A stretch of 64,000 nucleotides of DNA from Kineococcus xinjiangensis. GTDB taxonomy: Bacteria > Actinomycetota > Actinomycetes > Actinomycetales > Kineococcaceae. The translations under genes and the position numbers were made by a program. How positions within the stretch are numbered: the stretch's first letter is position 1; every line of letters starts with the position of its first letter. Location: NCBI RefSeq assembly GCF_002934625.1, contig NZ_PTJD01000014.1:1-64000 (forward strand), written 5' to 3'. The notes under the pieces are model-generated. The model was not told where the DNA came from, searched no databases, and worked only from the letters and a program-made list of their open reading frames with translations. Of this stretch, positions 1 through 64,000 are shown in pieces.

Positions 1-5
1 GTGTC

Positions 6-54
6 CCAGATCGAGGGCGTGCGCCCACCCTCGGCCACCGCACCCTCGATCTGG
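6..54. terminator. stem-loop at window edge
   Basis: Positions 6-17 pair perfectly with 43-54 (12 bp), and the stem continues inward through 20-23 with 39-42 after a 2-nt bulge. It lies about 195 bases before the first gene. It is probably the terminator of a gene outside the window. There is no T-run, as is usual in high-GC actinomycetes. The rest of 55-248 shows nothing recognisable apart from the ribosome site of the next gene. Confidence 0.4.
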
Positions 55-248
55 TACGACGCCGTCGCCGACCCCCACGTGAAACCGGGAGGGAACTCGA
101 GGCGGGTACCGGTGAGGTGGGGCGAGGTGCTGGTGCTCATCGTCCGAGTCTCGCCGAGGACGGCGCCGGAGCGCGCGGCGAGGCGGGGCCACCCCGCTCG
201 AAGCGCTTTCCGAGACCCTAGGATCCCACCGGCGCGAGGAAGCCCCCG

Positions 249-1469
249 ATGTCTGGAGCAGCGATGAGCCTTCGGTCCGATGCCACTCCCCCCGGCGACA
301 CGAGCCTGGACGGCCCGCAGGTCGGCGGCTGGGTCGCCCCCGGCTACGAGGGCGTCCGCGAGGCGTTCGCGGCGCAGCTCGCCGCGGGGGCGGAGGCCGG
401 CGCCTCCTTCGCCGCCACCGCCGGCGGTCGCCCCGTCGTGGACCTGCACGGCGGGGTCGCCGACAGCGCGACCGGCAGGCCGTGGGAGGCGGACACCGCG
501 ACCGTCGTGTTCTCCGGCACCAAGGGCGTGATGTCCCTGTGCCTGCTGCTGCTCGCGGACCGCGGACTGCTCGACTACGACCGGCCCCTCGCCTCGTACT
601 GGCCGGAGTTCGGCGCCCACGGCAAGGGCGCCACGACCGTGCGGGAGGCGCTCAGCCACCAGGCGGGGGTTCCCGCCTTCCGCGACCCCGTCGGCGTCGG
701 CGACCTCGCCGACCACGACCGGCTCGCGGGACTGCTCGCCGCCCAGGAGCCGTTCGCCCTGGACCGCCCCTACTACCACGCCCTCACCCACGGCTGGATC
801 ACCGGCGAGCTGCTGCGCCGCGTCGACGGCCGCGACGCGGCCACGTTCATCGCCGAGGAACTCAGCGGCCCCCTCGGGCTGGACCTGTGGGTGGGTCTGC
901 CCGAGGAGCTCGAACCCCGGGTCTCCGTGCTGGAACTGCGCGGTGACAAGCCCGCGGCGCCCCCGACGGACGACCCGGTGCGTGCCGAGGTCGACCGCCT
1001 CGTCGAGACGAACCCTCCCCTGCTGGGCGAGCCGTTCCTGTTCAACGAGCGGGCGGTCCACGCCGCACAGGTCGCCGGCGCAGGTGGCATCGCCACGGCC
1101 CGCTCCGTGGCGCGGCTGTACTCGGTCCTCGCCTGCGACGGAGAGCTGGAGGGCCGCCGCTGGCTGAGCGAGGACGCCGTGCGGACCGCCCGCACCGAGG
1201 TGGTGCAGTGGGCGAACCCGGACGGCTGGCCGAACCGCTACAGCGTGGGGTTCCAGCTGCAGATCTCCTCCGGCGGCGCGTTCGGGCCCCTCGCGGAGGG
1301 AGTGGGGCACGGCGGTTTCGGCGGCAGCCAGCACGGCTACTGGCCAGGCACCGGCGTCAGCTTCTCCTACTGCCCCAACAGGTTGGTCGTCGACGGCACC
1401 GACCAGCGCGCCGTCACCCTGCTGGCGGCGCTGCACTCCGCCTGGCGCGGGACCGGCACCCCGGCCTGA
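249..1469 (+). CDS. serine hydrolase, beta-lactamase/esterase (class C fold)
   Basis: A 406-residue serine hydrolase of the beta-lactamase class C / family VIII esterase superfamily. Visible motifs are SxxK (FSGTKG, Ser89 and Lys92), the family signature LSHQAGVP near residue 135, a YxxL-type tyrosine element (YYHALTHGW) and HGGFGGSQ near the C terminus in the position of the KTG box. Such enzymes hydrolyse esters, amides or D-amino-acid peptides; the substrate cannot be read from sequence. No signal peptide is apparent, so it is probably cytoplasmic. The ATG at 249 is chosen because a gaggaag ribosome site lies 7-8 bases upstream; a second in-frame ATG at 264 is possible. It converges with the kinase gene 5 bases downstream. 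Confidence 0.85.
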
Positions 1470-1473
1470 CCGC

Positions 1474-3030
1474 TCAGTCCACCCAGCGCACCACGAGGTC
1501 GGCGCGCGGGCGGGTGGCGAGGACGACGTCGGCGTTGACCTGGTCGCTGCCCAGCGTCCAGGCCAGCGCCTCCTCCGGGGACTTGCCGAACTGCTCGTGC
1601 CGGCGCGCCAGCCGCCGCACCCGCAGGTCGTCGTCGACGTCGAGGAACCAGGTGGCGTCGAGCAGCCCCTCCAGCGCGGCCCAGGGACCCTCCCGCAGCA
1701 GCAGGTAGTTGCCCTCCACCACGACGAGGGGGACCTCCCCGGGCACGGGCAGGGCGGAACCCACCGGTTCCTCGATCTCGCGGCGGAACTCCGGGGCGAG
1801 CACCACGTCCTCCTCCGCCGTGCGCAGCCGCCGCAGCAGCGCCGCGAAACCCCCGGGGTCGAACGTGTCCGGGGCGCCCTTGCGGTCGCGGCGCCCCAGG
1901 GCCTCCAGTCGCGAGTTCGCGCAGTGGAAACCGTCCATCGGCACCAGCACCGCGGCGCCCGGCCCGGCCTCGGCGTTCACGGCCGCCACGAGCGCCGCGC
2001 CGAGGGTCGACTTGCCCGCGCCGGGGGCACCGACCAGCCCCAGCAGCACCCGCCGCCCGGGGGCGGTCAGGTCGACGGCCCGCCGGGTGAGTGCGGGCAG
2101 GTCCAGTTCCACGGCTTCCGGCACGGCCGGTCGCGCGGGTTCCCGGCGCAGGGGCAGGTCCGCGAACCCCGGCGCGCCGATCCAGGCCCGCGCACCGGGC
2201 ACGGCGCACTTGAAGGCCGCCACCCGGACCGCGGCCTCCAGCGCCGCCGGCAGGTCGAGGCCGGCGGCCAGCGCCATCGCCGCCGCACCGTGCAGCACGT
2301 CACCGGCCCCGAGGGTGTCCGCCGCGTCGACGGCGGGGACCTCCACCGCACCCGAGCGCTCCCCCACCCGCCACTCGACCGGTGCGCCACCGTGGGTGAC
2401 CGCGACCGCGGTGGGACCGGGGAGGTCTGCGAGCACGTCGCCGCCGTCGGGCAGCCGGAGGACGGCCGAGCACACGGCGACGTCCACGAGCGGCAGCAGC
2501 TCCGCCAGCACGGGTTTCCAGCTCCCGCCGTCCAGCAGCACCGGAACCCCGGCGCGCCGAGCGGCGCGGGCCCCTGCCAGCGCCAGGTCCGGGTGGTGGC
2601 CGTCGACGAGCAGGACCGCGGCGCCCTGCAGCAGCTCCCCGCCGGCGAGCGCCGGCGGCACGGAGGCCGCCTGCCCCTGCGCGTTGACGGAGGTCACGGA
2701 CCGCTCGGCGGTCCCCGCATGCACCCGCACCCCCGACACCGCAGGCGGTTCCTCCCGCGACGGATCGGCGTCGACGACCTCCACCCCCTGGGCGGCCAGC
2801 TCGGCGGCGACGGTGCGCGCCAGCGGATGCCGGCCCAGGGCGGTGACGAGGCGGGCGCGCCCCCCCAGGGCGGCGAACGTCACCGCGGCGTTGGCGGCGG
2901 GCCCCCCGGCGACGACCTCCTGCGCGAGGGCGCCGACCTTCTCGTCCGGCCCGGGCAGGGCCTCGACGCGGTGCACGACGTCCAGGGTCGCCAGGCCCAC
3001 GAACACGCCGACGGGCGGCTCCGTCGTCAC
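1474..3030 (-). CDS. fused PfkB sugar kinase and uridine-kinase-like P-loop kinase
   Basis: A 518-residue protein with two kinase domains. Residues about 1-295 are a PfkB/ribokinase domain: an N-terminal GGPAANAA motif and the catalytic DTLGAGD loop followed by helix VLHGAAA. Residues about 310-518 are a P-loop NTPase of the uridine kinase / pantothenate kinase-like group, with Walker [16 protein letters not shown] and FDPGGF motifs and a VVEGNYLLL strand. Each domain is normally a separate protein; both phosphorylate small sugars or nucleosides, so two successive or alternative phosphorylations are conceivable (inference). The GTG start at 3030 has a GGGGG site about 7 bases upstream and overlaps the TGA of the upstream hydrolase gene (GTGA), so the two are translationally coupled. 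The same reading frame stays open far upstream into unrelated genes; that extension is not coding. Confidence 0.8.
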
Positions 3031-3752
3031 CGCAGCCACCCCCTGTCGCCCAGCCACTCCGCGCAGCGCGCCGTCCAGGTCGCCGTGTGCGGTTCCTCCT
3101 CGGCCAGGCCGAGCCCGTGACGACCGGCGGGGTACACGTGCAGTTCGACGTCCACGCCCGCGGCGGCGAGGGCGGCGGTGTAGCGCAGGGAGTGGGTGAC
3201 GTCCACGGCGTCGTCGGCGGCGGTGTGCCAGAGGAACGCCGGCGGGGTGCGCCCGTCCACGTGCAGGTCCGGGGACAGCGCGCGGGCCTGTGCGGGGGTC
3301 GGGTCCGGGCCGAGCAGGTTCCGCACCGACCCCGCGTGGGGTGCGTGCTCGAACGAGATCACCGGGTAGCAGAGGATCGACAGGTCGGGCACCGCTCCCC
3401 CGCCGAGGCCCGTGGACAGGCACGCGGCGAGGTGCCCCCCGGCGGAGAACCCCAGCACGGCGACGCGGCGCGGGTCCACGTCGAGGCCGTGCCCGCCGGC
3501 GCGGACGTGCTCCAGCGCGGCGGTGGCCTCGGCCAGGGGGCGGGGGTGGTGGTGCGGCGCGACGGCGTACTCGAGGACGACGGCGTGCAGGCCGAGCGAG
3601 GCCAGCCAGTCCGCGACCGGTGCGCCCTCGTGCGGGGAGCAGAACCCGTAGCCGCCGCCGGGCAGGACGAGCACGGCGGGACGGGGTCCGGCCTGCCCGT
3701 CGCGCGGGCGGGCGGGGAAGGGGGTGAGGCGGAGGTCCGCGTCGGTGCTCAC
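3027..3752 (-). CDS. alpha/beta hydrolase (acetyl-xylan-esterase-like)
   Basis: A 241-residue alpha/beta hydrolase of the BD-FAE/esterase-lipase type. The oxyanion motif LPGGGYGF is near residue 28, the nucleophile elbow is GFSAGGH, the acid is probably the Asp in TAADDAVD, and the catalytic His is in AGRHGLGL near the C terminus. Members deacetylate sugars or oligosaccharides, which fits the coupled sugar kinase downstream (inference). The GTG start at 3752 (VSTDADLRL) is chosen because conservation-like sequence begins there and an AGGA lies upstream; the open frame to 3884 reads low-complexity Arg-rich sequence. No signal peptide is seen. Confidence 0.8.
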   Translation of the reverse strand: MSTDADLRLTPFPARPRDGQAGPRPAVLVLPGGGYGFCSPHEGAPVADWLASLGLHAVVLEYAVAPHHHPRPLAEATAALEHVRAGGHGLDVDPRRVAVLGFSAGGHLAACLSTGLGGGAVPDLSILCYPVISFEHAPHAGSVRNLLGPDPTPAQARALSPDLHVDGRTPPAFLWHTAADDAVDVTHSLRYTAALAAAGVDVELHVYPAGRHGLGLAEEEPHTATWTARCAEWLGDRGWLR

Positions 3753-3788
3753 GCACCCATCCTGGCCGGGACGGCGGGCGGGAACGGC

Positions 3789-3832
3789 GGAGGGGCCGCA
3801 CCTCCCGCGCGTGCGGGTGGTGCGGCCCCTCC
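3789..3832. terminator. perfect 14-bp stem-loop
   Basis: Positions 3789-3802 pair perfectly with 3819-3832; the 16-nt loop can itself form a short inner stem. It lies just upstream of the hydrolase/kinase operon and downstream of the TasA-like gene, both on the minus strand, so it probably separates those transcripts. Confidence 0.6.
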
Positions 3833-3844
3833 GGGTCCGGGCGG

Positions 3845-3906
3845 CCGGTCGCTCCCCTCCAGCGACCGGTTGCCCTGGATCCACCCCGGCGCCGTTGCCG
3901 GGGTGG
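3845..3906 (-). terminator. two further stem-loops after the TasA-like gene
   Basis: 3845-3853 pairs with 3861-3869 (9 bp, 7-nt loop), and 3881-3890 pairs with 3897-3906 (10 bp, 6-nt loop). The second begins 6 bases past the stop of the minus-strand TasA-like gene and is its likely terminator. With the 3789-3832 hairpin this makes three consecutive hairpins. Confidence 0.6.
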
Positions 3907-3911
3907 AGTCA

Positions 3912-4694
3912 TCAGGCCTGGCGCGCTTCCCAGGCGAGCCGCAGGGTGACCTGGTCGCCCTGGGCGCCGTCGTTCTCCGTGCCGGTCCGGGTGCCCAGCG
4001 TGTACGCGGTGTCGCGGTGCGGGAGGAGGTAGGAGATCCGGTAGGTGATGTACGTGGGGGTGGAGACCGAGCCGGCCGCGAGCCCCGCCATCCGGATGCC
4101 GTTGGTGTAGCTGGTGTGGGACGCCGGGAACGTCGTCGTGCTGACCGGGTCCTTCAGGTACGGCTGCGCGACGTTGCTGTTGTTGACCGTGAACTGGGGC
4201 TCGGTGGCGGCGGTCCAGGCGGTGCCGTTGGCCGCTTCCGCGCAGGTGGTGCTCGTCGCGTCGGTGGTGTGGCTGCCGAGGCGGGCGGACACGCGGAACT
4301 GGAGCTGGTCGTCGAGGTCCCACAGGTTGGTCGAACCGTCGAGGGTGGCGTCGTCGACGCTCAGGTAGGTCCCGGCGGCGGCGGTGTCCGCGGTGTGCGT
4401 CGTGGTGGTGTACAGCGCCAGGTCGGTCGCGGTCTGGCCGACGTAGGCGACCCGGATGCATCGGTCGACCCACGTCGTGGACGGGATGATGTTGGTGACG
4501 ACGATCGTGGCCGCGCCGGTGTCGTTGTTCGTCAGCGTCATCGAGCCGGCCGTGAACGTGTTGTTGTCCGTCTCGGTCCGCGCCGTGAACGCAGCGGAGG
4601 AGGACTGGTAGACCAGGACCCCGCTCATGAGCAGACCGAGCGGGACAGCGGCGATGGCGGCGCCACGACGACGGCGCTCAGAACGTGCGGACAT
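3912..4694 (-). CDS. TasA/camelysin-like secreted protein with SipW-type signal peptide
   Basis: A 260-residue exported protein. The N terminus has a basic stretch (RSERRRRG), a hydrophobic segment at about residues 12-32, then AAFTARTETDNNTFTAGS, the arrangement typical of SipW-dependent signal peptides (A-x-FT, then N-T-F at the mature start). The mature part is rich in Thr and beta-branched residues with two Cys, as in the TasA/CalY (camelysin) family, whose members form fibres or surface layers. The ATG at 4694 has a strong GGAGGAAG site 6-7 bases upstream. It is divergent from the SipW operon and shares its 255-bp control region. Inferred to be a substrate of the signal peptidase at 8509-9894; whether it forms fibres is unknown. 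Confidence 0.75.
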   Translation of the reverse strand: MSARSERRRRGAAIAAVPLGLLMSGVLVYQSSSAAFTARTETDNNTFTAGSMTLTNNDTGAATIVVTNIIPSTTWVDRCIRVAYVGQTATDLALYTTTTHTADTAAAGTYLSVDDATLDGSTNLWDLDDQLQFRVSARLGSHTTDATSTTCAEAANGTAWTAATEPQFTVNNSNVAQPYLKDPVSTTTFPASHTSYTNGIRMAGLAAGSVSTPTYITYRISYLLPHRDTAYTLGTRTGTENDGAQGDQVTLRLAWEARQA

Positions 4695-4804
4695 GTTCTC
4701 TTCCTCCGGTCAGAACAGGGGGATCACTGCCCCTCGACTCAGTGAGCGGTGCTTCCCTGCTCCCCCTCCGCATCGGTCCTGCCCCCACCCCCCTCAAGCC
4801 TGGA

Positions 4805-4814
4805 TGAGCGCTCA
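4805..4814. promoter_or_regulatory. palindrome in divergent control region
   Basis: A perfect 10-bp palindrome, TGAGCGCTCA, lies in the 255-bp gap between the divergent TasA-like gene (start 4694) and the stalk-protein gene (start 4950). It is a candidate operator for a dimeric regulator acting on both directions. No regulator gene lies adjacent. Confidence 0.35.
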
Positions 4815-4848
4815 ATTTCCACGTGCCGCCCGATCGGCGTACTCATCG

Positions 4849-4932
4849 ACTCGTTCGGAGTGCCGAAGAGTGACGGTGTAGCCGGCGAGCGTGCCGGTCT
4901 CGACGTCGTGCCCCGGGCAGTGCCCGGGGCAC
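4849..4932 (+). promoter_or_regulatory. structured leader before the SipW operon
   Basis: Two hairpins precede the first gene of the operon. The first is 4849-4871: a TTCGG/CCGAA stem with a 4-nt loop, plus four outer pairs across one bulge. The second is an almost complete 25-nt palindrome, 4908-4919 with 4921-4932, ending 18 bases before the start codon and near its ribosome site. The second could hide the ribosome site or act as a protein-binding site. No known riboswitch consensus was recognised. Confidence 0.35.
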
Positions 4933-4949
4933 CGGTCAGCGGGGGTCCG

Positions 4950-6758
4950 ATGGGAACGGTGGGCTCGAACGAGTCGCGCACGGGCCTCGGCGACCTCCTC
5001 ACGCGCGCGCCCCTCGCGGGCTCGGCCCTGCTCGGAGCAGTGGCGGTCGCCGCCCTCGTCCTCACCTCGACCGGCTCCGCGGGGCTCGGCACCGATCCGC
5101 CGCGCTACGCCACCCAGCAGGTGAGCGGCCTGTCCCTCCTCGGGGGCACCGGGGCCGTGCTGCAGGCGGAGCACCTCGTCCCCGGCCGCCCGGCCGTCGG
5201 CTGCGCGGACGTCGAGGTCACCAGCGGCTCGCCGCCCGGGCCGGTCGTCTTCAGCGTCGCGGACGTCAGCGGCCCCCTCGCGAGCAGCCTCAACTTGCAC
5301 ATCGAGGAGGGGCCCCTCACGGCGGACGGGGACTGCACCTCCTTCGCGGGCGCTCCGCTGTTCACCGGGACCCTCGCGGAGCTCGCCGCCCTGTCGGCGG
5401 GTTCCGACCTCGGTGTCGCGGGGCCCTCCCTGCCGGGCGGCCGGCTGGAGCGCCGCTACAAGGTCACCGCAGAGGTGGCCGACGACGACGCCGCGCAGGG
5501 CCTCGCCGCCAGCGCCCGCTTCGTGTGGTCGGCCAACACGACCTCCCTCGTCGTCACGCCTGTGCCGCAGCCCGCCCCGGCCCCCGCGCCCGCTCCGGCA
5601 CCCGCGCCCGCTCCGGCACCCGCGCCCGCTCCGGCCCCTGCCCCGGTTCCGGCACCCGCGCCCGCCCCGGCCCCGGCTCCCGCCCCGGCCCCGGCTCCCG
5701 CCCCGGCCCCGGCTCCCGCCCCGGCCCCGGCTCCCGCGCCGGCCCCTGCCCCGGTTCCGGCTCCCGCCCCGGCCCCGGCTCCCGCGCCCGCCCCGGCCCC
5801 TGCCCCGGTTCCGGCACCCGCCCCGGCCCCGGCTCCCGCGCCCGCCCCGGCCCCTGCACCGGTTCCGGCACCCGCCCCGGTTCCGGCTCCCGCGCCCGCC
5901 CCGGCCCCTGCCCCGGTTCCGGCACCTGCACCCGCACCCGACAACCGCCCGCGCTCGCCGATCAGCCCGGCCCCCCAGATCCCCTGGTTCCCGGACCGGA
6001 CCCCCGCGCCCGGCCCTGTCCCCACGCCCGTCCCCACGCCTGTCACCACCCCGGGCCCCGACCGCGGTCCTTCCACGCCCCCGCGGGTGAGCTGGCCGAT
6101 CACGCCGACGCCCGGCAACCCGTGGTACCCGCGCCTCGCGCCGCCGCCCGGCACGCTGCTGCTGCCGCCGCCCCCGACGGTCCTGCTGCCGGACCGCACT
6201 CCCCTGCCGCTGCCACCCGGCGCGCCCGGCACCCTGCCGCCGGGCCCGTGGGCGCCGGGTGTGGGCCCGGCCGGCAACACGGCGGCGGGCCCCGGCGGCA
6301 GCTTCCTCGTGAGCAGTGGCGACGCCGGCGAGGGCAGGTTCAGCGACGGCGGCGTCCGCGGCACGGGCGACGAGGACACCGGCATCCGCGCGCCCCTGCC
6401 CGGCTCCGACGTCTCGCAGTGGCTCGTCGAGAAGCTGCGGCTCGAGGGCCAGGCGGCCTCGATGGCGCAGGCGATGGCCGCCACCAGCGGCTTCCCCCTC
6501 CTGCTCCTGCTGCTGGTCCTGATGTTCCTCGTGATGCAGGACCGCCTCGACCGCCGCGACCCGAAGCTGGCCCTCGCCCCGCTGCGCCCGGATGCCGATG
6601 CAGTGTTCGAGGCACACCCCGACGACGCACCGGAGGGAGCGCTGCCGCGGCTGCTCCGCCTGCTCCTGGGCGAGGTGGCGGCGGACCAGCCGCCGAGGAA
6701 GGGCGGACACCGCCACCGGGAACACCCGCAGGCCCGCACGCCGGGGAGGACGTCATGA
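4950..6758 (+). CDS. Pro-Ala-stalk, membrane-anchored surface protein
   Basis: A 602-residue protein, first gene of the SipW/LamG operon. Residues about 12-45 hold a hydrophobic export segment (LLGAVAVAALVLT). Residues about 45-200 form a beta-rich domain with paired Cys resembling the TasA-like region of the SipW fusion (LHIEEGPL, CTSFAGAPLFTG). Residues about 206-330 are an almost pure Pro-Ala repeat (PAPAP, sometimes PAPVP), followed by Pro-rich sequence to about 450. A transmembrane helix (LLLLLLVLMFLVM) lies at about 513-530 with a basic cytoplasmic tail. The plan is export signal, head, extended wall-spanning stalk, membrane anchor. The ATG at 4950 has GGGGG 5 bases upstream; the frame is open to 4749 but that part looks like leader. 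Its stop overlaps the next start (ATGA). No close named family is recognised. Confidence 0.7.
   Translation: MGTVGSNESRTGLGDLLTRAPLAGSALLGAVAVAALVLTSTGSAGLGTDPPRYATQQVSGLSLLGGTGAVLQAEHLVPGRPAVGCADVEVTSGSPPGPVVFSVADVSGPLASSLNLHIEEGPLTADGDCTSFAGAPLFTGTLAELAALSAGSDLGVAGPSLPGGRLERRYKVTAEVADDDAAQGLAASARFVWSANTTSLVVTPVPQPAPAPAPAPAPAPAPAPAPAPAPAPVPAPAPAPAPAPAPAPAPAPAPAPAPAPAPAPAPAPVPAPAPAPAPAPAPAPAPVPAPAPAPAPAPAPAPAPVPAPAPVPAPAPAPAPAPVPAPAPAPDNRPRSPISPAPQIPWFPDRTPAPGPVPTPVPTPVTTPGPDRGPSTPPRVSWPITPTPGNPWYPRLAPPPGTLLLPPPPTVLLPDRTPLPLPPGAPGTLPPGPWAPGVGPAGNTAAGPGGSFLVSSGDAGEGRFSDGGVRGTGDEDTGIRAPLPGSDVSQWLVEKLRLEGQAASMAQAMAATSGFPLLLLLLVLMFLVMQDRLDRRDPKLALAPLRPDADAVFEAHPDDAPEGALPRLLRLLLGEVAADQPPRKGGHRHREHPQARTPGRTS
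5568..5940 (+). repeat. coding Pro-Ala repeat tract
   Basis: About 370 bases of short GC-rich units (gcccccgcgcc, ccggccccggct and variants) encode alternating Pro-Ala with occasional Val. The units recur imperfectly and are prone to slippage, so stalk length may vary between strains. Confidence 0.8.
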
Positions 6759-8497
6759 GCACGCGAAGCACGAGCAGTGGAGATGGGCGCCACACCGGCA
6801 CCGCCGGTCTCGTCAGCCTCGTCGAGCGCCTGCGCTGGACGACCGCGCTGCGGCTCGTCGTCGCCCTGCTGCCCGTCCTGGCGTGGGTCCTGCTGCCGCT
6901 GGACCGCTCGGCTCCGTGGACGTCCGTGGCGGTGCCGGCGGTGCTGTACTCGCTGTTCCTGCTGGCCGGCAACGTGCTGGCCCGCACCCGCGAGTCCGCG
7001 CTGGCGCTGCTGGGCACCGGTCTCATCCTCGACGGCGTCTACCTGGGCTGGATGTTCCGCTGCCTGGAGGGCCTCGACGGCCCGATGGGCTACGTGCTCG
7101 TCCTGCACGCCATGTCGATCACGCTGCTGGCCTCGTTCCGCACCGGCGTGAAGCTCGTGCTGTGGCACTCCCTGGTGCTGCTCGTGGTGCTGGAGGCCGA
7201 CCGCGTCGGGCTGCTGGGCGAGTCCGTCCTGCGCTCCTCCACCACCGACTACGCCCTCCAGCTCGTCGTGATGTGGGGGATCGTGCTGAGCACCGCGCTG
7301 TTCGCGGCGGCGAACGAGCGGGAGCTGCGGCGCCGCCGCTACGACGCCGAGGTCCTGCGTCGCCTCGCCCTCGCCCTGGAGTCGGCGGACAGCAGCACCG
7401 CCACGGCCCTGCTGCTGGCGCACCTCGCGAAGGGCGAACTGCTGGCGCGGCGGGCGGCGGTCGTCGTCCTGGACACCGCCGAGCACGTCCCCGCGGAGGA
7501 GCAGCGCACCGGACGGGCCGCGGCCGGAACCGCCGTGCGCGGGCGCGGCACCGCCGTCGTCCTCGGCGTGGACGGCTCGGAGCACACCCAGCGCTTCACC
7601 ACCGACCTGCCCGCCCGGTCCCTGCTGGTGCGGGCGGTCGTGACCCACACGACGCTGCTGGCGCGCGCCCCCCACGCACTGCACGACGCGTGGCTGGAGA
7701 CGCTGCTGCCGAGGGCGCACAACCTCGTCGTGGTGCCGTTCGCGCTCGAGGGCCAGACGGCCGGGGCGCTCGTCATGGAGCACCCGGGCAGCCGGTGGGG
7801 TCTGCGCTGGCTGGACGCCGGGCGACCGCCCCGCGTGGAGCGGCGCCTGCTGGCCACCGCCGAGCAGGCCACGGCACACGTCGGGCAGGCGCTCGGGCGG
7901 ATCGCCCTGGTGACTCGCCTGCGGGCCGCGGCGAGCACCGACGGTCTGACGGGGCTGGCGAACCGGCGGGCGTTCGACGAGGCGCTCGCCGCCGAGTTGG
8001 CGCAGGCCGAGAGCCCCGCCGGGACCTTCTCCGTCGTGCTGGTCGACCTGGACCACTTCAAGGTCCTCAACGACACCCACGGCCACCTGGCCGGGGACGA
8101 CGCCCTGCGTGCGGTGGGCCGGCTGCTGCAGCGCTCCCTGCGCGAGGGGGCGACGGCCGCCCGCTACGGCGGGGAGGAGTTCGTCGTCCTCCTCCCCGGC
8201 ACGGACCGGGAGGATGCCGTCGCGGTCGCCGAGCGCCTGCGGCGCGGGATCGCCACGACGGAGGACGGCCCGGTCCCCGTCACCGCGAGCCTCGGGGTGG
8301 CGTGCTTCCCCGCGGACGGCACCGACGCCCTGTCCCTGCTGGCGACGGCGGACGCCGCGCTGTACGCGGCGAAGCAGCGCGGGCGCAACCGCGTGGAGGA
8401 CTCGGCGGCCCTGCACCGCGCCGACCCCGTGGCGACGGCCGCTCCCGTCGAGGCGACCGCTCCGCGGAGGCGGGCGGCATCCGGCCGGAAGAGGTAG
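6755..8497 (+). CDS. membrane diguanylate cyclase (GGEEF)
   Basis: A 580-residue protein that makes cyclic di-GMP from two GTP. Residues about 30-190 contain five or six hydrophobic helices. A GAF-like sensory region follows (about 205-390), then a GGDEF domain at about 400-560 with an intact RYGGEEF active site near residue 472, FSVVLVDLDHFK and LNDTHGHLAGD. The inhibitory I-site (RxxD five residues before the motif) is not conserved (REGA), so product inhibition may be absent. The C-terminal tail is basic. The ATG at 6755 overlaps the stop of the stalk gene (ATGA) and has GGGGAGGA 5 bases upstream, so it is co-translated with surface-protein genes. It is inferred to tie this operon to c-di-GMP control of adhesion or matrix. 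Confidence 0.9.
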   Translation: MSTRSTSSGDGRHTGTAGLVSLVERLRWTTALRLVVALLPVLAWVLLPLDRSAPWTSVAVPAVLYSLFLLAGNVLARTRESALALLGTGLILDGVYLGWMFRCLEGLDGPMGYVLVLHAMSITLLASFRTGVKLVLWHSLVLLVVLEADRVGLLGESVLRSSTTDYALQLVVMWGIVLSTALFAAANERELRRRRYDAEVLRRLALALESADSSTATALLLAHLAKGELLARRAAVVVLDTAEHVPAEEQRTGRAAAGTAVRGRGTAVVLGVDGSEHTQRFTTDLPARSLLVRAVVTHTTLLARAPHALHDAWLETLLPRAHNLVVVPFALEGQTAGALVMEHPGSRWGLRWLDAGRPPRVERRLLATAEQATAHVGQALGRIALVTRLRAAASTDGLTGLANRRAFDEALAAELAQAESPAGTFSVVLVDLDHFKVLNDTHGHLAGDDALRAVGRLLQRSLREGATAARYGGEEFVVLLPGTDREDAVAVAERLRRGIATTEDGPVPVTASLGVACFPADGTDALSLLATADAALYAAKQRGRNRVEDSAALHRADPVATAAPVEATAPRRRAASGRKR

Positions 8498-8508
8498 GGG
8501 GCGTCAAG

Positions 8509-9894
8509 GTGAGCTCTCAACGAGCCGACGATCCGCTCATGACCGCCCTGCCCGCGCCCACCGCCGCTGCCTCGCGCAGTGGTGGACGCGGCAGCGGCCG
8601 GCGGGTGCTGCCGGTGCTGACCGGCGCGCTGGCGGGCCTGCTGCAGGTGACGGCCACGGTCGCGATGACCACCGCGGCGGGCCTGCTGGTGTGGTCGATG
8701 CTGCCCCTGGCCTTCGGCTGGCAGGCCTCCGCCGTCGTCTCCGGCTCCATGCACCCCCAGATCCGCGTCGGCGACGTCGTCCTCACGTCCCCACCCGACG
8801 ACGTGCAGGTCGAGCCCGGCATGGTCGTGATGTTCCCCGACCCCAGCGGCCTGCAACGCCACGTCATGCACCGCGTCGCCGAGGTCGACGAACAGGACCG
8901 CCTCATCACCCGGGGCGACGCCAACCAGTCCGCCGACTCCACCCCCCTGGAGCGCGGGACGGTCGAGGGCATCGGCCGCCTGCGCGTCCCCCTCGTGGGC
9001 ATGCCCCGCGTCTGGTTCAACGACGGCAACTACCCCCCGCTCATCGCCCTCGCCGTCCTCCTCACCCTCGCCACCACCCTCACCCTGCCCCCCAGCCGGC
9101 GCGGTGAGACGGACGCGGCGCCGCAGGCGGCGGGCGATCACACGACCGGCGACACGAAGGACGACGCGGGCGACGAGCACGCGCGCGACGACACCGACCA
9201 CGACGACGACCGGCCGGCCACCGCCGGCGACGCGGACCTGAGCGCGACCGAGAGCCTCATCGCCCTGCTCGCCACCGACCCCCGCACCGGCGCGCCCACC
9301 GGCGCACCCGTCGAGCACCGCCGCAGGGCCATCACCACCATCTCCGTCGCCGTGTCCCTCGCCGTCCTCGTCCCCGCCACCGTCCCCACCGACGCCCACG
9401 CCCGCTTCACCGCCGCCACCCCCACCGGCACCAACACCTTCACCGCCGCCACGGTCGTCCTGAGCCACGACCGGTCCAGCGCCCTCTTCACCCCAGGTTC
9501 GTCGACGACCTCGGCGAGTCCGATGCGCCCGGGCGACGCGGAGTCGGTCTGCCTCACCACCACGTACACCGGGCCCGTCCCCGCGACCGTGCGGCTGCGC
9601 GCCGTGAGCGGGTCGTCGGGAACTCTCGGGTCGCACCTCGACCTGCGCGTCGAGGGTCCCGTCGCGAACTGCGCCGCCTTCGACGCCCTGGCCTCCCACG
9701 CCAGCGCCGTGACCGAGCCCCTGAACACCTTCCTCGCCAACCGGACCTCCTGGACGAACGGCGTGGGGTCCTGGGCCCCGACGGCCGGCGGGCAGACGCA
9801 GGCCTACCGGATCTCCTACCGCTTCACCCGGGGCGCCTCGGGGACCGGCAAGACCGCGACCTTCGCGCTCGCCCTGGAGGCGAGGACGTCGTGA
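8509..9894 (+). CDS. SipW-type signal peptidase fused to TasA-like substrate domain
   Basis: A 461-residue two-part protein. Residues 36-193 are an ER/SipW-type (S26B) signal peptidase: helix about 38-65, catalytic SGSM (Ser80) with MHPQIRVGDVV, HRV with His121 replacing the bacterial Lys, RGDAN at 135-139, and a second helix about 176-193. A linker rich in Asp and His (200-243) follows. Residues 271-300 form a second export signal (RRR, hydrophobic stretch, then ARFTAATPTGTNTFTA), a SipW-dependent cleavage-site pattern, and 300-461 is a TasA-like beta domain with two Cys. Predicted topology is in-out-in-out, so the peptidase could cut its own C-terminal domain free. The GTG at 8509 is preferred because AGGGGG lies 7 bases upstream; an ATG at 8539 lacks a ribosome site. 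Its stop overlaps the LamG1 start (GTGA). Confidence 0.85.
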   Translation: MSSQRADDPLMTALPAPTAAASRSGGRGSGRRVLPVLTGALAGLLQVTATVAMTTAAGLLVWSMLPLAFGWQASAVVSGSMHPQIRVGDVVLTSPPDDVQVEPGMVVMFPDPSGLQRHVMHRVAEVDEQDRLITRGDANQSADSTPLERGTVEGIGRLRVPLVGMPRVWFNDGNYPPLIALAVLLTLATTLTLPPSRRGETDAAPQAAGDHTTGDTKDDAGDEHARDDTDHDDDRPATAGDADLSATESLIALLATDPRTGAPTGAPVEHRRRAITTISVAVSLAVLVPATVPTDAHARFTAATPTGTNTFTAATVVLSHDRSSALFTPGSSTTSASPMRPGDAESVCLTTTYTGPVPATVRLRAVSGSSGTLGSHLDLRVEGPVANCAAFDALASHASAVTEPLNTFLANRTSWTNGVGSWAPTAGGQTQAYRISYRFTRGASGTGKTATFALALEARTS

Positions 9895-12800
9895 GCCACC
9901 TGACCCGGTGCGCCCGCTGGGTCCACGACACATTGGGCGTGCGGTCGGGGGCCCTGCAATGGGTGGCCCTCGCAGCGCTCGCCCTCAGCCTGCCCGGCCT
10001 CACCGGCGCGGTCCTGACCGCCACCGCCCCCACCGCGAGCAGCACCCTGACCTCGGACACGACCTTCCAGACGTACCCGCAGGCCGTGGCCGGCGGCGGC
10101 ACGGTGGGCACCAGCCCCCACCTCTACTACCGCTCCGACGACAGCGCCGCCCACGCGCCCACCTCCACCGCGGCGCACCACTCCGACACCGCCCGCAACG
10201 GCACCTACCAGGCACCCACGGACGGCCCGGAGCTGTGGTGGCAGTTCGACGAGGGCACCGGCACCACGGTCGCCGACTCCTCCGGCTCCGTGAACACCGG
10301 CACGTTCGGGGCGACCACCGCAGCACCCGGCTGGACCAGCGACGGCTACGCCGCCTCCGCAGCGACCTTCGACGGCGGCGACCACGTGGTGAGCAGGCAG
10401 ACCGCCGTGCGCACCGAGACCGACTTCACCGTCGCCGGCTGGGTCTACCTGGACGTCGCCAGTCCGAGCGCCGTGTACACCGTCCTCAGCCAGCCGTCCG
10501 GAACCAGCAGCTCCTTCATCCTCAAGCACGGCTCGACCGGCTCCGGCACGACCAGGAGCTGGGTGTTCCTCGTGAAGCAGGCCAACGGCATCGAGAAGCA
10601 GGCCGTCGCCACCTCCGGCGCCGGAAGCGCCCAGCGGTGGGTGCACGTCGCCGCGACGTACCGGGCGAGCACCAGAGCCTTGACCCTGTACGTCAACGGC
10701 AGCACCGCGGGGACGACCGGCGCCACCCTCGACTCGGGGCAGGTGGGTGCGGTCTCCACCTCGACCGAGGGGCTGAACGCGGGTCGCGCCTGGTACGGCT
10801 CGGCGTGGGTCGACCGCTGGGTCGGCCGCATCGACGACGTGCGGGCGTACTCGCGCGCCCTGAGCGCGGTGGACATCGCCGCGCTGCACGCCCGTCCGGT
10901 CGCGCGGTGGTCTTTCGACGAGGGCACCGGGGTGACGACGGCCGACGTGAGCGGCAACGGCAACACCGGCACCCTCACGAACGGACCCACCTGGGACACC
11001 GGCTTCACCCAGTGGGGCACCGCCTCGGGCACGGTGGGCCTCGGGTTCGACGGCACGGACGACCGCGTCGAGAGCAGCCGCAGCGCCGTCCGCACCGACC
11101 AGAGCTTCACCGTCTCCGCATGGGCCAACCTGTCATCCAAGTCCGGTGCCCGCACGATCGCCAGCCAGTACGGGGGCAGCGCCACCAGCCCTTCCGCGGT
11201 CGGCGGCTTCGCCCTGCGGTACTTCATCCCGCAGGACCGGTGGTCGTTCGTGATGACCCGCAGCAACGTCAACGGCGCCGCCACCGACGAGGTGTTCGGG
11301 GTCGCGTCACCGGCGACGGGGACCTGGCACCACGTGGCCGGGGTCTACGACGACGAACGCAACGAGATGCGGCTCTACGTCAACGGCGTCCTGCAGGGGA
11401 TCCAGGCGAAGGCGGACGCCGACGAGTGGAACGCAGCGGGCCCCCTGGTGGTCGGTCGCGCGCGGTGGAGCAGTGACTGGTACGACTACTTCGCCGGCGG
11501 CATCGACGACGTGCGGGTCTACCGCCACGCCCTGACCGCCGAGGACCTCGCCGCGGCGCACCGGTTCCCCACGATGCTGTGGAACCTCGACGAGGGCGCC
11601 GGCACGACTGCGGGCGACGGCACCGGCGCCCGCAACCACGGCACCCTGAGCGGGGGAACGGCCTGGAACGCCGCGGGTCACCGGGGCGGCGCCGCGACGT
11701 TCGACGGGGTGGACGACATCGTCACGAGCGACCGCGCGCCCCTGCGCACGGACAGGAGCTTCTCCCTGTCGACGTGGGCCAAGCTCACGAGCGACACGGC
11801 GACCCGGACCATCGCCCACCAGGCGGGATCTCCCCTGCACACCTTCTCGCTGTCGTTCGTGCGCGACACCTCGCTCACCCCCGCCACCCGGTGGCGGATC
11901 GCGATGCCGACGGCCAGCGGTGGTCCGGGCGAAGTCCTGGACTCCACCGTCACCCCGGAGAAGGACCGCTGGACCCACCTCGTCGTCGTCTACGACGACC
12001 CAGGCAACACCCTGACCCTCTACGTCAACGGCACCGCGACGACGATGACCCGGCCCGACACCACTTACTGGACCACCAATCCGCTGGTCCTGGGCCGCAA
12101 CCAGAGCAGCACCGCCTGGTGGGCCGGCAGCATCGACAGCTTCGCCACCTACCAGTACGCGCTGACCGCCACCCAGGTCGCGGCCCTCCGCGCCGAGTCC
12201 CCCGCCCTGGCGTGGAACTTCGAGGAGGGCACCGGCACCGCCACCGCCGACGACTCCGGCAACGGCGGCACCGGCACCGTCAGCGGCGCCACGTGGGTCA
12301 CCGGCGGCAGGCCCGGTGGGGCGCTCTCCTTCGACGGGACCAACGACTGGGTCCACGGCCCCTCCTCGGCCCTCGACAGCTCCAGGAGCTTCACCGTCTC
12401 CGCCTGGGTCTACCCGACGTCGTTGCCCACCAGCGGGCACAAGAACATCCTCTCCAAGCACGGCGCTGACAACAGCCCCTTCTTCCTGCAGTACAGCGGC
12501 ACCCCGCAGCGGTGGCAGATGAGCATGTCCAACTCCGACGCCCTGGATCCCGGCTACACCTTCACGCTGTCCACGAGCCAGGCGCAGGTGAACACCTGGA
12601 CCCACCTGGCCGGTGTCCACGACGCCCGCGCCGGCGTCGTGAGGCTCTACGTCAACGGCGTGCTGGAGAGCTCGGCGACCGCGACGTCGACCCCCTGGAA
12701 CGCCACCGCCTTCACCGGCTCCACCGGGCACTTCGCGGCAGGGAGCGCCTGGCACGGCAACGCCCCCGTCAACTACTGGCCCGGGCGCATCGACACCGTG

Positions 12801-13493
12801 CGGGCGTTCCAGCGCGTCCTCGGCAGCGACGAGGTCGCCGCCCTCCACGCGACCACGCAGCCGAACCCGGCGCCCGTCGCGACGGTCCTGCCGCACCGAC
12901 CGGTGGAGGGCATGACCGCCATGCGCTCGGGCGCACTCCAAGGTGCGGCCCAGGGGCAGACGGCCTCCACCGCGATGGCCTTCAGCGGCGCCCGGAGCTC
13001 CGCCCTCCGCGACGGCGGCAGCGCCGAGGCGGCTCCGAGCGAGTTCACCGTCGAGTGCTGGGTGCGGCTCCACCCCGGTCACAGCGGCCACCTCGTCGGC
13101 TTCGCCTCCGAGCGGGAGTCCGCCTACAGCGGCAGCTCCGACCGCATGCTGTTCGTGAACAGCGCCGGTCAGGTGACGTTCGCCATCGCCGGCCCCGGGT
13201 ACGCGAGCAGTCCGTCCCGCATCGACGACGGCCAGTGGCACCACGTCGCGGGGACGTACAGCGCGAGCACCGGCATGCGCCTCTACGTCGACGGCCTGCC
13301 CGTCGCCACGAGGAGCGCCGCGGCCCTGACCAGCTACAACGGCTACTGGCGCTGGGGCGGCGCCCGGATCTCGGGCTGGGGGACCGTCAACCCCCCCAAC
13401 CCGTTCCTCACCGGCTCCCTCGACGAGGTCGCCGTCCACACCACCGCGCTCACCGACCGCGACATCGCCCGGCACTACTGGTCCAACTTCTGA
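9891..13493 (+). CDS. giant secreted protein with five LamG domains (LamG1)
   Basis: A 1200-residue protein. After a short basic N terminus comes a hydrophobic segment (residues about 23-40) ending LTGAVLTATAPTASSTLT, which resembles a SipW-dependent signal. Five concanavalin-A/LamG (jelly-roll) domains follow, starting near residues 113, 337, 560, 772 and 1007. The first four begin with a W-x-F/L-D/E-E-G-x-G strand and carry the RxDxSFTVSAW and LYVNG strands; the fifth is a divergent type ending FLTGSLDEVAVH. LamG domains bind glycans or proteins, often with calcium. No LPxTG or C-terminal helix is present, so it is released or held by partners. The GTG start overlaps the previous stop (GTGA). 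Confidence 0.85.
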   Translation: MSHLTRCARWVHDTLGVRSGALQWVALAALALSLPGLTGAVLTATAPTASSTLTSDTTFQTYPQAVAGGGTVGTSPHLYYRSDDSAAHAPTSTAAHHSDTARNGTYQAPTDGPELWWQFDEGTGTTVADSSGSVNTGTFGATTAAPGWTSDGYAASAATFDGGDHVVSRQTAVRTETDFTVAGWVYLDVASPSAVYTVLSQPSGTSSSFILKHGSTGSGTTRSWVFLVKQANGIEKQAVATSGAGSAQRWVHVAATYRASTRALTLYVNGSTAGTTGATLDSGQVGAVSTSTEGLNAGRAWYGSAWVDRWVGRIDDVRAYSRALSAVDIAALHARPVARWSFDEGTGVTTADVSGNGNTGTLTNGPTWDTGFTQWGTASGTVGLGFDGTDDRVESSRSAVRTDQSFTVSAWANLSSKSGARTIASQYGGSATSPSAVGGFALRYFIPQDRWSFVMTRSNVNGAATDEVFGVASPATGTWHHVAGVYDDERNEMRLYVNGVLQGIQAKADADEWNAAGPLVVGRARWSSDWYDYFAGGIDDVRVYRHALTAEDLAAAHRFPTMLWNLDEGAGTTAGDGTGARNHGTLSGGTAWNAAGHRGGAATFDGVDDIVTSDRAPLRTDRSFSLSTWAKLTSDTATRTIAHQAGSPLHTFSLSFVRDTSLTPATRWRIAMPTASGGPGEVLDSTVTPEKDRWTHLVVVYDDPGNTLTLYVNGTATTMTRPDTTYWTTNPLVLGRNQSSTAWWAGSIDSFATYQYALTATQVAALRAESPALAWNFEEGTGTATADDSGNGGTGTVSGATWVTGGRPGGALSFDGTNDWVHGPSSALDSSRSFTVSAWVYPTSLPTSGHKNILSKHGADNSPFFLQYSGTPQRWQMSMSNSDALDPGYTFTLSTSQAQVNTWTHLAGVHDARAGVVRLYVNGVLESSATATSTPWNATAFTGSTGHFAAGSAWHGNAPVNYWPGRIDTVRAFQRVLGSDEVAALHATTQPNPAPVATVLPHRPVEGMTAMRSGALQGAAQGQTASTAMAFSGARSSALRDGGSAEAAPSEFTVECWVRLHPGHSGHLVGFASERESAYSGSSDRMLFVNSAGQVTFAIAGPGYASSPSRIDDGQWHHVAGTYSASTGMRLYVDGLPVATRSAAALTSYNGYWRWGGARISGWGTVNPPNPFLTGSLDEVAVHTTALTDRDIARHYWSNF

Positions 13494-13497
13494 GCAG

Positions 13498-13523
13498 GGC
13501 CCGCCTCCGCAGGGAGGTGGGCC
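13498..13523 (+). terminator. stem-loop after LamG1
   Basis: Positions 13498-13508 pair with 13513-13523 (11 bp, one G-U pair, 4-nt loop), starting 5 bases past the LamG1 stop. A second small stem (GGCC/GGCC) follows at about 13521-13534. It may terminate or attenuate transcription before the second LamG gene. Confidence 0.45.
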
Positions 13524-13556
13524 GGTTTCCGGCCGAAAGGGGCAGGAGCCGTCAAG

Positions 13557-13682
13557 GTGGGCCCCGAACGCGCCGATCCGTCGAAGGTGACCGCTGCCTC
13601 CACCTCCGCTGCGCGCCTCCGCTCGCGCAACCGGATGCGGGTGGCGGCCGGCGCGCCGGCCCTGGAGCGGAGGATGCCGTGA
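13557..13682 (+). pseudogene. collapsed remnant of the SipW-fusion gene
   Basis: A 41-codon open frame, GTG to TGA, with an AGGAG site 8 bases upstream. Its start context (GTCAAGGTG) matches the start of the SipW-fusion gene at 8503-8511, and its first residues (VGPERADP) resemble that protein's start (VSSQRADDP). Its last bases (CCCTGGAG..GAGGA...GTGAGC) match the end of the same gene at 9871-9896, including the stop-start overlap with the following LamG gene. Everything between, including peptidase and TasA domains, is missing. It is best explained as an internally deleted second copy from a tandem duplication; it may now serve only as a translated leader for LamG2. Confidence 0.65.
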
Positions 13683-16600
13683 GCGGCCTGGCCCGGTGCG
13701 CCCGCTGGGTCCGCGGCGTCCTGGGCGTGCGGTCGGGGGCCCTGCAGTGGGTGGCCCTCGCAGCGCTCGCCCTCAGCCTGCCCGGCCTCACCGGCGCGGC
13801 CTTCACCGCCACCGCACCCACTGCGAGCAGCACCCTGACCTCGGACACGACCTTCCCGACGCATCCGCAGGCCGTGGCCGGCGGCGGTACGGTGGGCACC
13901 AGCCCCCACCTCTACTACCGCTCCGACGACGGCCCGGTCCGCGCGCCCACCTCCACCGCGGCGCACCACTCCGACGCCGCCCGCAACGGCGCCTACCAGA
14001 CGGCGACGGACGGCCCGGAGCTGTGGTGGCAGTTCGACGAGGGCACCGGCACCACCGTCGCCGACTCCTCCGGCTCCGTGAACACCGGCACGTTCGGGGC
14101 GACCACCGCAGCACCCGGCTGGACCAGCGACGGCTACGCCGCCTCCGCAGCGACCTTCGACGGCATCGACGACCACGTCACCGCGCCCGCATCCATCGTG
14201 CGCACGGACCAGAGCTACTCCGCTGCCGCCTGGGTGTACCTGGACAGCACCACCGTCAGCCGTGCCGTGATCAGCCAGGACGGCTCGCGGCAGAGCGCCT
14301 TCGCGCTGCAGTACTTCAAGGACACCGGCAAGTGGGCCGTCCGCCTCACCGGCACCGACAGCGACACCGCCACGGAGACCCGCGCCAGCTCCACGTCGAA
14401 CGCGGCGCCGAACACGTGGACCCACCTCGCCGTGGTGCGTGACGTGCCGAACGGAAGGGTGCGGCTCTACGTCAACGGCGTCCAGGAGGCGGACATCGCC
14501 TGGTCCGGCACCTGGCTGTCCACCCAGGGGCTCGCCGTGGGCCGGATGAAGTCCTCGGGTGTCCTCGGGAGCTTCTGGTCCGGCCGCATCGACGACGTGC
14601 GGGTCTACTCCCGCACGCTCAGCGCCCTCGAGGTCGTGCGGCTCCAGACCCGCCCGGCCCTGCAGTGGCCGCTGGCGGAGGGGTCGGGAACGGCCACGGC
14701 CGACGTCAGCGGCAACGGGAACACGGGCACGCTCACGGACGGCGCCACCTGGGACGCCGGCGTCACCCAGTGGGGAAGCGCCCCCGGGGCCCGGGCCGTG
14801 TCGCTCGACGGCACGGACGACCACGTCGCCGGAACCCGGAACGCCGTCCGCACCGACCAGAGCTTCACCGTCTCGGCATGGGCCAACCTGCGCTCCAAGC
14901 CTTGGTACCACACCATCGTGAGCCAGCAGGGGGGGACCGCTGCCGACCCCTCCTCGGCGAGCGCGTTCTTCCTCCAGTACCGCTGGGACGATCAGCGGTG
15001 GGCGTTCACGATGACCCGCACCGACACGGCGACCCCGCTCACCGACCGGGCGATCAGCACGACCCTGCCCGTGGAGGGGACCTGGTACCACGTGGCCGGC
15101 GTCTACGACGACGAGCGCGACGAGCTGCGGCTCTACGTCAACGGCGTCCTGGAAGGCGTCGCCCCCAAGGCGGACAGCACCGAGTGGAGCGCGACGGGCC
15201 CCCTGCAGGTCGGACGCGCGCGGTGGAACGGCGGGTGGGTGGACCACTTCCCGGGACTCGTCGACGACGTGCGGATGCACCGCCGCGCCCTCACGGCCGC
15301 GGACGTGGGCGCCCTGTACCGGTCCCCCTCGATGCTGTGGAACTTCGACGAGGGCACCGGCTCGACGGCCGACGACAGCAGCGGCGCCCGCAACCGCGGC
15401 ACCCTCAGCACGGGGATGACCTGGGACGCGATCGGCCACCAGGGCAGGGCCGTGCTCTTCGACGGCGACGACACCGTCACGAGCGAGCGCGCGCCCCTGC
15501 GCACGGACAGGAGCTTCTCCCTGTCGACGTGGGTGAGGCTGACGAACGACACCGCCACCCGGACCGTCGCCCACCAGGCGGGCACCTTCTCGCTGTCGTT
15601 CACGCGGACGTCGAACAGCACCGCCGTCTGGCGGGTGGAGATGCCGACCTCGAGCGGCGCCGCGGGTGAGGTCCTGAGCTCCACCGTCGCCCCGGTGAAG
15701 GACCGCTGGACCCACCTCGCCGTCGTCTACGACGACCCCGGAAACCTCCTGCACCTCTACGTCAACGGCGTCGTGACGTCCACGGCGCGACCGGACACCA
15801 CCTTCTGGAACACCAACCCGCTGGTCGTGGGCCGCAACCAGGCCGGCACCGCCTTCTGGATCGGCAGCATCGACTCCCTCGCCACCTACGCGCACCCCCT
15901 CCCCGGCAGCCTGATCGCCGCACTGCGCGACGAGGGCCCCACCCTGGGATGGGACTTCGAGGAGGGCACCGGCACGTCCACCGCCGACGTCACCTGGAAC
16001 GGCCGCACCGGCACCGTCAACGGCGCCACCTGGACCACGAGCGGCAAGCCCGGCAGGGCGCTCACCTTCGACGGAGTGGACGACTGGGTGCAGGGGTCGA
16101 CCGCCGCGCTGGACACCACGAGGAGCTTCACCGTCTCCGTGTGGGTCAACCCCGCGTCCCGGCCGGCCAGGTTCATGAACGTCCTCTCCAAGCACGGCAC
16201 GGCCAACAGCTCGTTCATCCTGGAGTACGCCGGGGGCAGCACCGGTGGGGCCGCGGCCCGGTGGCAGATGCTGCTCCCCAGCGACGACGCCGTCTCGCCC
16301 GCCGCCTGGGGAGGCGCCACCGCCGACTCCGAGGTCGTGGCCGGTGCGTGGACGCACCTGACCGGTGTCTACGACGCCCCGGCACGGCAGGTGCGGATCT
16401 ACGTCAACGGCCGCCTCGAGAAGCTGGGCGGCGGTCCGTCGACGAACTGGAACGCCTCCGGCCCCGTGGCGGCGGGCGCCGCCTGGCACAGCACCGCCCG
16501 GACGAACCTCTTCCACGGCAGCATCGACACCGTGCGCATCGTGCAGCGCGCCCTGGACAGCGACGAGGTCGCGCACCTCCACGCTGCGACGACGCCGGTG

Positions 16601-17221
16601 ACAGTGCCCCACCGCTCGACGGAGGGCGCGACGGCCGCACGGCAGGGGGCGTTGCAGGGTCCGACCCAGGGGCAGACCACGTCGACGGCGATGGCGTTCG
16701 ACGGCGTCCGGGGCTACGCGGTCGGCAACTCCGCCGCTGCGGCGTCGGCGGCGCCGAACGAGTTCACCTTCGAGGCCTGGGTGCGCACCACGACGACGCA
16801 GGGCGGCGTCGTGGGCAGCTTCGTCAGCGACACCACCCCCGCCAACGGCGGCTCCTCCGACCGCATGACGTACGTGGACAGCGGCGGCTACGCCTCCTTC
16901 TACGTCACGGTCTCCAACACCGACCACCGTCAGCTCCGCAGCAGGACCCGCGTCAACGACGGCCAGTGGCACCACGTCGTCGCGAGCATGAGCGCGACGG
17001 GCACCAAGCTGTACGTGGACGGCCTCCTCGAGGCGCAGGGAGCGGGCGTGGCCTCGGCGGACGCCTACAGCGGCTGGTGGCGGTGGGGCGGCGCGCGGAT
17101 CAGGAACCGGCCGAACCAGCCGTCGAGCGAGTACCTGCGGGGAACCCTCGACGAGGTGGCCGTGCACTCCACGCAGCTGAGCGACCGGGACGTCGCCCGG
17201 CACTACTGGTCGAACTTCTGA
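13679..17221 (+). CDS. giant secreted protein with five LamG domains (LamG2)
   Basis: A 1180-residue paralogue of LamG1. The N-terminal 160 residues are nearly identical to LamG1 at protein and DNA level: the same hydrophobic segment, here ending LTGAAFTATAPTASSTLT with a clearer A-x-FT SipW-type site, and the same first LamG strand. Identity falls sharply after the first domain, although all five domains keep the same order (starts near residues 113, 327, 551, 754 and 980) and both proteins end in RHYWSNF. The GTG at 13679 has GGAGG 6-7 bases upstream and overlaps the stop of the 41-codon remnant. A duplicated partner or alternative adhesin is inferred; its ligand is unknown. Confidence 0.85.
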   Translation: MSGLARCARWVRGVLGVRSGALQWVALAALALSLPGLTGAAFTATAPTASSTLTSDTTFPTHPQAVAGGGTVGTSPHLYYRSDDGPVRAPTSTAAHHSDAARNGAYQTATDGPELWWQFDEGTGTTVADSSGSVNTGTFGATTAAPGWTSDGYAASAATFDGIDDHVTAPASIVRTDQSYSAAAWVYLDSTTVSRAVISQDGSRQSAFALQYFKDTGKWAVRLTGTDSDTATETRASSTSNAAPNTWTHLAVVRDVPNGRVRLYVNGVQEADIAWSGTWLSTQGLAVGRMKSSGVLGSFWSGRIDDVRVYSRTLSALEVVRLQTRPALQWPLAEGSGTATADVSGNGNTGTLTDGATWDAGVTQWGSAPGARAVSLDGTDDHVAGTRNAVRTDQSFTVSAWANLRSKPWYHTIVSQQGGTAADPSSASAFFLQYRWDDQRWAFTMTRTDTATPLTDRAISTTLPVEGTWYHVAGVYDDERDELRLYVNGVLEGVAPKADSTEWSATGPLQVGRARWNGGWVDHFPGLVDDVRMHRRALTAADVGALYRSPSMLWNFDEGTGSTADDSSGARNRGTLSTGMTWDAIGHQGRAVLFDGDDTVTSERAPLRTDRSFSLSTWVRLTNDTATRTVAHQAGTFSLSFTRTSNSTAVWRVEMPTSSGAAGEVLSSTVAPVKDRWTHLAVVYDDPGNLLHLYVNGVVTSTARPDTTFWNTNPLVVGRNQAGTAFWIGSIDSLATYAHPLPGSLIAALRDEGPTLGWDFEEGTGTSTADVTWNGRTGTVNGATWTTSGKPGRALTFDGVDDWVQGSTAALDTTRSFTVSVWVNPASRPARFMNVLSKHGTANSSFILEYAGGSTGGAAARWQMLLPSDDAVSPAAWGGATADSEVVAGAWTHLTGVYDAPARQVRIYVNGRLEKLGGGPSTNWNASGPVAAGAAWHSTARTNLFHGSIDTVRIVQRALDSDEVAHLHAATTPVTVPHRSTEGATAARQGALQGPTQGQTTSTAMAFDGVRGYAVGNSAAAASAAPNEFTFEAWVRTTTTQGGVVGSFVSDTTPANGGSSDRMTYVDSGGYASFYVTVSNTDHRQLRSRTRVNDGQWHHVVASMSATGTKLYVDGLLEAQGAGVASADAYSGWWRWGGARIRNRPNQPSSEYLRGTLDEVAVHSTQLSDRDVARHYWSNF

Positions 17222-17300
17222 CGCGCCACCTCGACACCCGCCCCGGCCCCGTCTAGCGTCGCCTCACCACGACGCCGACGTCGGACGCCAGGAGGCCCCC

Positions 17301-18674
17301 ATGCCCGACCCCCTTCCCCGGCCGCTGCGCGTGGCCGTGGTGGGTGCGGGCCCCTCGGGTGCGTACCTGGTGGACGCCCTGACCCGCCATGCGGCGGAGG
17401 CCGGGGTGGACGTGCTGGTGGACGTGGTGGAGCGGCTGCCGACGCCGTTCGGGCTGCTGCGCTACGGCGTGGCCCCGGACCACCCGAAGATCCGCTCCCT
17501 GCGGCTGGTGCTGGAGCGTGCCCTGTCGGAGCCGCGGGTGCGGCTGTGGGCAGACGTGGAGGTCGGCTCCCACGTCACGGCGGAGGAGCTGCTGGCGCAG
17601 TCGGACGCGGTGGTGTGGGCGCTGGGGGCGTCGGCGGACCGGCCGCTGGGCATCCCGGGCGAGGACCTGCCCGGCTGCGTCTCGGCGGTGGAGGTCGTCG
17701 GCTGGTACTGCGGGGTGCCCGATGCGGGCGCGCGGGTGGCGGAGCTGCTGCGCCGCAGCCGCGAGGTGGTGGTGGTCGGTGCGGGGAACGTGGCGCTGGA
17801 CGTGGTGCGGATCCTCGCCAAGGGCCCGCACGCCCTGGACGCCACGGACATGCCGCTGCGGGTGCTGGAGGCGCTGGACGCCAGCCGGGTGCGGCGGGTG
17901 ACGCTGCTGGGGCGGCGCGGGCCGGCGCAGGCGACGTTCACCACGAAGGAGCTGCGCGAGCTCGGCGCCATCCCCGGCGCGCAGGTGGTCGTGGAGGACG
18001 CGCGGGCGGCGCTGGACCTGCCCGGACCGGCGCCGACGCGCACCGCGGAGCGCAACCTCGCGGTGCTGCGGGAGTGGGCGGCGAGGCCCTCCGACCCCGC
18101 GGTCGAGCGTGAGGTGCGGCTGCGCTTCCTGACCCGGCCGCTGCGGATCGTGGGCGACGGCGACGTCACCGGCCTGGAGGTGGAGCGCAACGCACTGGGC
18201 GCCGACGGCTCGATCAGCGGCACGGGCGAGACGGAGGTGCTGCCTGCGCAGATGGTGGTGCGGGCTGCGGGCTCGCGCGTCACGGGCGTTCCGGGGCTGC
18301 CGGTGAACGAGGCGGGCACGGCCGTCCCGAACGTCGGCGGCCGCGTCGTCCGCGACGGGCGGGCGCAGCCCGGTGAGTACGTGACGGGGTGGCTGGCGCA
18401 CGGTCCCGTCGGGGTCATCGGCGACGCGAAGGCCGACGCGAACCGCACCGCCGCGACGGTCCTCGCCGACGCGGCGGGGCTGCTGGCACGGCCGGCGCCG
18501 TCGGGGCCGACGCTCGACGAGGTGCTGCGCGGACGGGGGCGGGCGCCGCTGTCCATGGCGGACTGGGCCCGCATCGACGCCGCGGAGACCGCGCTGGGTC
18601 GCGCGCACGGGCGGGAGCGGACGACCCTCGACACCCGGGAGGACATCCTCGCGGCCCTGCGCGGGGAGATCTGA
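17301..18674 (+). CDS. fprA: ferredoxin/flavodoxin-NADP+ reductase, FprA type
   Basis: A 457-residue FAD enzyme of the adrenodoxin-reductase family as in mycobacterial FprA; it moves electrons between NADPH and ferredoxins serving cytochromes P450 and other oxidases. FAD-binding VVGAGPSGAY is at residue 11, the family segment PTPFGLLRYGVAPDHP near 48, the NADP-binding VVGAGNVALDVVRIL near 158, and the terminal FAD contact GWLAHGPVGVIGDAK near 363. Length is normal for the family. The ATG has a CCAGGAGG site 6 bases upstream. It stands alone on the plus strand and converges with the ABC transporter operon 3 bases later. Confidence 0.9.
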   Translation: MPDPLPRPLRVAVVGAGPSGAYLVDALTRHAAEAGVDVLVDVVERLPTPFGLLRYGVAPDHPKIRSLRLVLERALSEPRVRLWADVEVGSHVTAEELLAQSDAVVWALGASADRPLGIPGEDLPGCVSAVEVVGWYCGVPDAGARVAELLRRSREVVVVGAGNVALDVVRILAKGPHALDATDMPLRVLEALDASRVRRVTLLGRRGPAQATFTTKELRELGAIPGAQVVVEDARAALDLPGPAPTRTAERNLAVLREWAARPSDPAVEREVRLRFLTRPLRIVGDGDVTGLEVERNALGADGSISGTGETEVLPAQMVVRAAGSRVTGVPGLPVNEAGTAVPNVGGRVVRDGRAQPGEYVTGWLAHGPVGVIGDAKADANRTAATVLADAAGLLARPAPSGPTLDEVLRGRGRAPLSMADWARIDAAETALGRAHGRERTTLDTREDILAALRGEI

Positions 18675-18677
18675 GCC

Positions 18678-19445
18678 CTACCCTGCCTCGCCGAGCAGGC
18701 GCAGGAACCTGCGGGTGCGCTCCTGCCGCGGCTGCTCCAGCACCGCCGACGGGGCGCCCCGCTCCACGATGACGCCGCCGTCGAGGAACAGCACCTGGTC
18801 GGCGACCTGCCGGGCGAAGCGCATCTCGTGCGTGACCACCACCATCGTCCAGCCCTCGGTGGCGAGGTCGCGCATGACCGCGAGCACCTCACCCACGAGC
18901 TCCGGGTCGAGCGCGGAGGTCGGCTCGTCGAAGAGCATCAGCTCGGGCCGGATCGCGAGGGCCCGGGCGATGCCGACGCGCTGCTGCTGCCCGCCGGAGA
19001 GCTGGAAGGGGAACTGCTCCGCCTTGTCGGAGAGCCCGACGCGCTCCAGGAGGGCGAGGGCGTCGGCGCGGGCCTCCTCGCGGGGGCGGCGCTGCACGAC
19101 GACCGGTCCTTCCATCACGTTGCCGAGGACGGTCAGGTGCGGGAAGAGGTTGTGGTTCTGGAACACCATGCCGCTCTGGGCGCGCAGCCGTGCGGCGGCG
19201 CGCTTGCCGACGCGGTGCCCCGGCGCGAAGTCGAGGCCGACGTCGCCGATGCGGATGCTGCCGGCGTCGGGGACCTCCAGGACGTTGAGGGAGCGCAGCA
19301 CGGTGGTCTTGCCGGAACCCGACGGCCCGATGAGGACGGTGACGGTACCGGCCTCGGCGTCGGCGTCGATGCCGCGCAGGACCTCGTGGCCGTCGAACGC
19401 CTTGCGCAGGCCCCGGACCTGCAGCAGCGGACCCACCCCGCTCAC
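18678..19445 (-). CDS. polar amino acid ABC transporter ATP-binding protein
   Basis: A 255-residue ABC ATPase of the HisP/GlnQ group. Walker [10 protein letters not shown] is near residue 36, the Q-loop [13 protein letters not shown], signature [15 protein letters not shown], Walker [17 protein letters not shown], and the switch VVVTHEM. Last gene of a three-gene operon with permease and binding protein. The GTG at 19445 overlaps the permease stop (GTGA); another GTG three codons later (19436) has a better-placed GAGG, so the exact start is uncertain. Confidence 0.9.
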
Positions 19446-20110
19446 CTCGCCACGTACCTGTTCAACCGCGTCTCCACCCGCGCCTGGGAGAAGGACAGCA
19501 CGAGGCAGACGATCCAGTAGTAGAGGGCGGCCACCCCGTAGAGCGCGAAGAACTCGAAGGTGGGAGCGGCGAGCTCCTGCGCCTTGCGCAGCAGCTCGGT
19601 GACCTGGATGGTCGAGGCCAGCGACGTGTCCTTCACCAGGGCGATGAGGGTGTTGGACAGCGGTGGGACGGCGACGCGGGACGCCTGCGGCAGGACGATG
19701 CGCCGCATGGTGGTGGCGTACCCCATGCCGACGGTCAGCGCGGCCTCGGTCTGTCCCTTGGGCACGGCGAGGATGGCGGCTCGCACCACCTCCGAGGCGT
19801 AGCCCCCGACGTTGAGGGTTAAGGCGATGCAGGCGCTGGGGAACGGGTCGATCGTGACCCCGAGGGACGGCAGCCCGTAGTAGATGATGAACAGCTGCAG
19901 CAGCAGCGGGGTGCCACGGATGACGGAGACGTAGAAGCGGGCGATCGCGGCCAGCGGCGCGATGCCCGACAGCCGCATGAGGGCGACGGCGAGCGCGAGG
20001 GCGAGTCCCGCCGTGAAGCTGATGGCGGTGAGGGGGATGGTGCCGTACACCAGGCCCGCGAGCAGCGGTCCCAGAGCCGCGCGCACGAGTTCCCACGTGC
20101 CGGCGTCCAT
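19442..20110 (-). CDS. polar amino acid ABC transporter permease
   Basis: A 222-residue inner-membrane permease of the HisMQ family with about five helices. The cytoplasmic EAA-type loop [28 protein letters not shown] contacts the ATPase. Only one permease gene is present, so a homodimer is inferred. The ATG at 20110 has a GGAGGGGG site. It lies 27 bases after the binding-protein gene and overlaps the ATPase gene by 4 bases. Confidence 0.9.
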
Positions 20111-20137
20111 CCCCCTCCTCCCGTCCCCGGTCCTCGC

Positions 20138-20932
20138 TCAGCCGGCGACGGGGCCGCTGACGTCCTCGCCGAACCACTTCTCGGAGATCTTCGCGAGGGT
20201 GCCGTCGGCGCGGAGCTCGGCGAGCGCCTCGTCGAACTCCGCGGCCAGCTCGGCGTCCTCCTTGCGGAAGGCGAACGCCTGCTCGGTGCTCTCGTCCGTC
20301 TCGGCGGCGATCTTGATGCTGTCGTCGCCGGTGGACTTCAGGTACTCGAGGATCGTGAGGTTGTCGTTGAGGGTCAGGTCGACGCGGCCCTGCTTGAGCA
20401 GGGTGACGGCCTGGGTGAGGCCCTCCACGGCCTCCACCTCCGCCCCGGCGTCCTTCGCGACCTGCGCCCAGTTGCTGGTGGCGGACTGTGCGGCCCGCTT
20501 GCCCTGCAGGTCGGCGAGGCCGGAGACGCTGTCGTCGTCCGCGCGGGTCGCGATGACCCCGGTGGAGACGGTGTACGGCTCGGAGAAGGCGTACTTCCCC
20601 TTGCGCTCCTCGGTGACGGAGACCTGGTTGGCGACGACGTCGTACCGCTTCGCCTCCAGCCCGGCGAAGAGGGAGTCCCAAGCGTTCTCGGAGTACTCGA
20701 CCTTCCGGCCGAGCTTGTCCGCGACGGCGTTGACGACTTCGACGTCGTAGCCGGTGAGCTCGTTCGTCGACTCGTCGTGGAAGGTGAACGGCGCGTAGGT
20801 GCCCTCGGTGCCGACGCGGAGGACCTCCTCCGAGCCGCCGGCGCCGTCCCCTCCCGCCCCGGTGCCACCGCAGGCCGCGAGCAGCCCGGCGAGGGTGAGG
20901 GCGCTGGCGATGCCGAAGATCCTGCGGCCCAT
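20138..20932 (-). CDS. amino acid ABC transporter substrate-binding lipoprotein
   Basis: A 264-residue periplasmic-binding-protein family 3 lipoprotein. The lipobox LLAACGG gives a lipidated Cys near residue 21, followed by a Gly-rich linker. Family features are [43 protein letters not shown] and [12 protein letters not shown] at the C terminus. The ligand is a polar amino acid, perhaps cystine or glutamine, not decidable here. The ATG at 20932 has GAGAGGA upstream. First gene of the operon; the 184 bases up to 21116 hold its promoter region, in which no clear riboswitch was seen. Confidence 0.88.
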
Positions 20933-21116
20933 GGTCGTGGTCCTCTCGTGACGGGTCCGACCCGTCGCCGACCGCCGGATGCGGCCCCGGCGGCGGGTCG
21001 CGCCCGGGTCGGGCGCGTGTGGCGTGCAACCGAAGCCTAGGCAGTCCTCTTCCCGACCCTGGAACGGCGGCGCCCACGGCGGGCGGGCGCGCGGGGAGCG
21101 GGAGAGGATCGGGGGC

Positions 21117-21413
21117 ATGGACGTCACCGTCACCCACCAGGAGGACCGGCACCGGTACGAGGCGCACGCGGACGGCGCCGTCGTCGGTGTTCTCGACTAC
21201 CGCCCGGCCGGGGACCCGCCGGGCAGCATCGCGGTGTTCACCCACACCGGCGTGCCCCCGCAGCACGAGGGCCGGGGCATCGCCGCGCGCCTCGTCCGCG
21301 AGGCCCTCGACGACATGCGCCGGCAGGACCGCCGGATCGTGCCGGCCTGCTCCTACGTCGCGGCCTGGGTGCAGCGCCACGCCGAGGAGTACGGCGACCT
21401 CGTGGCCCGGTGA
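21117..21413 (+). CDS. small GNAT-like N-acetyltransferase (NATD1/YjdJ type)
   Basis: A 98-residue single-domain acetyltransferase-like protein. It has the family core [23 protein letters not shown], containing the acetyl-CoA phosphate loop (Q/R-x-x-G-x-G/A: HEGRGIA), and a C-terminal [14 protein letters not shown] strand-helix containing the conserved Cys/Ser-Tyr. Substrate unknown. The ATG at 21117 is preceded by GGGGG and an upstream GGAGAGGA. Confidence 0.8.
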
Positions 21414-21446
21414 GCCGGCCCGCCGAGCCCGTCCGCCGAGGGCGGT

Positions 21447-21983
21447 TCAGTCCGCGTGGGCCCGCTGGCGGCCCAGGCAGCGCAGCTCGTTGAGCGGCAC
21501 GATGTACCAGCACGTGACGATCACCGAGAACATCGCGCCCGCGATGATCCAGCCGCCCGTGCGGCCGAGGACGACGTCCGCGACGAGCATCGACACCGTC
21601 GTGATAGCCATGACCAGCGTGACCAGACCGACCTTCGCGAAGCGGTCGCCCAGCGTGACGAGGCGGGCCTTGGCGTTGCGCCGGAACAGCATCCGGTGCA
21701 GGGAGACGGGGGCGAGGAAGAAGCTCGTCGCCGCCAGCGCGAAGATCAGTGCCACCAGGAAGAGGGTGCGCTGGTACTGGTCGAGCTCCTCGAAGCGCGC
21801 CTGGAACGGCAGGGTGATGAGGAAGCCGGCGAGGATCTGGACGCCGGTCTGCACGACGCGCAGCTCCTGGAGCAGCTCACCCCAGTTGCGGTCCATCCGC
21901 TCGGCGGGCGTCTCGTTGCGCAGAGCCGCCAGCTCCTCATCGGCCACCTGAGGACACAGCCCGTCGCGCAGCACCACGATCAC
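21447..21983 (-). CDS. DUF6328 family membrane protein
   Basis: A 178-residue protein with an N-terminal cytoplasmic helix (RMDRNWGELLQELRVVQTGVQ) and four predicted membrane helices (about residues 47-62, 76-95, 120-137 and 142-160), matching the actinobacterial DUF6328 family of unknown function. It converges with the acetyltransferase gene. The GTG start at 21983 has no ideal ribosome site; a GTG a few codons downstream is equally possible. Confidence 0.75.
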   Translation of the reverse strand: MIVVLRDGLCPQVADEELAALRNETPAERMDRNWGELLQELRVVQTGVQILAGFLITLPFQARFEELDQYQRTLFLVALIFALAATSFFLAPVSLHRMLFRRNAKARLVTLGDRFAKVGLVTLVMAITTVSMLVADVVLGRTGGWIIAGAMFSVIVTCWYIVPLNELRCLGRQRAHAD

Positions 21984-22096
21984 CTCGTCCCGTTCCAGGA
22001 CCCCCGCGGCCCTGGCCCGAACATAGGGTGTCTCCGGGATGAACGCACGATGAACGCGCTGGTCAAGGGGCCGCCAGGGGGACGGACGGCCGCCGG

Positions 22097-23179
22097 TCAG
22101 CGCGCCAGCCGCTCCACCACGCCCGCGAACAGCGGCGGGGCGAGCGCCGCGGCCGGCACCACCGCCCCCCGCGCCGGCGACGTCGCCACGGCAACGAGCG
22201 CCTCGGTCACCAGCCGGGCCTCGCGGGTCCCCGAGGCCCAGGCCCGCTCGTACGCCCTCCCCACGGCCCCCGGCGCGGCGCCCGCATCGAGGCAGGCGAC
22301 CGCCGAGCGCGCCTGCGCCAGCCCCACCCGCAACCCCTCCCCCGTCAGGGCGTCGACGTAGCCGGAGGCGTCACCGACGAGCAGCACCCGCCCCCGGCTG
22401 CGCGCCCTCGTGCGCTGCCGCAGCGGCCCCGCCCCGCGCACCGGCCCGTCGGGCACCGCCCCGCGCAGCCGCCCCGCCAGCGCGGGGACCGAGTCGACGA
22501 CGGCCTCCAGGCCACCTCCGCCCCCCCGCCCTCTGGCGGAGCGCAGGGCCCCGCGCCGCCCCAGCACCGCCACCCCCACCAGGTCCGGCGCGACAGGCGT
22601 CACGTACACCTCCGCCTCGTGGCTCCAGTGCACCTCCACCAGGTCCGTCCACGGGCTGAGCCGGTAGTGCCGCCGCAGGCCGAAGCGCGCAGCGCCCCGG
22701 GCCGGCCGCGACAGCCCCGCCAGCCCGCGCACCGTGGAGTGCAGGCCGTCGCAGGCCAACAGCCACCGCGCCCGGACCCCCGCTGCGCGCACCTGCGCCG
22801 CGCCCGGCTCCAGCCCCTCCTCCACGGCGCCGACGCGGGCCCGCAGGACCTCCACGCCCACCTCCTGCGCACGGGCGGCGAGTGCGGCGTGCAGCACCGT
22901 GCGCCGAACGCCCAGGCCGGCGGGACCGCGGAAGCGGTGCTGCACCCGGTGCCGGGCGTCGGCGTAGGCGAAACCCGCGATGGGGTGCCCGGCCGGGTGC
23001 ACGCCCAGGCGGGCCAGCGCGGCGACCGCCCCCGGCATCAGGCCCTCACCGCACGCCTTGTCCACGGGCGTCCCGCGCGGCTCGACCACGACCGCGCTCA
23101 GCCCGGCCAGTCGCGCCTCGACGGCCGCCGCGAGACCCACCGGCCCGCCGCCCACGACGAGGACGTCGCAGTCCGTCAC
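22097..23179 (-). CDS. FAD-dependent monooxygenase, SrsC-like
   Basis: A 360-residue flavoprotein of the geranylgeranyl reductase/PHBH-like family. The Rossmann FAD motif VVGGGPVGLAAAVEA is at the N terminus, the DG motif in LLACDGLHSTVR near residue 147, and the second FAD motif GRVLLVGDASGYVDALTGEG near 270. It is third in the minus-strand order type III PKS, methyltransferase, flavin hydroxylase, the same order as srsA-srsB-srsC of Streptomyces griseus, whose SrsC hydroxylates an alkylresorcinol to a hydroquinone. By that analogy it acts on a methylated phenolic lipid; the substrate is inferred. GTG start at 23179. Confidence 0.8.
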   Translation of the reverse strand: MTDCDVLVVGGGPVGLAAAVEARLAGLSAVVVEPRGTPVDKACGEGLMPGAVAALARLGVHPAGHPIAGFAYADARHRVQHRFRGPAGLGVRRTVLHAALAARAQEVGVEVLRARVGAVEEGLEPGAAQVRAAGVRARWLLACDGLHSTVRGLAGLSRPARGAARFGLRRHYRLSPWTDLVEVHWSHEAEVYVTPVAPDLVGVAVLGRRGALRSARGRGGGGGLEAVVDSVPALAGRLRGAVPDGPVRGAGPLRQRTRARSRGRVLLVGDASGYVDALTGEGLRVGLAQARSAVACLDAGAAPGAVGRAYERAWASGTREARLVTEALVAVATSPARGAVVPAAALAPPLFAGVVERLAR

Positions 23180-23218
23180 ACCCCGTCCCCCGCGCCCGGT
23201 GCCGTTCCGGCGGCCACG

Positions 23219-23794
23219 TCAGACCCGGTCCCGGCGCTGCACCGGGAGGGCCGTTCCCCGCTGCGGCTCCCCCGCCGCCTCCAGGGCGCGCTGCTCCACC
23301 GGGATGCGGAACCCCAGCAGCAGGACCGCGTTCAGGACCGTGAACACCGCCGCGGTGACCCACGCGGTGTGCACCAGCGGCAGGGCCAGGCCCTCCAGCG
23401 CCACCGCCACGTAGTTCGGGTGCCGCAGCCAGCGCCACCGGTAGGGCCCGCGCGCGACCAGCGACAGGCCGGGGATGACGAGGACCCGGGTGTTCCACTG
23501 CGGCCCCAGCACGCCGATGCACCACCACCGCAGCCCCTGGCTGAGCAGCACCACCGCCAGCGCCGGCCAGCCCAGCCACGGCAGGAACTCTCGCTCCGCC
23601 ACGTGGACCTCCACCAGGCAGCCCACGAGCAGGGCCGTGTGCAGCAGCACCATCGGCGGGTAGTGCCGCCTGCCGGACTCCACGGCACCGCGGGCCAGGG
23701 ACCAGCGCGCGTTGCGGCGGGCGACGACGAGTTCCGCGACCCGCTCGCACACGGTCGCCCCGATGAGGACTGTGAACCACAGCGCGGAACTCAC
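23219..23794 (-). CDS. isoprenylcysteine-methyltransferase-family membrane methyltransferase, SrsB-like
   Basis: A 191-residue integral membrane methyltransferase of the ICMT/YpbQ family with about four or five helices. The SAM-binding C-terminal signature is GPYRWRWLRHPNYVAVALEG, followed by a helix and a conserved E in VEQRALE. It overlaps the type III PKS stop by 4 bases (ATGA). In the srs pathway the equivalent SrsB O-methylates the alkylresorcinol; the same role is inferred here. Confidence 0.82.
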   Translation of the reverse strand: MSSALWFTVLIGATVCERVAELVVARRNARWSLARGAVESGRRHYPPMVLLHTALLVGCLVEVHVAEREFLPWLGWPALAVVLLSQGLRWWCIGVLGPQWNTRVLVIPGLSLVARGPYRWRWLRHPNYVAVALEGLALPLVHTAWVTAAVFTVLNAVLLLGFRIPVEQRALEAAGEPQRGTALPVQRRDRV

Positions 23795-24894
23795 GACCCC
23801 ACCCCCGCGACGGCCCCCGCCTCCGGCCAGCGCAGCAGCACCAGTTCCACGCTCACCCCCGGACCCACCGCCAGCACCACCGCCTCAGCCCCCTCCGCCC
23901 CGCCACCGCCGCCGCGCACGGCCAGCGCGTCCGCGAGGACGTGCAGCACCGACGCGGAGGACAGGTTGCCCACCCGCTCCAGCGAGCGCCAGCTCAGCTC
24001 CAGCGCACCCTCCGGCAGCGAGAGGGCCCCGGAGACCGCATCGAGCACCTTCGGCCCGCCGGCGTGCACCACCCAGGTCCCGACGTCACCGGGTTTGAGG
24101 TCGTGGTCGGCGAGGAACCCCTCGACATCCGCGCCGAGGTTGCTGCGCAGCACCTCCGGCAGGGCCGGGGACAGCACGATGCGGAACCCGCCGGAACCCA
24201 CGTCCCAGCCGAGCTCCCCCTCGGTGCCGGGGTAGAGGCGGCTGCGGGTGGCGACCACCCCCGGACCGCCCGCGGCCGCCGCGGGATGCCCGTCACCGAC
24301 CATCACCACCGCCGCCGCACCGTCGCCGAACAGCCCGCTCGCCACCAGGTTCGCCGCGGAGTCGTCGTCGTGCTGCAGGGTCAGCGAGCACAGCTCCACC
24401 GACACGAGCAGCGCCACCTCGTCGGGATGGCCCACGAGGTAGTCCGCGACGCGCGCGAGCCCCGCGGCACCGGCCACGCACCCCAGCCCGAAGGACGGCA
24501 GCCGCTTCACGTCGGGGCGCATGCCCAGGCGGGACACCAGCAGCGCGTCGAGGGAGGGCGCCGAGACACCGGTGACCGTGGTGAACAGCAGGAAGTCCAC
24601 GTCCGCCGCAGCCAGGCCCGCCTGCGCCAGCGCGGCCTCCACCGCCTCCACCGCCAGGTCCGTGCCGACGCGGATGAACTCGCCGTTGGACGCGGTGAAG
24701 GAACCCAGGTCCGCGTAGCGCTCCAGGGGCAGCGCGAGGTGGCGGGTGCGGACACCGCTGGCGGCGTGCAGCCGGCGCAGCAGGGCACGCCGCTCGGGCG
24801 CCGGCAGGAGCATGGGGGTGAGGACCTCGGTGATGCGCTCCTGGGGGTAGGCGAACGGTGGCAGCGCCGGGGCGACTGCGGCGATGCTCGGCAT
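23791..24894 (-). CDS. type III polyketide synthase (alkylresorcinol synthase-like, SrsA-like)
   Basis: A 367-residue chalcone/stilbene-synthase-fold enzyme. The catalytic triad is visible: Cys139 in PSFGLGCVAGAAG, His277 in WVVHAGGPKVLDA and Asn310 in VGNLSSASVLHVL. It condenses malonyl-CoA units on an acyl starter. The context (SrsB-like methyltransferase and SrsC-like monooxygenase downstream, UbiA divergent) suggests a phenolic lipid (alkylresorcinol or alkylpyrone) product rather than a flavonoid-like one. The ATG at 24894 is preceded by a GGTGACACGAT region with no strong ribosome site. First gene of the three-gene operon. Confidence 0.88.
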   Translation of the reverse strand: MPSIAAVAPALPPFAYPQERITEVLTPMLLPAPERRALLRRLHAASGVRTRHLALPLERYADLGSFTASNGEFIRVGTDLAVEAVEAALAQAGLAAADVDFLLFTTVTGVSAPSLDALLVSRLGMRPDVKRLPSFGLGCVAGAAGLARVADYLVGHPDEVALLVSVELCSLTLQHDDDSAANLVASGLFGDGAAAVVMVGDGHPAAAAGGPGVVATRSRLYPGTEGELGWDVGSGGFRIVLSPALPEVLRSNLGADVEGFLADHDLKPGDVGTWVVHAGGPKVLDAVSGALSLPEGALELSWRSLERVGNLSSASVLHVLADALAVRGGGGGAEGAEAVVLAVGPGVSVELVLLRWPEAGAVAGVGS

Positions 24895-24948
24895 GGCCGC
24901 ATCGTGTCACCTGACTCCGGGGTCGGCCCGGTGGGACGGCACCCCGGC

Positions 24949-24987
24949 GGGCACGTCCGGCGGGCACGTCCGGCGGGCACGTCCGGC
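24949..24987. repeat. three tandem 13-bp direct repeats between PKS and UbiA genes
   Basis: The unit GGGCACGTCCGGC is repeated three times exactly (24949-24961, 24962-24974, 24975-24987), with a partial unit before it, in the 136-bp gap between the divergent type III PKS (start 24894) and UbiA (start 25031). It could be iterons for a regulator controlling both transcripts, or a slippage-prone tract. Confidence 0.7.
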
Positions 24988-25030
24988 GGGGCGCGGGCGG
25001 TCGTTGCCAACCGGAGCGCGGCAGGGCACG

Positions 25031-25915
25031 GTGTCCGCCGTGACGGTCACCGACGGAGCCCCCTCCCCGGCCCCCCTGCGCAGGGGCGGGGGCTGGCTGC
25101 GGGCCCTGTTGCTGTCCTGCCACCCGCTGCCCACCGTGGCGGTCACCGCCCTCGCCACGGCCCTGGCCGCCGGCGCGGGCGGCGGGGTGGCGACGACCGC
25201 CCTCCTCGGGTCGGCGGTCCTGGCGGGGCAGCTCGCGGTCGGCTGGTCCAACGACTGGGTGGACGCCGCCCGCGACGCCGCGGTGGGCCGCGGCGACAAG
25301 CCCGCCGCCGCCGGGCTGCTGCCGGTGCGCGACGTGCGCGCCGCCGCCCTGGCCGCCGCCGCCGCCGTGGTGCCGCTGTCCCTCCTGCTCGGCTGGCGCG
25401 CCGGCCTGCTGCACCTGCTCGGCGTGGCCGCCGCCCTCGGCTACAACGCGGGGCTGAAGAGCACCCCCTGGTCGTGGGTGCCGTACGTGCTGTTCTTCGG
25501 CGGGCTGCCGACGGTGGTGACGCTGGCCGTCGCGGGCGGTGCCGCACCGCTGTGGGCGAGTGCGGTGGGGGCTCTGCTCGGGGTGGGTGCGCACTGCGCC
25601 AACGTGATCCCCGACCTCGACGACGATCGGGCCACCGGGGTGCGCGGCCTGCCGCACCTGCTCGGCCGGGCGGGTTCCACCGTCCTGGCCTCGGCGGCGC
25701 TCTCCGCCGCGAGCGTCCTCGTCGTCCTCGGCCCGCCCGGCCCGCCGGGAGCGCTCGGGTGGGCCGGCCTCGCGCTGGCGGGCGCCCTGACCGCCTCGGC
25801 CGCGTGGGCGGCCCTGACCTCCCCGCGCAGCCGCTGGCCGTTCCCGGCCACCGTGGCCGTCGCCGCGCTGGACGTGGCGCTCCTCGTGGCGGCCGGCGGG
25901 GCGCTGACCGCCTGA
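25031..25915 (+). CDS. UbiA-family prenyltransferase
   Basis: A 294-residue integral membrane aromatic prenyltransferase-like protein with about eight or nine helices. First Asp-rich motif NDWVDAARD near residue 75, followed by the usual GRGDKP; second motif DLDDDRATG near 200. UbiA enzymes attach isoprenoid chains to aromatic or quinone acceptors. Its divergent position beside a type III PKS operon suggests a prenylated phenolic lipid or a quinone (inference). The GTG at 25031 is chosen because AGGG lies 4 bases upstream; a GTG at 25040 is an alternative. Confidence 0.82.
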   Translation: MSAVTVTDGAPSPAPLRRGGGWLRALLLSCHPLPTVAVTALATALAAGAGGGVATTALLGSAVLAGQLAVGWSNDWVDAARDAAVGRGDKPAAAGLLPVRDVRAAALAAAAAVVPLSLLLGWRAGLLHLLGVAAALGYNAGLKSTPWSWVPYVLFFGGLPTVVTLAVAGGAAPLWASAVGALLGVGAHCANVIPDLDDDRATGVRGLPHLLGRAGSTVLASAALSAASVLVVLGPPGPPGALGWAGLALAGALTASAAWAALTSPRSRWPFPATVAVAALDVALLVAAGGALTA

Positions 25916-26004
25916 GCCCCACCGCCTCGCGCGATCACGGCTGGCCTTGCCGCTGGATCGTTGGCATCCTTGCGGGTCAGCCATCGACCGGAGGAGGAGC
26001 ACCC

Positions 26005-26364
26005 ATGAGCAAGATGACCGTGCTGATCGCGGGGGCCGCCGGCTACGTCCTCGGCGCCCGGGCCGGCCGCGAGCGCTACGAGCAGATCCGGTCCGCGGCC
26101 GTCCGGTTCTGGGGCAACCCCACCGTGCAGCAGAAGGTGAGCGTCCTCGAGGACAAGGCCACCGACGCCGCCAAGGCCGCCGCCAGCCTGGCGCAGGAGA
26201 AGGCCGGTTCCGCAGCCCGCGACGTGGTCGGCCGCGTCCGCCACCGCGCCGACTCCAGCCCCGACACGGAGACCGCGGAGACGACGGTGACGACCGTGAC
26301 CACCGAGGACACGACCGTCATCCTGGGCGACCAGCGCTCCACCCGGACCGCCGACGCCCTCTGA
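26005..26364 (+). CDS. YtxH-like small protein
   Basis: A 119-residue protein. The hydrophobic N terminus (VLIAGAAGYVLGARAGRERYEQI) is the YtxH/gas-vesicle-like signature seen in actinobacteria; an amphipathic Ala-rich helix follows, then a Thr-rich acidic tail. Probably membrane-associated, with no known activity. The ATG has a strong GGAGGAGG site. Confidence 0.75.
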   Translation: MSKMTVLIAGAAGYVLGARAGRERYEQIRSAAVRFWGNPTVQQKVSVLEDKATDAAKAAASLAQEKAGSAARDVVGRVRHRADSSPDTETAETTVTTVTTEDTTVILGDQRSTRTADAL

Positions 26365-26375
26365 GCGCCTCGGCC

Positions 26376-26412
26376 AGGAGCCCGGCATCCCGTTCCGGGG
26401 TGCCGGGCTCCT
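26376..26412. terminator. bidirectional terminator hairpin
   Basis: Positions 26376-26387 pair perfectly with 26401-26412, and the loop adds a short CCC/GGG stem. It lies between the convergent YtxH gene and the amine oxidase gene and can serve both. Confidence 0.75.
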
Positions 26413-26454
26413 GTGTCTGCGGCCGAGCGCGGGCGCGTTGCCGGCAGCACGACC

Positions 26455-28398
26455 TCAGTGGCAGGACGGCCCGCCCTGCGCGGATCCGTGGCGCGCCCCC
26501 GGCGAGGGCGGAAGGTCCAGCGCCGGGTTTCGGTCGAAGAACCCCGACGGCTTCAGCCAGAACGAGACCACGTCCGCGGGCATGACGGGCCAGTCCTCCG
26601 GGCGCGTGATGTGGTGGATGCCGAACACGTGCCACAGCACCACGTCCGTGCCCACGAGGGGCTCGTCGTCGGCGATCCAGCGCGTCATGCCGGAGTCCGA
26701 CTCGCTCTGCGTGGGGTGGTTCCCCGCCGGCCACAGCTCGTCATCGTGGTGGCGGGTGACCCACACGTCGTGCCCGATGACCGGTGCGCGCAGGAACTGC
26801 AGCGCCTGGGGGTCGAACATGTGCGGGATCGCCGAGGTCGCCACCAGCTTGTAGCCGACGGGGGTTCCCAGGCCGTTCCTCTTCGTGGCGTGCTGCACCT
26901 TCCAGGAGCGCTGCGCCGCCCAGTCCACGTCCCGCCCGGCCTGCGACTCCGACTCGATCGCCGTGGCGGTCGTCGTGACGGCCAGCCCGTGGGGGTTGCC
27001 CGGGCCGATCGGTGCGGCGGCCGAGTCCACCTCCAGCACCGTGTTCTCCGGGCCGTCCACGTCCAGGTCGAGGCGGGCCACGATGAAGTGCTGGTGGAAC
27101 GGGGCGTAGGTGCGCTCGTCGACGAGCGTCCCCGTCGCCGGGACGGGGGCGCCCTCCGGCAGCGGCGTCGTCACCATGATGCCCGTGGCGCGCACCTCGC
27201 ACTCGATGTTGCCGTCGGTGTAGAACCGCCAGTAGACGAGGTACTCGTAGTTCGCCACCGTCGCGTGGAAGGACACCACCATCCGGCGGGACCGGCGCAC
27301 CTGCGCCCGCCCGTTCGCGTCCACGTGCTTCCACAGGACCGCGTCGTCCTCCTCGTGCAGGCAGACGGCGTTGGGGACCGTGTACGGCTCGCCCTTCGAG
27401 TCCGCCAGGACGGCGTCGACGTAGCGGATCTCCCCCAGGCAGTCACAGCCCAGCGCCAGCGACGTCGTCATGTACCCCAGGCCCCACTCGCCGATGTCGT
27501 AGGCGGTGCGGCGGTAGTGGTCGAACCCGGCGTCGCGGTAGGGCACCACCATCTCCGCGAACGACATCCGGTGGGCGATGGAGCGCTCGGTGCCGTCGTC
27601 GTCGTAGCGCACCCGGTGCAGGACGAGACCCTCGCGGCCGGTGAAGCCGAGACGCATGCGCCACTTCTGCCAGCGCAGCTCCCCGTCCTCCACGGTGAAC
27701 GATGGCCCCTCCGGCTGGGTCACGTCGAGGGCTCGCACGTCCTCCCGCAGCCGGAACCCGGGCACCTTCGCCGCCACCAGCTCCGGTTCGTACTCCCCCA
27801 TGACCGGTGCGGGCGGGGCGATCTCGTCGGCCACGTCGAGGTGCACGACCCGCATGGCGTCCATGTCCACGATCGGTTTCACGCCCTGCACGTGGTGGGC
27901 GTACGGACTGCCGAGCGGCGTCTCCCGCCGCCACACGTCGCACCAGCCGAGCCGCCGGTCGCGCCACTGCTCCGGCATCACCCCGAGCCCGTACGTCCAG
28001 ACGTCGATGAGGACGAGGCCGAGGTCGGTGATGCCGCGGGCGGCCAGGGCCGCGACGACGTCCGGGTCGGCCTTCACCGCCCGCTCGCACTCGTGGTACT
28101 CGTCGACCGTGAAGTTCGGCGTCACGCCCGGCACGTGGTCGAACGACACGACCTCGCCGGCCACGAGGTCGACGACGGCCTCGTGGGTGCTGCGGCCGGC
28201 CCGGTCCCACAGCACGGACAGCGCCCGGCGCGGGACCGGGTCGCCCTCCCGCCACGCGAGCACGTCGGCCTTGGGGGGTTCCGCGAGGCTCACCGAGGCG
28301 AACCGCATGCTGGGCAGCAGGCGCCCCGACTCCTGCAGCACGCTGCGGCTGCGGTCGAACTCCTCGGCGCTGAGGGGGGTGAGCGGGTGGCGGGTCAC
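26455..28398 (-). CDS. primary amine oxidase (copper, topaquinone)
   Basis: A 647-residue copper amine oxidase that oxidises primary amines to aldehydes with release of ammonia and hydrogen peroxide. The topaquinone precursor Tyr is in TVANYEYLVYW near residue 387, the catalytic base Asp in AYDIGEWGLGYM near 303, and the copper ligands HQH in YAPFHQHFIVARLD plus the His in FGIHHITRPEDWPVMP near the C terminus. There is no signal peptide, as in Arthrobacter-type cytosolic enzymes. The GTG at 28398 has GGAAGGA 8 bases upstream. It lies 40 bases downstream of the ECF41 sigma gene on the same strand, so it may be co-transcribed with it. Confidence 0.93.
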   Translation of the reverse strand: MTRHPLTPLSAEEFDRSRSVLQESGRLLPSMRFASVSLAEPPKADVLAWREGDPVPRRALSVLWDRAGRSTHEAVVDLVAGEVVSFDHVPGVTPNFTVDEYHECERAVKADPDVVAALAARGITDLGLVLIDVWTYGLGVMPEQWRDRRLGWCDVWRRETPLGSPYAHHVQGVKPIVDMDAMRVVHLDVADEIAPPAPVMGEYEPELVAAKVPGFRLREDVRALDVTQPEGPSFTVEDGELRWQKWRMRLGFTGREGLVLHRVRYDDDGTERSIAHRMSFAEMVVPYRDAGFDHYRRTAYDIGEWGLGYMTTSLALGCDCLGEIRYVDAVLADSKGEPYTVPNAVCLHEEDDAVLWKHVDANGRAQVRRSRRMVVSFHATVANYEYLVYWRFYTDGNIECEVRATGIMVTTPLPEGAPVPATGTLVDERTYAPFHQHFIVARLDLDVDGPENTVLEVDSAAAPIGPGNPHGLAVTTTATAIESESQAGRDVDWAAQRSWKVQHATKRNGLGTPVGYKLVATSAIPHMFDPQALQFLRAPVIGHDVWVTRHHDDELWPAGNHPTQSESDSGMTRWIADDEPLVGTDVVLWHVFGIHHITRPEDWPVMPADVVSFWLKPSGFFDRNPALDLPPSPGARHGSAQGGPSCH

Positions 28399-28438
28399 GC
28401 GGGGTCCTTCCGGTTGGGCGGTCGACGACGGGGGTCCC

Positions 28439-29341
28439 TCAGCCGGGCAGCCGCACCCGTGCCAGCTTCGACGGCGCCCGCACGATGTCCACGCGGACCA
28501 CCCGCCCACCGGACACGGCCAGCGCCACCACCAGCGTGACCCGCCCGCCGTCGTGGGCGACGAACCCGGGCCCGGAGTTGACCAGGACCGGCTGCACCAC
28601 CTCGGTGGGCGAGCGCCGGCCCGCGATGCCGAGGACGAACCGCGCCACGGCGTCGTCGCCCAGCACGGGCCGCCGGGCCGCCGACACCTCACCGCCCCCG
28701 TCGGAGGTCAGGACGACGGCCGGGTCCAGGACCTCCAGGAGGTGGTGCAGGTCCCCGGTGGCGACCGCGGCACCGAACGCCGCCGTCACGCGGCGGTGCT
28801 CCTCCTGCGCCACGTCCAGGCGGGGTGCGCCCTCGCCGATGTGCGCCCGGGCCCGGGAGGCGAGGCGTCGCACCGCCTCCGGGGAGCGCCCCACCGCGGT
28901 CGCGACCTCCGGGAAGGGGAGGCCGAAGACGTCGTGCAGCACCCAGGCGGTGCGCTCGGCGGGCGTCAGCGACTCCAGCACGACCATCAGCGCGAACGCC
29001 ACCGTCTCCGCCAGCACCACCTGCTCGGCCGGGTCGGCGCCCTCCCCGCCGGGCGGCGCCGCCAGCACCGGCTCCGGCAGCCAAGGGCCGACGTACTGCT
29101 CGCGGCGGTGGCGGGCGGAGCGCAGCACGTCGACCGCCCTGCGGGACACGGCGACGGTGCACCAGCCCACCACGTCGCGCACCTCGCCCTCGGCGGCGGC
29201 GCCCGCCAGGCGCAGCCACGTCTCCTGCACGACGTCCTCCGCCTCACCGCGCTCGCCGAGGACGGCGTAGGCGATGCGCTCCAGGCGCGGCCGGGCCGCC
29301 TCGAAGGAGTGCGCGAGCTCGTCGACGGCCTGCTGCGTCAT
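28439..29341 (-). CDS. sigJ: ECF41-type RNA polymerase sigma factor (SigJ-like) with SnoaL-like C-terminal domain
   Basis: A 300-residue sigma factor. Sigma region 2 (residues about 12-75, GEAEDVVQETWLRL) and region 4 (about 120-165, LTPAERTAWVLHDVFGLPFPEVA) are joined by the linker GPWLPEP, the ECF41 signature. A fused SnoaL/NTF2-like domain (about 180-300) carries DGGG (SDGGGEVSA) and an APSKL element in place of the usual NPDKL. In this group the C-terminal domain, not an anti-sigma factor, controls activity. It is divergent from an NAD(P)-binding oxidoreductase gene, the usual ECF41 target type, which carries a matching promoter at 29412-29438. The gene symbol follows mycobacterial SigJ by family only. 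Confidence 0.88.
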   Translation of the reverse strand: MTQQAVDELAHSFEAARPRLERIAYAVLGERGEAEDVVQETWLRLAGAAAEGEVRDVVGWCTVAVSRRAVDVLRSARHRREQYVGPWLPEPVLAAPPGGEGADPAEQVVLAETVAFALMVVLESLTPAERTAWVLHDVFGLPFPEVATAVGRSPEAVRRLASRARAHIGEGAPRLDVAQEEHRRVTAAFGAAVATGDLHHLLEVLDPAVVLTSDGGGEVSAARRPVLGDDAVARFVLGIAGRRSPTEVVQPVLVNSGPGFVAHDGGRVTLVVALAVSGGRVVRVDIVRAPSKLARVRLPG

Positions 29342-29411
29342 CGCAGCACCGTAGGGCCCGGACGGCGCCGTGGGGCTGCGACGCGCATCACACCGCTTCG
29401 CGCCGCCGCCG

Positions 29412-29438
29412 TGTCACACTCCCGCCCGCCGTCTCGTC
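29412..29438 (+). promoter_or_regulatory. ECF41 sigma-factor promoter
   Basis: TGTCACA (29412-29418) and CGTC (29435-29438) are separated by 16 bases. This is the known ECF41 promoter pattern (-35 TGTCACA, -10 CGTC). It lies 66-92 bases upstream of the oxidoreductase start and is oriented toward it, in the gap shared with the divergent sigma gene. No second copy was seen facing the sigma gene. Confidence 0.75.
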
Positions 29439-29503
29439 CTCCGTGTGCGGGTCCCGGTCGGCGGGGCCCGCCGGAGCAGGTGGACGGAACGAGGAGGCAG
29501 CAG

Positions 29504-30268
29504 ATGCGCATCGTGGTTCTTGGGGGAACGGGCGTCGTGGGCCGGCACGTGGTGGCGGCGCTGCGCGCGTCGGGGCACGAGGCGGTGGTGGCGAGCCGGT
29601 CCACGGGGGTGGACCTGCTCACGGGCGCCGGCCTGGACGCGGCGCTCGAGGGGGCGGGCGCCGTCGTCGACGCGTCCACCGTCGCGACGTCGAGGGCGCG
29701 CACCGCGGTGGAGTTCTTCACCCGGTCCGCGGAGCACGTGCTGGCCGCGGAGGTGCGGGCGGGCGTCCGCCACCACGTCGTCGTCTCCATCGTGGGGCTG
29801 GAGCGGGTTCCCCTCGGCTACTACGCGGGCAAGCTCGCCCAGGAGCGGGCGGTGCTGGCCGGTCCCGTTCCGGTCAGCATCCTGCGCGCCACGCAGTTCC
29901 ACGAGTTCGCCGGGCAGATGCTGGACCGGATGGCGTTCGGCCCCGTGGCGGCGGTTCCCGTGGCGCGGGTGCAGCCGGTGGCGGCGCGCGACGTGGGCGC
30001 GGCGCTCGCGGACCTGGCCCTGGGGAACCCCGTCGGCAGGGCACCGGAGATGGCAGGCCCCGAGGTGTTCCACCTGCCGGACCTCGCGCGCCGGACCGCG
30101 GCCGCCCGCGGTGCGCGGGTTCGCGTGCTGCCCCTGCGGCTGCCCGGCGCGGCCGGGCGGGCGATGGCGGCCGGGGCGCTGTGCCCGGACGGGGCCTTCA
30201 CCTGCGGCAGCACCCCGTTCGCGCAGTGGCTGGCGGGGAGCGGGCCGGCGGTCGGGGCCGGTCGCTGA
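29504..30268 (+). CDS. NAD(P)H-binding oxidoreductase (NmrA/SDR-like)
   Basis: A 254-residue atypical short-chain dehydrogenase. Nucleotide-binding VVLGGTGVVGRHVV is at the N terminus, the YYAGKLAQE active-site-like segment near residue 106, and a C-terminal substrate region with no strong family label. Genes of this type are the common partners and targets of ECF41 sigma factors. The ATG at 29504 has GAGGAGG 8 bases upstream and an ECF41 promoter further up. Its substrate is unknown. Confidence 0.8.
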   Translation: MRIVVLGGTGVVGRHVVAALRASGHEAVVASRSTGVDLLTGAGLDAALEGAGAVVDASTVATSRARTAVEFFTRSAEHVLAAEVRAGVRHHVVVSIVGLERVPLGYYAGKLAQERAVLAGPVPVSILRATQFHEFAGQMLDRMAFGPVAAVPVARVQPVAARDVGAALADLALGNPVGRAPEMAGPEVFHLPDLARRTAAARGARVRVLPLRLPGAAGRAMAAGALCPDGAFTCGSTPFAQWLAGSGPAVGAGR

Positions 30269-30281
30269 CCCGCGCCGCGCG

Positions 30282-31097
30282 TCAGTCCTCTCCGCCGAGG
30301 GCGGTGTCGTGCATGTCGCCGCCGACGAGCTCCATCTCGGGGGCGTCGCAGTCGAGGTCGCCGACCCCGGCGAGGATGCTCTCGGCGAAGCGCTCGGCGT
30401 CGTCGGCGGGATCGAACCCGATCTCCTCGCCCTCGGCCAGGGAGAGCCACCGCCGGGTGTTGCGGGAGATGCCCCACACCTGGCGGTAGCCCGGTGCGGG
30501 CGTGGCGATCGCGGCCTCCACGAGGCGGGCCGCGTCGTCCGGCGACAGCCAGTTCGACAGGGCGCGCACCCCCTCGGGCTCCTCGGTGCAGTGGCCGATG
30601 CGCAGGGCCACGACGTCGAGGCCGCACCGGTCCGCGTAGAGGCGCCCGAGGGACTCCAGCGCGGCCTTGCTCCAGCCGTAGTAGGTGTCCGGGCGGGGGC
30701 TGACGGTCGCCGAGAGGCCACCGGGCGGCGCCTCGTGGCGGCCGTGCATCCCGGCGGCGTGGTTGCTGGAGGCGAGGACGACGCGCGGCACCCCGGCACG
30801 GCGCGCGGCCTCGAGGACGCAGTACGTGCCGCGCACGTTGACGCGCAGCACGTCGTCGAAGGGCGCCTCGTTCGGGATGCCGCCCAGGTGCACGACGGCG
30901 TCCACCCCGGCGCAGGCGCTGACCACGAGGTCCAGGTCCTCGGCCGAGCCCTGCACCAGCTCGGTGCGGGGACCGGCCTCAAGGTCCTCGCCGAACCGCA
31001 CGTCGAGCAGGCGCAGGACCCGGTCCGCGCGGGCCATCCTGGCCAGCAGGAACCGCCCGATCCTGCCGTCCGCCCCGGTGATGAGCACCCGTTGCAC
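30282..31097 (-). CDS. NAD-dependent epimerase/dehydratase, uronate-dehydrogenase-like
   Basis: A 271-residue extended SDR. NAD-binding VLITGADGRIGRFLL is at residue 4, then HLGGIPNEAPF, the catalytic YYGWSKAALE (Tyr and Lys) near 138, and SASSNHAAG. The pattern and length match bacterial uronate dehydrogenases, which oxidise glucuronate/galacturonate to the aldarolactone. The GTG at 31097 has GGGGAG upstream. It converges with the NmrA-like gene and has no sugar-acid genes beside it, so the substrate is inferred. Confidence 0.72.
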   Translation of the reverse strand: MQRVLITGADGRIGRFLLARMARADRVLRLLDVRFGEDLEAGPRTELVQGSAEDLDLVVSACAGVDAVVHLGGIPNEAPFDDVLRVNVRGTYCVLEAARRAGVPRVVLASSNHAAGMHGRHEAPPGGLSATVSPRPDTYYGWSKAALESLGRLYADRCGLDVVALRIGHCTEEPEGVRALSNWLSPDDAARLVEAAIATPAPGYRQVWGISRNTRRWLSLAEGEEIGFDPADDAERFAESILAGVGDLDCDAPEMELVGGDMHDTALGGED

Positions 31098-31255
31098 CTG
31101 TCGCTCCCCTCGCCGCGCCGCCTCGTGGCGGCATCCTCGCGCGCGGGACGGGTGCCGACGAGTCGAGTCGTGACTCCCCGCAGCGCGACGGCGCCGGGCG
31201 GTGACGCACCGGACGCGCCCCGCCGGGGACGGCGGAAGTGCGCGTGAACAGGTGG

Positions 31256-31314
31256 TTGACAGGGCGGGCGGCAGCGGTTGGAATGGCGGCTCGCACCGAT
31301 TGTTAACGCTCACA
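31256..31314 (+). promoter_or_regulatory. promoter and LacI-type operator for the GH43 gene
   Basis: The 325-base gap 31098-31422 holds TTGACA (31256-31261), a 17-base spacer and TGGAAT (31279-31284), a good vegetative promoter facing the GH43 gene. The imperfect palindrome TGTTAACGCTCACA at 31301-31314 lies just past the expected transcription start and resembles LacI-family operators of actinobacterial pentose/arabinan regulons. No LacI gene is adjacent, so the repressor acts from elsewhere. Confidence 0.55.
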
Positions 31315-31422
31315 TCGCTGCCGGCACCGCTGCCGACCGCGCATGCTCGCGTGCTCTCGTGCGTCCCCACCCGTGGCACCGCCCCCGCGCCTGCCGCGCA
31401 CCAGCCGCCCGAACGGAGTCCC

Positions 31423-32817
31423 ATGCCTGAGTTGACTCGTCGCACCGCCCTCGGTGGAGCGCTCGCTCTGGTCGCGTCCGCGTCCGTCCTCAACGCCCCG
31501 GCCGCCTCCGCAGCCATCACGCCCGCCGCGTACGTGATGGGCTACTTCGCGGAGTCCCCGAACTGGGAGGTCGCCTCCTACGGGCTGCACCTGGCCGTCA
31601 GCCGCGACGGGCTGGAGTGGACCCCGCTCAACCAGAACAACCCCGTCGTGCTCCCGACGGCCGGCACGGGCGGGCTGCGGGACCCCTACATCCACCGCAA
31701 GCAGGACAACACCTTCGTCGTGCTCGCGACGGACCTGAAGGGCACGAACTGGGCCGAGCAGAACCAGTACATCCACGTCTGGGACTCCACCGACCTGCGC
31801 AGCTTCACCGGCTACCGCCGCATCAAGCTGCACTCCCTGCCGACGCACTCGTGGGCGCCGGAGGTCATCTGGGACGCCGGCCGCAGGCAGTACGGCATCG
31901 TCTACTCCGCCAACGACGGCAACCGCAACGTGCTCATGGTGAACTACACGACGGACTTCCGGACCGTCGGCGGCCACCAGGTCTACTTCGACCCCGGCTT
32001 CAACGTGATCGACGGCAGCTTCGCCTTCCACAACGGCATGCACTACCTGTACTTCAAGCGGGAGCACGACTTCACGCTGATGGGAGCGCGGTCCTCCTCG
32101 CTGGCACCGGGCAGCTTCGACCGGGGCGTCTTCACCGGCGCCTACCGCGGACCCATCGGCACCGAGGCGCCCACCGTGGTCAAGGCGATCGGCCAGAACG
32201 TCTGGTACCTCTGGGGCGACAACTGGGCCCCGCGCAACGGCTACGCCACCGTGTGGCGCACCACCGACCTGGCGGCCGGCACGTGGTCCCCGGTGAGCAA
32301 CGCGAACTTCACCCAGCCCATGCACGGCAAGCACCAGACGATCACCGAGATCACCCAGGTCGAGTACGACAACCTGCTCGCGCGCTGGGGAACCCCGGCC
32401 TGGAACCGGCTGAAGTCGCACAACTTCCCCGACCACTTCGTCCGGCACGCGAACAACGTCGGCCGGATCGACCAGTACCCGTTCGACCCGTACCGGGACT
32501 CGATGTGGCGCCTGGTTCCCGGCCTGGCCGCTTCGACGGGGGTGTCGTTCGAGTCGGTGAACTTCCCCGGCCGGTTCCTGCGGCACTCCGGGTTCGTGGT
32601 GGGACTCGCCCCGAACGACGGCAGCGCCGGGTTCCGTGCGGACGCCACCTTCCACCGCACCTCCGGGCTCGCGGACTCGAGGTGGACGTCGTTCCGCTCG
32701 CACAACTTCCCCACCCGCTACCTGCGGCACTCCGCCTTCGCGCTGCGCATCGACGAGATCTCCTCGGCATCCGCGCTGGGCGACCGCCGCGACGCCACCT
32801 TCCGCATCGGCTACTGA
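31423..32817 (+). CDS. exported GH43 glycosidase with AbfB (CBM42) domain
   Basis: A 464-residue exported enzyme. A Tat-type signal (LTRRTALGGALALVASASVLNAPAASA is the region, residues 4-30) begins the protein. The five-bladed GH43 catalytic domain (about 35-320) shows the three acidic positions: Asp in GGLRDPYIH, Asp in VIWDAG after SWAPE, and Glu in GTEAPTVV. Residues about 330-464 are an AbfB/CBM42 arabinofuranose-binding domain with repeated SHNFPxxFVRH / SVNFPGRFLRH motifs. Likely role: release of arabinose or xylose side chains from plant polysaccharide outside the cell. The ATG has CGGAG upstream; a LacI-type operator lies in its promoter region. Confidence 0.85.
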   Translation: MPELTRRTALGGALALVASASVLNAPAASAAITPAAYVMGYFAESPNWEVASYGLHLAVSRDGLEWTPLNQNNPVVLPTAGTGGLRDPYIHRKQDNTFVVLATDLKGTNWAEQNQYIHVWDSTDLRSFTGYRRIKLHSLPTHSWAPEVIWDAGRRQYGIVYSANDGNRNVLMVNYTTDFRTVGGHQVYFDPGFNVIDGSFAFHNGMHYLYFKREHDFTLMGARSSSLAPGSFDRGVFTGAYRGPIGTEAPTVVKAIGQNVWYLWGDNWAPRNGYATVWRTTDLAAGTWSPVSNANFTQPMHGKHQTITEITQVEYDNLLARWGTPAWNRLKSHNFPDHFVRHANNVGRIDQYPFDPYRDSMWRLVPGLAASTGVSFESVNFPGRFLRHSGFVVGLAPNDGSAGFRADATFHRTSGLADSRWTSFRSHNFPTRYLRHSAFALRIDEISSASALGDRRDATFRIGY

Positions 32818-32836
32818 CCCCACCGCACGCCGAGCA

Positions 32837-32895
32837 GCAGGAGGGGCCCGGCCCGTCCCGTCCTCCACGGACGCGACGGGCCGGGCCCCTCCTGC
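32837..32895 (+). terminator. 21-bp perfect terminator stem
   Basis: Positions 32837-32857 pair perfectly with 32875-32895 around a 17-nt loop, starting 20 bases after the GH43 stop. It is one of the strongest hairpins in the window and separates GH43 from the FIST gene. Confidence 0.8.
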
Positions 32896-32969
32896 CACAC
32901 TGGTCGAGGCACTCAGGGGCGAGCTGCCGCCGCGGCGCGCCCCGCCCCGACCGGGACGGAGACGGCACC

Positions 32970-34163
32970 ATGACGGTTCCCCAGCTCGACGCCGGGACCA
33001 TGGGGGTGGGCCACAGCGGCTCCCCGGACCCGCGACAGGCCGCGCGGGAGTGCGTGCAGGCCGCCCTGGCCGGCCGGACACCGCAGCCCGGCGACCTTCT
33101 CGTCGTCTTCACCACCGTGGGCGAGGACGTGCCCGCCTTCTTCGACGAGGCGGCGGCAGCGGCGGGGGCAGCCACCGTGGTCGGATGCTCCGCGTACGGC
33201 TGCTACACGACCGAGGCGCCCGGGGTGGGTGGCTGCAGCGCCGCGTACCTGCCCGCCGGGGACCTCACCTTCGGCGTCGGCACCGCCGAGAGCCTCGGCT
33301 CCGACATCGCCGCAGCCACCGAGGCGGCGGTGGTGCAGGCACGGGCCGACGCCGGCGGCTCGGGCGAGCACGACGCCCTCCTGCTGATGTCGGACGGCCT
33401 GGCCGGGGACCAGCGCGAGGTGCTGCGGGGCGCCTACCGCGCCGCCGGAGCCCAGGTGGCCATCGTCGGCGGGGCCGCGGCGGACTCCCTCACCCAGACG
33501 GGCACCTACCAGTACGCGCGGGGCCGCACCCTGACCAACGGGGTGGTGGCCCTGTGGATCAACTCCCGGCGTCCCGTGGGCATCGGGGTGGCCCACGGGT
33601 GGCGTCCCGTGGGGGACCTGATGGTGGTGACGCGCGCCAGCGGCAACGTCGTCCACGAGCTGGACGGGCGCCCGGCCCTCGAGGCGTACCTGGAGATGCG
33701 CGCCGACGCGGAGGCCGAGTTCGGAGCGCAGGACGCCCCGGCGCGCTCCCTCGCGGAGCGCCTCATGGACGGGCCGCTGGGCCTGCCCACGACGGCCGGC
33801 GGCTACGACGTCCGCCACATCTTCGGGGAGGGCCCCGACGGCGGGCTCGTGATGTTCGGCTACGTCAGCGACAACGCCGTCGTGCAGGTCATGACGACCA
33901 GCCACGACGAACTGCTGGCGGCCGCGCAGGAGGCCACGGCCGTCGCGACGCGGGCCATCGGCCGCGTGAGCCGCGGCGCGCTGGTCTTCTCCTGCACCGC
34001 GCGCCTGGCCAACCTGGGCGAGAAGGTGGTGGAGGAGGGACCGGCCATCGCCCGCGGCCTCGACGGGGCGCCCGCGTGCGGCCTCTTCACCTACGGGGAG
34101 TTCGGCCGCAGCACGGGGTCCAGCGGTTTCCACAACGCCACCGTGACCGTCCTGGCCGTGTGA
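32970..34163 (+). CDS. FIST-domain sensory protein
   Basis: A 397-residue protein with N-terminal FIST_N (about 20-225: VVGCSAYGCYTTEAPGVGG, LLLMSDGL, VGGAAADSLTQTGTY) and C-terminal FIST_C (about 230-385: RSLAERLMDGPLGL, GALVFSCTARLANLG, ACGLFTYGEFG). FIST proteins bind small ligands, possibly amino acids, and pass the signal to a paired kinase, receptor or cyclase. The diguanylate cyclase gene 10 bases downstream is the inferred partner. The protein is soluble with no signal peptide. The ATG follows ACGGAGACGGCACC. Confidence 0.85.
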   Translation: MTVPQLDAGTMGVGHSGSPDPRQAARECVQAALAGRTPQPGDLLVVFTTVGEDVPAFFDEAAAAAGAATVVGCSAYGCYTTEAPGVGGCSAAYLPAGDLTFGVGTAESLGSDIAAATEAAVVQARADAGGSGEHDALLLMSDGLAGDQREVLRGAYRAAGAQVAIVGGAAADSLTQTGTYQYARGRTLTNGVVALWINSRRPVGIGVAHGWRPVGDLMVVTRASGNVVHELDGRPALEAYLEMRADAEAEFGAQDAPARSLAERLMDGPLGLPTTAGGYDVRHIFGEGPDGGLVMFGYVSDNAVVQVMTTSHDELLAAAQEATAVATRAIGRVSRGALVFSCTARLANLGEKVVEEGPAIARGLDGAPACGLFTYGEFGRSTGSSGFHNATVTVLAV

Positions 34164-34173
34164 CGGAGCAGCC

Positions 34174-35631
34174 GTGAGCACGTTCGAGCCCGAGCAGACC
34201 GCTGCCGAGCTGCTGGCGGAGGTGACGCGGCTGCGGGCGGAGAACGAGCGGCTGCGCCAGCGCAACGCCACGGCCCAGGCCCGTGCGGCGCAGGCCCTCA
34301 GCCGCGCCACCCGCCTCGCCCAGGTCGTCAGCGTGCTGGGGCAGCTCACGGACGTCGACGAGGTCCTCGACCGCGCGGCCAGCGAGATCGCCGAGCTGTT
34401 CGGAGCGGACATCCTCGTCATCTGGCTCGGGACGCGGGCGGACCAGCCCGCCACCGCGTGGGGCATGCGCCCCGGCGCCCCGCCCCCGGTGCTGTCCCTG
34501 TCGGAGGCCGACACCGCGCGCCTGGTGGAGGTCCCGATCCTCGTCGGCCCTGTCGCGGAGTGCTCCGTGCCGGAGGCGGTGCGCGCCTACGAGCCGGCGC
34601 ACGTGGCGTGGATCAGGCTCAGCCACCGCCGCGACGACCTGGGCACGATGCTCCTGGTGCGCCGGGCGGACCAGCCCTTCGACAGCTCGGACACGCTGGA
34701 GCTGCGCGCCGTCGCCACCCGCGTCGCGCTCGCCATCGACAACGGGCGGCTGCAGCGCCGCTCGCAGGAGCGCCTGGAGCGGCTGGAGCGGCTCTACGAG
34801 CGCACCGCCCAGCTCGTGGGGATGCTCGAACTCGGGGAGATCGCCCGGCTCCTGGCATCGGTGGCCCTGCAGGAACTGCCTGTGACCGGCGCCGAGATCT
34901 GCATCGAGCGTCCCGGGGCCGGCGCCGAGCACGCGGCCTCGGGCAGCCTCGCGGGGGACGGCTCGACGGAGGGGGCCGGGGACGCCGCCGTCCGGAGGGC
35001 ACCGCTGACCCTCATGGAGCCCGCGACGGGCTGGCTGGGGGTGGCGGACCTCGACGAGGACGACTCCGAGGCCGTCGACCTGCTGCACCACATCGCCGAC
35101 CTCGCCAACCTCGTGGTCGGCAAGGCGTTGCTCTTCGACGCCACCCGGACGCAGGCGCAGTACGACGCGATGACCGGTCTGGCCAACCGCGCCCTGTTCA
35201 TGGACCGGCTGGAGGAGAGCCTGCAGCGCGCCCGGCGCTACCAGCACCTGGTCGGGCTCATCTTCGTCGACCTCGACAAGTTCAAGCAGGTCAACGACAC
35301 CCTGGGCCACGCCGCCGGCGACGAGCTGCTCGTCACCGTGGCGCACCGCCTCCGGGACGCCGTGCGGGCGACGGACACCGTGGCACGCCTCGGCGGTGAC
35401 GAGTTCGTGGTGCTCTGCGATCGGATCGACAGCACCGAGAACCTGCGGGTCCTCGCCGGGCGGCTGAGCACCCGGGTGCAGGAGCCGGCGACGATCGCGG
35501 GGCAGGAGATGCGGCCCGGGGCGAGCATGGGGGTCGCCGACACGGAGACGTCCGGCTACGAGTCAGCCGTGCTGCTGGCCGGGGCCGACGCGGCGATGTA
35601 CGAGGACAAGGCCGACCGGCGCAGGCGCTGA
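34174..35631 (+). CDS. GAF-GGDEF diguanylate cyclase
   Basis: A 485-residue cytoplasmic protein. Residues 8-45 form a coiled coil (LLAEVTRLRAENERLRQR); a GAF domain (about 50-190) and a second, poorer GAF-like region (about 205-325) follow, then GGDEF at about 330-485. The active site RLGGDEF is intact, and an I-site RATD lies exactly five residues before it, so product feedback inhibition is expected. Cyclic di-GMP synthesis regulated by the FIST partner is inferred from the 10-base spacing. GTG start at 34174 with CGGAGCAG upstream. Confidence 0.88.
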   Translation: MSTFEPEQTAAELLAEVTRLRAENERLRQRNATAQARAAQALSRATRLAQVVSVLGQLTDVDEVLDRAASEIAELFGADILVIWLGTRADQPATAWGMRPGAPPPVLSLSEADTARLVEVPILVGPVAECSVPEAVRAYEPAHVAWIRLSHRRDDLGTMLLVRRADQPFDSSDTLELRAVATRVALAIDNGRLQRRSQERLERLERLYERTAQLVGMLELGEIARLLASVALQELPVTGAEICIERPGAGAEHAASGSLAGDGSTEGAGDAAVRRAPLTLMEPATGWLGVADLDEDDSEAVDLLHHIADLANLVVGKALLFDATRTQAQYDAMTGLANRALFMDRLEESLQRARRYQHLVGLIFVDLDKFKQVNDTLGHAAGDELLVTVAHRLRDAVRATDTVARLGGDEFVVLCDRIDSTENLRVLAGRLSTRVQEPATIAGQEMRPGASMGVADTETSGYESAVLLAGADAAMYEDKADRRRR

Positions 35632-35644
35632 CGGGCCCCGCGGG

Positions 35645-35686
35645 GTCGAGGGGCTCCGCGGCCGGACGGCCGCGGAGCCCCTCGAC
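35645..35686. terminator. 19-bp perfect bidirectional terminator
   Basis: Positions 35645-35663 pair perfectly with 35668-35686 around a 4-nt loop, in the gap between the convergent diguanylate cyclase (ends 35631) and GH13 (ends 35690) genes. Confidence 0.85.
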
Positions 35687-35689
35687 GGG

Positions 35690-37465
35690 TCACTCGGCGC
35701 CGGCGCTGCGCGCCCGCGGGAGTCGCTGCGTGGGGGGCAGGATCCAGGCCGTCGTGTCCGGCGGCAGCAGGGTGCGACCGCGGGCGTCGGTCCCCAGGTG
35801 GTCGCTGGCGAGGAGGACGTCGGAGCCGGCCGGCAGGACGACGGGGCCGGGACCGTACGCGGTGATCACGAGGACCTCGCGGTTGCGCAGCGCCACGACC
35901 TCGGAGGGGTCGGTGTCGGCCAGCTCGACGCAGTCCAGGCCACCGGAGGCCAGGCCCAGGTGCCGGCGCAGCGCCACCGCCTGGCGGTAGAGCTCGTACG
36001 TCGACCCGGCCACGCCGCGCTGGGCGTCCAGGGCGTAGCGGCCGTAGCCCTCCGGCTGCGGCAGCCAGGCGCTGCCCGTCGGGGAGAACCCGAAGCCGGG
36101 CTCGGCGGCCGACCACGGCAGCGGGACGCGGCAGCCGTCGCGGCCCGTCTCCCGGTCGCTGCCGGCGTCGGCGGTGCGGAACCACGCCGGGTCCTGGCGC
36201 ACCTCGTCCGGCATGGTGGTGTGGTCGGGCAGGCCGAGCTCCTCGCCCTGGTACAGGTAGGCGGCCCCGGGCAGGGCGAGCATCTGCAGGGTGGCCGCCC
36301 GCGCACGGCGCAGGCCGAGCTCCTCGTCGGGCTGCTCGTCGGAGGCGGCGATGCCCTTGGGCATGGAGCCGGCTTCGCTCAGGCCGAAGCGGGAGGCGTG
36401 CCGGACGACGTCGTGGTTGGACAGCACCCACGTCGTGGGGGCGCCCACGGCGTCGGAGGCCTCGAGGGAGTCGATGATCGACTGCCGGGCCTCCTCGGCG
36501 TCCCACCTGCTCGTGAGGTAGGTGAAGTTGAAGGCCTGGTGCATCTCGTCGGGGCGGACGTAGCGGGCGATGCGGGGCAGGTGCTCGATCCACGCCTCGG
36601 CCACCAGCACGCGCTGGCCCGGGTAGGTGTCGAGCAGGCGGCGCCAGGAGCGGTAGATCTCGTGCACGCCCTCCTGGTCGAACATCGGGCCGGTGCCGCT
36701 GTCGCGGGAGCCCTCGACCATGGCGGTGTAGCCGCTCCAGTCGGGCAGGCCGTCGGCCTTGACGAGGCCGTGGGCCACGTCGACGCGGAAGCCGTCGACG
36801 CCGCGGTCCAGCCAGAAGCGCAGGATGGACTCGAACTCCTCGTGCACCTCGGGGTTGGACCAGTCCAGGTCCGGCTGGCGGGAGTCGAACATGTGCAGGT
36901 ACCACTCCCCCGGCTCCCCGTCGGGTCCGGTGGTCCGCGTCCACGCCGGTCCCCCGAAGATCGACTTCCAGTTGTTCGGGGGGAGCTCGCCCGCGGCGCC
37001 GCGGCCGGGGCGGAAGATGTAGCGGCCGCGCTCGGCGCTGCCCGGGGCCGCGGCGAGGGCCTGGCGGAACCAGGCGTGCTCGTCGGAGGTGTGGTTGGGG
37101 ACGAGGTCGATGATGATCCGCAGGCCGAGGGAGTGCGCCCGGCCGAGGAGGTCGTCGAAGTCGGTGAGGGTGCCGAAGAGGGGGTCGATGTCGCGGTAGT
37201 CGGCGACGTCGTAGCCGGCGTCCACCTGCGGCGAGCGGTAGAACGGCGAGATCCAGACCGCGTCGACGCCGAGCTCCGCGAGGTGCTCCAGGCGCGAGGT
37301 GATGCCGGGCAGGTCGCCGATGCCGTCGCCGTCGGAGTCGGCGAAGGAGCGCGGGTACACCTGGTAGACGACGGCAGTGCGCCACCACTCCGCCCCGGGG
37401 GTGGCAGGGTGGACCGGGTGGAGGTCGACCCACGGGGCGGTGGAGACATCGAGCAGGGCGTCCAT
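35690..37465 (-). CDS. GH13 alpha-glucosidase (oligo-1,6-/alpha-glucosidase type)
   Basis: A 591-residue cytoplasmic GH13 enzyme that hydrolyses alpha-glucosidic oligosaccharides. Conserved regions I-IV are visible: DLVPNHTSD, GFRVDVAHGL (nucleophile Asp), VAEAWIE (acid/base Glu) and LSNHD (stabilising Asp). The VYQVYPRSFADSDGDGIGDL start is typical of the oligo-1,6-glucosidase subfamily. The ATG at 37465 has AGGAGG 6-7 bases upstream. It is divergent from a LacI gene and near a MalEFG-type transporter, so it processes imported maltose-like sugars (inference). Confidence 0.9.
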   Translation of the reverse strand: MDALLDVSTAPWVDLHPVHPATPGAEWWRTAVVYQVYPRSFADSDGDGIGDLPGITSRLEHLAELGVDAVWISPFYRSPQVDAGYDVADYRDIDPLFGTLTDFDDLLGRAHSLGLRIIIDLVPNHTSDEHAWFRQALAAAPGSAERGRYIFRPGRGAAGELPPNNWKSIFGGPAWTRTTGPDGEPGEWYLHMFDSRQPDLDWSNPEVHEEFESILRFWLDRGVDGFRVDVAHGLVKADGLPDWSGYTAMVEGSRDSGTGPMFDQEGVHEIYRSWRRLLDTYPGQRVLVAEAWIEHLPRIARYVRPDEMHQAFNFTYLTSRWDAEEARQSIIDSLEASDAVGAPTTWVLSNHDVVRHASRFGLSEAGSMPKGIAASDEQPDEELGLRRARAATLQMLALPGAAYLYQGEELGLPDHTTMPDEVRQDPAWFRTADAGSDRETGRDGCRVPLPWSAAEPGFGFSPTGSAWLPQPEGYGRYALDAQRGVAGSTYELYRQAVALRRHLGLASGGLDCVELADTDPSEVVALRNREVLVITAYGPGPVVLPAGSDVLLASDHLGTDARGRTLLPPDTTAWILPPTQRLPRARSAGAE

Positions 37466-37636
37466 GGTGGTCCTCCTGGGAGCGCTGGAACCTCGCCGCG
37501 GCGTCGTCGCCGCCGGCGCGCGACCCGGCGCGCTGGAACGGCGAGCCAGGTGGGGACGGGGGCCGTGGTCGGCGTTCCCGCGAGAGAAGCAGGACACACC
37601 CGCTCACCCGGGTGCGCCAAACCTCGCGCTGAAAAC

Positions 37637-37674
37637 CTTGCAAGCGATCCGACAGGGCCGCAAGATGTTGCAAT
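37637..37674. promoter_or_regulatory. two TTGCAA operators between GH13 and LacI genes
   Basis: CTTGCAAG (37637-37644) and GTTGCAAT (37667-37674) lie 30 bases apart (about three helical turns) in the 266-bp gap 37466-37731. TTGCAA cores are typical of LacI/MalR-type operators for alpha-glucoside genes; binding by either neighbouring LacI protein is inferred. Nothing else was recognised in the gap. Confidence 0.6.
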
Positions 37675-37731
37675 CGAACGGTGCCGCACCGCACCGCCGG
37701 GCACCCCGGCCGAGCCTGACGGGGAGATCGG

Positions 37732-38793
37732 ATGACACGCCGGCGCACCAGCCTCGCCGACATCGCGGCCCGCGCAGGGGTCAGCCAGGCGACGGTCAGC
37801 CGCGCCCTCAACGGCCGGCCGGGCGTGGCCCAGGCCACCCGCGAGCGCATCGCCGCGGCGGTGGAGGGCCTCGGCTACCAGCGCCTCACCGTGCCGCAGG
37901 CGCACCCCGCGGGCCTCGTCGGCGTCGTCGTCCCGGAGATCGACAACCCGGTCTTCCCGGCGCTCGGGCAGGCCGTGGGGCGGGTGCTGGTGGCCTCCGG
38001 CCTGAGCTGGGCCCTGTTCTCGCAGGGTCCCGGCGGCCTCGACGAGGACCAGTGCACGACGACGCTGCTCGGCCACGGCGCCTGCGGGGCGGTGATGGTC
38101 AGCGGCCTGCACGCCGACCTCTCGGCCGACGCCTCCCGCTACGCGCTGCTGCGGGAGCGCGGCCTGGCGCTGGTGACGGTCAACGGCTACCGGCCCACCG
38201 CGGGGGTGCCGTCGTTCTCCGTGGACGACCGGGAGGGCATGACGCAGGTCCTGCGCCACCTCGTGCGGCTGGGGCACCGCCGCATCGGCCTGGCCGTCGG
38301 CCCCCCGCACTACGTCACCACGGCGCGCAAGGTGGGGGCGTTCCGGGCGGCGCACCGGGTGGTGCTCGGCCACGACGCGCCGCCAGCGCTGCTCGCGCAC
38401 GCGCCCTTCGGCCTCGCCGGCGGCCGGGCGGCGGCCGGTGCGCTGGCCGCCGCCGGTGCCAGCGCGGTCGTCTGCGGCTCCGACCTGACCGCCCTGGGAG
38501 CCGTGGAGGCGCTGCGCGCCAGGGGCCTGCGGGTCCCGGAGGACGTCTCGGTGGTCGGCTCCGACGACTCCCCGCTCATGGCGCACACCGATCCGGCGCT
38601 GACGACGGTGCGCATGCCGGTGGAGGAGCTGGCCGCGGCGGCGGTGGGCGCGCTGCTGGGTCAGCTCGAGGGCGAGGCGGTGGAGCCCTCGGACACGCTG
38701 ATCGCCCCGCAGCTCACCGTCCGCCGCTCGACGGCGCCTCCCGGCGCGGGCTCGCTCAGCTCGCCGCGACGGCCGTGGAGGAGCGCACGATGA
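37732..38793 (+). CDS. LacI-family transcriptional regulator (upstream copy)
   Basis: A 353-residue repressor. Helix-turn-helix: TSLADIAARAGVSQATVSRALN (residues 6-27); hinge helix near 45-55; a periplasmic-binding-protein-like effector domain follows with VVCGSDLTALGAVEAL and VVGSDDSPLMAH. It is divergent from GH13 and convergent with a second LacI gene that overlaps its 3' end by 38 bases. It is similar in plan to that second copy, probably an old duplication. The ATG has GGGGAG 8 bases upstream. Confidence 0.88.
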   Translation: MTRRRTSLADIAARAGVSQATVSRALNGRPGVAQATRERIAAAVEGLGYQRLTVPQAHPAGLVGVVVPEIDNPVFPALGQAVGRVLVASGLSWALFSQGPGGLDEDQCTTTLLGHGACGAVMVSGLHADLSADASRYALLRERGLALVTVNGYRPTAGVPSFSVDDREGMTQVLRHLVRLGHRRIGLAVGPPHYVTTARKVGAFRAAHRVVLGHDAPPALLAHAPFGLAGGRAAAGALAAAGASAVVCGSDLTALGAVEALRARGLRVPEDVSVVGSDDSPLMAHTDPALTTVRMPVEELAAAAVGALLGQLEGEAVEPSDTLIAPQLTVRRSTAPPGAGSLSSPRRPWRSAR

Positions 38794-39763
38794 GCTCGGG
38801 CCGGAAGAGGAACTCCCCCCGCGGCGTGGGGTGACCGAGGATCTCGTCGACGAGCGCACGCACGGCGGCGTCGCCGATGGCCTGGACCGACTGGCGGATC
38901 GTCGTGAGCGGCGGGTCGGTGAAGGCCATCAGGGAGGAGTCGTCGGAGCCGACCACCGAGACGTCCTCCGGGACCCGCAGGCCCCGGTCGCGCACGGCGC
39001 GGATGGCGCCCAGGGCCATCAGGTCGGATCCGCAGGCGATCGCGGTGACGCCCCGGTCCAGCAGGCGGTGGGCGGCGGCCACCCCGCCCTCGACCGAGAA
39101 GATCGTGTGCTCGACGTGGGCCTCGGCGCCCTCGCCCAGGTGCCGGCGCACGGCCGGCTCGAAGGCGGCGGTGCGGCGCTGGACGGGCCGGAAGCGCTCC
39201 GGGCCGGTGGCCAGGCCGATGCGCCGGTGCCCCAGGCCCGCCAGGTGGCTGACGGCCAGGTCCATCGCGGCGGCGTCGTCGTTGGACAGGCACGGCACGT
39301 CGAGGCCCTCGACGAAGCCGTTGACGAGCACGATGGGCAGCCGCCGCTCGTGCAGGGCCACGTAGCGGGAGGCGTCGCTGGTGGTGTCGGCGTGCAGGCC
39401 GGAGACGAAGACGACTCCTGCCACGCCGCGGTCCAGCAGCATGCGCAGGTAGTCGTCCTCCTGGATGCCCCCGGGGGTCTGGGTGCACAGCAGCGGCATG
39501 TAGCCGCTGACGACGAGTCCGGTCTCGATGACCTGGGCGAAGGTGGGGAACACCGGGTTGCTCAGCTCGGGGACGATCAGCCCCACCAGGCCCGCGGCCG
39601 ATTCCCTCAGCCGGGACGGGCGGTCGTAGCCGAGCACGTCCAGGGCGGTGAGGACCGCCTGGCGCGTGGCCTCCGACACACCGGGCCGGTCGTTGAGGAC
39701 GCGACTCACCGTGGCTTCGCTGACGCCCGCCTGTGCCGCCACGTGGGCGAGTCGTGCAGTCAC
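38756..39763 (-). CDS. LacI-family transcriptional regulator (downstream copy)
   Basis: A 335-residue LacI repressor. Helix-turn-helix AHVAAQAGVSEATVSRVLN lies at residues 6-24, then the hinge and a ligand domain with IACGSDLMALGAIRAV and VVGSDDSSLMAFTDPPLTTI. The VPELSNPVFPTF and GGIQEDDYL segments parallel the neighbouring LacI protein. It is divergent from the MalE-type gene, whose upstream gap contains TGCAA motifs, so it is the more likely controller of the transporter. GTG start at 39763, with GGAG close upstream. Confidence 0.87.
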   Translation of the reverse strand: MTARLAHVAAQAGVSEATVSRVLNDRPGVSEATRQAVLTALDVLGYDRPSRLRESAAGLVGLIVPELSNPVFPTFAQVIETGLVVSGYMPLLCTQTPGGIQEDDYLRMLLDRGVAGVVFVSGLHADTTSDASRYVALHERRLPIVLVNGFVEGLDVPCLSNDDAAAMDLAVSHLAGLGHRRIGLATGPERFRPVQRRTAAFEPAVRRHLGEGAEAHVEHTIFSVEGGVAAAHRLLDRGVTAIACGSDLMALGAIRAVRDRGLRVPEDVSVVGSDDSSLMAFTDPPLTTIRQSVQAIGDAAVRALVDEILGHPTPRGEFLFRPELIVRSSTAVAAS

Positions 39764-39801
39764 GCTCCGGAAGGTAGCGCACCCGTGGGCCTGAAATCTG
39801 C

Positions 39802-39835
39802 CTGCAAGCCGCTTCCGGTTCCTGCAATTTCTTGC
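39802..39835. promoter_or_regulatory. TGCAA operator motifs before the MalE-type gene
   Basis: CTGCAAG (39802-39808) and the inverted repeat GCAA-N4-TTGC (39824-39835) lie in the 162-bp gap between the divergent LacI gene and the binding-protein gene. They resemble the TTGCAA sites upstream of GH13, suggesting one regulon. Confidence 0.5.
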
Positions 39836-39925
39836 TACGTTTCGCGTGTTCTGACGACGGGGTCGGACTCGAACGATCGAGCCGCTCCCCCGGGTCCCAC
39901 CCCCACCGCCACGTGGAGCTCCCCC

Positions 39926-41209
39926 ATGACCACCTCCTCGAAGCTGCTGCGCACCCTGGCCCTCACCGCCTGCCTCGGCCTGTCCGTCACCGCGTGCGGG
40001 TCGAACGGGGCCCAGCCCGCGCAGAACGAGCCCAGCTCCTCCTCCACCAGCACCCCCAGCGAGAGCGAGACCGGCGCCCCCGAGCGCGCCGGCGCCGACC
40101 TCGTCATCTGGGCGGACGACCTGCGCGCCAAGGCCCTGAAGGGCGTCGCGGAGGAGTTCGGCGAGGCCAACGGGATCACCGTCGCGGTCCAGGCCGTCTC
40201 CGAGGACCTGCAGACCAACTTCGTCACCGCCAACACCGCGGGCAACGGCCCCGACGTCGTCGTCGGCGCCCACGACTGGATCGGCAACATGGTCCAGAAC
40301 AGCGCGATCGACCCGCTGAACCTCCCCGAGGCCCAGCAGGCGGAGTTCAGCGACATCGCCCTCAAGGGTGTGACGTTCGACAGCAAGACCTACGGCGTCC
40401 CCTACGCGGTCGAGTCCATCGCCCTCTTCCGCAACACCGACCTCGTGCCGGACGCCCCCGCCACCGTCGAGGACCTCGTCGCCAGCGGCAAGGCCTCCGG
40501 AGCGGAGAACCCCCTCTGCCTGCAGCAGGGCCAGGAGGGCGACGCGTACCACATGTACCCGCTCTACAGCTCCGCCGGCGGCTACCTGTTCGGCCAGACC
40601 CCCGAGGGCGACTACGACCCCACGGACCTCGGCGTCGGCGGCCCCGGCTCCATCGCCGCCGCGGAGAAGGAGGCGTGGCTGGCCAAGGAGGGCGCGCTGA
40701 AGACCTCCATCACCGGCGACAACTCCATCTCCCTCTTCGCCGAGGGCAAGTGCGCCTACCTGGTCTCCGGCCCCTGGGCCACCGCCGACGTGAAGAAGGC
40801 GGGCATCAACTACGCCCTCAGCCCCATCCCCGGCTTCGCCGGCATGGAGCCCGCCCAGCCTCTCACCGGCGTCCAGGCGTTCTACGTGGCGAGCAAGGGC
40901 AAGAACAAGGCCTTCGCCGAGCAGTTCCTCCTCGACGCCGCCGCCACCCCCGAGACGATGGACGCCCTCTACGAGGCGGAGCCCCGCCCCTCGGCCCTGA
41001 AGGACGCCCTCGCCAAGCAGACGGCCGCCGACGCCGACACCGCGGTGTTCGCCCAGGCCGCCGAGGGCGGGCAGATCCTCCCCGCGATCCCGGCCATGGC
41101 CGGTGTCTGGGAGCCCCTGGGCAAGGCCCACGCCGCCATCATCAACGGCGCCGACCCCGCGCAGACCATGACCTCGGCCGGCGACGCCATCCGCGCCGCC
41201 ATCGGCTGA
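39926..41209 (+). CDS. maltose-type sugar ABC transporter binding lipoprotein (MalE-like)
   Basis: A 427-residue lipoprotein: hydrophobic signal with lipobox SVTACGS (lipidated Cys about residue 24), a Ser/Thr/Glu-rich linker, then a family 1 sugar-binding fold (LVIWADDLRAKALKGVAEEF, GNGPDVVVGAHDWIGNM, YGVPYAVESIALFRN, KCAYLVSGPW, WEPLGKAHAAIING). These match MalE/maltodextrin-binding proteins. The ATG has GTGGAGC upstream. Followed by MalF- and MalG-like permeases, with a strong hairpin between it and malF. Confidence 0.88.
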   Translation: MTTSSKLLRTLALTACLGLSVTACGSNGAQPAQNEPSSSSTSTPSESETGAPERAGADLVIWADDLRAKALKGVAEEFGEANGITVAVQAVSEDLQTNFVTANTAGNGPDVVVGAHDWIGNMVQNSAIDPLNLPEAQQAEFSDIALKGVTFDSKTYGVPYAVESIALFRNTDLVPDAPATVEDLVASGKASGAENPLCLQQGQEGDAYHMYPLYSSAGGYLFGQTPEGDYDPTDLGVGGPGSIAAAEKEAWLAKEGALKTSITGDNSISLFAEGKCAYLVSGPWATADVKKAGINYALSPIPGFAGMEPAQPLTGVQAFYVASKGKNKAFAEQFLLDAAATPETMDALYEAEPRPSALKDALAKQTAADADTAVFAQAAEGGQILPAIPAMAGVWEPLGKAHAAIINGADPAQTMTSAGDAIRAAIG

Positions 41210-41282
41210 CCCGAGCCCCGAGGCTCCTCAGCGACCGTCCGCCGCGCTGCGTTCCCCGCGCGCGGCGGGCGGTACTCCAACT

Positions 41283-41333
41283 CCCGGGCGGTGGCCCTGA
41301 TCTGGACCGTCCTGATCAGGGTCACCGCCCGGG
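41283..41333 (+). promoter_or_regulatory. 20-bp intercistronic stem-loop between malE and malF homologues
   Basis: Positions 41283-41302 pair with 41314-41333 (20 pairs, one G-U, 11-nt loop) inside the 199-base gap after the binding-protein gene. There is no T-run. By analogy with the malE-malF region of enteric bacteria it may stabilise the upstream message or partly terminate, giving more binding protein than permease (inference). Confidence 0.6.
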
Positions 41334-41408
41334 TCGCACCACCCCCGGTGCCCCCGCGCCCTCCCGCCGGCACCACGGCCGCCCGCACACCCGAGGTGAG
41401 ACAGCCCC

Positions 41409-43052
41409 ATGCCCGCTCGCACCCATGCTCCGACGGAGGCGTCCCTCCCGCGGACCGCCACCGCCGGGACCGGCCCCGACGGCCCGGGCCGGAAGCCGGC
41501 CCCCGCGCACCGCTCGCTGTCCGCGACCACCATCGCGATCCGCGTCGCACTCCTCGGAGCCGTCGCCGCCGTCGTGGTCTGGCTCGTCCCGGTCCTGGTG
41601 GCGCAGGAGCGCTGGATCGGGCTCGCCGGGCTGCTCCTCGGCGCCGCCGCCCTCGGGGCCGTGTACTCCACCAGCCGCCTCGTGCCGGCCAAGTACCTGC
41701 TCCCCGGCACGCTCTTCCTGCTCGCGCTGATCATCTACCCGATCATCGCCACGCTGCAGCTGTCGTTCACCAACTTCGGTGACGGCAAGCGCGGCACCAA
41801 GGAGGAGGCGATCGCGAGCATCATCGGCAGCTCGGTCGAGCAGCTGCCGGACTCCCCCGTCTACGCCCTCAGCGTCGGCACCCAGGGCTCGACGACGGAC
41901 GGGCCGTTCACGTTCTTCCTCGTCGACGCCGAGTCCGGCGAGGTCAGCAGGGGTGACGCGGAGGGACTCGTCGACGTCCCCGCCGACGAGGTCGAGGTGG
42001 CCAAGGGCAGGGTCGTCGAGGCCGACGGCTACACCATCCTGACCCCCCGCGAGGTCAACGCCGCAGGCCCCGTCGTGCAGGAGTTCACGGTCCCCACCGA
42101 GAACGGCGCCATCCGCGCCCAGGGCGTGGCCCGCGCCTTCGAGGGGCGCACCGCCCTGCAGTACGACGAGGCGGCCGACCGGATCATCGACACCCGCACC
42201 GGCGAGAGCTACGGCATCGGCCTCGTCGGCGACAGCGAGTTCTTCGTCAAGGAGGACGGCGCCCCCGCCTTCTCCCAGAGCTGGCTGCAGGGCGTCGGCA
42301 CCGCCAACTACGAGCGCATCTTCACCAACGACGTCATCATCAAGGACTTCCTGCGCATCTTCGCGTGGACCCTGGCGTTCGCGGCCCTGTCGGTGGGACT
42401 GGCGTTCGGGCTGGGTCTCGCGCTCGCCGTCATCCTCAACGACAGCAGGATCCGCGGGCAGCGGCTGTACCGCTCGCTCCTGATCCTGCCCTACGCGGTG
42501 CCCGCCGTGATCGCGATCCTGGTGTGGTCGAGCTTCTACAACCGCGACTTCGGCCTCATCAACGAGACGCTGGGCATGCGGCTGGACTGGTTCGGGGACC
42601 CGTGGCTGGCGAAGGCCGCGATCCTGCTGACGGGCACGTGGATGGGCTACCCCTACATGTTCATCGTCTGCACCGGAGCGCTGCAGTCCGTGCCCTCGGA
42701 GCTGCGCGAGGCGGCCGTCATGGACGGCGCCCGGCCGTTCACGGCCTTCCGCAAGATCATCCTTCCGCTGCTGATGGTCCCGGTCGCGCCGCTGCTGGTG
42801 GCGTCCTTCGCCTTCAACTTCAACAACTTCAACCTCATCGCGCTGCTCACCGAGGGCGGCCCGTTCACGGCGGACAACCCCTACGCCGGCGGGACGGACA
42901 TCCTCATCAGCTACACCTACCGGCTGGCCTTCGGCGGAGCCGGCGCGCAGTTCGGCTTCGCGGCGGCCGTCTCGGTGCTGCTGTTCATCCTGACCGCTGT
43001 GATCGCTGCCGGGCAGTTCCGCGCCACGCGCGCGCTCGAGGACGTGAACTGA
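41409..43052 (+). CDS. maltose-type ABC transporter permease (MalF-like)
   Basis: A 547-residue permease. Two N-terminal helices (about 40-85) and a third (about 98-118) precede a large extracytoplasmic P2-like loop (about 120-310), as in MalF, and then the MetI-type permease core (about 315-540). The EAA loop reads EAAVMDGARPFTAFRKIILPLL near 435. GGPFTADNPYAGGTDILISYTY is typical of MalF. ATG start at 41409. The downstream MalG-like gene starts 7 bases later. No ATPase gene follows. Confidence 0.9.
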   Translation: MPARTHAPTEASLPRTATAGTGPDGPGRKPAPAHRSLSATTIAIRVALLGAVAAVVVWLVPVLVAQERWIGLAGLLLGAAALGAVYSTSRLVPAKYLLPGTLFLLALIIYPIIATLQLSFTNFGDGKRGTKEEAIASIIGSSVEQLPDSPVYALSVGTQGSTTDGPFTFFLVDAESGEVSRGDAEGLVDVPADEVEVAKGRVVEADGYTILTPREVNAAGPVVQEFTVPTENGAIRAQGVARAFEGRTALQYDEAADRIIDTRTGESYGIGLVGDSEFFVKEDGAPAFSQSWLQGVGTANYERIFTNDVIIKDFLRIFAWTLAFAALSVGLAFGLGLALAVILNDSRIRGQRLYRSLLILPYAVPAVIAILVWSSFYNRDFGLINETLGMRLDWFGDPWLAKAAILLTGTWMGYPYMFIVCTGALQSVPSELREAAVMDGARPFTAFRKIILPLLMVPVAPLLVASFAFNFNNFNLIALLTEGGPFTADNPYAGGTDILISYTYRLAFGGAGAQFGFAAAVSVLLFILTAVIAAGQFRATRALEDVN

Positions 43053-43059
43053 GGACACC

Positions 43060-44001
43060 ATGACGACTCCGATCACCACCCCCGGCACGGCGATCGCCGG
43101 CACCACGGCCGCCTCCCTCGGCTCCCCCACCCCGGCCCCCAGGCGCCCGGACCGCGCCCGCTGGGTCCGCGAGGTCGGCTGGCGCCACCTCGTGGCGCTG
43201 GCCGCCGTGGCCTTCGCGATCTTCCCGCTCCTCTTCGTCGTCTCGGCGTCGCTGAACCCGATCGGGACGGTCGCCAGCACCAGCATCATCCCCCGGCAGA
43301 TCAGCTTCGAGAACTTCACGCGGCTGCTGTCCGGCGAGCGCGGCCCGTTCCTGCGGTGGTACCTCAACACGCTGATCCTCTGCACCCTGGTCTCGGCGGC
43401 GCAGGTCCTGTGCAGCGCCCTGGCGGCCTACGCCTTCTCCCGCTTCCGCTTCCGCGGGCGGCGCACCGGCCTGCTGGCCCTGCTGCTGATCCAGATGTTC
43501 CCGCAGTTCCTCGCGGTGATCGCGCTCTTCTCGATGTTCGCGGGCATCGGGGAGATCGTGCCGGCGCTCGGGCTGAACTCCATCCTCGGCTACGGCCTCG
43601 TGCTGATGGGCGGGGCCCTGCTGCAGGTGTGGCTCATCAAGGGCTTCTTCGACACCGTGCCCCGCGACCTCGACGAGGCGGCGATGCTGGACGGCGCCAG
43701 CCACGCGCAGGCGTTCTTCCGCATCATCCTGCCGCTGGTGACGCCGATCCTCGCGACCACCGGGCTGCTCGCCTTCATCGGCGTGGCCAACGAGTTCATC
43801 ATCGCGAGCATCTTCCTCACCGACGCGGAGTCGAAGACCCTGGCGACCGGCCTCTACGGGATCATCGACGGTGACCGCAGCAACAACCTCGGTCTCTTCG
43901 CGGCCGGTTCGGTGCTGTTCAGCATCCCCGTGATCATCCTGTTCCAGTACCTGCAGCGCTTCATCACCGGCGGTCTCACCGCGGGCGCCGTCAAGGGCTG
44001 A
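43060..44001 (+). CDS. maltose-type ABC transporter permease (MalG-like)
   Basis: A 313-residue permease with six helices. The N-terminal linker is Pro/Thr-rich, and the first helix (LVALAAVAFAIFPLLFVVSA) begins near residue 45. The EAA loop reads DEAAMLDGASHAQAFFRIILPL near 205, and the C-terminal FITGGLTAGAVKG is typical of MalG. Pairs with the MalF-like protein; the ATPase must come from another locus, probably an MsiK-like shared subunit (inference). Confidence 0.9.
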   Translation: MTTPITTPGTAIAGTTAASLGSPTPAPRRPDRARWVREVGWRHLVALAAVAFAIFPLLFVVSASLNPIGTVASTSIIPRQISFENFTRLLSGERGPFLRWYLNTLILCTLVSAAQVLCSALAAYAFSRFRFRGRRTGLLALLLIQMFPQFLAVIALFSMFAGIGEIVPALGLNSILGYGLVLMGGALLQVWLIKGFFDTVPRDLDEAAMLDGASHAQAFFRIILPLVTPILATTGLLAFIGVANEFIIASIFLTDAESKTLATGLYGIIDGDRSNNLGLFAAGSVLFSIPVIILFQYLQRFITGGLTAGAVKG

Positions 44002-44024
44002 GCGTCGACCGCCCGCACGGGCGC

Positions 44025-44068
44025 GGAGGAGGGACCGGGGGCCGGTGGCGGCCCCCGGTCCCTCCTCC
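44025..44068. terminator. 20-bp perfect bidirectional terminator
   Basis: Positions 44025-44044 pair perfectly with 44049-44068 around a 4-nt loop, between the convergent MalG-like gene and the metalloprotease gene. Confidence 0.85.
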
Positions 44069-44104
44069 GTTCCGGGCACGAGCAGCCGGACCGCGGCGCC
44101 GGGC

Positions 44105-45196
44105 TCACAGCACCGGCACGCACTCCCCGCGCCCCAGCTCCGCCAGCCCCGCCAGGTCGCCCGGCCCGAAGGTCACGACCTCGCTGCCCGACGCGTGCAT
44201 GAGCTGCCCCGGGTCCTCGACGTGGCCCAGGCCCACGACGTGCCCGAACTCGTGCAGCACGATCGCCCGCGCCCGCTCCTCACTCCCCGGCGCGGCGAGC
44301 AGCTCGCCGAAGACGGTGGCGTTCAGCTCCACCGTGCCGCTGACGTACACCCACGCACCGTCCGGTGCCGTCACGGGACGGGGGGCCGCCCGGCCGCCCA
44401 GCCCGCGCATCTCCGGCTCCTCCGCGGGGGTCGACCACACCACGAGCACCGGCGCCCAACGGTTCCCGTAGCGCTCGGGCTGCAGCGGTGCGCGCTCCGC
44501 GGACGGCGCCTCGTCCGTGACCCCGTCGTAGACGAAGCGCAGGCCGGTCGCCGCCGCCACCTCGTCCAGCGCGCCGGTGAGCAGCGCCTCGGCGCCGGGC
44601 GGGGCGCCGTCCGGGCGCATGACGACGTGCACCGGCCGGCACGGGTCCCAGGCGATGGGGGTCGTCCCGTCCCGTTGCAGGTGCGCCGGCATCCAGCCCG
44701 CGCCCGACGCGGGGGCGTGCTCCGCCGGCCGCGCCGGCGCCCCCTGCCGGGGACCCGGCCCGCTGCGCGCGGGGACGGCACCGTCCGGAGCGTCCGGCAG
44801 CACCCCCGCCCCCGAGACCGCGACGATCCCCGCGAGCAGCGCCAGGCAGCCGACGCCGAGCGCCGCGGTGCGCCGGCGCCTGCGACGCCGCCCCCGGGGA
44901 CCGGCACCGCCGTACGTGGGCGCCGACCGCCACCCGCTGCGCTGGGGCGCCCTGCCCGTCGCCTCGTCCAGCACCCACTGCGGCACGCGCCCCGTCGGGG
45001 ACCGCGGCACGTCAGGCAGGCCGTCCCGCCCCAGGCGGGGGCGGACCGGGGCCTCGAGGTCTGCGTACCGGGGGTCCACCGCGATGCTCCGCTCCGCTTG
45101 GGCGACGTCGTCCCGCCCGGCCGTCGCGGCGGGAGGGGCCGGCCGGGGCAGCGGCCGACCCTCGCAGGATGGCGGCGCCGCGACCGGGCTCCGCAC
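44105..45196 (-). CDS. membrane-anchored matrixin-type (M10) metalloprotease
   Basis: A 363-residue protein. About 105 N-terminal residues are cytoplasmic, with a run of Arg (RGRRRRRRR) directly before a single membrane helix (about 110-130, TAALGVGCLALLAGIVAVSGAG). The extracytoplasmic part has an IAWDPCRPVHVV start and zinc site HEFGHVVGLGH (His315, Glu316, His319, His325), followed by a Met-turn-like DPGQLMHAS. This matches actinobacterial matrixin-domain proteins. Substrate unknown. The GTG at 45196 has only a weak upstream site; the first 40 residues are low-complexity, so the start could be later. Confidence 0.75.
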   Translation of the reverse strand: MRSPVAAPPSCEGRPLPRPAPPAATAGRDDVAQAERSIAVDPRYADLEAPVRPRLGRDGLPDVPRSPTGRVPQWVLDEATGRAPQRSGWRSAPTYGGAGPRGRRRRRRRTAALGVGCLALLAGIVAVSGAGVLPDAPDGAVPARSGPGPRQGAPARPAEHAPASGAGWMPAHLQRDGTTPIAWDPCRPVHVVMRPDGAPPGAEALLTGALDEVAAATGLRFVYDGVTDEAPSAERAPLQPERYGNRWAPVLVVWSTPAEEPEMRGLGGRAAPRPVTAPDGAWVYVSGTVELNATVFGELLAAPGSEERARAIVLHEFGHVVGLGHVEDPGQLMHASGSEVVTFGPGDLAGLAELGRGECVPVL

Positions 45197-45359
45197 CGCA
45201 GCCGTACCGGTTCACCCGCCCGGCGCCACCGGCTCCCCCACCCGGGTGCCCGCACGATCACGGCGCGCCACGGCGGCGCGGAGGTCATAGCGTGCTGTGC
45301 GGACCCGGCACCGGACCGCCCGCCACGGCGGCCGGCGCCCCGGACGACAAGGAGGCACG

Positions 45360-45605
45360 ATGGACGAGAAGCAGCTCCTCCAGCGCATCCAGGAACTCGT
45401 CGACGAGGAGCACCGCCTGCGCCAGCAGCTGCAGGACGGGCAGATCGACGAGTCCGAGGAGCACGCACGCCTGCGACAGGCGGAGGAGCAGCTCGACCAG
45501 GCGTGGGACCTGCTCCGCCAGCGGCGCGCCCGCAGGGACGCCGGCCTCAACCCCGACGACGTCGACCCGCGTCCCGTCCCCGAGGTGGAGGACTACGAGC
45601 AGTAG
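45360..45605 (+). CDS. DUF2630 family small coiled-coil protein
   Basis: An 81-residue protein, highly charged and helical (LLQRIQELVDEEHRLRQQL), ending RRARRDAGLNPDDVDPRP, the signature of DUF2630. Function unknown. The ATG at 45360 has AAGGAGG 5-6 bases upstream. It stands alone between oppositely oriented genes. Confidence 0.82.
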   Translation: MDEKQLLQRIQELVDEEHRLRQQLQDGQIDESEEHARLRQAEEQLDQAWDLLRQRRARRDAGLNPDDVDPRPVPEVEDYEQ

Positions 45606-45624
45606 CCCCCGCGGCTCAGCGCGG

Positions 45625-45645
45625 CCCGGGTCGGCGCGACCCGGG
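45625..45645. terminator. short hairpin between convergent genes
   Basis: Positions 45625-45632 pair perfectly with 45638-45645 (8 bp, 5-nt loop) in the 40-base gap between the convergent DUF2630 and endonuclease/phosphatase-fold genes. Confidence 0.5.
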
Positions 45646-46410
45646 TCAGCGCAGGTCCACCACGAGGGGCCGGTGGTCGGACAGCGGAACGCAGGGGGCC
45701 TCCGCCGCCGCGACCTCGCCCACGTCGCCGCGGGCCAGGACGTGGTCCAGCTGGCGGTGCGGTGCGTGGGCCGGGAACGTCGGGACCTGCGCCAGCGAGC
45801 GCAGGCCCGTGACGCGCTCCGGCTCGCCGCTGTCCATGTTGAGGTCCCCGGTGAGCAGCAGCGGCTCCGGGCAGCACCCCGACACCGCGCGCATCAGCCG
45901 CCGCAACTGCCAGGAGTTCCACCGCGGCACGAACGACAGGTGGGTGTTCACCACGGTGATGAGCCCGCGCGGCCCCTCGACGACCGCTGCGACCGCCACG
46001 CGCGGCTCGTCGTGCGCGAGGACGGGCCAGCGCCTGTCGGGGAACTTCACCGGCATGCGCGTCGGAGGAGCCGGCAGGCGCACCGTCTCCCAGGAGTGCA
46101 CCGGCAGCCGGGACAGCAGGGCGATCCCGTAGGTCGCCGAGCCGGGCTGCTCGTCCCCCGTCGCGGCCATCCACGTGGCCCCGGGAGTTCCCCTCAGCGC
46201 CGCCACGAACTGGTGCTCCGGCGCCCCCATCGCCTCGGCCGCCACGGCCGTCAGGTCCGCGCCGAACGAGCGCGGCTGGTCCCGGTCCACCTCCTGCAGC
46301 CCGAGGACGTCGGCGTCGAGGTCCTTCACCGCCGCCGCGAACCTGTCGAGGTCGACACGGTCGTCCTCGGGGGACCGGCCGTGGAGGATGTTGAACGTCG
46401 CCACGCGCAC
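45646..46410 (-). CDS. endonuclease/exonuclease/phosphatase-family protein
   Basis: A 254-residue EEP-fold metal-dependent phosphodiesterase. Motifs: FNILHGR (Asn), LQEVDR (metal-binding Glu), YGIALLSRLP, VVNTHLS, LLTGDLNM (Asp/Asn), and C-terminal QLDHVL and SDHRPLVV (catalytic His). No signal peptide. Members act on phospholipids, nucleic acids or inositol phosphates; the substrate here is not decidable. GTG start at 46410. Confidence 0.85.
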   Translation of the reverse strand: MRVATFNILHGRSPEDDRVDLDRFAAAVKDLDADVLGLQEVDRDQPRSFGADLTAVAAEAMGAPEHQFVAALRGTPGATWMAATGDEQPGSATYGIALLSRLPVHSWETVRLPAPPTRMPVKFPDRRWPVLAHDEPRVAVAAVVEGPRGLITVVNTHLSFVPRWNSWQLRRLMRAVSGCCPEPLLLTGDLNMDSGEPERVTGLRSLAQVPTFPAHAPHRQLDHVLARGDVGEVAAAEAPCVPLSDHRPLVVDLR

Positions 46411-46505
46411 CCGGCCAGTCTGCCCCGCGCGAGCGCGGGGTGCCCTCCCGAACGCGCTGCCGCGCTGGCCGAGCGGGCCGGTGCCCCGTCGGGGAAGATG
46501 CTGGG

Positions 46506-47102
46506 GTGACGCAGCTCGAACAGGTCGTGCAGGAGCGCAGGGCCCTGCGGGAGGCCCTCAAGCGCACCGCGGTGGCGCTGAAGCGCAGCGATCTCGGCTT
46601 CTGCCTCTGCGGTGGCTACGCGGCCTGGGCCCGCGGGGGGCCCGAGTCCGAGCACGACGTGGACTTCCTCATCGCCGAGGACGACGTCGACCGGGCGATC
46701 GAGGTGCTGCGGGAGGCCGGGCTGGAGGTGGAGCGCCCGCCGGAGGACTGGCTGTTCAAGGTCTGGACGGACGGCGTGTTCGTCGACGTCCTGTTCCGCC
46801 TCGCCGGAACGCCGGTCGACCGGGAGCTGGTCCAGCAGGCCGACGAGCTGGAGGTCCTCTCCGTGCGGATGCCGGTGCTGCGGGCCACGGAGCTCTTCAC
46901 GTCGAAGCTGCTGGCGCTGTCGGAGCACTTCTGCAACTACTCGCGGATGCTGCCGGTGGCCCGGGCGCTGCGCGAGCAGGTCGAGTGGGACCGGGTGCGC
47001 GCCGATGTCGACCACCACCCCTACGCCGCGGCGTTCCTGTTCCTCCTGGAGCGCCTCGACGTGCTGCCCCGCACCGAACCCGGCTCGCCCTCCGCCGCCT
47101 GA
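46506..47102 (+). CDS. nucleotidyltransferase-like protein
   Basis: A 198-residue protein resembling AbiEii/DUF6036-type nucleotidyltransferases: CGGYAAWARGG, then ESEHDVDFLI with the D-x-D metal motif near residue 53, and VWTDGVFVDVLF, which supplies the third acidic residue. No partner antitoxin or kinase gene is adjacent, so a toxin role is not supported. The GTG at 46506 has GGGGAAG about 9 bases upstream. Confidence 0.65.
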   Translation: MTQLEQVVQERRALREALKRTAVALKRSDLGFCLCGGYAAWARGGPESEHDVDFLIAEDDVDRAIEVLREAGLEVERPPEDWLFKVWTDGVFVDVLFRLAGTPVDRELVQQADELEVLSVRMPVLRATELFTSKLLALSEHFCNYSRMLPVARALREQVEWDRVRADVDHHPYAAAFLFLLERLDVLPRTEPGSPSAA

Positions 47103-47158
47103 CCGCTCCCGGTCCGGCCGCTCCGCGAACCAACCCGTCCGACCCGGGCGGCTCGCCC

Positions 47159-48103
47159 TCAGCGCTCCTGCGGCACCGGCTCGGCGGGCAGGGTGAGCGT
47201 GCGGTCGCCGGGGAGACTGATCATCCGGTAGCCGCCGAGCCCCGCGTACTGCGGAGGCACGATGGCCACCGGCGCCGGCAGCGAGCGCACGGGGACGTCG
47301 TGCAACCCGACCCGCCCGAGCACCACCAGGTCACCGGCCACCGCGCGGTGCTGCAGGACGTCGCGCAACCGCCCCTCCGCCAGTTCGCTGCGGGCGGGAC
47401 GGCGCAGGACCGCGTCCAGGGCGGTCGCCGTCCGCCGGTGCCGGGACAGCGCCTCCTCGTGCGCCCGGCTCCGCTCGGAGTCGTGGTCGATCAGGCGCAA
47501 CGGTCCCACGCCCCAGGGCGTCACCACCCGGGCCCGGACCCGCCCGGTCCGCGCCCGCAGAGCCGCCCAGCGCCCCACGGCCTCGTCGTCGTCCGCCATC
47601 ACGAGCAACTGGCGCACCGGCGCGTCGACCACGGCGGGGCCGACCACGACCAGCGGGCACGGGCAGTTGCGCACCCCGCCCCGCAGCACGCGGCCGGAGC
47701 CGAAGCCCAGGGGTCCGAGGCGCCGCCCCGCACCGAGCACCAGGACCCGGCTGCCTGCGGCGGCGTCCATCAGGGCCACGGCCGGATCACCCCGCACGCT
47801 GCGCACCACGACGTCCGGTTCGCGTCCCCCGCTGCTGCGGCGCTGCTCGGCGAGCGCCTCGCGCACGGTCGAGGATGCGCCCGTGACGTGGCCACCGGGC
47901 ATCCGGGGCAGGCCCAGCAGGTTCGGCGGGTCAACCGCCACGACGTCGAGCCCGCACCCCCAGGTCTGCGCCTCGCGCAGCGCCCACCGCAAGGCGGCCC
48001 GGGAGGCCTCCGACCCGGAGTAGCCCACCGTCAGCGGTGCACCGCCGCCCGGGGCCGCGCCGGCCGCGCTCGTCTGAGGACCGCTGAACTCCGGACCGGT
48101 CAT
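47159..48103 (-). CDS. tandem universal stress protein (UspA family)
   Basis: A 314-residue protein with an N-terminal Usp domain (about 23-155: VGYSGSEASRAALRWAL, and an ATP-loop-like VLVLGAGRRLGPLGFGSGRVLRGGVRNCPCPLVVV region) and a more diverged second Usp-like domain (about 160-290). Such proteins bind ATP and respond to stress or low oxygen in actinobacteria. ATG at 48103. It is upstream of nothing on its strand except the gap before the nucleotidyltransferase. Confidence 0.82.
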   Translation of the reverse strand: MTGPEFSGPQTSAAGAAPGGGAPLTVGYSGSEASRAALRWALREAQTWGCGLDVVAVDPPNLLGLPRMPGGHVTGASSTVREALAEQRRSSGGREPDVVVRSVRGDPAVALMDAAAGSRVLVLGAGRRLGPLGFGSGRVLRGGVRNCPCPLVVVGPAVVDAPVRQLLVMADDDEAVGRWAALRARTGRVRARVVTPWGVGPLRLIDHDSERSRAHEEALSRHRRTATALDAVLRRPARSELAEGRLRDVLQHRAVAGDLVVLGRVGLHDVPVRSLPAPVAIVPPQYAGLGGYRMISLPGDRTLTLPAEPVPQER

Positions 48104-48164
48104 GGCCCCTCCACCCTCGAACCGACCGGTGGCCGCCCCCTCGGGGGGACGGCCACCGGTGTCG

Positions 48165-48374
48165 CTACGGCACCTCGTGTGCGTAGTCGTCCTCGTCGAG
48201 GGGCACGGGCTCTGGTCGCTCCGGGTCCTCGAGGGGACGGTCGGCCGCGTCGGTGACGTCGGGTTCCGCGGGCAGATCCTCCGCGGGGTCCTCCACCATC
48301 ACCGGCGGGGCGGGTGCGTACTCCTCGGCATCCCAGGGGATGCCGTCGATGTTCGTCAGCGGGTCCAGCGGCAC
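48165..48374 (-). CDS. small acidic protein of unknown function
   Basis: A 69-residue Pro- and Glu/Asp-rich protein beginning VPLDPLTNIDGIPWDAEEY and ending in a DEDDYAHEVP tail. The GTG at 48374 has a strong GAGAGGAGG site 5-6 bases upstream, which favours a real gene over chance. No family recognised. Confidence 0.5.
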   Translation of the reverse strand: MPLDPLTNIDGIPWDAEEYAPAPPVMVEDPAEDLPAEPDVTDAADRPLEDPERPEPVPLDEDDYAHEVP

Positions 48375-48522
48375 GGCGCCTCCTCTCGCAGGCCGTCGGC
48401 GGATCTCGTGCACCACTCCTCGGATCGGCTGCCAGGTCTCACGGCCTCCTTCGATGGTGCTCCCGTCGGCGCTGCACGGCAAGAGGAACGGCACGACCGA
48501 TCCCCTCGCCGCGCCGGCGGGA

Positions 48523-51500
48523 CTAACCCACCACGACGATCAGGTCACCGCCCTGGACCTGCGACACCTCCGGCACCGCGATCCGGCTGACCCGGCCGGC
48601 GACGGGCGTGGTGATCGACGCCTCCATCTTCATCGCCTCGATGGTCGCCACGGCCTGCCCGGCCGCCACCTCGTCGCCGACGGCGACCCGCACCGTCACC
48701 GCACCCGCGAAGGGCGCAGCGACCTGCCGCGGGTCGGTGGGGTCGGCCTGCTCGGCCTCCTTGACGTCCGCCTCCACCGAGCGGTCGCGGACCTGGACGG
48801 GGCGCAGCTGCCCGTTGAGGGTGGTCATGACCGTGCGCATCCCCCGCTGGTCGGGGTCGGAGACCGCCTCCAGCCCGACGAGCACGTTCACGCCCCGCTC
48901 GAGCTCCACGACCTCCTCGCGCCCCGTCTGCAGGCCGTGCAGCCAGGCGGGGGTGCGGATCACCGAGACGTCGCCGAAGTCGTGGCGGCTGTCGGCGAGC
49001 ACCTTCGTGGGGCCGGGGAAGAGCAGCCGGTTCAGGGCCTCCCGTCGCGGCCGGCCCGGGCTCTGCAGGTCCTCGAAGTCCTCCTCGCTGGGCACGACCT
49101 CCCGGACGGTGACGTCGCGGCCCTCCAGGGCGCGCGTGCGGAACGGCTCGGGCCAGCCCCCGGGAGGGTTGCCGAGCTCGCCGGCGAGGAAGCGCACCAC
49201 GGAGTCGGGGACGTCGAACTTCTGCGGGTCCACCGCGAACTCGGCCGGGTCGGCACCGACGGCGACGAGGTGCAGCGCGAGGTCGCCGACCACCTTCGAG
49301 GAGGGCGTCACCTTCACGAGGCGCCCGAGGATCCGGTCGGCGGCGGCGTAGGTCTCCTCCACCGCCTCGAAGCGGTCCGCCACACCGAGGGAGATGGCCT
49401 GCTGGCGCAGGTTCGACAACTGCCCGCCGGGGATCTCGTGGCGGTACACCCGCCCCGTCGGCCCGGGCAGCCCGGACTCGAACGGCGCGTACACCTTCCG
49501 CACCGCCTCCCAGTACGGCTCCAGGGCGCCCACCGCCTGCAGGGAGATCCCCGGGTCGCGCTCGGTGAACTCCAGCGCCGCGACCAGCGCCGACAGCGAC
49601 GGCTGGCTCGTGGTCCCCGCCATCGGCGCCGATGCCGCGTCCACGGCGTCCACCCCCGCCTCCACCGCAGCGAGCAGCGTCGCCAGCTGCCCTCCGGCGG
49701 TGTCGTGGGTGTGCAGGTGCACGGGCAGGTCGAAGCGCTCCCGCAGCGCCGCCACCAGCGTGCGCGCAGCCGGCGGGCGCAGCAGGCCCGCCATGTCCTT
49801 GATGGCGAGCACGTGGGCGCCCGCGGCCACGATGCGCTCGGCCAGCCCCAGGTAGTAGTCGAGGGTGTAGAGCCGCTCCGCGGGGTCGGTCAGGTTCCCC
49901 GTGTAGCAGAGCGCCACCTCGGCCACCGCGGTGCCCGTGGCGCGCACGGCGTCGACGGCCGGGCGCATCTGCTCCACGTCGTTGAGCGCGTCGAAGATGC
50001 GGAACACGTCGATCCCCGTGGCGGCGGCCTCCGCCACGAACGCCTGGGTGACGCTCGCCGGGTAGGGGGTGTACCCGACGGTGTTGCGGCCCCGCAGCAG
50101 CATCTGCAGGTTCACGTTCGGCACGGCCTCCCGCAGCGCGGCGAGGCGGTCCCACGGGTCCTCGCCGAGGAAGCGCAGCGCCACGTCGTACGTCGCACCG
50201 CCCCACGCCTCGATGCTCCACAGCTGCGGCGTCAGCCGGGCGACGGCGGGGCCCGCGGCCACCAGGTCCCGGGTGCGCACGCGCGTGGCGAGCAGGGACT
50301 GGTGCGCGTCGCGGAACGTGGTGTCGGTGACGGCGACGGCCGTGGCGGCGCGCAGGTCCGCGGCGAACCCCTCCGGTCCGAGTTCCGCGAGGCGCTGGCG
50401 GGAGCCGGGCGGCGGCGCCGCGGCGAGGTCGACGGCGGGCAGCTTGCCCGAGGGGTCGGGGGTCCCGCGCGGCGGCCCGTAGGGCCGGTTCACGGTCACG
50501 TCGGCGAGGTACTGCAGCAGCTTCGTGCCGCGGTCACCGGACTCGTTGCCGCGCAGCAGGTCGGGGCGTTCGGTGATGAATCCTGTGGAGACGTTGCCCG
50601 CGAGGAAGTCGGGGTCCCCGAGCAGGTTCAGCAGGAACGGGATGTTGGTGCGGACGCCGCGGATGCGGAACTCCGCCAGGGCCCGGCGGGAGCGGCGCAC
50701 CGCCGTGGGCAGGTCGCGCCCGCGCGCGGTGAGCTTGACCAGCATGGAGTCGAAGTGCGGGCTCACCTCCCCGCCGGTCTGGGTGGTGCCGCCGTCCAGG
50801 CGGATGCCCGCGCCGCCCGCGCTGCGGTAGGCGGTGATCCGGCCGGTGTCGGGGCGGAACCCGTTCGCGGGGTCCTCGGTGGTGATGCGGCACTGCACCG
50901 CGACGCCGTTGACCCGGATCGCCTCCTGGCGGATGCCGAGGTCGGCGAGCGTGGCCCCCGAGGCGATCCGCAGCTGGGAGGCGACGAGGTCGATGTCGGT
51001 GACCTCCTCGGTGACGGTGTGCTCGACCTGGATGCGCGGGTTCATCTCGATGAACACGTGCTGCCCCGCGCGCTCCCCCACGGTGTCCAGCAGGAACTCC
51101 ACGGTGCCGGCGTTGACGTAGCCGATGGCCCGGGCGAAGGCCACCGCGTCGCGGCACAGCGCCTCCCGGACGGCGGGGTCGAGGTGGGGGGCGGGCGCCA
51201 TCTCGACGACCTTCTGGTGCCTGCGCTGCACCGAGCAGTCCCGCTCGAACAGGTGCACGACCTCACCGGTGGCGTCGGCGAGCACCTGCACCTCGATGTG
51301 CCGGGGGCGCAGCACCGCCCGCTCCAGGAAGACCGTCGGGTCGCCGAAGGCGGCAGCGGCCTCCCGCATGGCGGCGTCGAGGGCCTCGCGCAGCTGCCCG
51401 GGCTCCTCGACCCGGCGCATGCCGCGGCCGCCACCGCCCGCGACGGCCTTCACGAACACCGGGAAGCCGATCTCCTCGGCGGCCGCGACGAGCTGCTCCG

Positions 51501-51921
51501 GGTCGGACGAGGGCGCCGAGGAGGGCAGCACCGGCAGGCCGGCCTCGCGGGCCGCCGTGAGCGCGCGGACCTTGTCGCCCGCCAGCTCCAGGACGTGCGC
51601 CGGCGGGCCGACGAAGGTGATCCCCGCCGCGGCGCAGGCCCGCGCCAGCGCGGGGTTCTCCGACAGGAAGCCGTAGCCGGGGTAGACGGCGTCCGCCCCG
51701 GAGTCGCGGGCGACCCGCACGATCTCGTCCACGTCGAGGTAGGCGCGGACCGGGTGCCCCTCGGTCCCGATCGTGTAGGCCTCGTCCGCCTTCAGGCGGT
51801 GCTCCGAGCCGCGGTCCTCGTAGGGGAAGACCGCGACGGTCCGCGCTCCCAGCTCGACAGCCGCCCGGAACGCCCGGACGGCGATCTCGCCGCGGTTGGC
51901 CACCAGCACCTTGGAGAACAC
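48523..51921 (-). CDS. pyc: pyruvate carboxylase
   Basis: A 1132-residue biotin enzyme that carboxylates pyruvate to oxaloacetate to refill the TCA cycle. Order: biotin carboxylase (1-455: KVLVANRGEIAVR, ATP-grasp GGGGRGMR, EMNPRIQVEHTVTEE), carboxyltransferase (about 530-800: DTTFRDAHQSLLATR, metal-binding HLHTHDTAGG), PYC allosteric/tetramerisation region, and biotinyl domain with Lys1098 in EAMKMEA. Normal length. The GTG at 51921 is chosen because GGAAGGAG lies 5 bases upstream; the nearby ATG is in another frame. Transcribed alone. Confidence 0.96.
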   Translation of the reverse strand: MFSKVLVANRGEIAVRAFRAAVELGARTVAVFPYEDRGSEHRLKADEAYTIGTEGHPVRAYLDVDEIVRVARDSGADAVYPGYGFLSENPALARACAAAGITFVGPPAHVLELAGDKVRALTAAREAGLPVLPSSAPSSDPEQLVAAAEEIGFPVFVKAVAGGGGRGMRRVEEPGQLREALDAAMREAAAAFGDPTVFLERAVLRPRHIEVQVLADATGEVVHLFERDCSVQRRHQKVVEMAPAPHLDPAVREALCRDAVAFARAIGYVNAGTVEFLLDTVGERAGQHVFIEMNPRIQVEHTVTEEVTDIDLVASQLRIASGATLADLGIRQEAIRVNGVAVQCRITTEDPANGFRPDTGRITAYRSAGGAGIRLDGGTTQTGGEVSPHFDSMLVKLTARGRDLPTAVRRSRRALAEFRIRGVRTNIPFLLNLLGDPDFLAGNVSTGFITERPDLLRGNESGDRGTKLLQYLADVTVNRPYGPPRGTPDPSGKLPAVDLAAAPPPGSRQRLAELGPEGFAADLRAATAVAVTDTTFRDAHQSLLATRVRTRDLVAAGPAVARLTPQLWSIEAWGGATYDVALRFLGEDPWDRLAALREAVPNVNLQMLLRGRNTVGYTPYPASVTQAFVAEAAATGIDVFRIFDALNDVEQMRPAVDAVRATGTAVAEVALCYTGNLTDPAERLYTLDYYLGLAERIVAAGAHVLAIKDMAGLLRPPAARTLVAALRERFDLPVHLHTHDTAGGQLATLLAAVEAGVDAVDAASAPMAGTTSQPSLSALVAALEFTERDPGISLQAVGALEPYWEAVRKVYAPFESGLPGPTGRVYRHEIPGGQLSNLRQQAISLGVADRFEAVEETYAAADRILGRLVKVTPSSKVVGDLALHLVAVGADPAEFAVDPQKFDVPDSVVRFLAGELGNPPGGWPEPFRTRALEGRDVTVREVVPSEEDFEDLQSPGRPRREALNRLLFPGPTKVLADSRHDFGDVSVIRTPAWLHGLQTGREEVVELERGVNVLVGLEAVSDPDQRGMRTVMTTLNGQLRPVQVRDRSVEADVKEAEQADPTDPRQVAAPFAGAVTVRVAVGDEVAAGQAVATIEAMKMEASITTPVAGRVSRIAVPEVSQVQGGDLIVVVG

Positions 51922-52195
51922 GCATGCTCCTTCCGGGCGCACCGTTGCGCCGGCGTCGACGAGCCGACGGCCGCCGGCGGCCACCCGTGCACGGTCCGCC
52001 CCGCGGTGGACGCGGCGGTGGTCACCGGTGACCTCCTCGGCCGAGATGGCCCCATGATGACGTGAACGTCAACCGCGGCGCCGGGCACCCCCCGGCCGGC
52101 CCCTGCGCCGTCCGGGCGACACACCCGCCGCGACGGCGCGCGCTGCGGCGCGAAGGCGCCTAGGGTTCTTGTTCCCCGCAGCGAGGAGGCCGCAG

Positions 52196-52840
52196 GTGCT
52201 CACCATCCGCACGTCGATGCCCGACTACCTGCAGGGCTGCCGCGCTGCGCTGGGCAGCCTGCTGCAGCTCGTGCAGCAGGAGCGCCGCGAACTGGGCATC
52301 GCCGAGGAGCGGCTGGCGCGGCTGACCGCCGAGGTGGTCAGCGAGTACGACACCGGGCAGGACCTCGACCTCGGCGAGGAGGACCCCGACGAGGTGATGC
52401 GGGCGGCGACGCGGCACACCGAGGGGTACTGGCTGGCGGGCGGCCACACGGACGAGGTCCGCAGGCACCTCGTGCACGCCCAGGTCGACGTCACGGCCCA
52501 CCGGGAGGCCGCCGCGGCCGCGGCGGGGGCGGTGCTGCAGATCGCCGAGCAGGGACTGCTGCTGGTCCACGGCAGCAGGGAGCACGCCCTGGGGCACGGG
52601 CGCCACGTGTGCACGGGGCAGGCGCTGAGCACGGTCGTCCTCGCGGCGCGGGAACAGGCCGCCCAGCGCCCCGGCGACCACCCGAGCCCGGGCATCGCGC
52701 CCTGCTTCGCCGCCCTCGCCGAGCAGGTCGACGCGTCGTTCGCGGAGCACCGGCACCGGCGGATGAGCACGGCGGTGCTGCAGCTGCTGGAGTGGGAGAC
52801 CCCGGACGACGTCGCCCGCGACCTCCTCGCCGCCGGCTGA
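52196..52840 (+). CDS. unknown helical protein
   Basis: A 214-residue protein with no recognised family. It is predicted largely alpha-helical, with Leu/Gln/Glu-rich segments (CRAALGSLLQLVQQERREL), an acidic stretch (DLDLGEEDPDEV) and a His-rich segment (VHGSREHALGHGRHVCTG) that could bind metal. No signal or membrane helix. The GTG at 52196 has GAGGAGG 7 bases upstream, good support that it is expressed. It lies between divergent pyc and the GGDEF-EAL gene, which converges with it. Confidence 0.55.
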   Translation: MLTIRTSMPDYLQGCRAALGSLLQLVQQERRELGIAEERLARLTAEVVSEYDTGQDLDLGEEDPDEVMRAATRHTEGYWLAGGHTDEVRRHLVHAQVDVTAHREAAAAAAGAVLQIAEQGLLLVHGSREHALGHGRHVCTGQALSTVVLAAREQAAQRPGDHPSPGIAPCFAALAEQVDASFAEHRHRRMSTAVLQLLEWETPDDVARDLLAAG

Positions 52841-52882
52841 CGCGCCCGGTCCCGGGAGCCCGGTCGGGGCCTCGGCCGGTGC

Positions 52883-55411
52883 TCAGACCGCGCGCAGGGA
52901 CCTCGGCACGGCGCGGGAGCGCTGCTCGTACCAGGTGAGGAAGTCGGAGACGGGCATCGCCCTGGCGAGGTGCCAGCCCTGGACGAGGTCGCAGCCCATC
53001 GCGGTGAGCAGGTCCCACGCCTCCTGCTCCTCCACACCCTCGGCGACCACCCGCAGGCCCAGGTGCCGGCCCAGGTCCACGATGGAGCGGACGATGGGCA
53101 CGTCCCCGCCGCCCTCGCGCAGGCCCACGACGAAGCTGCGGTCGATCTTGACTTCCTGCACGGGCAGGCGCTTGAGGTAGGACAGCGACGAGTAGCCGGT
53201 GCCGAAGTCGTCCACGGACAGCCGCACGCCGAGGGCGCGCAGCTCGTGCAGGATCGCCACGGAGCGCGCCGGGTCGGACATCACGGACCCCTCCGTGACC
53301 TCCAGGACGAGCCGGTCGCCTGGCACGCCGTAGCGCCGCAGCAGCCGGGCGACCTCCTCGACGAGGTCGGAGCCGCGCAGGCTCCGGGGGGACAGGTTCA
53401 CGGCGACGCTGACGTCCACGCCCCGGCTGCGCCACTGCGCGGACGCGGCGAGGGCCACGTCCAGCACCCGCGACGTCAGGGGGCCGATGAGACCGCTGCG
53501 CTCGGCCACCGGCACGAACTCCTCCGGCGACACCTTCCCCAGGACGGGGTGGTCCCAGCGCACCAGCGCCTCCACGCCGACGACCTCGCCGGTGGTCAGC
53601 AGCGCCTTGGGCTGGACGTGGACGTCGATCTCGCCCCGCTGCAGGGCGGCGCGCAGCTCCCCCACCATCGTGAGCCGGCGCGGGGTGGCGGTGTCGATCT
53701 CGGGCTCGTAGAGGCACAGGCCGCGGCCGGAGGCCTTCGCCTCGTACATCGCCACGTCGGCGCGCTTGAGCAGCGTCGCGGGGTCGACGGCGTGCTGGGG
53801 GGCGAGCGCGACCCCCAGCGAGCCGCCCACCTCGACCTCCATGCCGTTCAGCTCCACCGGCTGCTCGAGGGCGGCGAGGATGCGCCGGCCGACGCCCTGC
53901 GCCCGCTCGGCGTCGGCGCCGGGCAGGAGCACGGCGAACTCGTCGCCCCCGAGGCGGGCGACGGTGCCCGCGGACCCGACCGCGTCGGTCAGGCGCGCGG
54001 CGACCTCGACGAGCAGCTGGTCGCCCTGGTGGTGGCCGAGGGTGTCGTTGACGTCCTTGAACCCGTCGAGGTCGAGCAGCAGCACCGCCGCGCAGCCGCT
54101 GCGCCGGTCCCGCACGTCGTCGAGGGCGGCCACGGCGAGGCGCTGCAGCTCCGCCCGGTTGGGCAGGCCGGTGAGGGCGTCGTGGAAGGCGTCGTGGCGG
54201 AGGCGGTCGACCAGCTCCCCGTTCTGCAGGGCGGTGCTGGCGTGGTTGGCGACGGTCTCCAGCAGGAGGACGTCCTCGGGGCTGAAGGTCCGCACGTCGC
54301 CGAGGCGGTCGGCGACGACGAGGGCGCCGACGATGCCCGCCCCGCCCCGCAGCGGGACGGCGACGGCCTCCCGCACCCCCTCCCGCTCCAGCCAGCGGTG
54401 CTGCGCGGCGTCCCGCGTCCCGCGGGGCATGAGGACGGGCGCGCCGCCGTCGACGACCGCGCCGAGCAGCCAGCGGTCGGCGGACTGCTCCACCTCCTCG
54501 GAGCGGCGCAGCCGCCCGCCGACGTCGAGGCGCACCCGCGCGATGCTGCCGCCGGGCGTCACGAACGCCGCCTCGGCCTGCTCCGCGTGCAGGAGGTCCT
54601 TCGCCTCGGTGAGGACGCTGGTGAGGACCTCGTCGACGCCGGGCGAGCTGGTGACGGCCTGGCTGAAGCGGAAGATCCTCTCCAGGCCGAGGTGGCGGTC
54701 GTGGAGGGCCGAGTAGGCGCGGTAGGCGATGAGCATGACCCCACCGGCACCCGCGAGCAGGAGAGCGCTGCGGGGGTCCGCGAACAGGCACGTGACAGCG
54801 ATGAGGGCGAGGGTGATGCCCATCGGTGCGGTACGCAGGCCCGCGATGGTCACCCACAGGATCGAGCCGATGCGCGCGTCACCCTCGTGGACTGCGATGA
54901 CGAGGCCGAGGCCGACGAAGGAGAGGGCCTGCGCGAGCAGGACGGCGACGTAGGCCGCTCCCCAGGAGAGAGGGTCCAGACCGTCGGCCCAGGTGGTGAC
55001 GACGGCGAAGGCGGCGACGGCGACGCAGGTCTCGAAGCCCACCAGGGCGAGGTTGAACGTCGTCTTCAGCACTGGTGACCGGCGGATGAGGACGAAGACG
55101 AGAGCGGATCCGACCACCCGGCCGACGAGCAGGTCGGCCGGAGCCGCGAGGAAGAGCCCGAGCACCAGGGGCAGCTCGCTGATCGAGACGGCCGTGGCCT
55201 CCCGCTTGATCTGCAGGTCGAGGCTCACCGCCTCGACCGCGGCGAACACGAGGGCCAGTGCCCACCAGGGGACCGGCAGGAAGGGGAGATGTGCGGGTTG
55301 CCCCCACTGCGGCGCACCCAGCCCGGCGCCTGCGAGGAGCAGCGCGGCGATGAGGGCCAGAACGAGGAACGTCTCGCGGGAGGGGCGGAGGTAGCGCTCT
55401 CTCACGAGCAT
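52883..55411 (-). CDS. membrane GAF-GGDEF-EAL c-di-GMP turnover protein
   Basis: An 842-residue protein. About seven or eight membrane helices (10-235) lead to a GAF-like domain (about 255-420), GGDEF (about 425-585; RLGGDEF intact near 487, but the I-site position reads GSAG) and EAL (about 595-835; VEALVRWDHP, NLSPRSL, DDFGTGYSSL, KIDRSFV and EGVE all intact). Both domains look catalytic, so it may make or break c-di-GMP, or the GGDEF part may sense GTP for the phosphodiesterase. The ATG at 55411 has GGAAGGAG 5 bases upstream. Confidence 0.92.
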   Translation of the reverse strand: MLVRERYLRPSRETFLVLALIAALLLAGAGLGAPQWGQPAHLPFLPVPWWALALVFAAVEAVSLDLQIKREATAVSISELPLVLGLFLAAPADLLVGRVVGSALVFVLIRRSPVLKTTFNLALVGFETCVAVAAFAVVTTWADGLDPLSWGAAYVAVLLAQALSFVGLGLVIAVHEGDARIGSILWVTIAGLRTAPMGITLALIAVTCLFADPRSALLLAGAGGVMLIAYRAYSALHDRHLGLERIFRFSQAVTSSPGVDEVLTSVLTEAKDLLHAEQAEAAFVTPGGSIARVRLDVGGRLRRSEEVEQSADRWLLGAVVDGGAPVLMPRGTRDAAQHRWLEREGVREAVAVPLRGGAGIVGALVVADRLGDVRTFSPEDVLLLETVANHASTALQNGELVDRLRHDAFHDALTGLPNRAELQRLAVAALDDVRDRRSGCAAVLLLDLDGFKDVNDTLGHHQGDQLLVEVAARLTDAVGSAGTVARLGGDEFAVLLPGADAERAQGVGRRILAALEQPVELNGMEVEVGGSLGVALAPQHAVDPATLLKRADVAMYEAKASGRGLCLYEPEIDTATPRRLTMVGELRAALQRGEIDVHVQPKALLTTGEVVGVEALVRWDHPVLGKVSPEEFVPVAERSGLIGPLTSRVLDVALAASAQWRSRGVDVSVAVNLSPRSLRGSDLVEEVARLLRRYGVPGDRLVLEVTEGSVMSDPARSVAILHELRALGVRLSVDDFGTGYSSLSYLKRLPVQEVKIDRSFVVGLREGGGDVPIVRSIVDLGRHLGLRVVAEGVEEQEAWDLLTAMGCDLVQGWHLARAMPVSDFLTWYEQRSRAVPRSLRAV

Positions 55412-55520
55412 GCCGACTCCTTCCACGCGACGCCGGTCCGTCTGGTCCTTCCGCTGGTTCTCGGCAACACCGGTGCGCTCCCGAAGGGCCTGCCGCGAAT
55501 CCCACCCGCTCGGACGCCAA

Positions 55521-55560
55521 GAGGGGCGGGGAGGTGGATTTCCCACCCTCCCCGCCCCTC
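55521..55560 (-). terminator. terminator after the subtilase gene
   Basis: Positions 55521-55537 pair with 55543-55560 (17 pairs with one bulged G) around a short loop, 19 bases past the subtilase stop on the minus strand and before the GGDEF-EAL start. Confidence 0.75.
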
Positions 55561-55578
55561 GCACCAGGCATCAGCCCG

Positions 55579-57087
55579 TCACGACCAGCCGGCACTCGCC
55601 AGCGTGCTGCTCTTCCAGGTGACGCCGGTCCACGTCCCCTCCTTCCAGGTGACGCCGGTCCACCCCCCGTCCTTCCAGGTCACGCCCGTCCACCCGGCGT
55701 CCTTCCAGGTCACGCCCGTCCACGTCGTGCCCGCCCAGCTCGTCGTGGGCCAGGTGGTGCCCGACCACGCGGAGCCGGTCATCGTCGCGCCCATCCACGT
55801 GCCGGCGTCCCAGGCGGTGAGCTCGTCGGTCGCGGACGCCCACGCGACGCCCTGCCAGGGCCGGCCGAAGATGTCGACCTCGCCGCTCAGCGCCACGCCG
55901 TTGAAGCTGACGTGGGAGCTGCCGCGGGAGAGCTCCACCGAGCCGGTGCCGGTGGAGGCCGCCGTGGGTGCCTGCACAGCCAGCGGCACGGGCAGCGTCT
56001 GCGCCCGGCGCACCCCCGTCAGCCCGTTGCCGCGGTGCTGCACGGGCGTCGAGCTGAACGGCGTGGAGGTGTTCATCAGCAGGCGCTTGACCTGGTCGGG
56101 GGTCAGCGAGGGGTTCTCCTGGAGCAGCAGGGCCACCTCGCCGCTCACCACGGCGGCGGCCTGGGAGGTCCCGGACGCCCTGGCGAAGCGGGTGCCGGCA
56201 CGCGCCAGCGGGTTGCGGACGTCGGCGTAGCCGCCGGGGACCCGCAGCCCGTGGACGGACACGCCCGGGGCGACGACGTCGACGTGGCGGGTGTTGTCCC
56301 CGCGGGTGCCCCAGGCGGGGACGACGTCGTCGGCGGCGCTGAGGGTGCCGCGGGTGTCGTCGGCGCCGACGGCGATGACGTACGGGCTCTGCGCGGGGTT
56401 GGCGAGGACGCGCTTGTCGGAGCCGTCGTTGCCGCCGGCGACGACCACGACGATGCCCTTGCGCCAGGCGTTCTCCACGGCGTAGGCGAGGGGGTCGACG
56501 GCCGGGCTCTGGAGGGAGTCGGTGCCGTAGGAGAGGTTGATGACGCGGATGTTGAGCCCGGGGTCGTTGCGGTGCTCGACGACCCAGTCGATGGCGGCGA
56601 TGACCTGGGTGACGTCGACCGCGCCGTCGTGCGCGCCGACCTTGACGTTGACGAGGGTCGCGTCGGGCGCGATGCCGTTGAAGCGCGAGGACTCGGCGTA
56701 GGAGGCCGGCCTCCCCGCTCGGTCGCGCCCGGCGATGATCGACGCCAGGTGCGTGCCGTGCCCGTAGCCGTCGAGGTGGGCGAGGTTGGGGTCCTGGCTG
56801 TCGAAGGACAGGTCGGGGCCGTTGACGACGTTTCCGGTGTTGAGGCCGGGCACCCGCGTGACGCCCGTGTCGATGAGGGCGACGCCGATCCCCTTGCCGG
56901 CGAACCCGGCGCGGTAGGAGTCGTGCGCACCGACGGCGGCGGCGATGTGGTGGAGGGAGCCCTTGTGCCCGGGGTCGTACCCGAGGGTGCTGGCGCTGGC
57001 GGGTGCGGCGGCGCTGAGGAGCACGGCGAGGGTGCCGGTCATCGCGACGGCGGCGCGGGCGGCCTGGAACCTGCGGCGGGCGCTCAT
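55579..57087 (-). CDS. secreted S8 subtilisin-like protease with Trp-repeat tail
   Basis: A 502-residue secreted protease: signal peptide (residues 1-32, ending APASAS), then a subtilase domain with triad Asp73 (LIDTGV), His110 (YGHGTHLAS) and Ser308 (ASGTSQAAA), and oxyanion Asn220. Residues about 405-502 are not part of the protease: they are a Gly/Thr/Trp-rich tail ending in four 10-residue units of the type GWTGVTWKDG. Such a tail may bind the cell wall or fold as a Trp-stacked sheet. No inhibitor propeptide is obvious. ATG at 57087 with a weak GGTGAG upstream. Confidence 0.87.
   Translation of the reverse strand: MSARRRFQAARAAVAMTGTLAVLLSAAAPASASTLGYDPGHKGSLHHIAAAVGAHDSYRAGFAGKGIGVALIDTGVTRVPGLNTGNVVNGPDLSFDSQDPNLAHLDGYGHGTHLASIIAGRDRAGRPASYAESSRFNGIAPDATLVNVKVGAHDGAVDVTQVIAAIDWVVEHRNDPGLNIRVINLSYGTDSLQSPAVDPLAYAVENAWRKGIVVVVAGGNDGSDKRVLANPAQSPYVIAVGADDTRGTLSAADDVVPAWGTRGDNTRHVDVVAPGVSVHGLRVPGGYADVRNPLARAGTRFARASGTSQAAAVVSGEVALLLQENPSLTPDQVKRLLMNTSTPFSSTPVQHRGNGLTGVRRAQTLPVPLAVQAPTAASTGTGSVELSRGSSHVSFNGVALSGEVDIFGRPWQGVAWASATDELTAWDAGTWMGATMTGSAWSGTTWPTTSWAGTTWTGVTWKDAGWTGVTWKDGGWTGVTWKEGTWTGVTWKSSTLASAGWS
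55612..55731 (-). repeat. four 30-bp coding repeats in the subtilase tail
   Basis: Four consecutive 30-bp units (55612-55641, 55642-55671, 55672-55701, 55702-55731), each beginning cttccaggt(g/c)acgcc on the plus strand, encode the WTGVTWK units of the subtilase C terminus. They are nearly identical at their 5' parts and vary at the last few bases. Confidence 0.8.
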
Positions 57088-57173
57088 GCGAGCTCACCGC
57101 TGATCTTGTGCGACATGGATCTCCTCGCGCTCCGGCCACGGCCCGTCGTGCTGTCACGGGCAGCCACCTGGGC

Positions 57174-57190
57174 AATCACATTTGGTGATT
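57174..57190. promoter_or_regulatory. AT-rich inverted repeat upstream of the subtilase
   Basis: AATCAC (57174-57179) and GTGATT (57185-57190) form an inverted repeat with a 5-nt centre. It lies 87-103 bases upstream of the subtilase start in otherwise GC-rich DNA, so it could be an operator or overlap its promoter. Confidence 0.35.
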
Positions 57191-57196
57191 GAAGAC

Positions 57197-59818
57197 TCAC
57201 AGAGCGTTCGAGGTAGATCCAGGACCCTCACTCCTCCGCAGCAGGGGCGTCCCCCGAACGGCAGGTCCGGCCACCTCACCCCCGTCCGCCCCGCGGCGCC
57301 CCCCGGACAGCGCGAGCACCCCCTGCAGGTGGGTGACCACCCACGGGGCGGTCACCGCGGCCGGGTCCAGCGCCTCCGGGCAGCGCACCCGCACCACGGC
57401 CGTCTCCCCCGGCAGCAGGCTGAGGAAGCCCTCGCTCGCCCACGCCGCCGGGTGGATGCGGTCGGCCTGCACCAGCACCTCCCGCGCCGGCGCCGCCGCG
57501 GACAGGTGCACGTCGAGGCCGCCGGGGACCGCCTCGGCACGGACCCGCAGCCGGGGGTCCGGGAGCTCGAGCTCCCCGTCCGGGGCGGCGAACCACCAGG
57601 AGCGGCCACCGTTGCCGGCCGTGGCCACCAGGAACTCCCGCTGCGGGGACGCCGGCACCGCCAGCTCCGCCGGGACGTCCGCCGTTCCCACCGCGCGCGG
57701 CGGGACGCTCACCGTCAGCGTCCGCCGCGCGAGGACCCCGCCGTCCGTGCGGTGCCGGGCGAGGTCCACGCGCGCCTCCCAGACCGCGTCGGTGTCGTTG
57801 ACCACCGCCACGACGAGGCCGTCCCCGCGCGGCTGCAGCGTCAGCGTCCGGTCGGCGTACAGCTCCCGCAGGGCGTGGTAGAGCGGCTTGAACCGGCCGT
57901 CCCCGTCGATGGCCGACCACGAGGTGACGGGCCAGAGGTCGTTGAGCTGCCACAGCACGGTGCCCGCCGTGTGCGGCCAGGAGGCGCGCCAGTGCCCGAC
58001 GCCGGTGGCGACGGCCCGCACCTGGTTGAGCTGGGTGAGGTAGTGCCACGCCTCCGTCGTCGCCGGCGGGGGGAAGTGCGGCGCGAGGCCGCGCTCCAGC
58101 TTGCCGTTGCCGTCCTCCGCCTTCTGGTGGTGCAGGACGCCCGGCGACGTCGGCAGCATCGGCTCGTCGGTGACCGCGCGGCGCAGGGTCGTCCAGGCCG
58201 GTGGCGCCTGCCAGCCGAACTCGGAGACGAACCGGGGGGTGCTGTCGCGGTAGTGCCCGTAGTCCTGCCGGTTCCAGACGTCCCACGAGTGGAAGGTCTG
58301 GTGGTCGGGATGGTTCGGCCCGTGCTCCCAGGAACCGGACCAGGGGCTGCCCGCGGTGTAGGGGCGGGACGGGTCCAGCTCCGCCACGATCCGCGGCAGC
58401 ACGTCCAGGTAGTAGCGCTCCCCCCAGCTGGCATCGCCGCCGGGCATGGCGGTCCAGCCGCTGGGCTCGCGCAGCCACAGGTTCTCGTTGTTGCCGTTCC
58501 ACAGCACGAGGCTGGGGTGGGAGGCGAGGCGGGTCACGTTGTCCACGGCCTCGGCCACCACCTCCGAGGCGATCGGCTCCTCCTCGGGGTAGCAGGCGCA
58601 GGCGAAGAGGAAGTCCTGCCAGACCATCAGGCCCAGCTCGTCGCAGACCTCGTAGAAGTCGCGGCTCTCGTAGAGGCCCCCGCCCCACACCCGGACCAGG
58701 TTGACGTTCGCGTCCACCGCCTGCCCGAGCAGGCGGGCGCAGTCCTCGCGCGTGGTCCGGGCCGGGAAGACGTCCTCGGGGATCCAGTTCACGCCCTTGG
58801 CGAAGACCTCCCGGCCGTTGACGGAGAGCACGAAGCGCGACCCCGCCGCGTCGGCGGAGGTGTCGAGGACCACCGTGCGGAAGCCCGTGCGCCGCCGCCA
58901 GGTGTCGAGCACCCGGCCCGCCCCGTCCAGCAGTTCCACCTCCAGGTCGTAGAGGGGCTGCTTGCCGTAGCCGCGCGGGTACCAGGCCGCGACGGAGTCC
59001 ACCCGCAGCTCCGCCTGCACGGTGCCGGTGCCGGCCGCGAGGTCCAGCACGCCGACCACGCGCCCGTCGACGCCCACCCGGGCGCGCAGGTCGCGGTCCC
59101 GGCCGCTCGCGGCGCGCTCCACGTCGACACCGATGCGCAGGCGCCCCGCCCCGTCGGCGTGCCCGTCGCCCGCGGCGTGCTCGGCCAGGGGCCGCACCGA
59201 CGCGATCCGGGCAGTGCTCCACCCCTCCAGTCGCACGGGGCGCCAGATGCCGGCGGTCACCAGCGTGGGACCCCAGTCCCAGCCGAAGCTGCACGCCATC
59301 TTCCGGACGAAGTTGAACGGCTCGGAGTAGGCGCCCGGGCGCGGCCCCAGGACCGCCCGCCAGTGCTCCGCCTCCGTGTAGGCGGAGGTCAGGTGCACGG
59401 CCAGCTCCGCCGCGTCCCCGCCGACCAGCAGTTCCGTGACGTCGAAGCGGTGCGTCCGGTGCATGTTGCGCGTACGCCCCACCACGTTCCCGGCCACCTC
59501 GACGCGCGCCACGGTGTCGAGGCCCTCGAACACCAGGTCGAGGCGCTCGTGGCGGGGCCCGTTCCAGCGCACACCTCGGCGGTAGCACCAGTCGGTGCGG
59601 CCCACCCAGGCGACGTCGAGCTCGTTGCGGTCGAGGAAGGGGTCGGGCAGCCGGCCGTCGCGCAGCAGGTCGGTGTGCACGGACCCGGGCACGGTCGCCG
59701 GGACCGTGGTGCCGGCCAGCGCGCGGGCGGCGGGAGGCAGGCCGGCACCCGCGCCGGTGTCTCCTCCCGGGTCCACGGAGAGGGTCCACGAACCCCCGAG
59801 GTCCTCAGCGATCAGCAC
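57197..59818 (-). CDS. GH2 beta-mannosidase
   Basis: An 873-residue intracellular glycosidase. An N-terminal sugar-binding jelly roll (WTLSVDPGG, VPGSVHTDLL, RNMHRTHRFDVTELL) precedes the immunoglobulin-like domain and the TIM barrel (about 330-620). Acid/base Glu is in LWNGNNEN and the nucleophile Glu in RFVSEFGWQ. FGWDWGP and IPEDVFP are hallmarks of bacterial beta-mannosidases rather than beta-galactosidases. GTG at 59818 with GGAAGGA upstream. It is last in a minus-strand operon after two permeases and a binding protein. Confidence 0.9.
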   Translation of the reverse strand: MLIAEDLGGSWTLSVDPGGDTGAGAGLPPAARALAGTTVPATVPGSVHTDLLRDGRLPDPFLDRNELDVAWVGRTDWCYRRGVRWNGPRHERLDLVFEGLDTVARVEVAGNVVGRTRNMHRTHRFDVTELLVGGDAAELAVHLTSAYTEAEHWRAVLGPRPGAYSEPFNFVRKMACSFGWDWGPTLVTAGIWRPVRLEGWSTARIASVRPLAEHAAGDGHADGAGRLRIGVDVERAASGRDRDLRARVGVDGRVVGVLDLAAGTGTVQAELRVDSVAAWYPRGYGKQPLYDLEVELLDGAGRVLDTWRRRTGFRTVVLDTSADAAGSRFVLSVNGREVFAKGVNWIPEDVFPARTTREDCARLLGQAVDANVNLVRVWGGGLYESRDFYEVCDELGLMVWQDFLFACACYPEEEPIASEVVAEAVDNVTRLASHPSLVLWNGNNENLWLREPSGWTAMPGGDASWGERYYLDVLPRIVAELDPSRPYTAGSPWSGSWEHGPNHPDHQTFHSWDVWNRQDYGHYRDSTPRFVSEFGWQAPPAWTTLRRAVTDEPMLPTSPGVLHHQKAEDGNGKLERGLAPHFPPPATTEAWHYLTQLNQVRAVATGVGHWRASWPHTAGTVLWQLNDLWPVTSWSAIDGDGRFKPLYHALRELYADRTLTLQPRGDGLVVAVVNDTDAVWEARVDLARHRTDGGVLARRTLTVSVPPRAVGTADVPAELAVPASPQREFLVATAGNGGRSWWFAAPDGELELPDPRLRVRAEAVPGGLDVHLSAAAPAREVLVQADRIHPAAWASEGFLSLLPGETAVVRVRCPEALDPAAVTAPWVVTHLQGVLALSGGRRGADGGEVAGPAVRGTPLLRRSEGPGSTSNAL

Positions 59819-59845
59819 GTCTGGTCCTTCCGGTCGGGTGGGGCG

Positions 59846-60775
59846 TCACTTCGTGGCGCCGGAGGTGAGCCCGCTGTAGATGTGCCGCTGCAGCAGGAGG
59901 AACGCGACGAGGGTGGGCACGATGACGAGGATGGTCCCGGCCGCGATGACCTCCCAGCGCGCCCCGAACGGCCCGGTGAACCGGAACAGGGACGTCGAGA
60001 TGACCCCCAGCTCCCGGGCGGGCATGTAGAGGTACGGCAGGTAGAACTCGTTGTAGATGGCGATGCCCTTGATGATCACCACCGTGGCCACCGCGGGCCG
60101 CAGCAGGGGGAAGACGATCCGGACGAAGATCGACAGCCGGTCGGCCCCGTCGATCATCGCCGCCTCGTCGAGGGAGCGCGGGATGGACCTCATGAACTGC
60201 AGGAAGATGTAGATGGAGACGATGTCGGTCCCCATGAACAGCACGATCGCCGACCAGCGGGTGTTGAACAACCCGAGCCCGGTGACCACCTGGAACGTCG
60301 CCACCTGCGTCGTCACCCCGGGCACGAGGGTCGCCACGAGGAACGCGCCCAGGACCAGCGACCGCCCGCGGAAGTCGAAGCGGTCGACGGCGTAGGCGGT
60401 CATCGACCCGATGACGATGGTCCCCGCCAGGGCCACGAGCAGGATGACGCCCGTGTTGACGAAGCCCCGGAGCATGCCGCCCTGCTGGAAGGCCGTGACG
60501 AAGTTGTCGAGGTGGAGCCAGTCCGCCGGCGGCTGGAGCGGACCGGTGCGGCGGTACTCCGCGTTCGTCTTGAACGCCGCGAAGAGGATCGTCACCAGGG
60601 GGGTCAGCGCGCACAGGCAGGCGACGACGAGGGAGGCGTACTTGGCCACGGCGGCGAGCACCGCCCTGGCGCGCAGCCGCCCGTGACCGGGCGCGGCGGG
60701 CCGCGGAGCGGCGAGGCCGCCGCGCGGCGCCGTGGACGGCGGCGCCTCGGAGGTCGGGTGCGTCCGGGTGCTCAC
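59846..60775 (-). CDS. carbohydrate ABC transporter permease (second, MalG-type)
   Basis: A 309-residue permease with a Pro/Ala-rich cytoplasmic start and six helices. The EAA loop is DEAAMIDGADRLSIFVRIVFPLL near residue 205; the C terminus QRHIYSGLTSGATK is typical. GTG at 60775 overlaps the stop of the first permease gene (GTGA). It works with the binding protein and permease upstream to import mannosides (inferred from the beta-mannosidase). Confidence 0.88.
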   Translation of the reverse strand: MSTRTHPTSEAPPSTAPRGGLAAPRPAAPGHGRLRARAVLAAVAKYASLVVACLCALTPLVTILFAAFKTNAEYRRTGPLQPPADWLHLDNFVTAFQQGGMLRGFVNTGVILLVALAGTIVIGSMTAYAVDRFDFRGRSLVLGAFLVATLVPGVTTQVATFQVVTGLGLFNTRWSAIVLFMGTDIVSIYIFLQFMRSIPRSLDEAAMIDGADRLSIFVRIVFPLLRPAVATVVIIKGIAIYNEFYLPYLYMPARELGVISTSLFRFTGPFGARWEVIAAGTILVIVPTLVAFLLLQRHIYSGLTSGATK

Positions 60776-61713
60776 GACAGGTCGCTCCCCTCGCCGGAGA
60801 AGAGGCGGCGCTGCACCCACGTGATCACCATGACGACGACCAGCAGGACCACCGCCATGGCCGAGGCGAGCCCCACCTGGCCGAACGTGAACGCCGCGTC
60901 CACGGTCTCGATCACGAACGTCGACGACCCGTTCGCCCCGCCCGTCATGATGTAGGGGATCTCGAAGACCGACAGCGCACCGGAGATCGAGAGGATGAAG
61001 GTCAGTCCGATGATCGGGCGGATCCCGGGCGCGATGATGTAGCGGAACTTCTGCCAGGCGCCGGCGCCGTCGAGGCCCGCGGCCTCGTAGAGCTCTTCGG
61101 GGATCGACTGGATGGCCCCGAGGAACAGGACGAAGTTCAGGCCCAGGTAGCGCCACACCGACGTCGCGGCCAGGGAGTGGTTGACGAGGCCGGGATCGCC
61201 CAGCCAGTGCGGGGGGTCGCCGACGCCGGCCAGCGCCAGCAGGGCGTCCAGGGTCCCCCCGGGGCGGAAGAAGTAGAGGAACACCAGCCCGATGGCCACC
61301 CCGTTGACCAGGTACGGGAAGAAGACGATCCCCTTGAAGAGGTTGCGGAACCGGGTGCGGAAGCTCAGGACGGTCGCCAGGTACAGCGCCAGCGCCATCT
61401 GCACGAGGGCACCGGCCAGGTAGTGGAGGCTGACGAGGAAGACCCCGAACACCTCGCGGTCGGTGAGGACGGTGGCGTAGTTGTCCAGCCCGACGGGTTC
61501 CTTGGTGGCGTCGAGCCCGTCCCAGGAGGTGAAGCTGTACCAGACCATGGTGGTGACCGGGACGTAGGTGAAGGTCACCAGCAGGGCGAGGGGGGCCGCG
61601 AGGAAGAGCCACGGCGTTCCCCACCACCCGCGCAGTCCACCGCCCCGAGGGCGGGGCCCCGCCGGGGCGTGCGGCGTCGTCGCGGCTGCGGCGGTGCTCC
61701 CGAGAGCGGTCAT
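60772..61713 (-). CDS. carbohydrate ABC transporter permease (first, MalF-type)
   Basis: A 313-residue permease with six helices (first: WLFLAAPLALLVTFTYVPV). The EAA loop is YEAAGLDGAGAWQKFRYIIAPGI near residue 212. It is shorter than the MalF-like protein at 41409 and lacks its large external loop. ATG at 61713 with GGCAACGCCG upstream, no strong ribosome site. Partner of the second permease. Confidence 0.88.
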   Translation of the reverse strand: MTALGSTAAAATTPHAPAGPRPRGGGLRGWWGTPWLFLAAPLALLVTFTYVPVTTMVWYSFTSWDGLDATKEPVGLDNYATVLTDREVFGVFLVSLHYLAGALVQMALALYLATVLSFRTRFRNLFKGIVFFPYLVNGVAIGLVFLYFFRPGGTLDALLALAGVGDPPHWLGDPGLVNHSLAATSVWRYLGLNFVLFLGAIQSIPEELYEAAGLDGAGAWQKFRYIIAPGIRPIIGLTFILSISGALSVFEIPYIMTGGANGSSTFVIETVDAAFTFGQVGLASAMAVVLLVVVMVITWVQRRLFSGEGSDLS

Positions 61714-61780
61714 CGGCGTTGCCTCTCTGCCGGGGTTGCGGGCCGCCCAGGGGGCGTCGGGGGGCCCGCAACCGCTGTTC

Positions 61781-63088
61781 TCAGCTCGCGGACACCTGCG
61801 CGCGGGCGGCGGCCCAGCGGGAGTTCAGGTCCCCGAAGACGAAGGCCTCGTCGCCCTCGGCGGCGCCCCGGGCGACGTCGAGGAACTCCTGGCGGTACTT
61901 CTCCCCCGCCAGGTCGATCTCCGCGGTGTTGTAGATGTCGGAGAGGACGCTCTCCTCGCCGGCCGGTGCGGGCGAGAGCTCCACCTGCTCCACGCCGTGG
62001 GCCTCGAAGTCCTCCAGGGCCGGGGGCGCCTCCCCGTCGAGGCGGGGGGACAGCCCGCCCTGCTCCGCCGCGAACCCGGAGGAGTCCAGGAACCAGTCGA
62101 CCCACGCCCGGGCAGCGTCCGCGTTGTCGGAGTGCCTGCTGATGCCGATCTTGTAGTCGCCGCTCACGGTGGAGTGGAAGTCGCCGTCCACCTTCCACGG
62201 CATGGGCCAGAAGCCGATGTCGTCGGCCGACCCGCCGGCCGCCTCCGCCGCCTCCTGCATCTGGGGCACGGCCCACGAGCCGAGCACCATCGTCGCGACC
62301 TCACCGGAACCGATGAGGTTCTTCGACTCCTCCCAGTTCGTCGTCGTCGGGTCCGGCTCGGACAGCCCGCGCTCGACGATCCGGTAGAGCAGGGAGTCGA
62401 TGGCGTGCTGCTCCTTCCCCTCGGTCCAGGGCGCGTCGTCGCGGGTGCGCTCCAGGAGCGCGTCGGGCCCTGCGATGGAGCCCTGGTTGGACTGCCACTG
62501 CGCCAGCGGCCATCCGTCGGCGTAGTTGGTGTAGTACGGGATCGCGTCGGTCTTCTCGTCGATCGCGGCCAGCGCCTGCAGGAACTCCTCGGGCGTCTCC
62601 GGCGGGGCCGTGATCCCGGCCTCCGCCCACACGTCGGTGTTGAGGACGTAGCCCATGGCGGTGCCGAAGGTCGCCAGCCCGTACACCTCCCCCTCGTAGG
62701 CCGCCTCGTCGACGAACCGGTAGGTGCGGCCGAGCTCCTCGGTGCTGCCGAGCGGCGCGAAGAACTGCGGGAGCTGGTCCTTGGTGACCTGGTTGGGGAT
62801 GAGGAGGACGTCGCCGTAGTCGCGGGAGTTCAGGCGGACGGAGACGTCGCCCTCGTAGTCGGTGACGGCCTCGAACTGCACGTCGACGCCGGGGTGGAGG
62901 GCCTCGAACTCCTTCGCGTAGCCCGCCAGCGTGGTGTCCACGATGTCCGTGCGGTTCGTCAGGACGGTCACCGTGCCGGTGATCTCGCCGTCCGCGCCGT
63001 CGGTGCCGGAGGCACCTCCGGCACCGCAGCCTGCGAGCAGTGCCGCCGCGGCGGCCGTCGTGACCAGAGGGGTGGTCTTCCGGGACAT
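61781..63088 (-). CDS. carbohydrate ABC transporter substrate-binding lipoprotein
   Basis: A 435-residue lipoprotein: signal with lipobox ALLAGCGAG (Cys about residue 21), then a family 1 sugar-binding fold (VTVLTNRTDIVDTTLAGYAKEF, GDVLLIPNQV, GYVLNTDVW, GEVATMVLGSWAVPQM). Inferred to capture beta-mannosides or manno-oligosaccharides because of the downstream beta-mannosidase. The ATG at 63088 has GAGGA 8 bases upstream. First gene of the operon, with CCGGTT operators in its promoter region. Confidence 0.88.
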   Translation of the reverse strand: MSRKTTPLVTTAAAAALLAGCGAGGASGTDGADGEITGTVTVLTNRTDIVDTTLAGYAKEFEALHPGVDVQFEAVTDYEGDVSVRLNSRDYGDVLLIPNQVTKDQLPQFFAPLGSTEELGRTYRFVDEAAYEGEVYGLATFGTAMGYVLNTDVWAEAGITAPPETPEEFLQALAAIDEKTDAIPYYTNYADGWPLAQWQSNQGSIAGPDALLERTRDDAPWTEGKEQHAIDSLLYRIVERGLSEPDPTTTNWEESKNLIGSGEVATMVLGSWAVPQMQEAAEAAGGSADDIGFWPMPWKVDGDFHSTVSGDYKIGISRHSDNADAARAWVDWFLDSSGFAAEQGGLSPRLDGEAPPALEDFEAHGVEQVELSPAPAGEESVLSDIYNTAEIDLAGEKYRQEFLDVARGAAEGDEAFVFGDLNSRWAAARAQVSAS

Positions 63089-63189
63089 GTCGTGGTCCTC
63101 GCTCTCGTCGTCGTCGACAGGGGTGGAGCGGTGCGCGGATGCCGGGCGGCGGTGCATCGCCGGCCCGCGGCGGCCTCGAGACAGGAGTG

Positions 63190-63246
63190 AAGCGGTTAAG
63201 TAAAGCCAAGTCAACCGGTTCAGCAATCTGGGCTTGACCGGTTAAG
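63190..63246. promoter_or_regulatory. three CCGGTT/CGGTTAA operators before the mannoside operon
   Basis: Three related sites: AAGCGGTTAAG (63190-63200), TCAACCGGTTCAG (63211-63223) and TTGACCGGTTAAG (63234-63246), the latter two spaced 23 bases apart. The AACCGGTT-like palindromic core is typical of LacI-family operators in actinobacteria. They control the binding-protein/permease/mannosidase operon (inference). No LacI gene for it lies inside the window. Confidence 0.6.
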
Positions 63247-63330
63247 CCCTGCACGGACGGGGCTCCGGGCTCCCCGACGGCCCGGCCCTCGTCGCGCCCG
63301 TCCCGGACGGTCCCCGGCCGCCGAGGACCC

Positions 63331-64000
63331 CTACCCCACCAGTCCCGCCGCCGCCGCCGCGGCCAGACCCGGGGCCAGCGGCGCCCGCGGCAGCAGCGTG
63401 GCCTGCACCGCGTGGTACAGGTCCGGCTTGCCCGGCCACACCGTCGCCGCCGACCGGTTGCCGCTGTCCAGCTCGTGCCGCCACGAACCCCGCTCCACGT
63501 CGACGAAGTGCAGGCGCACGTGGTCCCACCACTGCGCGTACAGCTCGGCGTAGGAGTCCGCCCCCGTCCGGGCGTGCAGGGTCGCGGCCGCCCCCACGGC
63601 CTCCGCGGCGACCCAGTGCAGGCGCTGCCGCACCACCGGCCGCCCGTCCCAGTCCGTCGTGTAGACGAAACCCGCAGCGCCGTCGGCGTTCCAGCCGTCG
63701 CGGACCGCTCGCGAGAACAGGGCCTCGGCGCTCTCCAGCAACCACCCCGGAGCCGTCGCCCCCAGCGCGGCCTCCAGGTGCAGGAGGAGGCGCGACCACT
63801 CCAGCGCATGCCCGACCGTCGCACCGAAGGGCTTGAACTGGTCCCCCGGGCACTCGCGGTTGTACTCCGGCTGCGGCCGCCACTCCTCGTCGAAGTGCTC
63901 CGGCAGCCGCCACTCGCGCTCCCGCGCCCACCCCACCGCGCGCTCCGCGATGCGCAGCGCGCGGTCGAGGAGCGCCCGCTCCCCGCGGGCGTCGAAGGCG
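63331..64000 (-). CDS. AGE-family epimerase/isomerase (partial, 5' end outside window)
   Basis: The C-terminal 223 or so residues of an N-acylglucosamine 2-epimerase-family (alpha6/alpha6 barrel) protein. Visible signatures: QFKPFGATVGHALEWSRLLL (catalytic His in GHALEW), GFVYTTDWDGRPVVRQRLHWVAAEA, and GKPDLYHAVQA. The frame stays open to the window edge, so the start lies beyond 64000. Members interconvert mannose and fructose, or epimerise mannosyl/cello-oligosaccharides. Beside a beta-mannosidase operon, a mannose isomerase role is inferred. Confidence 0.85.
   Translation of the reverse strand, partial: AFDARGERALLDRALRIAERAVGWAREREWRLPEHFDEEWRPQPEYNRECPGDQFKPFGATVGHALEWSRLLLHLEAALGATAPGWLLESAEALFSRAVRDGWNADGAAGFVYTTDWDGRPVVRQRLHWVAAEAVGAAATLHARTGADSYAELYAQWWDHVRLHFVDVERGSWRHELDSGNRSAATVWPGKPDLYHAVQATLLPRAPLAPGLAAAAAAGLVG

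Follow-up and report, generated by a model that had tools for sequence, protein, structure and literature searches.

Architecture of the Fusion Gene

In the 64,000-nucleotide stretch of Kineococcus xinjiangensis DNA analyzed here (the window), a single gene on the forward strand (8509–9894, +) encodes an S26B signal peptidase, a SipW-type export signal and a TasA-fold domain (the cargo) in one protein of 461 residues plus stop. The coding frame is unbroken from GTG 8509 to TGA 9892–9894. GTG 8509, which follows a G-rich stretch (AGGTAGGGGGCGTCAAG), is the likely start judging from the sequence, with ATG 8539 as an alternative; a scan for promoters and terminators found none. GC3 is 0.94–1.00 from residue 21 to the C terminus, the linker included, and because it stays so high throughout, neither a frameshift nor a hidden intergenic gap is indicated. 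Furthermore, the stretch from the second membrane helix up to the export signal contains no ATG, GTG or TTG; the first such codon, GTG282, falls midway through the hydrophobic core, and for lack of a start codon ahead of that core the C-terminal domain is unlikely to be made separately. An internal start yielding a separate C-terminal protein was rejected for the window gene on these grounds, whereas most relatives do have start codons in this region, so that an internal start is possible in those relatives.

The N-terminal half is a complete peptidase. Arg residues precede the first membrane helix (residues 33–68; 8605–8712, +), which is seen in the hydropathy and as helix 23–58 of the AlphaFold2 model of the 451-residue form, and the N-terminal side of this helix is predicted to be cytoplasmic. 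The catalytic domain (8716–8997, +), predicted to lie outside, carries Ser80 (8746–8748), His121 (8869–8871), Asp137 (8917–8919) and Asp143 (8935–8937), and a second membrane helix (residues 178–196; 9040–9096, +; hydropathy and AlphaFold2) is followed by Arg-Arg. The protein scores 58.7 bits against NCBIfam TIGR02228, above the cut-off of 51.85. For this half, a PDB sequence search retrieved the human catalytic subunits SEC11C and SEC11A, in agreement with the fold comparison of the catalytic domain (Foldseek E 1.8e-5 for SEC11C and 8.6e-5 for SEC11A; VIA-align Z 8.5 to SEC11C). The catalytic pair consists of Ser and His without a Lys dyad, an acidic residue follows GD, and the equivalents of Ser80, His121, Asp137 and Asp143 (S70, H111, D127 and D133) occupy invariant columns in 17 fusions. 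The fold, Ser-His-Asp and the membrane helix before the catalytic domain are common to SEC11/archaeal-type signal peptidases (MEROPS S26B; TIGR02228); the window protein extends this plan with another membrane helix, the linker, a further helix or signal and the exported cargo. Against the Bacillus SipW equivalog model NF046067 the protein reached 40.8 of 190 bits, and by sequence the peptidase is SipW-like rather than a SipW equivalog. It is the one clear S26B peptidase of its genome; two weaker matches, which neighbor each other on contig C1, resemble ordinary type I signal peptidases.

The Export Signal and the Predicted Cut

The two halves are joined by an acidic linker (residues 197–270; 9097–9318, +) that is predicted to be cytoplasmic and mostly unstructured (pLDDT mostly <50), with 15 Asp and 3 Glu in residues 197–267. 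The export signal follows (residues 271–298; 9319–9402, +), comprising RRR, a hydrophobic core at residues 274–292 and AHA, and the predicted cut falls between A298 and R299, that is, between nucleotides 9402 and 9403, with AHA before it and RFTAATPTGTNTF after it. The site was located by a blind profile scan, in which a position profile derived from 25 free TasA-like precursors only was slid along 25 fused proteins; the training precursors had been chosen by pattern for the same motif, whereas the scan of the fusions was unrestricted by pattern. In 25/25 fusions the best position was where the third hydrophobic segment ends. In the window protein this site scores 5.1, against −7.8 for the next best position and 0.4 for the top of 50 shuffles of the protein, a value that is modest among the 25 fusions (range −6 to 40), and its +1 residue is Arg. 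Across the same 25 proteins, position −1 is always Ala and position −3 always Ala, Ser or Thr, while +2 is F/W/Y in 23, +6 is Thr in 21 and +13 is Trp or Phe in 20. The window segment has the features of a SipW-type substrate signal, namely a basic n-region, a hydrophobic core, A-x-A and the pattern [A]F(T/S)..T....N.(F/W). The third helix is thus, on these sequence features, most likely a cleavable signal that would be cut after Ala298, and the conserved site argues for cutting of the third segment.

Arg-rich stretches lie before the first helix, after the second and before the third segment, which leads to a predicted topology with the N terminus inside, the catalytic domain outside, the linker inside and the cargo outside.

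The Cargo Has a Predicted TasA-like Fold

The cargo domain (residues 299–461, starting RFTAATPTGTNTF; 9403–9891, +) has no match in Pfam or NCBIfam, the curated TasA/camelysin models (PF12389 and NF046066) included, and PF12389 matches nothing in the genome; a free TasA-like relative reached 21.1 bits of the 22.5 of the curated Pfam cut-off. We used an HMM of the actinobacterial TasA-like family, built here from 26 free proteins of relatives. It matches 9319–9888, signal included, with E 1.2e-30 over model positions 5–196, a nearly full-length match.

A PDB sequence search with the cargo alone returned nothing, and TasA was found by fold search only. The AlphaFold2 model of the full protein, computed from 15 sequences, is of low confidence overall (mean pLDDT 69.9, pTM 0.41) and uninformative on domain placement; within the cargo domain most ten-residue blocks have pLDDT 80–95. 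Foldseek with the whole model gave three matches at E < 0.001: SEC11C, SEC11A and the TasA fibre 8aur (E 1e-4). VIA-align placed model residues 295–451 on 8aur with Z 9.2 (145 residues, 3.6 Å) and gave Z 8.4 to the archaeal pilus 7ueg, and when the cargo was folded alone 8aur was again on top (Foldseek E 1.9e-3; Z 7.5). The fold of the domain and the position of its signal are those of TasA/camelysin (PF12389, NF046066) and of archaeal AbpA pili (7ueg), but the window domain is too diverged for the Pfam and NCBIfam models and is here part of a larger protein.

These results agree closely with the original prediction, which had read from the letters a single frame with a complete S26B peptidase (Ser80, His121, RGDAN), a SipW-type site cut near residue 297 and a TasA-like C-terminal domain. 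The frame holds over all 461 residues from GTG to TGA with uniformly high GC3, the named residues are in place in a protein above the TIGR02228 cut-off, with Asp137 lying in RGDAN, the site is recovered with its cut after residue 298, and the HMM and the predicted fold support the TasA-like domain. The Arg-rich flanks are consistent with the further prediction that the active site and the TasA-like domain are both outside.

Neighboring Genes

The fusion gene lies among further genes of a putative matrix locus. A free TasA-like precursor with a SipW-type signal (3912–4694, −; HMM match 3918–4682) is a possible major subunit and a possible substrate in trans. The gene at 4986–6758 (+), with a tentative start, encodes a TasA-like domain (5013–5540, HMM) followed by a very long stalk of Pro/Ala repeats and, at the C terminus, a hydrophobic segment; its product is possibly a membrane-anchored TasA-like relative. 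The hydrophobic segment has a basic tail, and the protein is possibly a cell-surface anchor for a fibre. Directly 5′ of the fusion lies a membrane GGDEF (diguanylate cyclase) gene (6755–8497, +; PF00990, E 2.5e-46), and its position between the TasA-like and fusion genes suggests control of the matrix locus by c-di-GMP. On the other side, a multi-LamG surface protein (9891–13493, +; PF13385 in five stretches) starts in overlap with the fusion stop (GTGA), and a second multi-LamG protein (13679–17221, +; PF13385) has a signal with LTGA before and AFTATAPTASSTL after the cut. Both long multi-LamG proteins are similar to each other and have SipW-like N termini; LamG is also the commonest cargo of fusions elsewhere.

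The genome has four TasA-like precursors, the fused one included, and the other three are on the same contig (3918–4682, 5013–5540 and 64872–65174). The last of these (contig C14, −; E 3e-15) lies just beyond the window. Since the fusion is the only clear S26B peptidase in a genome with three other TasA-like precursors, the enzyme probably acts in trans too.

The Fusion Recurs across Actinomycetota

A search of databases for the same domain fusion, which had been proposed with the original prediction, turned up 30 or more additional fusions built to this plan in other Actinomycetota. Whole-genome searches covered 198 genomes of the order, 395 of the class and 246 of the phylum, and the best loci of each were read, so that the counts are lower bounds. 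These searches gave same-plan fusions in five genomes (G021, G113, G073, G169 and G176) and stubs in two (G012 and G137), together with fusions in thirteen further genomes of the class (L113–L122, L125, L127 and L128) and in five genomes outside it (L147, L150, L151, L155 and L156). Complete plasmids carry the fusion in Arthrobacter alpinus A3, in Arthrobacter sp. TMP15 (with Ig repeats) and in Pseudarthrobacter sp. BIM B-2242 (with GH26). A contig scan with the window protein as query found no relatives, and the 17-fusion alignment was too diverse to serve as a query; an alignment of the closer LamG fusions yielded 11 named loci, all MAG contigs. Among them are contigs assigned to Nanopelagicales, Marmoricola and Acidothermus, and one is labelled Acidobacteria, possibly through misbinning.

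Behind the signal, the cargo is TasA-like, LamG, bacterial Ig or a GH26 glycosidase (Pfam LamG, Big_7 and GH26), so the arrangement occurs beyond the window gene and is not tied to a matrix subunit as cargo. The TasA profile aligns to several LamG fusions over its first ~50 positions only, which cover the signal and the mature N terminus. Because unrelated cargos are built on the same plan and LamG fusions match just the start of the profile, the conserved element is the signal with the mature N terminus rather than the cargo. Two stub proteins, L101 (2493–3407) and L007, end 17–24 residues after the predicted cut; cargo was not found in other frames downstream of either, and the next gene after L007 is transporter-like. 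Cleavage of the stubs, if it occurs, would set free no more than a short peptide with the TasA-type N terminus. A free TasA-like gene lies close to 33/34 distinct fused loci, usually directly upstream on the same strand.

Fusion genes are annotated by cargo only, for example as “Ig-like domain-containing protein” or “glycosyl hydrolase”. On the plasmid of Pseudarthrobacter sp. BIM B-2242 (L145:6031–7494) the gene is annotated from the Met of the catalytic SxM motif, within the peptidase; the product is named “glycosyl hydrolase” only, the N terminus of the peptidase is cut off and nothing in the annotation points to the fused signal peptidase. In open PMC papers no account of a peptidase-cargo fusion like this was found, an absence that is weak evidence.

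Origin of the Fusions

In a tree of 84 peptidase domains, 20 fusions fall in one clade of 21 rows, the 21st row being a sequence truncated where its contig runs into undetermined bases. The window peptidase falls among unfused peptidases, with weak support; one origin for the window gene and the main fused clade was not rejected (p 0.49), nor was one origin for all SipW-type fusions (AU p 0.19), and the tests are compatible both with a single origin and with repeated origins. Joining the LPxTG-type fusions to the main fused clade was rejected (p 1e-34). These belong to a second, separate kind, in which S26B peptidases carry a different exported region (L045, L046, L061 and L088); in L045 and L046 this region ends in LPRTG, and such cargo may be handed on to a sortase. 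Two unfused relatives (L011 and L012) lack a third helix; in each, the second helix is followed by a very long Pro/Ala-rich tail.

The nearest peptidases and the same precursor family are found in separate actinobacterial TasA-like and SipW-like gene pairs (for example, family f15), but there the two are distinct genes, whereas here an added copy stands in frame 3′ of the peptidase. Among unfused relatives the TasA-like gene is mostly upstream of the peptidase gene, so losing the stop codon between two such genes would not by itself yield the peptidase-first order of the window gene. The window fusion could stem from an array in which the peptidase is flanked by TasA-like genes at either end, as in L101 and L109.

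Discussion

The reading that we favor, and hold to be fairly probable, is that a SipW-like S26B peptidase is translated as one chain with its own substrate, which would be cut after Ala298 to give a minor component per enzyme with a probable role in a fibre. With the N terminus predicted inside, the catalytic domain outside between the first two helices, the acidic linker inside and the cargo outside, the A298–R299 bond would be exposed next to the outer face of the membrane, the side that also holds the active site, and the long, flexible acidic linker would allow the bond to reach it. After export, the same or a sister peptidase molecule would cut after Ala298, cleavage in cis and in trans being equally possible, and so free a TasA-fold protein starting RFTAATPTG. 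With one cargo per peptidase, this protein would be a minor part of the secreted material, produced at a constant ratio to the enzyme. The release of one matrix-type subunit per peptidase, as first proposed, is to be expected provided that the third segment is cleaved, which its conserved site favors; self-cleavage and autoregulation, both also part of the original proposal, found no support in this analysis. The description of the cargo as a matrix subunit does not extend to all relatives, where it may be LamG, Ig or GH26. The enzyme probably does not serve its own cargo only and would probably also process the free TasA-like and LamG precursors in trans.

In B. subtilis, TapA is of low abundance, similar to that of SipW, is found near the membrane and, with the N-terminal strand that it donates, starts TasA filaments (PMC10151520). 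A cargo tied to its enzyme at 1:1 fits such an initiator role, given the similarly low abundance of TapA. By analogy, the freed N terminus probably inserts into free TasA-like subunits, where it would serve as an initiator, base or tip, and in relatives the end of the filament would carry LamG, Ig or GH26 domains. The window locus has in common with tapA-sipW-tasA of Bacillus subtilis (and with sipW-tasA and calY of B. cereus) a dedicated SipW-type peptidase, TasA-fold precursors with a signal of matching type, adjoining genes and, in the reading favored here, a minor initiator like TapA beside a major subunit. In Bacillus, however, the peptidase and its substrates are separate proteins, whereas here one substrate is joined to the C terminus of the peptidase, the host belongs to Actinomycetota, and LamG genes and a GGDEF gene adjoin.

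The third segment might instead stay uncut, giving a three-helix membrane peptidase that displays TasA, LamG or Ig as an accessory or substrate-binding domain. AlphaFold2 draws this segment as a 25-residue helix, the site score of the window protein is modest and the cargos are often binding domains. However, an anchor needs neither Ala at −1 nor F(T/S)xxT..N.W, which nearly all fusions keep and which match the free precursors, and the two stub proteins retain the signal yet display nothing; we regard an uncut segment as unlikely. Lower still do we rate an autoinhibitory role, in which the C-terminal signal would sit in the active site as a tethered pseudo-substrate, to be displaced or cut when free precursors or filament are present. 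Tethering does raise the local concentration, the site is conserved and S26 peptidases are described as cutting themselves, but full and varied cargo domains would then be left without a reason, which makes this role improbable. Finally, a functionally meaningless read-through of two neighboring genes, by a lost stop or an error of assembly or sequencing, might be suggested by the separate, neighboring TasA-like and peptidase genes of many relatives and by the weakly supported place of the window peptidase among unfused ones, but it is dismissed as extremely improbable by the high GC3 across a long linker without a start codon, by the opposite gene order that a lost stop would give, the unfused TasA-like gene being mostly upstream, and by the same plan in many genera and on complete plasmids.

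The same recurrence in many genera, complete plasmids included, excludes a chance arrangement. A sequencing error or hidden stop, which the original prediction had considered for residues 200–270, is disfavored there and was ruled out by GC3 together with the recurrence in other genomes.

A peptidase translated with its own substrate can be taken a step further, although here we are doubtful: there may be a phylum-wide family of self-processing peptidases with exchangeable cargo, placed behind a TasA-type N-terminal strand, in which a cut in cis would free one cargo per enzyme, the freed strand would allow any cargo, be it lectin-like, Ig, a glycosidase or just a short peptide, to cap or start a TasA-like fibre, and the number of fibres would be set by the number of peptidase molecules.

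Signal peptidases are usually treated as general housekeeping enzymes that act on separate substrates. An enzyme that carries its own precursor with exchangeable cargo would make the level of a secreted component depend on how much of its processing enzyme is present, and the fusion architecture offers a ready test of cleavage in cis versus in trans. Furthermore, TasA-type fibre systems would extend widely across Actinomycetota, possibly with lectin, Ig or enzyme ends.
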